Notes under the pieces: generated by a model
The model's input: only the letters and a program-made list of their open reading frames with translations
Database searches by the model: none
What the model was told of the DNA's origin: nothing
Made by a program: the position numbers and the translations under genes
DNA from: Deltaproteobacteria bacterium
GTDB lineage: Bacteria > Desulfobacterota > Binatia > UTPRO1
Assembly (NCBI GenBank): GCA_029262315.1
Contig: JAJCZP010000279.1
Span: forward strand, 1-39,452
Direction: 5' to 3'
Length of the DNA stretch: 39,452 nucleotides
Part shown: positions 1-39,452 of the stretch, piece by piece
Layout of the letters: the number at the start of each line of letters is the position of its first letter
Position numbering within the stretch: the stretch's first letter is position 1

Positions 1-2
1 TC

Positions 3-938
3 TTCGGTGTCGTCGCGCCCAACTCGGGAAACCAGAAGATCCTGCTCAAGTACGGCACCGAGGAGCAGAAGGAGAAGTGGCTGGTTCCGCTCACCGAAGG
101 AAAGATGGAATCGGGCTTCTCGATGACCGAGCCCGACACGGCCGGGTCCGACCCGCGCTCGCTCCGAACCACCGCACGTCGCGAGGGCGACCAGTGGGTG
201 ATCAACGGGCACAAGTGGTTCACCTCCAACGGCTTTGCCGCGGACTTTCTGATCGTGATGTGCCGTACGGAGGATCCCGACGCCCCCGGCGAGCGAAACG
301 CGAAGATGACCCAGATCATCGTGCCGACCGACACCCCCGGCGTGAACCTCATCCGCGGCGTCAACGTGTGGGGACGGCAGGCCGACCACTGCGAGTTCAT
401 CTACGACGACGTGCGGGTCCCACTCGAGAACCAACTCGGCGCGACCGGCTCCGGCCACCAGGCTGCGCAGGATAGGCTCGGCGCCGGCCGCGTGTACCAC
501 TGCATGAACTCAGTCGGGCAGATGTGGCGCGCCTTCGACCTCATGGTGCAACGCGCCAACGAGCGCGAGGTCCATGGAGGGCTCCTCGAGAGCAAGCAAT
601 TCGTGCAGGGCTTCATCGCCGAGAGCTACATCGACATCCAGGCCGCACGGTTGATGACGATCCATGCCGCCGAGAAGCTCGAGGCCGGACTCGACGCCCG
701 CACCGAGATCTCCGCAATCAAGATCTTCGTTCCCGAGGCCTACCACCGCGTGGTCGACCGCGCCATACAGGTGTGGGGCGCTGCGGGGATCTCGGGCGAC
801 CTCCCGCTGTTCGCCATGTATCAGGGCGCGCGCACGCTACGCATCGCGGACGGGCCCGACGAGGTCCACAAGATCCTGATCGCCAAGAATGTACTCAAGC
901 AATACCGCACCGGCAGCGGCTGGGACTTCGGCAACTGA
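3..938 (+). CDS. Acyl-CoA dehydrogenase, ACAD10/11-like (5'-truncated by window edge)
   Basis: FAD flavoprotein that would oxidise an acyl-CoA to the 2-enoyl-CoA. The reading frame is open from base 3 to the TGA at 936-938, giving 311 residues of an enzyme usually about 400-430 long, so only the N-terminal helical domain is missing. Visible signatures are the FAD/substrate segment SGFSMTEPDTAGSDP, WVINGHKWFTSNG of the middle beta domain, and the C-terminal ADGPDEVHK segment. The GAGRVYHCMNSVGQ stretch resembles the ACAD10/11 branch rather than short- or medium-chain FadE. It converges on the small charged protein 30 bp downstream. It is similar in motif order to the dehydrogenases at 1564-2790 and 35923-37221. 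The substrate cannot be read from the sequence. Confidence 0.93.
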   Translation, partial: FGVVAPNSGNQKILLKYGTEEQKEKWLVPLTEGKMESGFSMTEPDTAGSDPRSLRTTARREGDQWVINGHKWFTSNGFAADFLIVMCRTEDPDAPGERNAKMTQIIVPTDTPGVNLIRGVNVWGRQADHCEFIYDDVRVPLENQLGATGSGHQAAQDRLGAGRVYHCMNSVGQMWRAFDLMVQRANEREVHGGLLESKQFVQGFIAESYIDIQAARLMTIHAAEKLEAGLDARTEISAIKIFVPEAYHRVVDRAIQVWGAAGISGDLPLFAMYQGARTLRIADGPDEVHKILIAKNVLKQYRTGSGWDFGN

Positions 939-968
939 CGGTTCCGCTCTGCCCCGCGCGGCGGGCGT

Positions 969-1292
969 TCAGCCGGTCGACTGGTCCTCGCCCTTGTCGC
1001 TCTCTTCGCCAGCCTCGCCGGCGATCTCGTTCCCGTCCTCGTCGACGATCTCGTTCCCGTCCTCGTCGTACGGCGAACGGAAGTCGTCCACGATACCGTA
1101 CTCCTCGGGGAGCGCCTGCGGTCCCGGCACGATGCCCGCGATGTCTGGATCCTCGCCGGTGTCCTCTCCGGGCTCACGCTCTTTGCGCTCGGTCGTGCGC
1201 TCGGTGCGACGCATCGACTTGTCCTGCTGCTTACGTTTGCGCGCCGACTCCTTCTGGCGCTTCATGAACGTAGGTCGACCGCGGCCGCTCAT
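969..1292 (-). CDS. Small highly charged hypothetical protein with an acidic 8-residue tandem repeat
   Basis: This 107-residue protein of unknown function has two halves. The N-terminal half is very basic (MSGRGRPTFMKRQKE, then Arg/Lys-rich and probably helical). The C-terminal half is acidic and contains two copies of DEDGNEI(V/A), encoded by a 24-bp direct repeat at 1023-1046 and 1047-1070. The start 'GRGRPTFMKRQKE' followed by a basic helix is one I have seen in small conserved proteins of deltaproteobacteria-like genomes. This, plus the lack of a better reading on the other strand, supports a real gene. There is no signal peptide or membrane segment. The charge split could suit nucleic-acid or ribosome contact, but that is a guess. 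Confidence 0.7.
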   Translation of the reverse strand: MSGRGRPTFMKRQKESARKRKQQDKSMRRTERTTERKEREPGEDTGEDPDIAGIVPGPQALPEEYGIVDDFRSPYDEDGNEIVDEDGNEIAGEAGEESDKGEDQSTG

Positions 1293-1563
1293 CGAGTGCG
1301 CAACCTTCCAGCACCGGATTGTACGTTCATCGTGACCTCCCTCGATCTATTCGGAATCTCGACAGGCGCTACCCACAACCTGCCAACGAAGGCGCGGACC
1401 GCCACGGCACACCTGCTCGCACCGCTTGTCCCTCAAGTCCAGATAGCGGGCTATCAGGCGCGGCGCGTCATCGCAACCACGGGAGGCTCAACTCCGTGTT
1501 CTGCCGTCGCTTTGGCACACCGCGTGCCCCTACGTTGAGGCCCTGCCGCGGTCCCCAGAAGCG

Positions 1564-2790
1564 TCAGAACGGCAGGTCTCCGGCCGCCACCCGCACGCTC
1601 CCGTTCTTGCTGTAGGCGTCGATCGAGCGCTGCGCGATCCGCCACTGGTGTACCTCGTCGGCACCATCGGCGAAGCGCGCCCAGCGGGCCTGCGTGGCCA
1701 TCTGGGCGAGCGGAGTATCGGTGGAGTAGCCGAGCGCGCCGTGCACCTGCACCGCTCGGTCGATAATGCGGTTCAGGGCGTTGGCGACGAAATGCTTCGC
1801 CATCGAGACCTCGCTCTTGAAGTCCTCGCCCCGGTCGATCTTATAAGCCGCGTGCAGCACCATCAGTTTGCACTGATACAGCTCCATGGTGCTGTCGGCG
1901 ATCATCCACTGAATGCCCTGCTTCTCGGCCAGCATCGAACCGTGGGCGTAGCGCTTCAGGGCGCGATCGATCGTCATATCGAGCGCCATCTCGGCCTGAC
2001 CGATCCAGCGCATACAGTGGGCGAGTCGCGCCGGACCGAGACGATACTGCCCAAGCTTGTGCCCCTGCCCGCGCCCACCGAGCATGTTCTCTTTGGGGAC
2101 GCGGAGATCCTTGATGCGGATCTCGCAATGGTTGTGGCCGCCGCTCATCGTGTGCACGTCGCGGACGATCTCCCACCCATCGGAGGGGAGATCGACCAGG
2201 AACGCCGAGTTGCCGGCCTGCGGCACCTCGGGCGTGCCCTCGGTTCGCGCGATCAGGATGGCGAAGCTAGCCCCGCGCGCCCCCGAGATGAACCACTTGT
2301 GCCCGTTCACGACCCAGTCGTCGCCGTCCTCGACGGCATGAGTTTGAATGAGCGTCGGGTCCGATCCCGCCACCTCGGGCTCGGTCATGGCGAAGCACGA
2401 CCGGATCCGCCCATCGCAAAGCGGCTTCAGATACTTGTCGCGCTGCGCCGGGGTCGTCCAGTGATGGAGCGTATGCATGTTGCCCTCGTCTGGCGCCTGC
2501 GCGTTCAGGGCGAACGGCCCGAAGCGGGTCCGCGCCGCCTCGGCCGAAACCGCCGCCATCGCGACGTGCCCGAGCCCCATACCGCCAAGCTCCGCCGGCA
2601 TATGCGGCAGCCAGAGACCCGCGTCTTTGGCGGCCTTCCGCATCGCGACGACCTGCTTCACGAGGACGCTGCGATCCCCCTCGTGCTCGTCGATCACCTG
2701 CTCGCCGGGTCGCACGACCTCGTCGCAGAACTCGCGGACCCGCCGAATGACGTCGTGCAGCTCCTCGGGAAAGCTGAAGTCGATGGCCAT
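1564..2790 (-). CDS. Acyl-CoA dehydrogenase, ACAD10/11-like
   Basis: FAD-dependent acyl-CoA dehydrogenase of 408 residues, a normal full length. I chose the ATG at 2788-2790 (MAIDFSFPEELHDVIRRV) because that sequence begins the N-terminal helical domain. The upstream in-frame extension to 2955 is Arg-rich and does not look like the family. Motifs in order: CFAMTEPEVAGSDPT (FAD/substrate), WVVNGHKWFISGA, LGPARLAHCMRWIGQ, and the C-terminal FADGADEVHQWRIAQ. The HCMR and ADGxDEVH motifs put it with ACAD10/11-type enzymes. It is transcribed divergently from the nucleotide-sugar dehydrogenase at 2996. No convincing Shine-Dalgarno sequence precedes the start. The physiological acyl-CoA is unknown. 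Confidence 0.94.
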   Translation of the reverse strand: MAIDFSFPEELHDVIRRVREFCDEVVRPGEQVIDEHEGDRSVLVKQVVAMRKAAKDAGLWLPHMPAELGGMGLGHVAMAAVSAEAARTRFGPFALNAQAPDEGNMHTLHHWTTPAQRDKYLKPLCDGRIRSCFAMTEPEVAGSDPTLIQTHAVEDGDDWVVNGHKWFISGARGASFAILIARTEGTPEVPQAGNSAFLVDLPSDGWEIVRDVHTMSGGHNHCEIRIKDLRVPKENMLGGRGQGHKLGQYRLGPARLAHCMRWIGQAEMALDMTIDRALKRYAHGSMLAEKQGIQWMIADSTMELYQCKLMVLHAAYKIDRGEDFKSEVSMAKHFVANALNRIIDRAVQVHGALGYSTDTPLAQMATQARWARFADGADEVHQWRIAQRSIDAYSKNGSVRVAAGDLPF

Positions 2791-2995
2791 GGCCGCGAGT
2801 TGTAGCGCCGTTCGTGGGCTACGTCTAAAGCGCCGGATGCGACGCGAAAGGGCTCCCGGGGCGGCTCCGGCCCTGTTGACGGATTCGGGACTCGTCACTG
2901 CGGACTCCGTGTGGCACCCTACGTCAGATGCGAGCACTTGATTTTCACATCGCATGCGCGATGTTGCGTCCCCAACCCAGTTTAGGGAGGCGATA

Positions 2996-4636
2996 ATGCC
3001 CGAATTTTCCGTCAGCCCGGCCGGTGAGAAGTTCCGCCTGCCCGATAAGAAGGACTACACCACCGAGTTCCAGCGGCTACAGAAGCTGGCGAACAAGGCC
3101 CGGAAAGAAGGCAAAGAGGTCGTCGTCGTGATGGGAGTCGGCTTCGTCGGTGCCGTCATGGCCGCGATCGTCGCCGACACCGTCAACAAGAAGACGAAGA
3201 AGCCGAGCAAGTTCGTCATCGGCTGCCAGCGGCCCAGCACGCGGAGCTACTGGAAAATCCCGCTGCTGAATCGGGGCGTCTCGCCGGTGAAAGCCGAGGA
3301 TCCCGAAGTCGATCCGATGATCCACCGCTGCGTCCAAGAGAAGAAGACGCTGACGGCCACGTTCAATCCCGATTGCCTGAAGCTCGCAGACTGCGTCGTC
3401 GTCGACGTGCAGTGCGACTACACGAAGCACGACCTCGGCAACATGCGAACCGGTGAAGTCGAGATGGCGGCCCTCGAGGCCACCATCCGGACCATCGGTG
3501 AGAAGATTCCGCAAAAGTGCCTGACCCTGATCGAGACCACGGTCGCGCCCGGCACGACCGAATTCGTGGCCTGGCCGATCTTACAGAAGGCGTTTGCCAA
3601 GCGCGGCATCAAAGCCAAGCCGATCCTGGCGCACAGCTACGAGCGCGTCATGCCCGGCCGTCAGTACGTCGCCAGCATCCGCGATTTCTGGCGCGTGTGT
3701 AGTGGTTGCGACAAGCAGGCGCGCCGGCGCGTCGTGAAGTTCTTGAACGAGGTGCTGAACACCGACGAGTTCCCGCTGACCGTGCTCGATCGCCCGATCG
3801 AGTCCGAGACCTCGAAGATCATCGAGAACTCCTACCGCGCCACCACGCTCGCGTTCATGCACGAGTGGAGCTTGTTCTCAGAACGAAACGGGGTCGACCT
3901 CACCAAGGTGATCAACGCGATCAAGGTGCGTCCGACCCACAGCAACATGATCTTCCCGGGACCGGGCATCGGCGGCTACTGCCTGCCGAAGGATGGCGGG
4001 CTCGGCTACTGGGCCTACCGCCACATCCTCGGCTTCGACGATGGTGACGACATCTTCAAGATGAGCACCACCGCCATCGACATCAACGATACCCGTGGGC
4101 TGCACGTCGCCACACTCACCCGCGACGCGCTCCGCAACATGGGCCGGTACATCGCCAACGCCCAGGTGCTCATTTGCGGCGCGAGCTACCGGCAGGATGT
4201 CGGAGACACCCGCTATAGCGGCTCCGAGGTCGTCGTCCGCCGGCTGACCGAGATGGGCGCCGAAATGCGCGTCCACGATCCGTACGTCGATCATTGGTGG
4301 GAGTTCGAGACGCAGGAGAGCTACCCCGCGCCCGGACATTCCCTGGCGCGCTTCTTCCGCAACCAGGACGGCCTCACCGATCTCCGGGTGGAGCCCAAAC
4401 TCGCCGACGCCCTGAAGGGCGCCGAAGCGGTGATCCTGGCTGTGCCGCACGACGCCTACACCGGCCTCACGCCTGAACAGGTCGTGAAGATGGCCGGTGG
4501 GCCGCTCGCTGTTGTCGATGCCTTTGGCATTCTCAGCGACGCCGACATCCGCCGCTACTTCGAGCTCGGTTGCGAGGTCAAAGGCCTCGGCCGCGGCCAC
4601 ATCCAGCGGATCAAGGGCGAGGTGCGGGGGGATTAA
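2996..4636 (+). CDS. Nucleotide-sugar dehydrogenase (UDP-glucose/GDP-mannose dehydrogenase family)
   Basis: Probable NAD-dependent oxidation of a nucleotide sugar to its uronate, for surface polysaccharide synthesis. The ATG at 2996 (MPEFSVSP) follows AGGGAGG at 2985-2990 with good spacing, so it is preferred to the ATG at 2954. Three family domains are visible: an NAD-binding Rossmann motif GVGFVG at residues 47-52, the central ENSYRA helix, and GPGIGGYCLPKD with the catalytic Cys329. The C-terminal UDP-binding domain has CGASYRQDVGDTR where the family usually has GxAYKxDxxDxR. At 546 residues it is about 100 longer than typical Ugd/WecC. The extra length is an N-terminal extension and insertions in the first domain. 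HSYERVMPG replaces the usual SPERxxPG. The substrate is therefore uncertain and no other polysaccharide gene is adjacent. Confidence 0.88.
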   Translation: MPEFSVSPAGEKFRLPDKKDYTTEFQRLQKLANKARKEGKEVVVVMGVGFVGAVMAAIVADTVNKKTKKPSKFVIGCQRPSTRSYWKIPLLNRGVSPVKAEDPEVDPMIHRCVQEKKTLTATFNPDCLKLADCVVVDVQCDYTKHDLGNMRTGEVEMAALEATIRTIGEKIPQKCLTLIETTVAPGTTEFVAWPILQKAFAKRGIKAKPILAHSYERVMPGRQYVASIRDFWRVCSGCDKQARRRVVKFLNEVLNTDEFPLTVLDRPIESETSKIIENSYRATTLAFMHEWSLFSERNGVDLTKVINAIKVRPTHSNMIFPGPGIGGYCLPKDGGLGYWAYRHILGFDDGDDIFKMSTTAIDINDTRGLHVATLTRDALRNMGRYIANAQVLICGASYRQDVGDTRYSGSEVVVRRLTEMGAEMRVHDPYVDHWWEFETQESYPAPGHSLARFFRNQDGLTDLRVEPKLADALKGAEAVILAVPHDAYTGLTPEQVVKMAGGPLAVVDAFGILSDADIRRYFELGCEVKGLGRGHIQRIKGEVRGD

Positions 4637-4639
4637 TTT

Positions 4640-4795
4640 CTGTTCGCCCCCGTGCGCGCGGCGCGATGCGCCGTGCTCCGATGGGCCTCGCCCCGCGAAG
4701 TCAATTCGCGGGACTCCCTGTTCGCCCCCGTGCGCGCGGCGCGATGCGCCATGCTCCGATGGGCCTCGCCCCGCGAAGTCAATTCGCGGGACTCC
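4640..4795. repeat. Tandem duplication of a 78-bp GC-rich unit with internal hairpins
   Basis: Two abutting 78-bp copies, 4640-4717 and 4718-4795, differ at one base (G at 4673, A at 4751). Each copy contains the perfect 8-bp inverted repeat CCCGCGAA-GTCAA-TTCGCGGG (4692-4712 and 4770-4790) and the smaller GGCGC-GAT-GCGCC. The block begins 3 bp after the stop codon of the nucleotide-sugar dehydrogenase, so the hairpins may also act as its terminator, although no T-tract follows. Short Arg-rich reading frames through the block are judged non-coding. A dispersed REP-like intergenic element is the likely explanation, but other genomic copies cannot be seen here. Confidence 0.9.
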
Positions 4796-4801
4796 GACTC
4801 G

Positions 4802-4927
4802 TCATGTGCTTCGTTGTACGTGGTCGGCGAGTAGGCTGTGAATGAGTGTCTGGTATCCGATGCCGTCGCGTATGGCCTCGGCGCGGAGGGATTGCAGGAC
4901 GTCGGGGTCGATCCGGATCGCGATCAA
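4802..4927 (-). pseudogene. Remnant of a CopG/BrnA-like antitoxin gene (C-terminal part only)
   Basis: The minus-strand frame ending at TGA 4804-4802 reads LIAIRIDPDVLQSLRAEA, then IRDGIGYQTLIHSLLADHV. This matches the C-terminal ribbon-helix-helix/GIGYQTLI pattern of CopG- and BrnA-type antitoxins of toxin-antitoxin pairs. The frame is closed upstream by a TAG at 4966-4964 and has no ATG or GTG. Only a TTG at 4927-4925 could start a 41-residue product, so the normal N-terminal part is missing. No toxin gene adjoins it: the next gene is an MBL-fold hydrolase whose 3' end overlaps the frame remnant. It is probably a decayed cassette, though a tiny functional RHH protein cannot be excluded. Confidence 0.6.
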
Positions 4928-4952
4928 CTCTCGAGCGGCACGGCGCCGTAAC

Positions 4953-5987
4953 TCACTCGGCTGCTAGGACGTAGAGCGAACCGACGACGCTGGGGCCGTA
5001 GCGCCCGGGCGCGAAAGCCTGGGCGAGCGCGGCTTTGGCGCGCCAGCCGGTGCAATGGCCCGGGGCGACGACGCGTGGGTCGACGCGCCCGCCGAGATCG
5101 CGCACCGTGGCCGGGATGCGCTCCTCCATACCCTTGCCACTCAGGTGGTAGCCGCCGAGCACGGTGTCGACCGCCACGTCGGCGAACGCGGCCTTGGCCG
5201 CGAGCGCCGCATTCACGACACCGGCGTGCGAACACGCCGACAGCACCGTGACGCCGCGACCCCGTACATGCGCAGCCAGATAGCGTTCGTCGAGGATCAG
5301 GGGGTCGGGAATCGCCTTGTCGTCGACAAACGTGTGATGGCCGAGCAGCCCAGTTTCGTAGTCGGTGACGCGCGGGATCTCGCCACTACCGAAAAAGAAC
5401 CCGTTGCACATCGCGTGGGCCTCGGCGTGCTTGGCGATGCGACCGCCGGCGGCTTCGATGTCTTCGAAGCGCGGCTCAGGCGCCAGCATGAGGAACATGC
5501 CAAGGGGATGTTTGATGCCGCGCTGATCGGGACGATCAGGATGCAGATCGACCACGAGCGGAGCGTCGACCCCCGCCCGCCGGCGTGCGTCCGCCACCAC
5601 CGCCACCACCGCCGGCAGCGCGCCGCTATGATCGAAATGCCAATGCGAGAGAAAAATGACCTCGATCGTCGCCAGATCGATATCCAGACGGGAGGCGTTG
5701 TCCTTCCAAAGGTCGCCGTACGGGCCAACGTCGAAGAGCATGCTGTGCGTCTCGTCGCCCTTGCGGCCGGTGACGAGCACCGAGAATCCGTGCCCAGCGC
5801 AGCAGAGGCGATCGAAGAGCACCTTGCAGGGCGCGCCATCAATCTCGCGCGTGCTCTCGGTGCGCCCGACGAGGTGCATCGCTTCGGGAATCTGGGGCAC
5901 GCCCGCGTCGATGCTCGACAAGGTATCGGTCTCGTTGTCGACGACGACCAGGAGACGCAGCTCGTCGAGTTCGGTCACGCTAGCCAT
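4953..5987 (-). CDS. MBL-fold metallo-hydrolase
   Basis: Metallo-beta-lactamase-fold hydrolase of 344 residues. The metal-binding signature is SHWHFDHSG, with His115, His117, Asp119 and His120. Further possible metal ligands are in SACSHAG and in the C-terminal APGHCTGW. The N-terminus (ELDELRLLVVVDNETD) and the overall pattern resemble the subgroup often annotated as 7,8-dihydropterin-6-methyl-4-(beta-D-ribofuranosyl)aminobenzene 5'-phosphate synthase-like. That name is a homology label, not a known activity here. There is no signal peptide, so it is predicted cytoplasmic. It lies 41 bp downstream of nothing on its strand; the SDR stop at 6029 is upstream in the same direction, so the two could be co-transcribed. 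The 3' end overlaps the antitoxin remnant's closed frame by a few bases. Confidence 0.88.
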   Translation of the reverse strand: MASVTELDELRLLVVVDNETDTLSSIDAGVPQIPEAMHLVGRTESTREIDGAPCKVLFDRLCCAGHGFSVLVTGRKGDETHSMLFDVGPYGDLWKDNASRLDIDLATIEVIFLSHWHFDHSGALPAVVAVVADARRRAGVDAPLVVDLHPDRPDQRGIKHPLGMFLMLAPEPRFEDIEAAGGRIAKHAEAHAMCNGFFFGSGEIPRVTDYETGLLGHHTFVDDKAIPDPLILDERYLAAHVRGRGVTVLSACSHAGVVNAALAAKAAFADVAVDTVLGGYHLSGKGMEERIPATVRDLGGRVDPRVVAPGHCTGWRAKAALAQAFAPGRYGPSVVGSLYVLAAE

Positions 5988-6028
5988 GGGGGCTAACTAT
6001 CCGAGGGCGACGGCGATCTGCAACATCG

Positions 6029-6979
6029 TCAGGAGTGCTGATCGAGGAGTTCTTCGGAGACCCGCCACAGCCGCGCCGCGATCTCCGGATCGACGGCGTG
6101 CGGAAGATAGCCGGTCGTTACCCCCGCGGTACCAGCAGGTGCCGACAGGCCGCAGTCCTCGAGGTACACACCACCCTTCCCATCGAGTTCCGGTGCGGTC
6201 GCCGCCCACACCGAGGTAGCCGCACCGGAAGGTATCTCCTTGAATCCCCCGGCCGTCGCGGTGATGCGCTCGACCAAGGGCGCGAGATCCTCCTGACTCA
6301 GGTGACGCCCGAGATCGGTCGGGATCGCGCCCGGGTGGAGCGAGAATGCCCGCACACCGGTCTCGCGAACGCGAGCGTCGAGCGCGACCGCGAAGAGGGC
6401 GTTGGCGCTCTTAGCCTGCCCGTACGCTTCCCACTTCTCGTAGGGCCTACGCTCGAAATGGAGATCGTCGAAATCGACGGGCGCCCGCATATGCCCCGCG
6501 GAGCTGACACTCACGACACGCGCGGGCGCGCTCGCCTGCAGCACCGGCAGAAGCAAGTTTGTGAGCAGGAAATGACCCATGTGATTGGTCGCGAACTGGA
6601 GCTCCCACCCTTCGGGCGAGCGACCGAAGGGACACCCCATCACCCCAGCGTTGTTGATGAGCATGTGGACCTGCGGGTGCCGAGCCCGGACGGCATCGGC
6701 GAACGCTCGAATGCTCGCCCGGTCGAGCAGGTCGAGCGCGTCGACGTGGACCACACCGCTGCCGGCGTGGCCTTTGATCCCCTCGGCGACCGCCGCTCCA
6801 CGCACGATGTCGCGACATCCAATCGTGACCTCGGCACCCTTGGCGGCCAGGGCGCGGGCCGTCTCCGCCCCGAGCCCTCCGGAGCCGCCCGTCACGACGG
6901 CGACCCGGCCGTGCAGGTCGATACCCTCAAGCACTTCGTCCGCCGTCGTATGGAAACCAAACTGGCGCGCTGGGATCAT
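6029..6979 (-). CDS. Short-chain dehydrogenase/reductase (retinol-dehydrogenase-like)
   Basis: NAD(P)-dependent oxidoreductase of the SDR superfamily, 316 residues. The start ATG at 6979-6977 (MIPARQFGFHTTADEV) is chosen because it opens directly into the 'ADEVLEGIDLHGR' lead-in typical of this group. An upstream in-frame ATG at 7102 would overlap the moaA start region. Motifs: cofactor loop TGGSGGLG, structural NNAGVMG, and catalytic YGQAK (YxxxK). The layout matches the large uncharacterised group named retinol or protochlorophyllide reductase-like. It is divergent from moaA, with 88 bp between their starts. The substrate is unknown. Confidence 0.9.
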   Translation of the reverse strand: MIPARQFGFHTTADEVLEGIDLHGRVAVVTGGSGGLGAETARALAAKGAEVTIGCRDIVRGAAVAEGIKGHAGSGVVHVDALDLLDRASIRAFADAVRARHPQVHMLINNAGVMGCPFGRSPEGWELQFATNHMGHFLLTNLLLPVLQASAPARVVSVSSAGHMRAPVDFDDLHFERRPYEKWEAYGQAKSANALFAVALDARVRETGVRAFSLHPGAIPTDLGRHLSQEDLAPLVERITATAGGFKEIPSGAATSVWAATAPELDGKGGVYLEDCGLSAPAGTAGVTTGYLPHAVDPEIAARLWRVSEELLDQHS

Positions 6980-7067
6980 CTCCCGGTTCTTAGCCGCAAG
7001 CGAAACGCGATACCAGGCCCCGGGCCAGCTTGTATTTACTCCGCAGCCTGGGAAGATCCGTCGCAGC

Positions 7068-8066
7068 ATGTCCCGGCAGATCACCGATCGCTTCGGCCGC
7101 ACCTTCGACTATCTGCGCATCGCGGTCACGGAGCGGTGCAATCTGCGCTGCGTCTACTGCATGCCGGAGGAAGGCGTGGCGTTTCAGGATGCCTCCCAGC
7201 TCCTGTCGGCCGACGAGATTCTGCGCGTGGTGCATGTCGCGGCGGGACTCGGGGTCACCAAGTTCCGCTACACCGGCGGCGAGCCCCTGGTCCGAAAAGA
7301 GCTGCTGCCGATCATCGCGGGCACCCGCGCCACGCCGGGCGTGCAGAACATCCATCTCACCACCAACGGTATCCTCTTCAGCGAAGCGGCCGACGCGCTC
7401 CGTGACGCTGGTCTCGACGGCGTGAATTTCAGCCTCGACAGCATGCGGCCGGAGCGCTTTCTGCAAATGACCCGTCGCACGGGTGCCGACAAAGTACTGG
7501 CCAGCATCCGCCAGGCCGTGGCGCTCGGCTTTCCTAGCGTGAAGGTGAATCTCGTTGCCATGCGCGGCTTCAACGATGACGAGATTCCGGACTTCGCCGC
7601 GCTGACCCGTGAGCTTCCGATTACGGTCCGCTTCATCGAACTGATGCCGTTCGACGAGCAACAGGTGTGGAAGCGCGGGAATTTCCTCGGCGTCGATCGC
7701 ATCGTGGCCGCGCTCCGTACCGCCGAGCCGACGATCGAACCCAGCGCGGGCAGTTCGACCGAAGAGCACGTGTTCCAGGTTCCGGGCCATGCCGGCAAGC
7801 TCGCGGTTATCCCCGCCTTCACGCGTAGCCTCTGCGGCAGCTGCGATCGCGTGCGGCTCACCGCCGATGGCCAGATCCGCAACTGCCTCTACTCGGACCG
7901 CGAGTTCGATCTCCGCGCCGCCCTCCGGCGAGACGCCAGCGACGACGAACTCGCCGACATTCTCTGCAATGCCATGGCGCAGAAGCTGGTCGACGGCTGG
8001 GCGGCCCAACGCGAGGCCGAGTCGGCAGGCCGCCAACGCACGAGCATGACCCAGATCGGCGGCTGA
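7068..8066 (+). CDS. moaA: GTP 3',8-cyclase MoaA (molybdenum cofactor biosynthesis)
   Basis: Radical SAM enzyme that converts GTP to 3',8-cyclo-GTP in the first step of molybdopterin synthesis, working with MoaC. The protein is 332 residues, the usual length. The N-terminal [4Fe-4S] motif is C24-N-L-R-C28-V-Y-C31 and binds SAM. The C-terminal cluster cysteines are Cys256, Cys259 and Cys273 in LCGSCDRVRLTADG...NCLY. The protein ends in Gly-Gly, the flexible tail MoaA needs for catalysis. The ATG at 7068 (MSRQITDRFGR) is the standard MoaA start. A longer in-frame extension back to 6585 is antisense to the SDR and rejected. No other moa, moe or mob gene is in the window. Confidence 0.97.
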   Translation: MSRQITDRFGRTFDYLRIAVTERCNLRCVYCMPEEGVAFQDASQLLSADEILRVVHVAAGLGVTKFRYTGGEPLVRKELLPIIAGTRATPGVQNIHLTTNGILFSEAADALRDAGLDGVNFSLDSMRPERFLQMTRRTGADKVLASIRQAVALGFPSVKVNLVAMRGFNDDEIPDFAALTRELPITVRFIELMPFDEQQVWKRGNFLGVDRIVAALRTAEPTIEPSAGSSTEEHVFQVPGHAGKLAVIPAFTRSLCGSCDRVRLTADGQIRNCLYSDREFDLRAALRRDASDDELADILCNAMAQKLVDGWAAQREAESAGRQRTSMTQIGG

Positions 8067-8112
8067 TGGCGTCCGCCACGGCTCACATCAACGATCGGCC
8101 GCCTGCCTGATC

Positions 8113-9366
8113 GTGGCGAAGCCCGTCACCCGCTTCCGCGATGCGCGGACCAATCGCCCGTGGCCGATCGGTGTCGCCAACCGTCTGCCGGGCTGGACCC
8201 GCCACTTCCTGCCGTTCGATGCCGGGACACTGATCGCCAACGCGGTACGTGCGGTGCCGGGATCACGGCCGAGCGACGTCGGTTTCCAGAGCGAGTTGGA
8301 GGCGCTCTGCACGGCGATCGACCGCGAGGCCAACCTCAGCTTCGCAGGACACGTCGCGGCGCGTGACGATACCGCACGCCTGGTTCGCACCCATCTCCGC
8401 GTACAACGCGCACTCGTCGCGCGCGACCTGCCCACCCCCCTGCCGCCGATCTTCATCATCGGGTGGCCGCGCAGTGGCACGAGCCATCTACTCGGCCTCC
8501 TCGCGCAGGATCCGGCGCACCGCTCGCTTCGCTACTACGAGAGCTTCGATCCCGCTCCGGCGAGCGGACCTACGCCGCCCGACGGCGTCGACCCACGCAT
8601 CGCCCGCCTCGGCCGCGTCCTTCGCGGCCTCGATTGGCTCTCGCCGCACTATCAGTCGATTCACGCGATGGAGCCAGACGATCCCGAAGAATGCGTGGCG
8701 CTCTTCATGAACGCATTCCGGACGCTCCAGTTCGAGATTCAGTATCGTGTGCCGAGCTACACCGCCCACGTCCTCCGCACGTCCCCACGGGCGGCCTATA
8801 CCTTCTACCGCGACCAGATCCGCCTGGTGCAGGCCACCAATCCCCACGGCGATCGGTGGATCCTGAAGGATCCGACGCATCTGTTCGCCCTCGACACGAT
8901 CGCCGAATTGTTTCCTGATGCGCGCATCGTCCACATCCATCGCGATCCCGTAACCGCGCTCGGCTCCATCTGCAGCCTCTATGCGCACACCCGCGCCCTA
9001 TTCAGCGACGACGTCGATCCGATACTGCTCGGGCCGGAGGTGCTCGGCAGCTTCTGGGCTGATGGGCTCGCGCGGAGCCAGACCTTCCGCGAACGGCATC
9101 CGGGTATCGCCGTCGCCGACGTCCGCTACGACGATCTCGTGCGCGCCCCACTCCCGACCCTCGCGACGCTCTACGCCGACCTTGGCCTGCTCCTCACGGA
9201 TCCGGCACGTGCCGCGATGACCGGCTACCTCGACGCGCATCCGCAGCACCCGACCCGCACCCACCGCTACTCCCTGGCGCAGTTCGGCCTCCAGCCAGAC
9301 GCGATCCGTGAACGTTTCACCGACTACCGCCAACGATTCGCGTTCACCGACACACCGGAAGCGTAG
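8113..9366 (+). CDS. PAPS-dependent sulfotransferase family protein
   Basis: Predicted to transfer sulfate from PAPS to an unknown acceptor. The protein is 417 residues with a GTG start at 8113. The 5'-phosphosulfate-binding loop is FIIGWPRSGTSHLLGLL, at about residues 115-131. The 3'-phosphate-binding region is probably RIVHIHRDPVTALGSICS, with the conserved Arg-Asp-Pro. WILKDPTHLFALD fits the family of large bacterial Sulfotransfer_3-type enzymes, which are longer than the roughly 300-residue eukaryotic cytosolic type. It lies 46 bp after moaA on the same strand, so it may share a transcript, but no functional link is evident. It converges on the phosphodiesterase gene. Confidence 0.88.
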   Translation: MAKPVTRFRDARTNRPWPIGVANRLPGWTRHFLPFDAGTLIANAVRAVPGSRPSDVGFQSELEALCTAIDREANLSFAGHVAARDDTARLVRTHLRVQRALVARDLPTPLPPIFIIGWPRSGTSHLLGLLAQDPAHRSLRYYESFDPAPASGPTPPDGVDPRIARLGRVLRGLDWLSPHYQSIHAMEPDDPEECVALFMNAFRTLQFEIQYRVPSYTAHVLRTSPRAAYTFYRDQIRLVQATNPHGDRWILKDPTHLFALDTIAELFPDARIVHIHRDPVTALGSICSLYAHTRALFSDDVDPILLGPEVLGSFWADGLARSQTFRERHPGIAVADVRYDDLVRAPLPTLATLYADLGLLLTDPARAAMTGYLDAHPQHPTRTHRYSLAQFGLQPDAIRERFTDYRQRFAFTDTPEA

Positions 9367-9386
9367 GGACGCTCCGGCCCGCGCAA

Positions 9387-10868
9387 CTAGTCGACAAAGG
9401 CTTCACGCAGAATGCGGCCGCGCGATGACTCCGGCACGCGCTTGCCCGTCGTCAATCGCGGAACGCGCAGATCGAGCAGCCACGCCGCCGTCATCCCAAG
9501 ATCGGGATTCGCCGCGGGCGCCGTTTCTTCGCCGGGAGTCACCCGCTCCGGCTGTAGGCGTGCATGCCCGCCCGTGATGATGATCGGAACCAGCTGCGCG
9601 TCCGGACCGCCGTGCATCCCGAGAAACGAGGCCGCCCACGGTCGAAACGGATCGACGAAATGGTAGCCTGGCCGTCCGACCAACACGAGCGCCCCCGTCC
9701 GCGGATGATCGATCCGCCAGTCGGGGCGTGCGTGACCTATGGTGTACTGGGCGCCGCCGTCATGCGGATTGTCGTTCCGGTACAACGCGGCCTGAACACC
9801 CGGATGCTCGAGCGCATGATGGCGCACCTTGGCCAGCACCGCGTGCTGGTCCGAGGTCAGGCTCCCAGGCTTCGCCTCGGCGATGACCACCGATTCCATC
9901 CCCCCGAGCCCGAGCAGACCGACGCCCGCAATCCCCTGCGCCTCGAGCGCGGCCCCCAGAGTGATCATCGGATAGGGTCGCCCGGCGGCGGCATTTGGGG
10001 ACACGTCCGCAAAGCCATGATCGGCCGTAATCATCAGAACCGTATCGTTCCACAAACCACTGCGCTTGAGCGCACGGATCAGGCGATCGACCTGCCGGTC
10101 CGCTTCGATCAACGCCGCGCGGGCACGATGCGAATCCGGACCGAAGACATGCGAGGTGCGATCCACGTCGGGGAGGCCCACGAACAGAAGGTCGGGATTG
10201 TTCGTGGCGATCACCTCGAGCGCCTTGTCCATCGTCCGGCGATCAGAGGCGAATCCGCGATTGCGATCGACAGGCTCGGTCGGGGTGTCCGGATCCCCCC
10301 AAAGAATATCGGGGGCGTGCTGTTTCTTGGATGTCGTGAGTAGAGGAACGAGACGCGTCTTGCCGAAGAGTGCGGCCGTGACGAGTGCGGGCCGCGTCCG
10401 CTCCGCCACCGTGAACAGCGTCTCGACCTGAAGCAGGTCCGCGCGCTCGCTCATGATGACAGTCCGCGGCACGGTCTCGGCCCAGAGAGCGTTGTTGACG
10501 ACGCCATGCGCCTCCGCGTACGCCCCGGTCATGATCGATATGTGGTTGGTGTTGGTAACCGTCGGCATCACGGCCCGCCCTTCGCGATAGAACGCCCCCT
10601 TACCGCGCGCGCCCGTGCCGAGCTTCCACAGCGTCGGCGTGAGGGTCTCGCTGATCCGGCGGCTGTCGAGACCGTCGACCAGCACGATGTAGACGCGTGG
10701 TCGCTCGGACGCCGCCGTCACTCCGACCGCCGATACCGTCGCACACGCGGTGAGCCCCACCGTCAGCCCGAGGATACCGCCGACCCACCCGAGCCATGCC
10801 GCCGGTCCCATCCCGGGCCGCCGTGCAGCGGCCCGCCCCGCCCGTCGCCTCGTCATAATCCTGATCAT
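9387..10868 (-). CDS. Type I phosphodiesterase/nucleotide pyrophosphatase family lipoprotein
   Basis: Alkaline-phosphatase-superfamily hydrolase, probably anchored outside the cytoplasm. With the ATG at 10868 the protein has 493 residues. An in-frame ATG four codons later (10856) is equally possible. A basic N-terminus and hydrophobic stretch end in the lipobox L39-T-A-C42, predicting a lipoprotein. Metal and nucleophile motifs are VLVDGLD (first Asp), PTVTNTNHISIMTG (nucleophilic Thr region), ITADHGFADV (Asp-His pair) and FLGMHGGPD (late His). This order matches NPP and phosphoglycerate-mutase-like hydrolases. The substrate (nucleotide, phosphodiester or phospholipid) cannot be decided. It is divergent from the CPA2 antiporter. 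Confidence 0.87.
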   Translation of the reverse strand: MIRIMTRRRAGRAAARRPGMGPAAWLGWVGGILGLTVGLTACATVSAVGVTAASERPRVYIVLVDGLDSRRISETLTPTLWKLGTGARGKGAFYREGRAVMPTVTNTNHISIMTGAYAEAHGVVNNALWAETVPRTVIMSERADLLQVETLFTVAERTRPALVTAALFGKTRLVPLLTTSKKQHAPDILWGDPDTPTEPVDRNRGFASDRRTMDKALEVIATNNPDLLFVGLPDVDRTSHVFGPDSHRARAALIEADRQVDRLIRALKRSGLWNDTVLMITADHGFADVSPNAAAGRPYPMITLGAALEAQGIAGVGLLGLGGMESVVIAEAKPGSLTSDQHAVLAKVRHHALEHPGVQAALYRNDNPHDGGAQYTIGHARPDWRIDHPRTGALVLVGRPGYHFVDPFRPWAASFLGMHGGPDAQLVPIIITGGHARLQPERVTPGEETAPAANPDLGMTAAWLLDLRVPRLTTGKRVPESSRGRILREAFVD

Positions 10869-11048
10869 GCCGTGCCATCGGCTACCGTGGTTCGGACCAC
10901 ATCGCAAACGCAGCCGGCCGTCGGCGCGTCGAGCACCCGTTGTGGCGGATCCAGGCACCCACCAGCACCGCAACGCCCACACCCATCGGTCGGCCTCCGT
11001 GGTCTCCCTTGCAGGCATCGACTATGGTGTGCGGCTCGTAACCCGCCC

Positions 11049-12662
11049 ATGTCTGCCGTCCTCATCGATGCGCTCGTGCGCGATCTGCTTCTCATTCTCG
11101 CGACTGGGCTCGCGATTGGCGCGCTCTGCAGGTGGCTCGGCATCTCGCTGATCGTCGGATTCCTGCTGGCCGGGGTACTCCTCGGCGACGGTGGACTCGC
11201 ACTCGGTGCCGGAACCCGCACCGAGATCGAATCGCTCGCCCACATGGGCGCGCTGTTCATGCTATTCACGATCGGCGTCGAGTTCTCGTTCGCCGAACTG
11301 CGCCAGCTGCGCCGCTTCTTTCTGGTCGGCGGTGCCATGCAGATGGCGCTCGTCGCCGTGCCGGTCACGCTCCTCGCCCTCCAGCTCGGTCTCGACGCGC
11401 GTGGCGCGTTCCTCGTAGGCGCGGCAACGGCCTTCAGCTCGACGATGCTCGTCTTCAAGGCGCTCCTCGAATACGGGGCCGCCACCGCGCCCGCCGGTCG
11501 CGGTGCCATTGGCATCTTGTTGTTCCAGGACGCCGCCCTCGTCCCCGTCATGCTGCTGGTGCCGGCGGCCGTCGCGGCACAGAGCCTGGAGGAGATGCGC
11601 GTCCTGGCCGTACTCGGCCTGGCGCTGACGGTACTCATCAGCGGGACACTCATCCGGCGCTTTGCGATTCAGTTCCTGGCCGCCCTCCGCAGCCCAGAGC
11701 TGATCCTACTCCTGGCGATCACCGTCCTCGGCGGCTGCGCATTCGGGGCGCATGTGGCGGGACTGCCTCCGGCGCTCGGCGCCTTCACAGCCGGGCTGGT
11801 CCTCAGTGGCACCCGGCTGACGCAGCAGATCGATGCCCTCCTCCTGCCGTTTCGCGAGACCTTCGCGGCCCTCTTCTTCATCAGTATCGGAATGTTGCTC
11901 CGACCGGCGATCGTCCTCGCAGATCCCGCCACCGCTCTCTGGGGCACGCTCGCGGTCGTCATGCTGAAAACGGTCGCGGCGACACTCGCACTGCGGGTTG
12001 CCGGCCTCTCGTGGCGCGGCGCGCTCGGCATGGCGCTGGCGCTCGCCCAACTCGGTGAGTTCGGCTTCATCGTCTTGTCCGAAACGCTCCGGAGCGGCCT
12101 CATGCCGCAAGATCTGTATGACCGCATGCTGGCCATCGCACTCGCGACGCTCCTGACAACCCCGCTGCTGGTGCGCTGGGGCGTCCGGATCGCGCGCGGC
12201 GACGAACAGGTCGACGACCCCCTGCCCGCCCTCGGCGGGACGAAGGACGCCGCCCACGCCGTGGTGATCGGCGCCGGGCCCGTCGGACGGAGCGCCGCGT
12301 CCGGTCTCGAAACACGCGGCTTGGACGTCGTCCTCGTCGACCGGAGCTCGGTCAATCTGCAGGGGTTCGCCCAGCTCGGCTTTCAGACCGTCACTGGCGA
12401 TGCGCTCGAACGCTCAGTCCTGCTCCGCGCCGGCGCCGCCAACGCTGCCGTCGCCGTGGTCAGCGTCCCGGATGACGACGCGGCGCTCCAGATCACCCGC
12501 AGCATCGGGGCGCTCAACCCCGAGGCGCTGGTGCTCGTGCGCTGCCGGTACCAGCGAAATGCCCCCGAGCTCCGGCGCGCCGGCGCGTCGGTGGTCGTCA
12601 GTGAAGAGGCCGAGGCCGCGGGCGCGCTCGGCCGTGCGCTCGATCGCCTCCGTCGCGAGTAG
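11049..12662 (+). CDS. CPA2-family monovalent cation:proton antiporter with TrkA-N (RCK) domain
   Basis: KefB/KefC-like inner-membrane Na+ or K+/H+ antiporter of 537 residues. The start ATG at 11049 (MSAVLIDALVRDLLL) leads straight into the first membrane helix, and the upstream in-frame extension is not family-like. About a dozen hydrophobic segments span roughly residues 1-385, including GALFMLFTIGVEFS, ATAFSSTMLVFKALLEYG and the ALAQLGEFGFIV helix that is typical of this family. The C-terminal cytoplasmic part, from about residue 404, is a Rossmann RCK domain with GAGPVGRS (GxGxxG) and a following acidic residue at VLVDRSS, suggesting NAD(H) binding as a gate. There is no second RCK_C module, so the protein is shorter than E. 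coli KefC. Confidence 0.92.
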   Translation: MSAVLIDALVRDLLLILATGLAIGALCRWLGISLIVGFLLAGVLLGDGGLALGAGTRTEIESLAHMGALFMLFTIGVEFSFAELRQLRRFFLVGGAMQMALVAVPVTLLALQLGLDARGAFLVGAATAFSSTMLVFKALLEYGAATAPAGRGAIGILLFQDAALVPVMLLVPAAVAAQSLEEMRVLAVLGLALTVLISGTLIRRFAIQFLAALRSPELILLLAITVLGGCAFGAHVAGLPPALGAFTAGLVLSGTRLTQQIDALLLPFRETFAALFFISIGMLLRPAIVLADPATALWGTLAVVMLKTVAATLALRVAGLSWRGALGMALALAQLGEFGFIVLSETLRSGLMPQDLYDRMLAIALATLLTTPLLVRWGVRIARGDEQVDDPLPALGGTKDAAHAVVIGAGPVGRSAASGLETRGLDVVLVDRSSVNLQGFAQLGFQTVTGDALERSVLLRAGAANAAVAVVSVPDDDAALQITRSIGALNPEALVLVRCRYQRNAPELRRAGASVVVSEEAEAAGALGRALDRLRRE

Positions 12663-12728
12663 CCTCCGTTCCCGGCGTCCCATGACGCCCCGCCCACCTT
12701 GCTGCTATGACCAACGCGGGAGGTGCTC

Positions 12729-13754
12729 ATGGACAACAGGGTGCATACGGCATGTTTGCTTCTGCTCACCACGGTGGCGGTCGGCGCGGCGCTCTACTGG
12801 CTGCGGCCGATCATGATTCCGTTCGTGCTCGCGCTGGTGATCTCACTCGGACTCTCGGCAATGATCGACTGGCAGCGCGAGGTGCTTCGAATCCCCGCCG
12901 CGCTCACCACCATGACGACGCTCGTCTTCGCGGTCGTCGTCTCGCTCGGCATGGGGGTCCTGGTCTCCACGTCGGTCGGCCAACTCGCCGAGAGCGCGCC
13001 CGCCTACAACGCGAAACTCATCAGCGTCGTCGAGCGCGTGACGGTGTTCCTCCCCGAGAGCGTCCGCGCCACGGCGCAACTGGACGCCTTGAGAGAGATT
13101 CCGGCCAGCACCCTCGGCACGATGCTCCTCCGCACCGGAAACGCGATCTCTGGGGTCCTGTCCCAATCGACGCTCGTCCTGATCTTCGTCCTCTTCCTCA
13201 TGATGGGCGACCGACGACGCACGGGGGCCACGACCGACGATTGGCTGACCGAGGTGGAGCAGCGCATCAAGCGCTACCTGGTCACGAAGTTCGTCCTGTC
13301 GTCGGTCACAGGGCTACTCGTCACCGGGGTGCTCGCCGTGCTCGGTGTCGACCTGGCGGTCGTCTTCGGACTGTTCGCCTTCCTGCTGAACTTCATTCCG
13401 AGCATCGGGTCGATCATTGCGACCCTGCTACCCCTGCCGGTCGTCATCGTGAGTCCCACGATCTCCCCGACAGTGGCCGTCCTGGCCATCGCCGTCCCCG
13501 GAGCCATCCAATTCACGATCGGGAGCATCCTCGAGCCGAAGCTCATGGGCGAGTCGCTCGATCTCCATCCAGTGACCATTCTCTTGGCGCTCATGCTCTG
13601 GGGCGCGCTCTGGGGCATCGTCGGCATGCTCCTCGCGACGCCGATCACCGCCTCGCTGAAGATCATGCTCGAGCGCATGGAGGCCACCCGTCCGGTTGCC
13701 GATCTACTCGCCGGGCGACTGACGCCGATTGCCCCGCTGGAGGACCCGGCCTAA
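12729..13754 (+). CDS. AI-2E family transporter (UPF0118/PerM-like)
   Basis: Polytopic membrane protein of 341 residues in the AI-2 exporter superfamily, whose members export small molecules or move ions; the cargo here is unknown. The start ATG at 12729 is fixed by GGGAGG at 12718-12723, 5 bp upstream. Features are an N-terminal hydrophobic pair (LLLLTTVAVGAALYWL, then MIPFVLALVISLGLS), a soluble middle segment, and the conserved C-terminal half. That half has FLLNFIPSIGSIIA and the family signature segment GSILEPKLMGESLDLHP, followed by LWGALWGIVGMLLATP. It begins 66 bp after the CPA2 antiporter on the same strand, a likely two-gene transport unit. Confidence 0.92.
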   Translation: MDNRVHTACLLLLTTVAVGAALYWLRPIMIPFVLALVISLGLSAMIDWQREVLRIPAALTTMTTLVFAVVVSLGMGVLVSTSVGQLAESAPAYNAKLISVVERVTVFLPESVRATAQLDALREIPASTLGTMLLRTGNAISGVLSQSTLVLIFVLFLMMGDRRRTGATTDDWLTEVEQRIKRYLVTKFVLSSVTGLLVTGVLAVLGVDLAVVFGLFAFLLNFIPSIGSIIATLLPLPVVIVSPTISPTVAVLAIAVPGAIQFTIGSILEPKLMGESLDLHPVTILLALMLWGALWGIVGMLLATPITASLKIMLERMEATRPVADLLAGRLTPIAPLEDPA

Positions 13755-13864
13755 GCCCCGCTGACACCTACGAAACCGCGTCCTCATCCTCCGCTCCCAC
13801 GAACCGCAGCACGCGCCGCTCGAGGTACGGTCCCGATTGAATAGTCGCCGCTCGTCGTCGGGCC

Positions 13865-14611
13865 TCAGCGGTAGTCAGGATTCGGGAAATCGAACCGGCA
13901 GCCTGCATCCCATTTCGACCGTTGATTGCCATGCGCCGGAATCCCGCCCGCGTCTTTGATCATGCGTGCCATGTGCATCAGATTCCACGTCATGAACGTC
14001 GTGTTCCGATTCGTAAAGTCGTTCTCGGGGCCTCCAGAACCAGGATCGAGATACGACGGCCCGGGTCCGGCCTCGCCGAGCCAGCCGGCGTCGGCCTGAG
14101 GCGGGATCACGTACCCGAGGTGTTGCAGCGAGTAGAGGACGTTCATCGCACAATGCTTGGCCCCGTCCTCGTTCCCCGTGACAAGACAGCCCCCGACCCT
14201 ACCGTAGTACGCGTACTGGCCCTGCGGGTTCAGCAGATGCGAGTTGGCGTAGAGACGCTCGATCACCTGCGTGCACACGGACGATTTCTCGCCAAGCCAG
14301 ATCGGCATCGTCAGGACGAGGATATCGGCACGCTCGACCTTCTCGTAGATGCCGGGCCAGTCGTCACGCTCCCAGCCGTGCTCGGCCATATCGGGCCACA
14401 CGCCCGTGGCGATCACATGATCCACCGGACGCAGCACCTCGACCGCGACCTTGTTTCGTTCGAGAATCGCTTGCGCGATCCGGATGAGCCCCTCGGTATG
14501 CGACACCTCCGGTGAGCGTTTCAGCGTGCAGTTGAGGAACAGCGCCCGTAGGTCCGAGAAATCCCACGTGCTCTCCGCACAATCTTTTTCCTGCTGCGCA
14601 TTCAGTACCAT
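13865..14611 (-). CDS. Flavodoxin-fold NAD(P)H-dependent oxidoreductase (FMN reductase-like)
   Basis: Flavodoxin-like FMN-binding reductase, 248 residues. The ATG at 14611 (MVLNAQQEKDC) is chosen because AAGGAG lies 6 bp upstream; an in-frame ATG at 14641 is less well placed. The phosphate-binding start of the fold is ALFLNCTLKRSPEVSHT, and the flavin-binding loops are ILVLTMPIWLGEKSS and GGCLVTGNEDGAKHC. The pattern is of NADPH-dependent FMN reductase/NAD(P)H:quinone reductase relatives. It follows the GT-C/TPR membrane protein by 26 bp on the same strand, so co-transcription is likely, but the functional relation is not obvious. Predicted cytoplasmic. Confidence 0.86.
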   Translation of the reverse strand: MVLNAQQEKDCAESTWDFSDLRALFLNCTLKRSPEVSHTEGLIRIAQAILERNKVAVEVLRPVDHVIATGVWPDMAEHGWERDDWPGIYEKVERADILVLTMPIWLGEKSSVCTQVIERLYANSHLLNPQGQYAYYGRVGGCLVTGNEDGAKHCAMNVLYSLQHLGYVIPPQADAGWLGEAGPGPSYLDPGSGGPENDFTNRNTTFMTWNLMHMARMIKDAGGIPAHGNQRSKWDAGCRFDFPNPDYR

Positions 14612-14637
14612 CCATGGCTCCTTCTGGGCGCGACCAT

Positions 14638-16338
14638 TCACTGACCACGCGTCAACTGCTCAACGGCGCCGGCGGCGGTCACCGCGACCTCCGTATTCGG
14701 GGCGAGGGCGACGACCTGCCTATAGTGCTCGACGGCCTCACCGTATCGGCCTTGATCGTAGAGCACCCCGGCTAGCACGAAGTGCAGCTTGTGGTTCCGT
14801 GCATTGATTTGCAAGCCGTCACGGAGCACACGCTCGGCGTCCGCTCGGGTCGCTGCCGCCGCACCTGCGTCTCCCGCCGCCGCGAGCGCATGGGCCCGCC
14901 ACCGATATCCGATCCCGAGCCCATGCAGCGCCCAGGCGTGCGGACCGATGGCGTTGGCTTCCTCGAAAAGGGGTATCGCCTCCTCCCCGCGCCGCTGCTG
15001 CAGGCGCACGTGTCCGAGATTGATGAGCGCCAGTCGTCGATTCGAACTGTCGCCCCGTTTCGCGAGCGCTGTCGTCAACGCCGCGTCGGCCTCGGCCACC
15101 CGTCCGGCTTGTTTGAGCGCAACGCCGAGATTCGTAAATGGCAGCGCATCGCGCTGCTCGACCGCAACGACCGCCGACCAGAGAGCGATCCCGTCATACC
15201 AAATCCGGTTCCGCATCACGGTGACCGCCGCAAGCACGCACAGCACCGCCGCCACGCCGCTCTGCAGCGTGCGTTGCTGGAGCCTCGCCTGGTAGCGCGT
15301 GAGCTCCCCTCCGATGACGAGGGCGAGACCGACGGACGGGAGATACAGGTAGCGTTCGGAAACTTTGGTCTGCAGCATTTCGGCAACCGCGACCAGAAGC
15401 GGCGGTCCGAGCGTCAACGCACACCACGCGAGCCCGAACCGCCGGAGCGTCCCCTCACGCTCACCGGCCAGCAACACGCCGACCCCGGCCGTGAGACCGG
15501 CAAGCGCCCACAGCATGACGCCCGGGCCGTGCGGGGCTTCGGGAACATAGGCGGTGACCCCCCACGGCAGCACCAGCTGTCCTACGTAGAATCCAAAGGC
15601 CCCGAGGACGCCCATGAGACCGTCCAGTCCGAAGATATCCATCCCAAGACCGACCACGCGATCGCCCGGGCGCATCACGACGTACAACAGCACGGCCGCG
15701 GCGCCGACCGCCGGCCGTTGCCACCGTGGCCGCCCCGACGCACCAGCGACGATCTCGAGCACGAGCAGCACGAGCGGGACTGCGACGCCAACCTCCTTGC
15801 TCCCGACCGCCCCGAGCGTTGCTAGCACCAGCAGGGCGAGCCACGCCGCACGCGGTCGCGCCCGATCGCGAAGCGCTACGATGAGCGCCACGAGCGCCCC
15901 TGTCGTCGCGAGCAAATCCGCCCGGCACGCGATCCACGAGACGGCCTCGCTGTGGATCGGATGCACCGCGAACACCAATCCCGCGAGGACCGCCGGCCAC
16001 GCGCCACACCCTAACCCGCGGGCCGCGCCCGCAACCAAGGCCGAGTTCAGGCCATGCAGCAGTACGCCCGTGAGGTGAAACCCGAGTGCGGTCCGGCCCC
16101 ACACGAGGATGTCGACCCAATAGGACCCGAAAGTAATCGGGCGGTACACGCGCAGGCCCGCCAGTCCCGCCGGCTCGCGCACGACGTCAAACAAGCTCAG
16201 ATAGTGGCGCACCTTGTCGAACAGGATGATCGTGTCATCCCAGACGAAGTCGTACGCCAGCGTATCGGCGTAAACAAGGACGCCCGCAACGAACGGCAGC
16301 AGCACGATTGCGCCCGACGACATCGGCCGAGGAGACAT
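14638..16338 (-). CDS. GT-C glycosyltransferase-like membrane protein with C-terminal TPR repeats (TMTC-like)
   Basis: Integral membrane protein of 566 residues. The first 390 or so residues hold many hydrophobic helices, with the luminal acidic motif DFVWDDTI after helix 1 and FAVHPIHSEAVSWIACRADLL further on. Both are hallmarks of the TMTC/DUF1736 group of protein O-mannosyltransferase relatives. The C-terminal 150 residues form about four TPR units (AVVAVEQRDALPFTNLGVAL, RLALINLGHVRLQQRRGEEA, ALHGLGIGYRWRAHALAAAG, VLAGVLYDQGRYGEAVEHYR). This arrangement suggests transfer of a lipid-linked sugar to a periplasmic target bound by the TPRs, but the reaction is unproven in bacteria. The genes on both sides on this strand are unrelated enzymes. 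Confidence 0.85.
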   Translation of the reverse strand: MSPRPMSSGAIVLLPFVAGVLVYADTLAYDFVWDDTIILFDKVRHYLSLFDVVREPAGLAGLRVYRPITFGSYWVDILVWGRTALGFHLTGVLLHGLNSALVAGAARGLGCGAWPAVLAGLVFAVHPIHSEAVSWIACRADLLATTGALVALIVALRDRARPRAAWLALLVLATLGAVGSKEVGVAVPLVLLVLEIVAGASGRPRWQRPAVGAAAVLLYVVMRPGDRVVGLGMDIFGLDGLMGVLGAFGFYVGQLVLPWGVTAYVPEAPHGPGVMLWALAGLTAGVGVLLAGEREGTLRRFGLAWCALTLGPPLLVAVAEMLQTKVSERYLYLPSVGLALVIGGELTRYQARLQQRTLQSGVAAVLCVLAAVTVMRNRIWYDGIALWSAVVAVEQRDALPFTNLGVALKQAGRVAEADAALTTALAKRGDSSNRRLALINLGHVRLQQRRGEEAIPLFEEANAIGPHAWALHGLGIGYRWRAHALAAAGDAGAAAATRADAERVLRDGLQINARNHKLHFVLAGVLYDQGRYGEAVEHYRQVVALAPNTEVAVTAAGAVEQLTRGQ

Positions 16339-16385
16339 AGCATATCGCGACCGTCTGTGTACGGAGGCGACGAGGGAGAGACGAC

Positions 16386-17150
16386 CTAGATCGTCAGTCC
16401 CCCGTCGATCGACACGATCGAGCCCGTCATGTAGCGCCCCTCGTCCGAGGCGATGAAGGCAACCAACGCCGCGACCTCAGCCGGCGAACTCACACCGAGC
16501 GGCGAAGCGAGCTTCGCGATTGCCTTTGGATTGGCACCCGCGGGCACCTCGAACTTATTCGTGAGCGGCGTATCGATCATGCCCGGCGCAACGGCGTTCA
16601 CGCGCACGTTCTTGCGCAGATACTCGTCGGCGAGCGCGCGCGTGAGATTCACGACGCCTCCCTTCGACGCGCAATAGGCCGCGCTAAAGGGTGCCCCCAT
16701 CAGCCCCGCGTTGGACGCGATGTTGACGATGTTGCCGCCACCCTCGAGCATATGCGGCAAGACCGCCTGCGCCATCAAGAACGTGCCGGTCAAGTTGACG
16801 CCGATGATCCGCGACCAGTCCTCGAACGGCATCTCGTGCGAGTGCGCAAACTTGCCGATCCCCGCGCAGTTGACCAGGACCGATGGTCTGCCGAGATCCT
16901 GCGCCGCGGCGCTCACCCCATCCCGTACCGAGGCGGGGTCCGACACATCGACGCGATAGGCCTTGGCCGTGCCACCAGCCGCACCAATCTCCTTTGCCGT
17001 CTCCGCCGCGGCGTCTACCACCAGATCGACACACGCCACGGATGCGCCCTCGGCAGCGAGACGGGCCGCGGTGGCCTTCCCCAAACCGGAGCCGGCACCA
17101 GTCACTACCGCCGTTCGGCCCTCGAAACGTCGCAAGTTCTCTCCAGGCAT
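16386..17150 (-). CDS. Short-chain dehydrogenase/reductase (FabG-like)
   Basis: Classical SDR of 254 residues, probably reducing a 3-oxoacyl thioester or a related ketone with NAD(P)H. Motifs: TGAGSGLGKA cofactor loop near the N-terminus, NCAGIGK in the NNAG position (second Asn replaced by Cys), AYCASKGG with the catalytic Tyr and Lys, and the C-terminal GSIVSIDGG. An acidic residue at the end of beta-strand 2 (ACVDLVVDA) points to NAD(H) preference. It is divergent from the thiolase at 17258, with only 107 bp between starts. A shared control region and a role in the same beta-oxidation-like route are reasonable inferences. Confidence 0.92.
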   Translation of the reverse strand: MPGENLRRFEGRTAVVTGAGSGLGKATAARLAAEGASVACVDLVVDAAAETAKEIGAAGGTAKAYRVDVSDPASVRDGVSAAAQDLGRPSVLVNCAGIGKFAHSHEMPFEDWSRIIGVNLTGTFLMAQAVLPHMLEGGGNIVNIASNAGLMGAPFSAAYCASKGGVVNLTRALADEYLRKNVRVNAVAPGMIDTPLTNKFEVPAGANPKAIAKLASPLGVSSPAEVAALVAFIASDEGRYMTGSIVSIDGGLTI

Positions 17151-17257
17151 AGGGGCGAAACGTATACCATCGCCCGCGAGTTTTCGAACCCGCTCGCGAA
17201 GGTGGAGTTTGACTCACCTCCGCCCCCCAGGAATGTCGGCGGCGAGGAGGACACCCC

Positions 17258-18436
17258 ATGGCTGACGTCGTGATCAGTAGCGCGGTACGAACCCCCATCG
17301 GTTCGTTCCGCGGAGCCTTCGCGGGACTGAGCGCCTCGGATCTCGGTGCGCTCGTGGTACAGGACGCCGTCGCGCGCGCCGGCTGTCAGCCCGCCGATGT
17401 CGAACATGTGTTCATGGGCTGCGTGCTCCCCGCTGCGCAGGGTCAGGCTCCCGCACGCCAGTGCGTGATCAAAGCCGGACTGCCGACCTCTGTATCCGCC
17501 ATCACCGTCAACAAAGTCTGCGGCTCTGGTCTGCAGGCCGTCATGTTCGCGCGCCGGGAGCTCGCCCTCGGGGAGGCCGACATCGTCGTCGCGGGTGGGA
17601 TGGAAAGCATGACCAACGCGCCATATGCCCTCGCGGGTGCGCGCGACGGATATCGCATGGGTCCTGGCGAGCTGATCGACACCATGATCCACGATGGGCT
17701 TTGGGATCCCTACCGCGACGTCCACATGGGGACCTGCGGCGACCTCGTGGCCTCGCGCTACGGATTCACGCGCGAAGATCAGGACGCATTCGCGGCTGAG
17801 TCGTACCAGCGCGCCCTCGCAGCCCAAGCAGCGGGCAAGTTCGCAGGCGAGATCCTTCCCGTCCCGGTCCCACAGCGTCGGGGCGATCCGAAAGTCGTCG
17901 ATCAAGACGAAGAGCCGGGACGTGGCGACGCGTCACGCTTCAGCGCGCTCCGACCCGCGTTCACGAAGGACGGCACCGTCACCGCGGCGAACGCTTCCCC
18001 GCTGAACGACGGCGCGGCGGCCCTCCTCCTCGCGTCGGCGAGCAAGGCCGACGCGCTCGGCCTGCCCAAACTCGCCCGCATTGTCGCCGACGCCACCGCC
18101 GCCCACGAGCCGGAATGGTTCACGACCGCCCCCGTGAAGGCACTCGCGTCGCTCTATGAGAAGACCGGCCGCGGACCGCGCGACTGGGATCTCTACGAGA
18201 TCAACGAGGCCTTCGCCGGCGTGACCATGGCCGCCATCAAGGAGCACGGCCTCGATCCCGCGACGGTCAATGTCAACGGCGGTGCGATCGCCCTCGGCCA
18301 CCCGATCGGCTGCTCCGGCGCCCGCCTCCTGGTCACCCTGCTCCACGCCCTCCGCGACCGAGGAAAGCAACGTGGCATCGCCACCCTGTGTCTCGGTGGT
18401 GGTGAGGCCGTTGCCATGGCGGTGGAGCTACTCTAG
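17258..18436 (+). CDS. Thiolase (acetyl-CoA acetyltransferase family)
   Basis: Thiolase of 392 residues that cleaves a 3-oxoacyl-CoA with CoA or condenses two acyl-CoAs. All catalytic residues are in their canonical places: nucleophile Cys88 in NKVCGSGLQ, His348 in NGGAIALGHPIGCSG, and the second Cys378 in LCLGGGEA. MESMTNAPY is also typical. The start ATG is preceded by GAGGAGG at about 17242-17250. It is divergent from the FabG-like SDR. An AtoB/PhaA-type biosynthetic role and a FadA-type degradative role cannot be separated from the sequence; the length and motif spacing fit AtoB/PhaA best. Confidence 0.96.
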   Translation: MADVVISSAVRTPIGSFRGAFAGLSASDLGALVVQDAVARAGCQPADVEHVFMGCVLPAAQGQAPARQCVIKAGLPTSVSAITVNKVCGSGLQAVMFARRELALGEADIVVAGGMESMTNAPYALAGARDGYRMGPGELIDTMIHDGLWDPYRDVHMGTCGDLVASRYGFTREDQDAFAAESYQRALAAQAAGKFAGEILPVPVPQRRGDPKVVDQDEEPGRGDASRFSALRPAFTKDGTVTAANASPLNDGAAALLLASASKADALGLPKLARIVADATAAHEPEWFTTAPVKALASLYEKTGRGPRDWDLYEINEAFAGVTMAAIKEHGLDPATVNVNGGAIALGHPIGCSGARLLVTLLHALRDRGKQRGIATLCLGGGEAVAMAVELL

Positions 18437-18458
18437 CGCGCCGGCACGACGGAACCCG

Positions 18459-19274
18459 CTATTTCACCGCGAAGATCTGAAGACTCGTCAGCGTGTCGGC
18501 GTAGCCGCGCGCCTCTTCGCGCGAAATGCCCATGCCTGTCATCGCCTCGCGAATCGTCGGGTCGTCGAAATCGATTGCGTCCACGAAACTCGCCGCGTGA
18601 TCGACACGCACCTCCGCGAAACCGGCACGGGCGATCGTGGCCAGATACTCGGACCGCAGGCTCGCCCCTCCGATGCAGCCGATATAGGCGTCGAGACTCT
18701 CCAGTACCCCTGGAGGCAACGGGCGCTCGAGAACGATGTCCGAGACCATCAGACGACCGCCCGGACGAAGCACGCGATACGCCTCACCGTACACCCGATC
18801 CTTCTCGGGCGAGAGATTGATCACGCAGTTGGAGATGATCACGTCGACGCTGGCATCGTCGATCGGCAACGCCTCGATGTTCCCCTTTCGGAACTCGACA
18901 TTCTCGATGCCGGCGTTGCGTGCGTTCTCGGTGGCCTTGGCAAGCATCGCATCGGTCATATCGATACCGATGACTCTCCCGCTTGGACCGACCTGACGCG
19001 CCGCCAGGAACGCATCCATGCCCGCCCCCGAACCGAGATCGACCACAACCTCCCCCGGCCGCAGGGCGTCGATCGCCGTTGGGTTGCCACACCCGACTCC
19101 TAGATTCGCCTCGTCTGGCACCGCCGCGAGCTGCTCCTCGCTGTAACCGATACGCCGCCCGGTCTCGCGCACGCGCTCCGCGTCCGCCGCACTTCTGCCC
19201 TCGACGATACGGCTATACCCCTCGCGGACGGCCTCTCGCAGTTCGTCCGCGGACCCGGATCTCGGCGTGCTCAT
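18459..19274 (-). CDS. arsM: Arsenite S-adenosylmethionine methyltransferase (ArsM-type)
   Basis: Predicted to methylate trivalent arsenic from SAM. The product is 271 residues from the ATG at 19274-19272; the upstream in-frame extension overlaps arsI and is rejected. The SAM-binding motif I is [15 protein letters not shown]. The three cysteines that bind As(III) in characterised ArsM enzymes are present as Cys62 (GVGCGNPT), Cys150 ([14 protein letters not shown]) and Cys200 (YIGCIGGAS). The start codon overlaps the arsI stop in an ATGA, so the two are translationally coupled. It is last in the arsR-controlled cluster and converges on the thiolase. Methylarsenite produced here would be a substrate for the neighbouring ArsI. 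Confidence 0.93.
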
Positions 19275-19690
19275 GAGGGTTTCGCCTCGAGCTCCACCGT
19301 CGCGTCCCGGCCAAACGTCTCCGAGTCCTGCAGAATCCGATACCACTCCCAGCGCATCCCCTGCGGATCTCGAGTCCAGACCTTGTTCATCGTCGCGTAG
19401 CAGCACGTCGCTTCGGTCTCCTCCGGGCCGACGATCCCCTCGTGCTTGAATCGCATCGCCGCAGCGGTGACGTCGGCTTGCTCGAAACACTCGACCCCGA
19501 GATGGTTCAAGCGCTCCGATGCACCCGGGGCCTCAAAGAGCACGAGCTTCAGCGGCGGGTCTTCGATCGCGAAATTGGCGTAGCCGGGCTTACGTTTGTT
19601 CGGAGTCGTCGCGAACAGTTTCGAGTAATAGTCGATGGCGTCTTCCAGGTTCTCGACGTTCAGTGCCAGCTGCAATCGATTCGTCCTCAT
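19271..19690 (-). CDS. arsI: ArsI/CadI-family VOC metalloenzyme (C-As lyase type)
   Basis: Vicinal-oxygen-chelate dioxygenase of 139 residues in the ArsI/CadI family; ArsI members use Fe(II) and O2 to split the C-As bond of trivalent organoarsenicals. The start ATG at 19690 has AAGGAG 7 bp upstream. The vicinal substrate-binding pair Cys96-Cys97 in EATCCYAT is present at the positions known for ArsI. Candidate metal ligands are Gln7 (RLQLALNV), His63 (LNHLGVE) and Glu115 (WEWY). Gln in the first position is as in CadI. The gene lies 44 bp after the TauD-type dioxygenase and overlaps arsM by 4 bp. A role in heavy-metal (Cd) resistance is the main alternative. Confidence 0.92.
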
Positions 19691-19734
19691 GGTCGGCTCC
19701 TTCCGTATTGGCCGTGCGCGCGGGCGCCGGCGGT

Positions 19735-20787
19735 CTATGCCTTCGAGGTATCCGCCGCGGCGATCGCCGCCGCGTCCGACACCACACCTTGCTTCTTCGG
19801 AATCCCCTGCTGCACGAACGCGTCGCCGTCGGCCCACTCGCCATGCGCGGTCAGCCACAGCCGCACCATATGGCGCTTGCGGGCGGGCTCCTCGAAATCC
19901 TCGTACGCCGCCCGCGCGTGCAACGCCGTACTGTTCTTGAGGTAGGCGATCTCGCCCGGCTCGAGCATGAACTCGAGATAGTGCGCGGGATCGCCGGCGA
20001 TCGCGTCGATCAAGTCGAGCAACTCGTGCTGTTCCGGTGTGAGGCGCGGCACCTGCCCGTGACGCTGGGCGCCCCGGATGTACCACCCGATGTAGAAGAA
20101 CCGGAGCTGCCCGTCGACGTCGAAGCAGATCGGCAGCGTGAAGTACGGATCTTCGCCGGGGCCCTGCTCCTCGTTCCGATCCCAGTACCAGGGCTCGTAC
20201 AAGAGCGGCGTGAGATCGGGTCGGCGCCGCACGATCTCATTGTAGAGCGTGCCGCAACTCACCATCCGACTTGCCCCCCCGCGCTTGGCGGGGCGAATGC
20301 ACATGAGCGCGATGATGTCGGCCCCGTCGCTGTGATAGTCGAGCCCTACCCTTGTTCTGTACAGCCGCACCGACGGGTCGTCGGGATCCGCGCCTGTATC
20401 ACGCACATGCCCAAGGAGATCGCCGGCGGCGTTCTGCGACACGGCCGTGCCCATGTGGAGGCCGATTCCCCACTGCATGAGCGCGAGGTCTGCTTCGTCG
20501 AACCGATCGACCGGGAGACCCCTGACATTCACGAAGCCGCGGCCGCGCTGCAGGATCTCCATCCACCGCGCGATGCTGGTCGCCAGCGCCGGGAGCGGGA
20601 AGTCGTCCCGCTCCAAGGCGAGCATGGCCTTGCCCGTCGCCTTCGCATGCGTCAATGCCGACTCGAGATCGGCGACCTCGCGGCTGGTCAGGCGGTGCTG
20701 CCAGTCGGCGCACCCCGCAACCTCGGGCCCCGTCCAGACGGCCGGCCCATCGATCGGCGTACAGTGCATCGCCTTCCCCGTCTCCAT
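19735..20787 (-). CDS. TauD/TfdA-type 2-oxoglutarate-dependent dioxygenase in an arsenic cluster
   Basis: Predicted Fe(II)/2-oxoglutarate dioxygenase of 350 residues. The facial triad is visible as His152-x-Asp154 in GLDYHSDGAD and His290 in STALHARAAYED, with Arg309 (RHMVRLWL) the likely 2-oxoglutarate carboxylate ligand. Known relatives hydroxylate the carbon next to sulfonate, ether or phosphonate groups, triggering bond cleavage. The gene is first in a unit with arsI (44 bp) and arsM and has its own promoter with an operator matching that of arsR. A substrate containing arsenic, such as a methylated arsenical or arsenosugar, is therefore plausible but not shown. The start ATG sits in a 12-bp inverted repeat; an internal Met7 is an alternative. 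Confidence 0.88.
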   Translation of the reverse strand: METGKAMHCTPIDGPAVWTGPEVAGCADWQHRLTSREVADLESALTHAKATGKAMLALERDDFPLPALATSIARWMEILQRGRGFVNVRGLPVDRFDEADLALMQWGIGLHMGTAVSQNAAGDLLGHVRDTGADPDDPSVRLYRTRVGLDYHSDGADIIALMCIRPAKRGGASRMVSCGTLYNEIVRRRPDLTPLLYEPWYWDRNEEQGPGEDPYFTLPICFDVDGQLRFFYIGWYIRGAQRHGQVPRLTPEQHELLDLIDAIAGDPAHYLEFMLEPGEIAYLKNSTALHARAAYEDFEEPARKRHMVRLWLTAHGEWADGDAFVQQGIPKKQGVVSDAAAIAAADTSKA

Positions 20788-20823
20788 AGTTCGAGAGTAC
20801 TGGAACTATGGAGAGGTTGTCAA
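20781..20823 (-). promoter_or_regulatory. Promoter and ArsR-type operator of the dioxygenase-arsI-arsM unit
   Basis: On the minus strand TTGACA (20823-20818) is a consensus -35 box. About 17 bp further, the expected -10 region (GTACTC, 20800-20795) lies inside the dyad TTCGAG-AGTA-CTGGAA (20790-20805). A longer perfect inverted repeat with 12-bp arms (20781-20792 and 20803-20814, 10-bp spacer) surrounds it and includes the ATG. Only 7 bases separate the -10 from the ATG, so the transcript may be leaderless. A repressor bound here would block RNA polymerase directly. Confidence 0.7.
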
Positions 20824-20871
20824 GTGGGTCGCAGAAAAACCGTGGCGTGCGGGGGACGGACCAGACCGATC

Positions 20872-21201
20872 TCAGGAGGCCTTGCGCGTTGCGGTACGGC
20901 GGGGCGTCGACACCGCGACCCCCTGGCAACAGCTCTCGGTCAGAAACGAGAGCAGGCCCTGCATGGCATCGAAATTGGGTCCGTAGATGAGCGAGCGCCC
21001 GTCACGCCGGCAGGTGACGATCCCCGCGTTCTTGAGCTCTTTCAAATGAAACGACAGCGTCGCGGGCGGTACCCCGAGCGTTTTCCCGATCTGCCCGGCA
21101 GGCAGACCCGCCACACCCGCCCGGACGAGCAAACGGAAGATATCGAGCCGGGCCTCCTGCGCGAGCGCACTCAGCGTCCGGATGGCAACCTGCTTCTTCA
21201 T
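20872..21201 (-). CDS. arsR: ArsR/SmtB-family metalloregulator
   Basis: Winged-helix repressor of 109 residues, expected to leave DNA on binding As(III). The helix-turn-helix is QIGKTLGVPPATLSFHLKEL (about residues 37-56) and the wing is CRRDGRSLIYG. Candidate arsenic ligands are the adjacent Cys91-Cys92 in TESCCQG, plus Cys64. This resembles ArsR proteins that carry their thiols in the C-terminal dimerisation helix rather than in the DNA-recognition helix. Its promoter holds a dyad matching the one in front of the dioxygenase gene 84 bp downstream, so autoregulation and control of that unit are inferred. No ACR3, ArsB or ArsC gene is found nearby. Confidence 0.94.
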   Translation of the reverse strand: MKKQVAIRTLSALAQEARLDIFRLLVRAGVAGLPAGQIGKTLGVPPATLSFHLKELKNAGIVTCRRDGRSLIYGPNFDAMQGLLSFLTESCCQGVAVSTPRRTATRKAS

Positions 21202-21203
21202 AT

Positions 21204-21235
21204 TTCCAGTTTACTCGAAACGTCTGCAGGGTCAA
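21204..21235 (-). promoter_or_regulatory. Autoregulatory promoter/operator of arsR
   Basis: Minus strand: TTGACC (21235-21230) as -35, a 16-bp spacer, then TAAACT (21213-21208) as -10. The dyad TTCGAG-TAAA-CTGGAA (plus-strand 21204-21219) covers the -10. Over 21 bases including the start codon it agrees at 17 positions with the site before the dioxygenase gene. Six bases separate the -10 from the ATG, so a leaderless or nearly leaderless arsR transcript is predicted. Confidence 0.68.
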
Positions 21236-21248
21236 GCTGCCACGACCG

Positions 21249-22370
21249 CTATCGGCCACCCGTCGCGCGCTCGAACATTGCGGTCTCGACCTCGGCCGCG
21301 GGCGCGAACGGCCGATTGAGCGTCGGCTGAGGAGGCTCCTCGAACGTGGGCACGGCGCTCGCCTGCGCGGCGTAGTTCGCGAAGTACTCGCGCACCCCGG
21401 CACGTGCAAGCACGTCGTCGAGCGCGTCACTGGGTGCATCCTGATACCGTGCGAGGAGCACACTACGCGCCTCTTTCAAGAACGCTGGCGCGACAATCGT
21501 CACGCGGTCGCCGCGCGCGAACGTCAGCTCGGCCTCGCCCGCAACCGTCGCCCGGCTGACCCACGGAAGGTAGAGTCGACCCATGTCGCGGAGCACTGCG
21601 ATCAAGGTGTCGGGCACGTCTCCGGGCGTGGCCCACGCGCCCGGCGCGAGATCCTCGGGATGCAGCAGTCGATGGGTGTGTTGCACGACCGCCGGGCCGT
21701 GTTCGTCGAGCCACCCTCGGCACACGGGGTCGTTGATGAAGTGTGCCGCATCGGCACCGAAGAGCGCGAAGTCGGCGAGGCACGGTCGCATGCCGAAGAG
21801 AAACGGTGTGGCCTCGAAGTGCGCGTTCAGCACCCGGACCCATGGGAGCAGCACCTCGTCGATCCACGCCTGAATGTTCTCTTGCGTAGCCCCGAAGGCT
21901 GCACAGCTCGCGGTCACGTAGTCGGCCACCATCGTGGCGACCTCGTGACACGGCAGCGGCGTCTCGTAGCTGACCTCGCGACCGATTTCCCACGAACCGT
22001 GCTCGCGATTCTGTGGGAAGAACCAGCGCGAGCCGACGGCGGGTCGATAGAACCACTCGTCGACGACATCCTCGATCGCGAAGCAGAGGAACCGCTGTAC
22101 GGGGTCGCTGGGAAGGATCGACGGCTCGGGCACACGTGTCTCAAGGTGGAGCATCATCGCGGTCGTGTCCCACATGTAGCCACCGTCAGGCGTCTGGACG
22201 ACGGGCATGCCGCCCGGCCACCCGGCGGCACGAGCCTCGGGATGCCCACCGCCGAAACGCCGGAAAAGATACGGGATCCGCTTGTACTCGAAGTAGGCCT
22301 GAATCTTCCGCGTGAAGTACGACGGGGTCACGCCATACAAGCGATAGGGCTGATCGGCTGAATTGACCAT
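21249..22370 (-). CDS. Glutathione S-transferase-like protein, extended
   Basis: This 373-residue protein has an N-terminal thioredoxin-fold GST domain (YRLYGVTPSYFTRKIQAYFE, then GGMPVVQTPDGGYMWDT with the cis-Pro and following acidic/Thr residues that bind glutathione) and a helical C-terminal domain (FLFGMRPCLADFALFGADA). Beyond about residue 240 there is a further segment not found in ordinary 200-220-residue GSTs. The start ATG has GGGAGG about 4 bp upstream. It lies 47 bp upstream of arsR on the same strand, but arsR has its own promoter in that gap, so co-regulation is uncertain. It could act in detoxification or as a glutathione lyase; no substrate can be named. Confidence 0.85.
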   Translation of the reverse strand: MVNSADQPYRLYGVTPSYFTRKIQAYFEYKRIPYLFRRFGGGHPEARAAGWPGGMPVVQTPDGGYMWDTTAMMLHLETRVPEPSILPSDPVQRFLCFAIEDVVDEWFYRPAVGSRWFFPQNREHGSWEIGREVSYETPLPCHEVATMVADYVTASCAAFGATQENIQAWIDEVLLPWVRVLNAHFEATPFLFGMRPCLADFALFGADAAHFINDPVCRGWLDEHGPAVVQHTHRLLHPEDLAPGAWATPGDVPDTLIAVLRDMGRLYLPWVSRATVAGEAELTFARGDRVTIVAPAFLKEARSVLLARYQDAPSDALDDVLARAGVREYFANYAAQASAVPTFEEPPQPTLNRPFAPAAEVETAMFERATGGR

Positions 22371-22473
22371 GGAACCTCCCTATGGAGAAACGTCCGTATC
22401 GCAAGCGTCGAAGCAAGGGTCGAGCGCACCCGCCTCTGCAAGATCGTGTGGCAGCATCGACGCTCGTGCCGGA

Positions 22474-24090
22474 CTACGCGACCTTGCGCTCGCCGGTTGC
22501 CGGCGGCGCTTGCTCCGAGGTGGAGCCAGCGAGCGCACCGATCACCTCATAGGCCGCGCCGTATCCCGGAAGGAAGGTCACACCAGGGCCCGGGTGGCAC
22601 GCCGCCCCGCAGAGATACAAACCGGCGATCGGCGTTGCATGCGCAGAGCCCTCGATCGTAGCGCGCCCACCGATCATCTGCTCCGGATGAATCAGGCCGT
22701 GGGTGAAGTCACCGTTGGTCGCGCCCTGCATTGCGGCGAAGTGGTCCGAGGAGAACACGGCCTGGTCGACAATGAGGTCGCGAAACCCGGGCAGGTGCTC
22801 CTCGATGCGGGCGATGACGCGCGCGGCCATCGCATCTCGAAGGCGGCCGCGATCTTCGCGCGGCGCGGCACAGGGGAAGTAGAAGCCGTAGCTCGTGCCG
22901 ATGTGGAATCCAGGTGGCGCCAGATCCGGATCGAGCACGGTCGGAATCTGCAAGCTGATGGGCGCGTACTCCGGCACTTCGCCACGCGCACATGCCTCGA
23001 ACCCGGCCTGCACCTGCTCGGGATCGGGCACGAGCGCCGTGATGAAACGCGTGCGGGGATCGCGATTGAGATGCGCCCAGGGCGCGGCGAACTGGGGCAA
23101 CGCGCGCAACTTGAAGAGCACGTGCATGTACGCGCCCCGATGCTCGACGGCGCGCACGGCGGTCGCGTACTCCGACGTCAGGTGCTGCTCACCCACCAAC
23201 CCGAAGAACGTCGCCGGCTTGTCGAGGTTCGAAAGCACGGCCCGTGCCGACAGGAACTCGCCGTTCTTCAGCTCGACGCCGGTGGCGACGCCGTCGGTCA
23301 CGATGATCTGCCGCACGGGGGCCTTCAGCCGCACCTCGCCGCCGTGCGCCTCGATCGAGCGCGCCAGCGCCTCCGACAACGAGCCCATGCCGCCCTTCAC
23401 CCGCCGCATCAACCCACCACCGTCGTTCACCGCCAGGGTGTAGACGAGGCAGAGCGCGCTCCCCGGCGTGTACGGGCCCTTGTACGTCGACTGGATCGCC
23501 ACGAACGCCAGCATCGCCCGCAGCGTGCGGTGCTTCTGCTTGTCGGGAAGGAAGCGATCGATCAGATCCATCGCGCTTCCGGTAAAGGCGAGTTCGAGCT
23601 GCGCACGCGCGGTCGCGCTCGGGGCCTCCGCGAGCAACCGCTCGAGCGAGCGCGGCGTGCTTCGCGGCGTGAAGCGATCCATCACGCTCGCCGGATATTG
23701 GCAGAAGCGCATCAAGCCGACGAAGCCCCACATGGCGCGTGGCCCGAAGCTTCTGAGGATGTGCGCCGCCAGCCGCACCGGATTTCGGTAGAATACCAAA
23801 GGCGACGCATCCGCGGCGCTCAGGTTCACTGACATCACCGGCAGGTCGATGAACTCGGCCCCGTAGCGTTCGAACTCCAGCTCGTCCACGAGATCCTTCG
23901 CAAGCGGAAAGAGCAGGCTGGCACCGACGTCGTTGCGACAGCCCGAGAGGATCTCGCGGCTCCCCGCCATCCCGCCCACGTAGTCGTTCTTCTCGACGGC
24001 AAGCACCCGAAGACCGTGCCGTGCGAGGACCGCCGCGGCCGCCATGCCATTGTGGCCGGCGCCGACGACAATCGCGTCGTAGTCAGGCAT
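22474..24090 (-). CDS. FAD-dependent oxidoreductase, phytoene desaturase-like
   Basis: Flavin-dependent oxidoreductase of the phytoene dehydrogenase/CrtI-like superfamily, 538 residues. The ATG at 24090 is chosen because MPDYDAIVVGAGHNGMAAAA begins directly with the dinucleotide-binding motif (GAGHNG) near the N-terminus. The NDYVGGMAGSREI segment follows. The C-terminal FAD-binding motif is GLYLCGAACHPGPGVTFLPGYGA. Most proteins of this type in non-pigmented bacteria have no known substrate and resemble pyridine nucleotide-disulfide oxidoreductase domain protein 2. There are no carotenoid genes nearby, so a carotenoid role is not supported. It is divergent from the ABM-domain gene. Confidence 0.9.
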   Translation of the reverse strand: MPDYDAIVVGAGHNGMAAAAVLARHGLRVLAVEKNDYVGGMAGSREILSGCRNDVGASLLFPLAKDLVDELEFERYGAEFIDLPVMSVNLSAADASPLVFYRNPVRLAAHILRSFGPRAMWGFVGLMRFCQYPASVMDRFTPRSTPRSLERLLAEAPSATARAQLELAFTGSAMDLIDRFLPDKQKHRTLRAMLAFVAIQSTYKGPYTPGSALCLVYTLAVNDGGGLMRRVKGGMGSLSEALARSIEAHGGEVRLKAPVRQIIVTDGVATGVELKNGEFLSARAVLSNLDKPATFFGLVGEQHLTSEYATAVRAVEHRGAYMHVLFKLRALPQFAAPWAHLNRDPRTRFITALVPDPEQVQAGFEACARGEVPEYAPISLQIPTVLDPDLAPPGFHIGTSYGFYFPCAAPREDRGRLRDAMAARVIARIEEHLPGFRDLIVDQAVFSSDHFAAMQGATNGDFTHGLIHPEQMIGGRATIEGSAHATPIAGLYLCGAACHPGPGVTFLPGYGAAYEVIGALAGSTSEQAPPATGERKVA

Positions 24091-24206
24091 TCGCAGAGCT
24101 TCCCACAGGTGCCCCCTGAGAAACAACTGGGCCGGCGTCGCTCGTTTGAGATGACACCGCGCGGACGGTAGTCTCGCCCTCCATTTCAGCCAGGAGAGGA
24201 ATCATC

Positions 24207-24509
24207 ATGCTCGTTGTCGCGGGAACCATCGGACTCGACCCCACCAAGCGTGAGACCGCCAGTGCTGCCTTCGACGTCATGCGCGAGGCCACCCTGAAGG
24301 AACCGGGCTGCATCTCGTACCAAGCGTTCTTCGATCGCGGGGACCCAGGCACGATCTTCATCTTCGAACAGTGGAAGGACGAGGCTGCGCTGACCGCGCA
24401 CTTCAGCGCTCCCCACATGGCCGAGTTTGGCAAAGCCATGGGCGATTTCGGCGTCACGAGCACCGATGTCCAGCGTTATGACGTCTCCGCACAATCGAAG
24501 TTGATGTAG
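24207..24509 (+). CDS. ABM-domain protein (putative quinol monooxygenase)
   Basis: Small dimeric ferredoxin-like-fold protein of 100 residues in the antibiotic biosynthesis monooxygenase family (YgiN-like). Typical segments are EATLKEPGCISYQAFFD and FIFEQWKDEAALTAHFSAPH, with a conserved Glu-x-Trp and late His. AGGAGAGG precedes the ATG with good spacing. Family members oxidise quinols or polyketides without a cofactor, or simply bind such molecules. It is on the same strand as the radical SAM gene, which begins 58 bp after its stop, so joint expression is possible. The substrate is unknown. Confidence 0.88.
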   Translation: MLVVAGTIGLDPTKRETASAAFDVMREATLKEPGCISYQAFFDRGDPGTIFIFEQWKDEAALTAHFSAPHMAEFGKAMGDFGVTSTDVQRYDVSAQSKLM

Positions 24510-24567
24510 GCGCGCGGGGCACGCGTCAGGTTGTACGAGTAGGTCTCCGTGATAACCCTAGCAGGCT

Positions 24568-26451
24568 ATGCATCGCCCCGTCTGGCTCCTGAGCATGGAT
24601 ACCGAGCAGTTTCGGGCCCCTCCGATGACGACGGGGGGCCTGAAGGCGTACTTTGGCGCCTACGGCACGACCACGCGGGCAACTGATGTCGAACTGGTCC
24701 ACTTCCTTGCGGCCGCTGAGGCCACGGCATGGCTCGATGGTGAGTGCGAGACAAAGCTCCTGCCACAAGCGCAAGCCGCGGCTGCGGCCGGCGTGCAACC
24801 CGTAATTGGGCTCAGCTGTTACACCTGGAACGTTGCTGAATTCCTCGCCATCGCACGCCATATCAAGACGCGCGTCCCGGAGGTCCTGATCGTCGCCGGG
24901 GGACCCCACGTGCAACGGGCAGAGGACTTCCTCTTCGACGAGTCCGTGGATGTCGTCGTGCTCGGCGAGGGTGAGGAAACCCTGGCCGCCATCCTCGATC
25001 TCCCTCCCCAGGCCTCGCTCCGCGCGGTCACGGGCTGCGCCTTCGTCGAAGAGGGCACGCTCGTCGACACGGGCGTCCGTCCGCGGACGACGGACCTCGA
25101 TCATTTGCCGTCCGCGCTCGATGTCATCCCACTCCGAAACGACGATGGCACACCGCGCTACCGCCAGATCTCCTACGAGACCAGTCGCGGCTGCCCGTAC
25201 CGCTGCGCGTTCTGCGAATGGGGCACCGGGGCGATCGGCACGAAGATGTACCAATTCTCGCTGGAGCGATTTCAGCGCGACCTCGAACGGATCGCAGCCG
25301 GCGGCATCCGCGACATCTGGCTTGCCGACTCCAACTTCGGCGCCCTCCGCGAGGACGAAGCCAAAGCCGCCATGGTCGTCGAGCTCCGCGACAAGACCGG
25401 GCTGCCGCACACGCTCGCGACCTCGTGGTCGAAGAACCACAATCAGCGCGTGCAGCGAATCGTCCGCTCGCTGCATCAGCATGGCCTGCTGTCGCACTAT
25501 CATCTGGCGCTGCAAACCCTGACACCGCGTGCGCTGGAACTCAGCCACCGGACGAACATGCGCGCCAACGACTACCAGCCCATCGTCAAGTCGCTAGCCG
25601 AAGACGGCATTCCGGTCGCCGCCGAGCTCATCTGGGGCCTCCCAGGCGATACGCTTGCCGAGTTCGAACACAATCTGGACCACCTGCTGACGATCTTCCC
25701 CAACATCAACATCTTCGGGTACACACTCCTGCCCGGAACCGAGTTCTTCTCCCGCCGTGACGAGTATCGCCTCGAGACGCTCCCCGTCGCTGGCTACGGC
25801 AAAGCGAAGGGCGAGTACGTCGTCGGCTGTCACACCTTCACCCGCGCCGAAGGCGAGGAAGGGTACTTCCTCTTGGCCGCGTACATCGTGTTGGCGCGCG
25901 GCCAACTGATGCCGTTCACGACCCGCCACCTGGCATTTCTAGGCATCGCCTCGGTGGCCGGGCTCCTCCGCGAAGTGCTGCACGCGCTGCTGGTGACGTA
26001 CGCACACACGACCGACCGGATGCACGTCTACGAGAACCGCGCCGCGCTGTATGTTCAACTACTCCGCGATCGGGAGCGTACCTACGCCGCGATCAAGACC
26101 GTGGTCGGCGATTGGCTGGAACGCCACGACGCGGCTGCACTCGCGGACGACACGCTCCGCGTTCTGGCTCTCGACGAGGCGCTGTGTCCTCGGCCGGGCT
26201 CGTCGCACACGATCCGCCAGTCGTTCGACTTCGCCGCGGACCAGGTTGCGGGAACCCTCGGACGGATGGACCGGCCCCCAACGACTCTGCTGGCCGAAAC
26301 CACCGCTGGGGTCGAACTCCAGATCGAGCATCCCGCCGGCGTCGGCGATCTGATGCTCGACCCTGACGGCGGCGAGTGGGTTCGCGGCCGCATCCTCGAC
26401 CCAACCGTGTCGGACGGGCAGCCCGACGACATGCTCGCCTCCAACGCGTAG
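24568..26451 (+). CDS. B12-binding-domain radical SAM protein
   Basis: Radical SAM enzyme of 627 residues with an N-terminal cobalamin-binding-type Rossmann domain (about residues 40-150; GLSCYTWNVAEFLAIARHI, VAGGPHV, VVVLGEGEETL). The cluster motif is in ETSRGCPYRCAFCEWG, with Cys209, Cys213 and Cys216 binding the [4Fe-4S] cluster. The barrel continues through SHYHLALQTLTPRALE and IWGLPGDTLAEFEHN. The roughly 200-residue C-terminal part is specific to a subgroup I cannot name. Enzymes with this domain order are usually methyltransferases or ring-forming enzymes in lipid, cofactor or natural-product synthesis. No precursor peptide or biosynthetic cluster adjoins, apart from the small ABM protein just upstream. 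Confidence 0.9.
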   Translation: MHRPVWLLSMDTEQFRAPPMTTGGLKAYFGAYGTTTRATDVELVHFLAAAEATAWLDGECETKLLPQAQAAAAAGVQPVIGLSCYTWNVAEFLAIARHIKTRVPEVLIVAGGPHVQRAEDFLFDESVDVVVLGEGEETLAAILDLPPQASLRAVTGCAFVEEGTLVDTGVRPRTTDLDHLPSALDVIPLRNDDGTPRYRQISYETSRGCPYRCAFCEWGTGAIGTKMYQFSLERFQRDLERIAAGGIRDIWLADSNFGALREDEAKAAMVVELRDKTGLPHTLATSWSKNHNQRVQRIVRSLHQHGLLSHYHLALQTLTPRALELSHRTNMRANDYQPIVKSLAEDGIPVAAELIWGLPGDTLAEFEHNLDHLLTIFPNINIFGYTLLPGTEFFSRRDEYRLETLPVAGYGKAKGEYVVGCHTFTRAEGEEGYFLLAAYIVLARGQLMPFTTRHLAFLGIASVAGLLREVLHALLVTYAHTTDRMHVYENRAALYVQLLRDRERTYAAIKTVVGDWLERHDAAALADDTLRVLALDEALCPRPGSSHTIRQSFDFAADQVAGTLGRMDRPPTTLLAETTAGVELQIEHPAGVGDLMLDPDGGEWVRGRILDPTVSDGQPDDMLASNA

Positions 26452-26463
26452 GCGCGGACGTCA

Positions 26464-26482
26464 CGCGGGCATGATCCCCGCG
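26464..26482. terminator. Weak hairpin between convergent genes
   Basis: CGCGGG (26464-26469) and CCCGCG (26477-26482) form a 6-bp GC stem with a 7-base loop in the 51-bp gap between the convergent radical SAM and acyl-CoA ligase genes. There is no T-run on either strand, so intrinsic termination is only a possibility. Confidence 0.3.
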
Positions 26483-26502
26483 ACCCGGACGCACCTTCCC
26501 GC

Positions 26503-28020
26503 CTAGTTGACGCTGGTCTCGCGGCCCTCCCAGAACGGCGCGCGGAGCGTACGCTTGAGCACCTTGCCTGGCCCGGACTTCGGCAGCGGCTCGTGCTGGA
26601 TGTCGATCGCCTTGGGCACCTTGTACCCGGCAATGCGCTCGCGACAGAACGTGATCAACGTCTGCGGATCAACGTCGCTGGCCTCGGGCCGCGGCACGAC
26701 GACCGCATGCACCGCCTCCCCCCAGCGTTCGTCCGGAACGCCGAAGACCGCCGCTTCGAGCACGGCGGGATGCTTGTAGAGCACTTCCTCGACTTCGGTC
26801 GAGTACACGTTCTCGGCGCCGGTGACGATCATGTCCTTGCTCCGATCGACGAGGAAGAGATAGCCCTCGTCGTCCAGGTACCCAAGGTCGCCCGTCCAAT
26901 ACGCCCCGTCTCGCAGCACCGATGCCGTCTGCTCTGCTTTGTTCCAGTATCCGGCCATCACGTTGGGCCCTCGAACGACGACCTCACCGACCTCCCCCGT
27001 AGCGCGCTCGTTGCCCTCAGAATCGAACACGTGAAGGTCCACACCAGGCACGGCCTGGCCGCACGCCCGTCCGCGGTCGACCTCGATCAGTGCTTGCTCG
27101 TGGCGGAGCACGGTCGCCAGCGGCGCCAACTCAGTCGCCCCATACACCTCGACGAGTTCGGCGGTCGGGAAGGCCTCGGCGGTGCGCCGGAGAACCGCGG
27201 TCGCGATCGGAGAGCCCCCGTGAACGAGTGCTCGCAACGTCCCGGTCCGGCGCGGACGTGCCCGCTGTTCTTCCGCCATGGCTGCCAGCATGGTTGGGAC
27301 ACCCAGCGCGATCGTCACGCCCTCCTGCTCGATGAGATCGACGGCCTGACCGGGATGAAAGGTCGGAAGCACGACCTGCCGGCCGCCGGTCCAGATCGTC
27401 GGCAGCACGCCATTCTGACCAGCCGCGTGAAACAGCGGCGCGATGACGAGATACACATCGTCGGAGCGGGTCTGTGGCCCGAACCCCATCCAATGCAGTG
27501 CATTGGCGATGATGTTCCGATGCGTCAGCATGACGCCCTTCGAGGCGCCCGTCGTGCCACCGGTATAGAAGAGCCCCGCCAGCGTGTCCTCGGCCACGCC
27601 CAGACCCAGATCGCGCTCCTTCGCGTCCGCGAGCAGGCGCTCGTACTCGTCAGGCATGGCGACGACTCGCGGCACGAGGTCGGCAAACGCGGCCGGATCG
27701 CGATCAGTGATCAACACCTTGGCGCCGGCGTCCGCGAGCGCGTAGCGCAACTCCGGCTCCGCGTGCCGTGTGTTCAGTGGCACGACCACGTACCCCGCCG
27801 ATGGCACGCCCGCATAGACTTCGACGTAGCGATGGCAGTTAGCGGCAAGGATCGCGACGCGATCGCCGGGAGCCAACGCGAGCCCGTCGAGGGCTCCCGC
27901 CAACCGCCGGCAGCGCGTCCACAACTCGGCGTACGTAAGCCGATCGGTCCCACAGGTGAGCGCCTCACGGTCCGGCGCCACCTGCCGTGCCCGTGCGAGC
28001 GGCGCCAGGAAGGTCTGCAT
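26503..28020 (-). CDS. AMP-forming acyl-CoA synthetase
   Basis: Adenylate-forming ligase of 505 residues that activates a carboxylic acid with ATP and CoA. The P-loop-like A3 motif is LFYTGGTTGASKGVMLTHRN at about residues 149-168. Others are VEVYGATELAP (A5), YWTGDLGYLDDEGYLFLVDR (A7/A8 with the ATP-binding Asp and Arg), and the catalytic lysine in KSGPGKVLKR (A10). The short N-terminus and length match medium/long-chain fatty-acid or aryl-acid CoA ligases of the FadD3/FadD13 type. It may feed acyl-CoA to the many dehydrogenases in the window. The start ATG lacks an obvious ribosome-binding site. Confidence 0.93.
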   Translation of the reverse strand: MQTFLAPLARARQVAPDREALTCGTDRLTYAELWTRCRRLAGALDGLALAPGDRVAILAANCHRYVEVYAGVPSAGYVVVPLNTRHAEPELRYALADAGAKVLITDRDPAAFADLVPRVVAMPDEYERLLADAKERDLGLGVAEDTLAGLFYTGGTTGASKGVMLTHRNIIANALHWMGFGPQTRSDDVYLVIAPLFHAAGQNGVLPTIWTGGRQVVLPTFHPGQAVDLIEQEGVTIALGVPTMLAAMAEEQRARPRRTGTLRALVHGGSPIATAVLRRTAEAFPTAELVEVYGATELAPLATVLRHEQALIEVDRGRACGQAVPGVDLHVFDSEGNERATGEVGEVVVRGPNVMAGYWNKAEQTASVLRDGAYWTGDLGYLDDEGYLFLVDRSKDMIVTGAENVYSTEVEEVLYKHPAVLEAAVFGVPDERWGEAVHAVVVPRPEASDVDPQTLITFCRERIAGYKVPKAIDIQHEPLPKSGPGKVLKRTLRAPFWEGRETSVN

Positions 28021-28161
28021 CGAGCACTCTTAGCGGGAGCGGCGAACGCCTTTCAATCCACCGCGCAAGGCGCCGTCGCCGACCAGCTGCCTACGCGCCC
28101 CTCGACCCGAATCCCAGCGGCGCACGAGCGCAGAGCACACGTGCGCCGGAAGGACGGGAGC

Positions 28162-28977
28162 CTACGGACAGGGACCGAGAATCGGAGCGGTGAAGCACCG
28201 TGTGATGGTCGAGGGCAGACAGATCTCGGTGGGTCGCGTCACGCGCAGGAAATCGAGCCCCTGCGCGTTGCCGAAGTCGTTGTTGACGAAGACGAGATCA
28301 CGGCCCGGGAATCGCGGTGTGTGGTTGGCTGTCTTCACCTTGTAGCAGGCCAGGTGCACCTCGGGCAGCAGAATGCCATTCCCCATGAGATCGGTCGCGA
28401 TACACACACTGCGCGGGCGCTTCACGTCCAGTGTCAGATCCCCGAACTGATCCTCGACCTCGATCGTCGGAAACGTCGCCTTGGAACTCCGGGTGCGGAA
28501 GCACTCGTAGTGGTCGATGGGCAGCGGATCGGGAAGCGCCGGCGGCGGCGACGCTTCGCTCTTGGCGCTCGGCACCATCCAGATGTCGGGCTTCTTGGCG
28601 TCGACCAAGAACGTGCCGAACTGATTGGTCACCGTCAGACCGCGCTGGAGATCCACGCGGCGGGGGTCGGTCTGCTTGGTGCGGTATCCGACGAAATGCT
28701 CTGCTTCGGTCGGCGCCGCGGGGTCTTCGCCGTTCTTGTTGGCCGGGTTGCACAGACGCTTCGGCTTCTTCACGTCGATCGAGGTCGCTCCGAACGGGTT
28801 CTCGATGTCGACGTTGACCGTCTCGAACGGGGCCTTCTTCACTTCGTAGCACATGAAATGATTGATCGATGTCGGGATCTGCGCCTGCGCGGAGCCGGCG
28901 GCGCTCGCGCCAGCGAGTAGGGTCAGACCTGCCATGACGAATAGGCGTAAGGGACGGCAGCGGCACACGGTGCTCAT
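28162..28977 (-). CDS. Secreted protein with four Cys-containing repeats
   Basis: Exported protein of 271 residues with unknown function. The start ATG at 28977 has AGGAGG 6 bp upstream. A signal peptide (MSTVCRCRPLRLFVMAGLTL, then a small-residue stretch ending AQA) is followed by four degenerate repeats of about 55 residues. Each begins with H-aromatic/aliphatic-x-C/G-Y/F-x-(V/T)-(K/R), has a central (N/D)xFG, and ends (L/I)xVxxP near a Cys. They open at HFMCYEVKK, HFVGYRTKQ, HYECFRTRS and HLACYKVKT. The first and last copies have paired cysteines, suggesting disulphides formed outside the cytoplasm. A role in the cell surface or a matrix is possible, but not supported by neighbours. Confidence 0.82.
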   Translation of the reverse strand: MSTVCRCRPLRLFVMAGLTLLAGASAAGSAQAQIPTSINHFMCYEVKKAPFETVNVDIENPFGATSIDVKKPKRLCNPANKNGEDPAAPTEAEHFVGYRTKQTDPRRVDLQRGLTVTNQFGTFLVDAKKPDIWMVPSAKSEASPPPALPDPLPIDHYECFRTRSSKATFPTIEVEDQFGDLTLDVKRPRSVCIATDLMGNGILLPEVHLACYKVKTANHTPRFPGRDLVFVNNDFGNAQGLDFLRVTRPTEICLPSTITRCFTAPILGPCP

Positions 28978-29163
28978 GAGGATCCTCCTGGGGCTTGGGG
29001 CGGCCGGGGAACCACCAGAGCGTAGAATCAATGCCCCCTGATGGTCAACCTGTCTCGGGAACGCCGATAGTGAACCGCATGGCGTTCCGCACACGGATTG
29101 AGGAGGAGCAGCAGAGTTGCCGCTACACCGCACTGTCGGGGCCTGAAAAACCACATCGATCTC

Positions 29164-29203
29164 TCGGATGGTGACGGCGGCGGAGGCCGCCGTCACCATC
29201 CGA
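29164..29203. terminator. Strong GC hairpin downstream of the acyl-CoA dehydrogenase pair
   Basis: A perfect 17-bp inverted repeat (29164-29180 and 29187-29203, beginning TCGGATGGTGACGG) with a 6-base loop lies 35 bp after the stop of the 29239-30474 gene. Its position and stability suit a transcription terminator for the minus-strand dehydrogenase operon and would insulate the secreted-protein gene. There is no clear U-tract. Confidence 0.6.
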
Positions 29204-29238
29204 CGATTGACCGAAGCCGGAACCGGGCCTGGACCGGA

Positions 29239-30474
29239 TCACGCGCCCGTTGGGATGTCCTTGAACGGAACGGTCTTATCCACCCGAATCTCGGGCGGAA
29301 GGCCCAGCACCCGTTCGGCGATGATGTTCCGCAGCACTTCGTCGGTGCCGCCCGCGATACGCAGACCGGGAAAGCCCAGGAACCTGGCCTGCCATGCTCC
29401 GCCGTCCTCGGACGACGTCGGGTCGTACGCCCCGCCCGCCATGCCCTGCAGCTCGACTCCGAACTCGGCCATGTCTTGCCCGAGAACCGCACCGACGAGC
29501 TTCCCCATACTGGCTTCGGGACCAGGGGTCTTCCCATGGGAGAGCGCCGTCAGCGAACGGAGCCCCGTGTAGCGCAGCCCGCGCGCCCGGACCATGAAGT
29601 CCGCGAGACGCTCCTTCACCGCCGAGTCGTCGATCGCGCGTCGGCCGTCGATCTCGATGCGCTTGGCGAGTTCGATCAAGTCTTTCATCGCCGCGCCGCC
29701 ACCACCGCCGCCGATCGACGCGCGCTCGTTCATGAGGGTGGTAAGCGCCACCCTCCATCCATTGCCGACGTCGTCGAGACGATGCGCGTCCGGAATGCGC
29801 ACATCGGTAAAGAACACCTCGTTGAACGCACGGCCGCCGTTGATCTGGTGGATCGGTCGCACCTCGACGCCGGGCGCATGCATGTTGATGACGAAGTACG
29901 TGAGGCCCTTGTGCTTCGGCACGTTCGGATCGGAGCGAACGACGAGGATACCCCAGTCCGCGATCTGCGCGCCCGTGGTCCAGATCTTCTGTCCGTTGAC
30001 GACCCAGTCATCGCCATCGCGAACCGCCGTCATGCGGAGCCCGGCCAGGTCGGAGCCGGCGGCGGGCTCACTGAACAACTGGCACCAGACATTCTCGCCG
30101 GTGAGCATCCCGGGAATCCACTGCTTGCGCTGCTCGTCGGTCCCATGCGTCATGACCGTCGGGCCACACATGCCGTGCGTGATCCCGAAGATGTCGGACG
30201 GCGTCTTGCGCTTGCCCTCTTCCTGATTCCAGATGACCTGTTGGATCGACGTGGCACCGCGCCCCCCGAACTCCTTCGGCCACCGCATGCAGGCCCAGCC
30301 CGCATCGGCTTTCTTCTTCTGCCAGGCCTTGGCGACCTTGACGTCATCCTCGGTGACCGAGTCACTGCTCTCGTCGGTGGCTTCGTCCGGATTCTTGGGC
30401 TCCGTGTTCTGCTCCAGCCACGCACGCACTTCTTTCCGGAACGCGGCCTCTTCCGGGGTATCGTTGAAATCCAT
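29239..30474 (-). CDS. Acyl-CoA dehydrogenase (larger subunit of a coupled pair)
   Basis: Acyl-CoA dehydrogenase of 411 residues. FAD and substrate motifs are CQLFSEPAAGSDLAGL and WVVNGQKIWTTGAQIADWG; the C-terminal segment RIAGGTDEVLRNIIAERVLGLP includes the usual Gly-Thr-Asp-Glu. The start ATG is separated by a single base from the stop of the upstream dehydrogenase, and GAGGAGG lies inside that gene's 3' end, so translation is coupled. Adjacent unequal dehydrogenases of this type form alpha2-beta2 heterotetramers in steroid side-chain degradation (ChsE/FadE pairs). This arrangement, with the 371-residue partner, suggests the same assembly. The substrate could be a bulky cyclic or branched acyl-CoA. 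Confidence 0.94.
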   Translation of the reverse strand: MDFNDTPEEAAFRKEVRAWLEQNTEPKNPDEATDESSDSVTEDDVKVAKAWQKKKADAGWACMRWPKEFGGRGATSIQQVIWNQEEGKRKTPSDIFGITHGMCGPTVMTHGTDEQRKQWIPGMLTGENVWCQLFSEPAAGSDLAGLRMTAVRDGDDWVVNGQKIWTTGAQIADWGILVVRSDPNVPKHKGLTYFVINMHAPGVEVRPIHQINGGRAFNEVFFTDVRIPDAHRLDDVGNGWRVALTTLMNERASIGGGGGGAAMKDLIELAKRIEIDGRRAIDDSAVKERLADFMVRARGLRYTGLRSLTALSHGKTPGPEASMGKLVGAVLGQDMAEFGVELQGMAGGAYDPTSSEDGGAWQARFLGFPGLRIAGGTDEVLRNIIAERVLGLPPEIRVDKTVPFKDIPTGA

Positions 30475-30475
30475 G

Positions 30476-31591
30476 TCAGGCAGCCTCCTCTACGGCACTC
30501 ACACGCTCGACGAGCTTATGCTTCCAGCTGGCGGTCGTCCCGAGCATCGTCGAGAGCAACTTCGCGCGTCGATAAAATAGATGGCAGTCAAATTCCCACG
30601 TGAAGCCGACCCCGCCGTGCAGCTGAATCATGTCGGTGGCCATCCGGTCGAGGGCCTCGCTCGCACCGATGCGACTCAGGCATGCGGCCGCGCCCAGTTC
30701 GGGCGCATCGTGCTCGAGGGCCCACGCGCCGTAGTAGCAATTGGAACGGCCGATCTCGATGTCGCACCAGCGGTCGGCCAGGCAATGCTTGACCGCCTGG
30801 AACGATCCGATCGGGCGACCGAACGCGAAACGCTCGAGCGTATACTGCTTGGTGATCTCCAGCGCCCGGGTCGCCGCGCCCACCTGCTCGAAGGCGAGCA
30901 GCACGGCCGCGCGATCGAGGAGACGGCCGGCCAGCGCGCGTCCTTGACCCACCGCGCCCAGCGGCTCGGCCGGTACGCCCGAGAATTCGATCCGCGCCAT
31001 CGAGCGGCTCGGGTCGAACGATTCGAGCCGCGTGACCGTAGCTCCCGGGCTCGGCAGCTCGACCAGCGCCAATGTCGGCCCGTCGCCCGCCACCGCGGCC
31101 ACCACGACGAAATCGGCGATATCTCCATCGACCACCGGGACCTTGACGCCACTCAGGCTTCCGCCGTCGAGCGCGGCCGTCACGCCCGTGTAGCCATTCT
31201 GTCCGGGACGCTCGGCAAGCGCGAACGCGCCGATGGCGTCACCGCTCGCAAGCTTCGGCAGCCAGCGCTTCTTTTGCGCGTCCGACCCCGCCAGCAGCAG
31301 GGCCTCGGTGGCCAGGTAGACGCTCGAGACGAAGGGGATCGGCGCGAGGGCACGGCCAACCTCTTCCGCCAGCATCGCCAGCTCGAGGCGCCCGAAACCT
31401 GCAGCGCCGTACTCTTCGGGAATCGCCGTCGCCTGCCAGCCGAGTTCGGCGATCTGTTTCCAGAGCCGCGCTGAGTAGGATTCGTCGGATTCGAGAATCG
31501 CCCGACAATGCGCCAGCGGTGCGTGCTCGTGGAGAAAGCTAGCGGCCGTCTCCTTCAGCATCTTCTGGTCGTCAGTGAAATCGAAATTCAT
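30476..31591 (-). CDS. Acyl-CoA dehydrogenase (smaller subunit of a coupled pair)
   Basis: Acyl-CoA dehydrogenase family protein of 371 residues. The ATG at 31591 (MNFDFTDDQKMLKETAASFL) is chosen because GGAGGAG lies just upstream and the N-terminal helix begins there. Segments of the fold are visible: AEEVGRALAPIPFVSS, GAFALAERPGQNGYTG in place of the usual xxMTEPxxGSD, RPIGSFQAVKHCLADRW, and the C-terminal LHGGVGFTWEFDCHLFYRRA. The weakened FAD-side motif (AERPG for TEPxxGSD) is typical of the second subunit of heteromeric FadE pairs. The downstream gene starts after one base. It is divergent from the SH3 lipoprotein. Confidence 0.93.
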   Translation of the reverse strand: MNFDFTDDQKMLKETAASFLHEHAPLAHCRAILESDESYSARLWKQIAELGWQATAIPEEYGAAGFGRLELAMLAEEVGRALAPIPFVSSVYLATEALLLAGSDAQKKRWLPKLASGDAIGAFALAERPGQNGYTGVTAALDGGSLSGVKVPVVDGDIADFVVVAAVAGDGPTLALVELPSPGATVTRLESFDPSRSMARIEFSGVPAEPLGAVGQGRALAGRLLDRAAVLLAFEQVGAATRALEITKQYTLERFAFGRPIGSFQAVKHCLADRWCDIEIGRSNCYYGAWALEHDAPELGAAACLSRIGASEALDRMATDMIQLHGGVGFTWEFDCHLFYRRAKLLSTMLGTTASWKHKLVERVSAVEEAA

Positions 31592-31739
31592 GCTGCTCCT
31601 CCGCGGGGAATTGGCGACGCGTCGGGCGAGCGTCGCCCGAGCGGCCGCTATCCTGCCAGGCCGTCGGAGGTCATGCCAGCGCGCCCATTTCGGGACCCAG
31701 CGATTGACCAAACTCGGCGCGCAAGGATAGGCAGGGCCA

Positions 31740-32297
31740 ATGCGAGGCACTCTATCGAGCCTCCGGCGCTCGGCCGTTGGTAGCGCGGCCCTCCTGGCCG
31801 CCGCCTTCATCGCTGGATGCAGCCTGTTGCCGCCGAGACTTCCCACGGACGCCGCGGAGGCAACGCCGGTCACGGACGCCGACTCTCCGAGGAAACCCGA
31901 GGTGTTCTACACGGCAAACGCTGGCGTGAAGTTGTACGCGGCGCCCGGATTCGGCAGCGAACTGCTCGCCGAGCTTCCGCGACACCAGAAGGTATATCGA
32001 CGTGGCCTCACACGAGGCTTCGCGCAAGTAGAGGTTGACGGCACAGGCCAGGTTGGATGGGTCGAGAACGCCACCCTGATCTGGAAGATCAAGACTCGAG
32101 AGGCGCGCGAGGCACCGCCCGCGGCAGCAGCCGATAGGCGCGCTGAGCCGGAAGAAGAGCACCAGCAGGCCCGGCCAGCCGCGGATGCCCTGCCGGCGGA
32201 GGGTGCACCAGCGCCCGCCGATCGATCGAACGCCCCTGACTCGACCGAGTCCAACGAAGACTACGAGGCCAGGCCGGCCGTGTTCGACTCCTTCTAG
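31740..32297 (+). CDS. SH3-domain lipoprotein
   Basis: Predicted lipoprotein of 185 residues. A basic N-terminus and hydrophobic segment end in the lipobox AAFIAGC (Cys27). A bacterial SH3-like domain follows (about residues 57-120: NAGVKLYAAPGFGSELLAEL, then GFAQVEVDG and QVGWVENATLIWK), a fold that usually binds peptidoglycan or other envelope ligands. The C-terminal third is low-complexity, rich in Ala, Pro, Glu and Asp. It is only 9 bp upstream of the DUF389 membrane protein, so the two are very likely one operon and may act together at the envelope. Confidence 0.83.
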   Translation: MRGTLSSLRRSAVGSAALLAAAFIAGCSLLPPRLPTDAAEATPVTDADSPRKPEVFYTANAGVKLYAAPGFGSELLAELPRHQKVYRRGLTRGFAQVEVDGTGQVGWVENATLIWKIKTREAREAPPAAAADRRAEPEEEHQQARPAADALPAEGAPAPADRSNAPDSTESNEDYEARPAVFDSF

Positions 32298-32306
32298 CGA
32301 CCGCCC

Positions 32307-34031
32307 ATGACCGATACGCAGCCCGGCCCATCACCGCGCAAGCCTTTCTGGGCGCTGGCCGTCACCCCCGCGCGGAAGGACGCCCTGATCGACGAAATCG
32401 TCGCGGGGTCCGCGCCTCGGCCGCTCTACTACATCCTGCTCGGAATCTCGACGTTGATCGCGGGGTTCGGCTTGCTCACCAACAGTCCCGCCGTCGTCAT
32501 CGGCGCCATGCTGGTGTCTCCCCTGATGATGCCGATCTTCGGTGTCTCGCTTGGACTCGCGCGCACCGAGCTGCCGCTCCTGCGAAACGCGCTGATCGCC
32601 GAGTTCGGTGGCGTTGCACTGGCCATCCTGCTGGCATTCCTGCTCGGCCTGCTACCGCTGTCATTTACCAGCACGCCCGAGATGCTCGCCCGCACGAGCC
32701 CGACGTTGATGGATCTCTTCGTCGCCGCGCTCGCCGGACTCGCGGGATGCCTCGCAATGATCGACGAGCGCATCAGTCCCGCCCTCCCCGGTGTGGCGAT
32801 TGCCACTGCGCTGACTCCTCCGCTCGCCACCTGCGGGCTGAGTCTCGCATCCGGCGAACTCGCCGGGGCCTGGGGCGCTTTCTTGCTCTTTTTCGCGAAC
32901 TTCCTCGCAATCCTCGCGGTCTCGACTGTCATCTTCATCATGGCTGGATTCGTGACCCGCGAGCAGGTCGGAAGCGCAGGGGACGTCACGCGCCGCTACG
33001 GAGTGACCGTCATAGGCCTCCTCGTCGTCACCTTCCTGCTGACGCAGCAACTCGTCAGGATCGTGGAGCAGCGCCGCACGACCCAAATCGTCAGCCGTGT
33101 GCTCACGACGGAGCTCGCGCGTGAACCGAACGCGACGGTGATGGATATTCTGCACGACCGCGAGGACGGACGGCTCCGCGTGCTGTCCGTCCTCCGCACC
33201 GCCGATGCGCTCTCGCCACGCACGGTCCACGACATCGAGAAGGTGCTCGCCAAGGAACTCGAGGAACCGGTGGACCTGTTCTTTCGCTGCTCGATCACCA
33301 AGGACATCGCGGCGACTGGATCGGCCTACTTGTTGGCCCAGCGGAATCTGGACGGCCATTTCACTGATCGAGCTCCCTCGCCGGAAGCCCGCATCGTCCA
33401 GGTCGCCGAGCAAACGATCCGGGATCGTCTCGTCAACGTGCAGAGCATGCGCCTCGAGAGCGTCGACCTCATCCACATGCCGGTGGGACCAGTCGTCATG
33501 GCCTCCATCCAGACCCCGTTCCGGATTCTCGGACTGCACGTGCAATCCCTCGAAGACGAGATTCGACGCCGGCTCGGCGATTCCACGATGCGGCTCGTCA
33601 TCCGGTCGGTGCTGGCCTCGGATACCACCAGCCAGGGCACCGTGCTCATCGGCCGATCACACTTCGACAACCTCCCCCCGGAAGAGGCGACAATGGCGCA
33701 GGCTCTCGAGGCGGCGGCCAAGAAACACCTCGAGACGATCCCCGATCTGTCCGCGCCGGATATCGACGTGGTTCGTGACGAGGATCGCTGGAAGGTCCGC
33801 GCCGACGTGTACGGGCCACGAGTCCCCGCCCCAAGCGAGGTCCGGACGATCGAGCGGAGGCTCGCCTCCGTCGCCAAGGAACCGGTGACGATCCTCCTGC
33901 GCGCGCGGAGCGACATCATCGTCACCGGCGAGGACTACCGTACCAGCGACGAGTTCATCACCGAGCTTACGCTGCGGTTGCGGCGCGCGAACGCGGAGCC
34001 ATCACCGAGCCCGCCAGCCACTACGCGCTGA
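32307..34031 (+). CDS. DUF389/TIGR00341-family membrane protein with long repeated C-terminal domain
   Basis: Membrane protein of 574 residues. Residues 40-250 hold about six transmembrane helices with the DUF389 signatures AVVIGAMLVSPLMMPIFGVS and SPALPGVAIATALTPPLATCG. After a last helix (GVTVIGLLVVTFLLTQQLV), roughly 320 soluble residues contain three similar blocks of about 100 residues. They end in EPVDLFFRCSITKDIAATGS, STMRLVIRSVLASDTTSQG and EPVTILLRARSDIIVTGEDY. This tail is longer than in short DUF389 proteins. The biochemical function of the family is unknown. It is probably co-transcribed with the SH3 lipoprotein upstream. Confidence 0.87.
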   Translation: MTDTQPGPSPRKPFWALAVTPARKDALIDEIVAGSAPRPLYYILLGISTLIAGFGLLTNSPAVVIGAMLVSPLMMPIFGVSLGLARTELPLLRNALIAEFGGVALAILLAFLLGLLPLSFTSTPEMLARTSPTLMDLFVAALAGLAGCLAMIDERISPALPGVAIATALTPPLATCGLSLASGELAGAWGAFLLFFANFLAILAVSTVIFIMAGFVTREQVGSAGDVTRRYGVTVIGLLVVTFLLTQQLVRIVEQRRTTQIVSRVLTTELAREPNATVMDILHDREDGRLRVLSVLRTADALSPRTVHDIEKVLAKELEEPVDLFFRCSITKDIAATGSAYLLAQRNLDGHFTDRAPSPEARIVQVAEQTIRDRLVNVQSMRLESVDLIHMPVGPVVMASIQTPFRILGLHVQSLEDEIRRRLGDSTMRLVIRSVLASDTTSQGTVLIGRSHFDNLPPEEATMAQALEAAAKKHLETIPDLSAPDIDVVRDEDRWKVRADVYGPRVPAPSEVRTIERRLASVAKEPVTILLRARSDIIVTGEDYRTSDEFITELTLRLRRANAEPSPSPPATTR

Positions 34032-34052
34032 GTGGACGTGCGGCGGCCTTCG

Positions 34053-35129
34053 CTAGGCGAGCAATTGCTCGGCGTCGAGATCGAGGGCGTGCCGCCCGTG
34101 GCGCGAGGCCATCGCGACAAACATGTCGTCGCCGCGCTCGGTGCGCTCGACGATCATGGAGGCACCCACGGCCATGACGAGGCCCCCGAACGCATACCGA
34201 CGATAGTCGCGCCAGCAATCATCCCAGCCGTACCCCACGACGCCAGACGCACACAATGCCCGGTGATACTCACGGACGAGTGATGTCTCGTGGAGGCGCC
34301 GGTCGTCAGGCATCAGTCCGGCGCCAAGGAAGTACGCCACGTCGGCCACCGCGGGGCCATGCGACACGACCTGCCAATCGACCACGGCAACCGGATCGCC
34401 ACCCGCCGCACTCGCAAACAGCAGATTGTCGAGACGGTAGTCACCATGCTGAATGCTCCACGGCCCCGGACGATGCGCGGCGTAGGCCTCCATGCGCGCG
34501 AACAGACGCTCCCCCAGCGCCACGACCTCCGGCGCCAGGCGATCGCGATAGCGCTCACAGAAGCCGGGAAAGAGGCTCGACAACAGCGCGCTCATCGTCG
34601 CCTCCTGTTCGGGATTCGCGCGAGCGAGCCACCCAATCTCGGCGAGCCGAGGATCATTCCAGCGCGGCGCGTGCAGCTTGGGAAGCTCCAGCACCGCGGT
34701 GGCCGCCTGGTCCACAGTACAGCCCGCGAGCTGATCCCCCTGAACGGCCGGCGCCAGATCCTCGAGTAGCAGCACATAGCCGTTGCTGCTGAGATCGATC
34801 GCGGCGTGGTAACAGGTCGGTGTTCGCACCGGCAACGCGGCGGCCAACTCCTGATAGAACCGCACCTCCACTTCGTAGGTGCGGAGCGCCCCCGCGGTCG
34901 CCCGACTGGTCTCGCTCGTCGACGGCAGCTTCGCCACGAGCCGCGTCGGGGCCGAGGTCGGCGTCGAGAAGTCGAGCTGGAGACGCACGTTCTCGCCGAC
35001 CTGTCCCGTCCCGATCGAGGTCGCCTGCACGCTCGTAATCGAGGCCTCGCCGAAGCGTGGCGCCAACGCGCGCGTCAGCCAGTCTGGGGTCAGGTCCTCG
35101 ACCGTCGCCGGAATCGTGAGGCCAGCCAT
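34053..35129 (-). CDS. APH-type phosphotransferase (LvaA/ACAD10-kinase-like)
   Basis: Aminoglycoside-phosphotransferase-fold kinase of 358 residues. The ATG at 35129 (MAGLTIPATVEDLTPDWLTR) is chosen; the extension to 35309 overlaps the SDR gene. Catalytic motifs are SIQHGDYRLDNLLF (HGDxRxxN Brenner loop) and VAVVDWQVVSHGP (Mg-binding Asp). It is third in the ACAD-SDR-kinase operon, 8 bp after the SDR stop. In levulinate (lva) catabolism and in mammalian ACAD10/11 this fold phosphorylates a 4-hydroxyacyl-CoA before elimination. By context the same role is inferred; antibiotic resistance is unlikely. Confidence 0.88.
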   Translation of the reverse strand: MAGLTIPATVEDLTPDWLTRALAPRFGEASITSVQATSIGTGQVGENVRLQLDFSTPTSAPTRLVAKLPSTSETSRATAGALRTYEVEVRFYQELAAALPVRTPTCYHAAIDLSSNGYVLLLEDLAPAVQGDQLAGCTVDQAATAVLELPKLHAPRWNDPRLAEIGWLARANPEQEATMSALLSSLFPGFCERYRDRLAPEVVALGERLFARMEAYAAHRPGPWSIQHGDYRLDNLLFASAAGGDPVAVVDWQVVSHGPAVADVAYFLGAGLMPDDRRLHETSLVREYHRALCASGVVGYGWDDCWRDYRRYAFGGLVMAVGASMIVERTERGDDMFVAMASRHGRHALDLDAEQLLA

Positions 35130-35137
35130 GCCCGACG

Positions 35138-35923
35138 TCACGCCGGCGCGAACACGGTGCCGCCGTCGATCTTCAAGATGGCGCCCGTCGTATAGCTCGA
35201 GGCGTTGCTGGCAAGGTAGAGTGCCGCGCCGACGATCTCGTGCGCCTCGCCGCCGCGCTGCAACGGAATCGCCGTTTTCGCCAGCTGCTCGAACGCCTCG
35301 AGATCCCACGCCTTGCTGATGTCGGTGAGGAACGGCCCGGGCATGATGCCGTTCACCCGCACCTTCGGCGCGAAAGCATGCGCGAGACCAATCGTCAGCG
35401 CGTTCAGCCCGGCCTTGGCGAGGCCATAGGGGATCTCGGTCGGCATGGGCTGCACCGCGGCAATGCTGCTGACGTTGATGATCGCTCCGCCGTTCCCCGC
35501 CGCCATGCGCGTCCCGATGAGCGACGACAGGCGGAATGGACCGCGAAGATTCACGGCCTGGACCTTGTCGAAGAGTTCTTCGGTCACCTCGGCCAGCGAC
35601 GGATACAGCGGCGACATGCCGGCGTTGTTCACGAGCACGTCGACCTGCCCGAACCGGTCATAGGCGGTCGCCACGAGCTGATCACAGTCCGCCCAAGTCC
35701 CGACGTGGCACCGAACGCCGAGCGCGCGGCGGCCGGTTTCCTCGGCGATCTCGGTCGCAAGCTGTTCGCACGCATCGAGCTTCCGGCTGGCAATGACAAC
35801 GTCGGCGCCCCGTTGCGCAAACGCCCGCACCATGGCTTTGCCGAGTCCGCGACTCCCGCCAGTCACCACGGCGACCTTGCCGGTGAGATCGAAGCTCGGT
35901 TCTGGCCCGCTAGATCGCGTCAT
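35138..35923 (-). CDS. Short-chain dehydrogenase/reductase (LvaD-like context)
   Basis: Classical SDR of 261 residues. Motifs: TGGSRGLGKA (cofactor), NNAGMSP, ISSIAA preceding YGLAK (catalytic Tyr/Lys in EIPYGLAKAGLN), and IMPGPFLTD. The strand after beta-2 reads VVIASRKLDA, suggesting NADP(H). It overlaps the upstream acyl-CoA dehydrogenase stop by one base (TGATG), and the APH kinase follows 8 bp later, so the three are clearly one operon. It would interconvert a hydroxyl and a keto group on the acyl chain handled by the operon. Confidence 0.93.
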   Translation of the reverse strand: MTRSSGPEPSFDLTGKVAVVTGGSRGLGKAMVRAFAQRGADVVIASRKLDACEQLATEIAEETGRRALGVRCHVGTWADCDQLVATAYDRFGQVDVLVNNAGMSPLYPSLAEVTEELFDKVQAVNLRGPFRLSSLIGTRMAAGNGGAIINVSSIAAVQPMPTEIPYGLAKAGLNALTIGLAHAFAPKVRVNGIMPGPFLTDISKAWDLEAFEQLAKTAIPLQRGGEAHEIVGAALYLASNASSYTTGAILKIDGGTVFAPA

Positions 35924-37221
35924 CAGAGATTCCCCACTTCGCGCTCGATCACAGCAGCGAAACGCTCACGCGCGGCCGCTCGACGTGTCGGCAGATGTGC
36001 GCTCGGCCAACGCTGATCGCCGGCCTCGTATCCGCGGAGCAGCTGCTTCGCGAGCGTCACCTTGTGCACCTCGGTCGGGCCGTCGGCGAGCGCAAGCCAC
36101 GCCGCGTGCATCGTCATACGGGCGAACGGCATCTCGTTCGACACCCCGAGTGAGCCGTGGAGCTGCATCGCCCGCTGGACGACGTCGTGGTACACCTGCG
36201 GCATGGCCACCTTCACGGCGGCGATGTCTTTGCGCACGCGTTTGTAGTCGTTGTACTTGTCTATCAGCCACGCGGTGCGCAGCACGAGCAGCCGAAACTG
36301 CTCCATCTGAATCCAGCTGTCGGCAATCTTCTCCTGGGTCATCTGCAGATCACCCAGCACGCCGCCGCGCACGCGCCGCGACACAGCCCGCTCGCACATC
36401 ATGTCGAACGCCTTCCGGACCTGCGCGATCGTCCGCATCGCGTGGTGGATCCGTCCGCCGCCGAGCCTCGTCTGCGCAATGACGAACGCAGCCCCCGGCT
36501 CACCCAACACGTGATCGGCCGGCACGCGTACGTCCTCGTACCTGATGTAGCCGTGCGTCCCCTCCTCATCGGGCTCGCCGCCGACGGCGACGTTCCGCAC
36601 AATCTTCACGCCTGGAGTGTCGGCCGGCACGATGAGCATCGACATCCCCTGATACGCGCTCACGTCGGGATCGCTCACGGCCATGACGATCAGGAAGCTC
36701 GCATAGCGGGCGTTCGAGGAAAACCACTTCTCGCCGTTGATCACCCACTGATCGCCCTCACGCACCGCACGGGTCGTGAACAGCGTCGGATCCGAACCTC
36801 CATGCGGCTCGGTCATCGAGTAGCAGGAGGTGATCTCGCCATCGAGCAACGGTTGCAGATACCGCTGCTTTTGCGCCTCGGTACCGTAGTGCGCGAGGAT
36901 CTCCGCATTACCGGAGTCGGGCGCCTGACATCCGAAGACCGACGGCGCCCAGGCGGAGCGTCCCAGAATCTCGTTCATGAGCCCGAGCTTCACTTGCCCA
37001 TAGCCGGGGCCACCGAGTTCGGGGCCCAAGTGACACGCCCACAGCCCGCGCGCTTTCACACGCTGCTGCAACGGGCGCAGCGCCGCCATGGCGCGGGCAT
37101 CGCTCTTGTCGTACGGATCGCCAAGGAGCAGATCGAGCGGCTCGATCTCCTCCCGAACCATCGCATCGATCCAGTCGAGCTCCTTCTGAAATGCGGGATC
37201 GGTCTCAAAGTCCCAGGCCAT
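35923..37221 (-). CDS. Acyl-CoA dehydrogenase, ACAD10/11-like
   Basis: FAD-dependent acyl-CoA dehydrogenase of 432 residues, first in the operon with an SDR and an APH-type kinase. GGAGGG precedes the ATG by 5 bp. Features: ELGGPGYGQVKLGLMNEILG, CQAPDSGNAEILAHYGTEAQ, SCYSMTEPHGGSDPTLF, WVINGEKWFSSNARYAS, RLGGGRIHHAMRTIAQV and LADGPTEVHKVTLAKQLL. The APDSGN, GGGRxHHAMR and ADGPxEVH motifs mirror the ACAD10/11 branch, whose mammalian members carry the kinase fused to the dehydrogenase. Here the two activities are separate genes. It is divergent from the crotonase gene. Confidence 0.95.
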   Translation of the reverse strand: MAWDFETDPAFQKELDWIDAMVREEIEPLDLLLGDPYDKSDARAMAALRPLQQRVKARGLWACHLGPELGGPGYGQVKLGLMNEILGRSAWAPSVFGCQAPDSGNAEILAHYGTEAQKQRYLQPLLDGEITSCYSMTEPHGGSDPTLFTTRAVREGDQWVINGEKWFSSNARYASFLIVMAVSDPDVSAYQGMSMLIVPADTPGVKIVRNVAVGGEPDEEGTHGYIRYEDVRVPADHVLGEPGAAFVIAQTRLGGGRIHHAMRTIAQVRKAFDMMCERAVSRRVRGGVLGDLQMTQEKIADSWIQMEQFRLLVLRTAWLIDKYNDYKRVRKDIAAVKVAMPQVYHDVVQRAMQLHGSLGVSNEMPFARMTMHAAWLALADGPTEVHKVTLAKQLLRGYEAGDQRWPSAHLPTRRAAARERFAAVIEREVGNL

Positions 37222-37389
37222 GTGTTCCCTCCTGATGATCGAGCGCTAGGCGGTCGTACACGATGTCGCGATCGGGCGTGCGTAGCATCGTCGCCGAGCC
37301 GCCGCCAACTGCCCTCAGCGACAGGACGTCCGCGCCCAGACTGACATGAGAGGCTCGAATGCAATGCCGCTCGATGGCATGCTGGGCTG

Positions 37390-38094
37390 GTGAGTGCGCT
37401 ACGCCACGTCCGCCAGCCGCCACTGCGTGAACTGAGCCTCGATACGGGCCCCAGGAACGTCTTGGACATGAATGCCATCCGCGCACTCACGGACGCACTG
37501 CAACCAGACGCGGAAGCACCGGTCGTCTTGCTCCGCGGGCACGGCGGCGCGTTCTGCGCCGGCCTCGACATGGCGACCCTGGCAAAGGGCGGCATCGCAC
37601 GCGAGGAACTGCTCGCGGCCATGGGCGAGCTCCTGCTCTCGATCGTCACCGGCCCAACCCGCGTTGTCGCCGTTTGCGAGGGGCATGCCGTCGCAGCGGG
37701 CGCGATGCTCCTGCTCGTCGCGGATGTTCGGATCGGCACCCCTGGGACGTACAAGATTGGGTTCACGGAACCCCGCCTCGGCATGCCCCTGCCGGAGCTT
37801 CCAGCACTCCTGGCGAGAGAACGTCTGGACCGACGACGATTGCACGAGCTGACGGCACTCGGCCGCACGGTGAACCCGGAAGACGCCGTACCCGCGGGTT
37901 TCCTCGATCGCTTGGTGGACGAGAGCACACTCGACGCCGTGGCGACCGAGCATGCACGGCAACTCGCCGGCCTGAACGACGCGGCCTACCAAGGAACCGT
38001 TCGGTCCGTCTGGGGCGCGGCCATCGCGCGCATGCAGGTGCTCGTCACCGAGCAGATCGCACGGCGCGACGCGGCGCGCGCACGCCCAGGCTGA
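37390..38094 (+). CDS. Enoyl-CoA hydratase/isomerase family protein
   Basis: Crotonase-fold protein of 234 residues, slightly short of the usual 255-260. The GTG at 37390 is used. Oxyanion-hole segments are GGAFCAGLDMATL and EGHAVAAGAMLLLVAD. In the second catalytic region KIGFTEPRLGM the Glu matching Glu164 of rat hydratase seems kept, whereas the position of Glu144 appears to be Met (AAGAMLLLVAD). One-Glu crotonases are often Delta3-Delta2 enoyl-CoA isomerases or other lyases, so hydratase activity should not be assumed. This alignment was made by eye. It is divergent from the ACAD-SDR-kinase operon. Confidence 0.88.
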   Translation: MSALRHVRQPPLRELSLDTGPRNVLDMNAIRALTDALQPDAEAPVVLLRGHGGAFCAGLDMATLAKGGIAREELLAAMGELLLSIVTGPTRVVAVCEGHAVAAGAMLLLVADVRIGTPGTYKIGFTEPRLGMPLPELPALLARERLDRRRLHELTALGRTVNPEDAVPAGFLDRLVDESTLDAVATEHARQLAGLNDAAYQGTVRSVWGAAIARMQVLVTEQIARRDAARARPG

Positions 38095-38138
38095 CACACC
38101 CCGCCGGGCCGGAGTTCTCCCACTCCGCCGCGGAGGAT

Positions 38139-38156
38139 TGGACGATGGATCGTCCA
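38139..38156. promoter_or_regulatory. 18-bp near-palindrome, possible operator
   Basis: TGGACGAT-GG-ATCGTCCA is a perfect inverted repeat with 8-bp arms and a 2-base centre, 45 bp after the crotonase stop and 112 bp before the next start. The symmetry and length suit a dimeric repressor site (TetR-like), or it may be part of a terminator. No cognate regulator gene is adjacent. Confidence 0.4.
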
Positions 38157-38267
38157 CCACGCACTAGCAGCTCGGTGGAGCGTCCGACATTTGCGTGGCT
38201 GCGCTCTCGTCTCCTATGATCGCGCGCGCCAGCCACCCACCACGCGGTCAGAAAGCGAGCAACTGCC

Positions 38268-39350
38268 ATGGCACATCGAGTCGTCGTCTGGGGAACGGGG
38301 AACGTCGGTCGTCCTGCGATCCGTGCGGTCGCCGCACATCGCGACCTCGAGTTGGTCGGGGCGATCGTCGCCAATCCCGACAAGGTCGGCCAGGACATCG
38401 GCGAACTCGCCGGCCTGGCCCCCCTCGGCATCGCGGCCACCGACCGTGTCGAGGCCGCCTCGGCGCCGGACGTCGACGCGGTGGTGTACACGGTCAACGC
38501 CGACTTCCGACCCACCGAATCGCTGGAGGAGGTGCAGGCGTGCCTACGCGCGGGCACCAACGTCGTCTCGACCTGCTTCTACCCGCTGCTCCACCCACCG
38601 TCGGCCCCGCCCGAGATCCTCGACCCGGTCAACACCGCGTGTCGCGAAGGCAAGGCATCGATCTTCGTTTCCGGTATCGACCCCGGGTGGGCGCTCGACA
38701 TCCTGCCACTCCTGTTGTCGGGGGTCGGCGCTGACATTCGGGAGATCCGGGTGCAGGAGATGTTCAACTACGCGCTCTACGATCAGCCGGACGCCGTCCG
38801 CACACTGATCGGCTTCGGTACGTCGATGGACGAACTCCCACCGATGCTCCTGGATTTCTCGCTGCACCTCGTGTGGGCGCCGATGATCCGCGTGTTGGCC
38901 GACGGCCTGGGCGTCTCCCTCGACGAAATCAGGACGCGGGTCGAGCGGCGCCCGCTCGAGCAGACGATCGAGGTCCCGGGCATGGGCACCTTCGAGCAAG
39001 GGACTCAGGGCGCCTTCCGATTCGAGGTGCAGGGCATCGTGGAGGGCCGACCATTGCTGGTCGTCGAGCACATCACCCGGATCGATGATGCCTGCGCGAC
39101 GGACTGGCCGCTCCCCGACAGCGGTCAGGGCGTCCATCGCGTCGTCGTCGAGGGGCGGCCGCACTTCGAGGTGAGCGTCCACGGTACAGAAGCAGGCGAA
39201 CCGGGGGCTGCCGGCGGCGGCAACGCGCTGGCAGCGAACCGCATCGTCAACGCGATCCCCGCGATATGTGCGGCCGCGCCGGGCGTCATTCATCCGCTCG
39301 CCCTGCCGCCCATCACCGGGGCACGCCAACTGAGAGATACCGCCTCGTGA
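38268..39350 (+). CDS. DapB-fold NAD(P)H-dependent dehydrogenase (amine dehydrogenase family)
   Basis: Dihydrodipicolinate-reductase-fold oxidoreductase of 360 residues. The N-terminal cofactor motif is VVVWGTGNVGRPAIR (GxGxxG). The length and the central pattern (NVVSTCFYPLLHP, SGIDPGWALDILPLLLSG) fit the group related to 2,4-diaminopentanoate dehydrogenase, often named NAD(P)H-dependent amine dehydrogenase family protein. The actual substrate is unknown. Its stop codon overlaps the GTG start of a broken TPP-enzyme gene in a GTGA, as in an intact operon, suggesting the partner was once co-translated. Confidence 0.85.
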   Translation: MAHRVVVWGTGNVGRPAIRAVAAHRDLELVGAIVANPDKVGQDIGELAGLAPLGIAATDRVEAASAPDVDAVVYTVNADFRPTESLEEVQACLRAGTNVVSTCFYPLLHPPSAPPEILDPVNTACREGKASIFVSGIDPGWALDILPLLLSGVGADIREIRVQEMFNYALYDQPDAVRTLIGFGTSMDELPPMLLDFSLHLVWAPMIRVLADGLGVSLDEIRTRVERRPLEQTIEVPGMGTFEQGTQGAFRFEVQGIVEGRPLLVVEHITRIDDACATDWPLPDSGQGVHRVVVEGRPHFEVSVHGTEAGEPGAAGGGNALAANRIVNAIPAICAAAPGVIHPLALPPITGARQLRDTAS

Positions 39351-39452
39351 ACGGCGCCGAGGCGCTCATCCGCGCCGCAAGCGGCGCCGCCGACGGCTAC
39401 GCACGCATGACCGGCCGTCCTGCCCTGCTGCCGTAGCCAGCTCGGGCCATTG
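39347..39452 (+). pseudogene. Broken thiamine-diphosphate enzyme gene (acetolactate synthase-like N-terminus)
   Basis: From the GTG at 39347 the frame reads MNGAEALIRAA, then SGAADGYARMTGRPALLP and a TAG at 39434-39436, 29 codons in all. MNGAEALIR is the usual start of acetolactate-synthase-like TPP enzymes, and GAADGYARMTGRPA is their segment that normally lies about 50 residues from the start. The two are joined here with roughly 40 residues missing. After the stop, another frame gives LGPL, which could be the continuing LGPG segment, so a frameshift may follow. The gene runs off the window edge. A sequencing or assembly error near a contig end is an alternative to true decay. Confidence 0.6.

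Follow-up and report, generated by a model that had tools for sequence, protein, structure and literature searches.

The two inverted repeats on either side of arsR in the window, the whole 39,452-nucleotide stretch of DNA that was analysed, are with high probability operators of the ArsR repressor encoded between them. In the mechanism proposed from sequence comparison, an ArsR dimer would bind ATANTTCNA-N6-TNGAANTAT, which has the -10 hexamer and the start point of each promoter at its centre, and block RNA polymerase. The site before arsR would serve autoregulation, and the site before the dioxygenase gene, the stronger of the two, would control the dioxygenase-arsI-arsM transcription unit. 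A trivalent arsenical bound to Cys91-Cys92 would release ArsR from the DNA. The sites, their conservation, placement and uniqueness in the genome, the gene order, and the Cys pattern were computed, and we infer binding, repression, the inducer, and the relative operator strength.

The core of the dioxygenase site, at 20790-20805, is TTCGAGAGTACTGGAA, and the core of the arsR site, at 21204-21219, is TTCCAGTTTACTCGAA. The two dyads are 414 bp apart. They had been located at these positions by an earlier sequence-only reading, and the sequence bears this out: they are the only exact matches in the window to TTCNAGN4CTNGAA (TTCNAGNNNNCTNGAA). The reported agreement between the sites at 17 of 21 bases is correct (TTCGAGTAAACTGGAAATATG and TTCGAGAGTACTGGAACTATG). 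The loose pattern, TTCNAGNNNNCTNGAA with up to 2 mismatches, is not enriched in the window (4 matches, about 9 expected). The core that had been drawn at the dioxygenase site is present, but it understates the dyad, which extends over 32 bp from 20782 to 20813 as CTCCATAGTTC-GAGAGTACTG-GAACTATGGAG with perfect 11-bp arms. The arsR-site dyad stops 2 bp short of the arsR ATG; its right arm is intact, and its left outer arm is degenerate (ACG for ATA). The features are collected in Table 1.

Table 1. Positions of the candidate operators, promoter elements, and genes in the window.
Feature	Position	Strand	Description and basis
Operator 1 (candidate)	21196..21227	-	Dyad over the arsR promoter, core 21204-21219; sequence, matrix, orthologue position
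Operator 2 (candidate)	20782..20813	-	32-bp dyad CTCCATAGTTC-N10-GAACTATGGAG, dioxygenase-arsI-arsM promoter; sequence, matrix, genome profile
-35 box of arsR, TTGACC	21230..21235	-	Sequence and orthologous promoters
-10 hexamer of arsR, TAAACT	21208..21213	-	Mid-dyad, 4/6 match, spacer 16; orthologous promoter alignment
-35 box of the dioxygenase promoter, TTGACA	20818..20823	-	Sequence
-10-like hexamer of the dioxygenase promoter, TACTCT	20794..20799	-	Mid-dyad, 3/6 match, spacer 18; position homologous to the arsR-family -10
arsR	20872..21201	-	109-residue winged-helix repressor; Cys91-Cys92 pair, Ser98 in place of AfArsR Cys102
TauD/TfdA-type Fe(II)/2-oxoglutarate dioxygenase	19735..20787	-	PF02668 115 bits; FrbJ E 2e-44
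arsI	19271..19690	-	VOC C-As lyase family, vicinal Cys96-Cys97; NF041414 175 bits, cut-off 116
arsM	18459..19271	-	Arsenite methyltransferase; NF008823 309.7 bits, cut-off 263

Conservation of the dyad was examined in about 100 ArsR orthologues that are 51-71% identical and come from Binatota, Alphaproteobacteria, Nitrospirales, Methylophilaceae, and other groups (the 98 nearest genomes gave 29 loci, and species genomes of various phyla gave 80). A 32-position matrix was iterated on the orthologous upstream regions with the window excluded and was then symmetrised. The site was found in 90 of the 95 usable upstream regions, counts that come from kin and are not independent trials, and in 77 of the 90 sites exactly 2 bp separate the 16-bp core from the arsR ATG. 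The sequence-only reading had staked its operator in advance on conservation of the dyad before orthologous genes, and that conservation was found. The consensus in the orthologues is ATATTTCCAT-N4-ATGGAAATATGG, usually with a TTGAC -35 box in front. The consensus TTCNAG-N4-CTNGAA offered earlier over-fits the two window sites and gives way to the orthologue pattern ATANTTCNA-N6-TNGAANTAT, which the dioxygenase site matches with 0 mismatches and the arsR site with 2, in the left outer arm. The outer ATA/TAT arms, absent from the earlier core, are strongly conserved in the orthologues. Core position 6 is G in the window (C at position 11), and the orthologues have T there in 78% and G in 1%. 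By this comparison, the AG/CT at core positions 5-6 and 11-12 is no family rule, and the source genome is peculiar in having G/C at positions 6 and 11.

In the window, the matrix gave its highest score, 30.8 bits, to the dyad at 20782-20813 and its second highest, 21.6 bits, to the one at 21196-21227. No other independent place scored above 2.9 bits, and the best of 100 dinucleotide shuffles scored 6.5. Start codon or promoter bias was considered as the source of this signal. When the matrix was rebuilt by mirroring its non-coding left half alone, both window sites still came first, at 17.3 bits each with the next independent place at 4.9, which shows that the signal was not created by the start codon. 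The collected loci, 1.25 Mb in all, contain 114 matches above 13 bits, of which 95 are immediately upstream of arsR; among the remaining 19, several are near an ars gene. The single offset of the orthologous sites and the two window scores support the candidate operator that had been proposed to link dioxygenase-arsI-arsM to ArsR. Tighter repression of the dioxygenase unit than of arsR is predicted from the sites.

ArsR belongs to the ArsR/SmtB winged-helix family (PF12840 45.6 bits, cut-off 27; NF033788 60 bits, cut-off 55). Its nearest solved structure is AfArsR from Acidithiobacillus ferrooxidans (PDB 6j05, E 1e-19; Cys95-Cys96-Cys102), with which it shares the winged helix and the C-terminal LTE-CC motif. 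Cys91-Cys92 aligns with Cys95-Cys96 of AfArsR, whereas Cys102 is replaced by Ser98. The tail, CCQGVAVSTPRRTATRKAS, has no Cys after the pair; the third Cys of the AfArsR type, 6-7 residues on, is absent, and the protein has the two-Cys pattern of the SpArsR type. SpArsR from Shewanella putrefaciens 200 is AfArsR-like, has the Cys pair without the third Cys, and answers MAs(III) and ignores As(III) (PMC11868830, PMC13236881). The two proteins are likened by Cys pattern, and they differ in that the window ArsR is predicted to control a dioxygenase, arsI, and arsM. Because Ser replaces the third As(III) ligand of AfArsR, MAs(III), which ArsM produces and ArsI uses as its substrate, would be the likeliest inducer, ahead of inorganic arsenite. 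We consider it reasonably probable that the two-Cys ArsR senses MAs(III) only.

The operators may instead be real and respond to inorganic As(III), or to both arsenicals, as in an ordinary arsenite-responsive ars operon. This is possible but rather unlikely. Most orthologues with the dyad have the third Cys, are AfArsR-like, and are presumably As(III) sensors, and As(III) is the substrate of arsM, which makes its use as an inducer sensible. ArsR also has a lone Cys64 outside the Cys91-Cys92 pair, and this residue or another ligand could still permit As(III) sensing. Against these points stand the Ser at the position of AfArsR Cys102, the lack of any Cys past the pair, and the indifference to As(III) of SpArsR, which has the same pattern (PMC11868830). 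The near third Cys is absent from 10 of 17 distinct ArsR tails beside window-type ArsI, ArsM, or dioxygenase genes compared to 2 of 64 others (Fisher 6e-7), an association confounded by descent and a loose class boundary. Genes of the ArsI/CadI family also adjoin three-Cys ArsRs, and genome G078, with the same genes as the window, retains the third Cys.

The dyads had been described as lying over the -10 region behind -35 boxes. Both -35 boxes are in place; the hexamers within the dyads are weak, and TACTCT of the dioxygenase promoter, weak by itself, was missed by the search that detected TAAACT of arsR. The -35 element matches TTGACA at at least 5 of 6 positions in 56 of 82 orthologous arsR promoters, and the spacer from it to the mid-dyad hexamer is most commonly 17 bp and 16-18 bp in most. 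The location of the dyad between a TTGACA-like box and the start codon in the orthologues identifies a promoter with a palindrome over its -10 region and start point. A -10 element in the CATAAT register (matrix positions 12-17) fits TATAAT slightly better (mean 4.05 compared to 3.49 of 6), but it was rejected for its 14-bp spacer. The predicted start point of arsR is the A of its ATG, which would make the mRNA leaderless, and that of the dioxygenase unit is predicted at about 20787. In the arsR promoters of ~80 orthologues, for example in locus L077 just before position 6001, the start codon ATGG belongs to the operator's right outer arm. The operator and the predicted leaderless start are thereby fused in one sequence. 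An intrinsic terminator at the dyads was also considered and rejected; none was called there, and no T-run follows them.

A role in RNA was weighed against the operator reading. If transcription read through from arsR or the upstream gene, a hairpin in the RNA would hide the dioxygenase start region and control translation or processing, and the DNA symmetry would be a by-product. As RNA, the dioxygenase dyad has a folding energy of -23.5 kcal/mol (z -2.75), and arsR and the dioxygenase gene are co-directional and 84 bp apart, so read-through is possible. However, the orthologous dyads cover the -10 region upstream of the predicted start point and would therefore not be transcribed there, the window's arsR site forms a weaker hairpin (-16.9 kcal/mol, z -2.08), and the lack of a T-run argues against a terminator in the RNA. 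The RNA role is very improbable.

The 5.92 Mb genome has 8 exact matches to TTCNAGN4CTNGAA. Two of these are the window dyads, and the other 6 are in unrelated locations with no ars gene recognised beside any of them. Run against the 5.9 Mb genome, a profile built from 38 diverse orthologous sites hit the window dyads (E 0.07 and 0.59) and nothing else up to E 10; the E-values are modest because the site is short. The relaxed pattern ATANTTCNAN6TNGAANTAT with 2 mismatches found the window pair and one other place, and the reversed control found 0. The third place is in the arsR2-acr3 promoter and scores 6.1 bits compared to 30.8 and 21.6 bits for the window dyads, so it is probably no site. 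A wider regulon in the source genome was rejected since the relaxed pattern adds this one place only. The exact-match counts, the matrix compared to shuffles, and the genome-wide profile rule out a chance origin of the dyads. Binding of both sites by some other dimeric ArsR/SmtB-family repressor, with its gene elsewhere in the genome, is very improbable: the source genome has several other ArsR/SmtB-type helix-turn-helix proteins and the relaxed copy sits in a separate ars promoter, but the dyad accompanies this group of ArsR orthologues at a constant offset in different phyla, the copy scores far below the window sites, and ArsR2 is of another type.

The genes predicted to be under the dioxygenase-site operator were assigned by family scores and catalytic residues. 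ArsM scores above its curated cut-off, and ArsI scores above its cut-off and has the vicinal Cys pair of the C-As lyases. The dioxygenase has the TauD/TfdA triad H152, D154, and H290 (HSD 152-154) and an RHMVRLW segment with the C-terminal Arg, and its homologues agree. Its nearest solved relatives are FrbJ (PDB 5eqn, E 2e-44) and the predicted hydroxylase 7n7v (E 6e-40), and the iron-binding triad is common to all. FrbJ is a hydroxylase of the phosphonate antibiotic FR-900098, and we know of no tie between it and arsenic. The true dioxygenase start is probably Met7, the ATG at 20769-20767 behind GGGGAAGG, because the N-termini of the homologues begin near there. With this start, the ATG within the dyad would be merely the TATGG arm of the operator.

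Relatives of the dioxygenase that are ~55-65% identical are found in the arsR-arsI clusters of four genomes (G078, G043, G063, and G023) and beside arsR in G069. The ars-linked relatives group together in the dioxygenase tree, with G060 as an unlinked exception and weak support for the branch that unites two ars-linked groups. In a Candidatus Binataceae locus (L130:844-2637), a relative is divergent from arsR-arsI. A more distant relative in G054 (L156:5744-9101) is in an ars cluster with an ArsI/CadI gene, an aquaporin, and another ArsR type that has CC near its N-terminus, which indicates that the arsenic link of the dioxygenase is not confined to one regulator. Plasmid-borne homologues are 35-43% identical and are mostly from Streptomyces and Proteobacteria. 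At least six other genomes also have the dioxygenase in arsenic clusters, and this repeated company makes it, by genomic association, a candidate new ars gene. A search of open-licence literature turned up no ars operon reported to contain a TauD-type gene. More speculatively, and with low confidence, the dioxygenase could be a 2-oxoglutarate-dependent oxygenase of carbon bound to As (in a methylated or natural arsonate or arsinate) that acts in an organoarsenical pathway alongside ArsI and ArsM, under a methylarsenite-sensing ArsR. To our knowledge, no such pathway has been described in this lineage, probably Binatota; the class of the source genome seems to be Binatota from the labels of its relatives. 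Look-alike small proteins with no Pfam or NCBIfam match are encoded near the dioxygenase gene in G078 (L149:7225-7791) and adjoining it in G008 (L155:5647-6186), and they are a possible further member of the pathway.

The two-operator layout is paralleled in some genomes and not in all. Three genomes of one related genus, G043, G063, and G023, carry a second site downstream of arsR, in front of arsI or arsM (17.8, 27.7, and 36.2 bits), but none was found between arsR and the dioxygenase gene in G078, where the order is arsR-dioxygenase-arsI. G069 has a weak site of 7.1 bits before its dioxygenase gene.

No efflux pump is encoded inside the arsR-dioxygenase-arsI-arsM group. An acr3 gene lies on another contig of the source genome (G000:C252:139-1783, L172) behind its own ArsR of the other type, with a CxC near the DNA-binding helix. 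This arrangement suggests a division of labour in which the acr3 operon handles inorganic arsenite and the dioxygenase-arsI-arsM group handles methylated arsenic. A further contig (G000:C181:1-5220, L173) is AT-rich and carries an arsC-like gene, acr3, and a transposase pair; it is unlike the rest of the genome and is probably assembly contamination. Directly upstream of arsR on the same strand, the window encodes a GST-N-domain protein (21249-22370) and a CrtO/CrtI-like FAD enzyme (22474-24126), and no operator-like site precedes either gene. A B12-binding radical SAM protein of the KedN5 C-methyltransferase kind, scoring under the curated cut-off, is encoded at 24568-26451.

The window dyads were compared to footprinted ArsR operators. 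No footprinted AfArsR operator was found in the literature searched. The footprinted operator of the Synechocystis ArsR is ATCAA-N6-TTGAT (quoted in PMC4585019), and the footprinted ArArsR operator, TTTTATCGTAATATTGCGATCACAATC, lies over the -35 region (PMC11868830). Like the window dyads, both are AT-rich, are located in an ars promoter, and block transcription, which is predicted for the window. Their half-sites differ from those of the window, and ArArsR covers the -35 region, whereas the window dyads centre on the -10 region. The dyad motif was not found in the open-licence literature searched. Judged from these alignments, the operator pair is ordinary in kind, well conserved, and useful as a general motif. 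The two-Cys ArsR and its operators are a potential methylarsenite-selective reporter part. The dyads provide a candidate operator for the Cys-Cys ArsR class that can be read genome-wide in several phyla from its fixed place before the start codon. They also link an uncharacterised dioxygenase to an arsenic sensor, and the search for its substrate can target methylated arsenicals.
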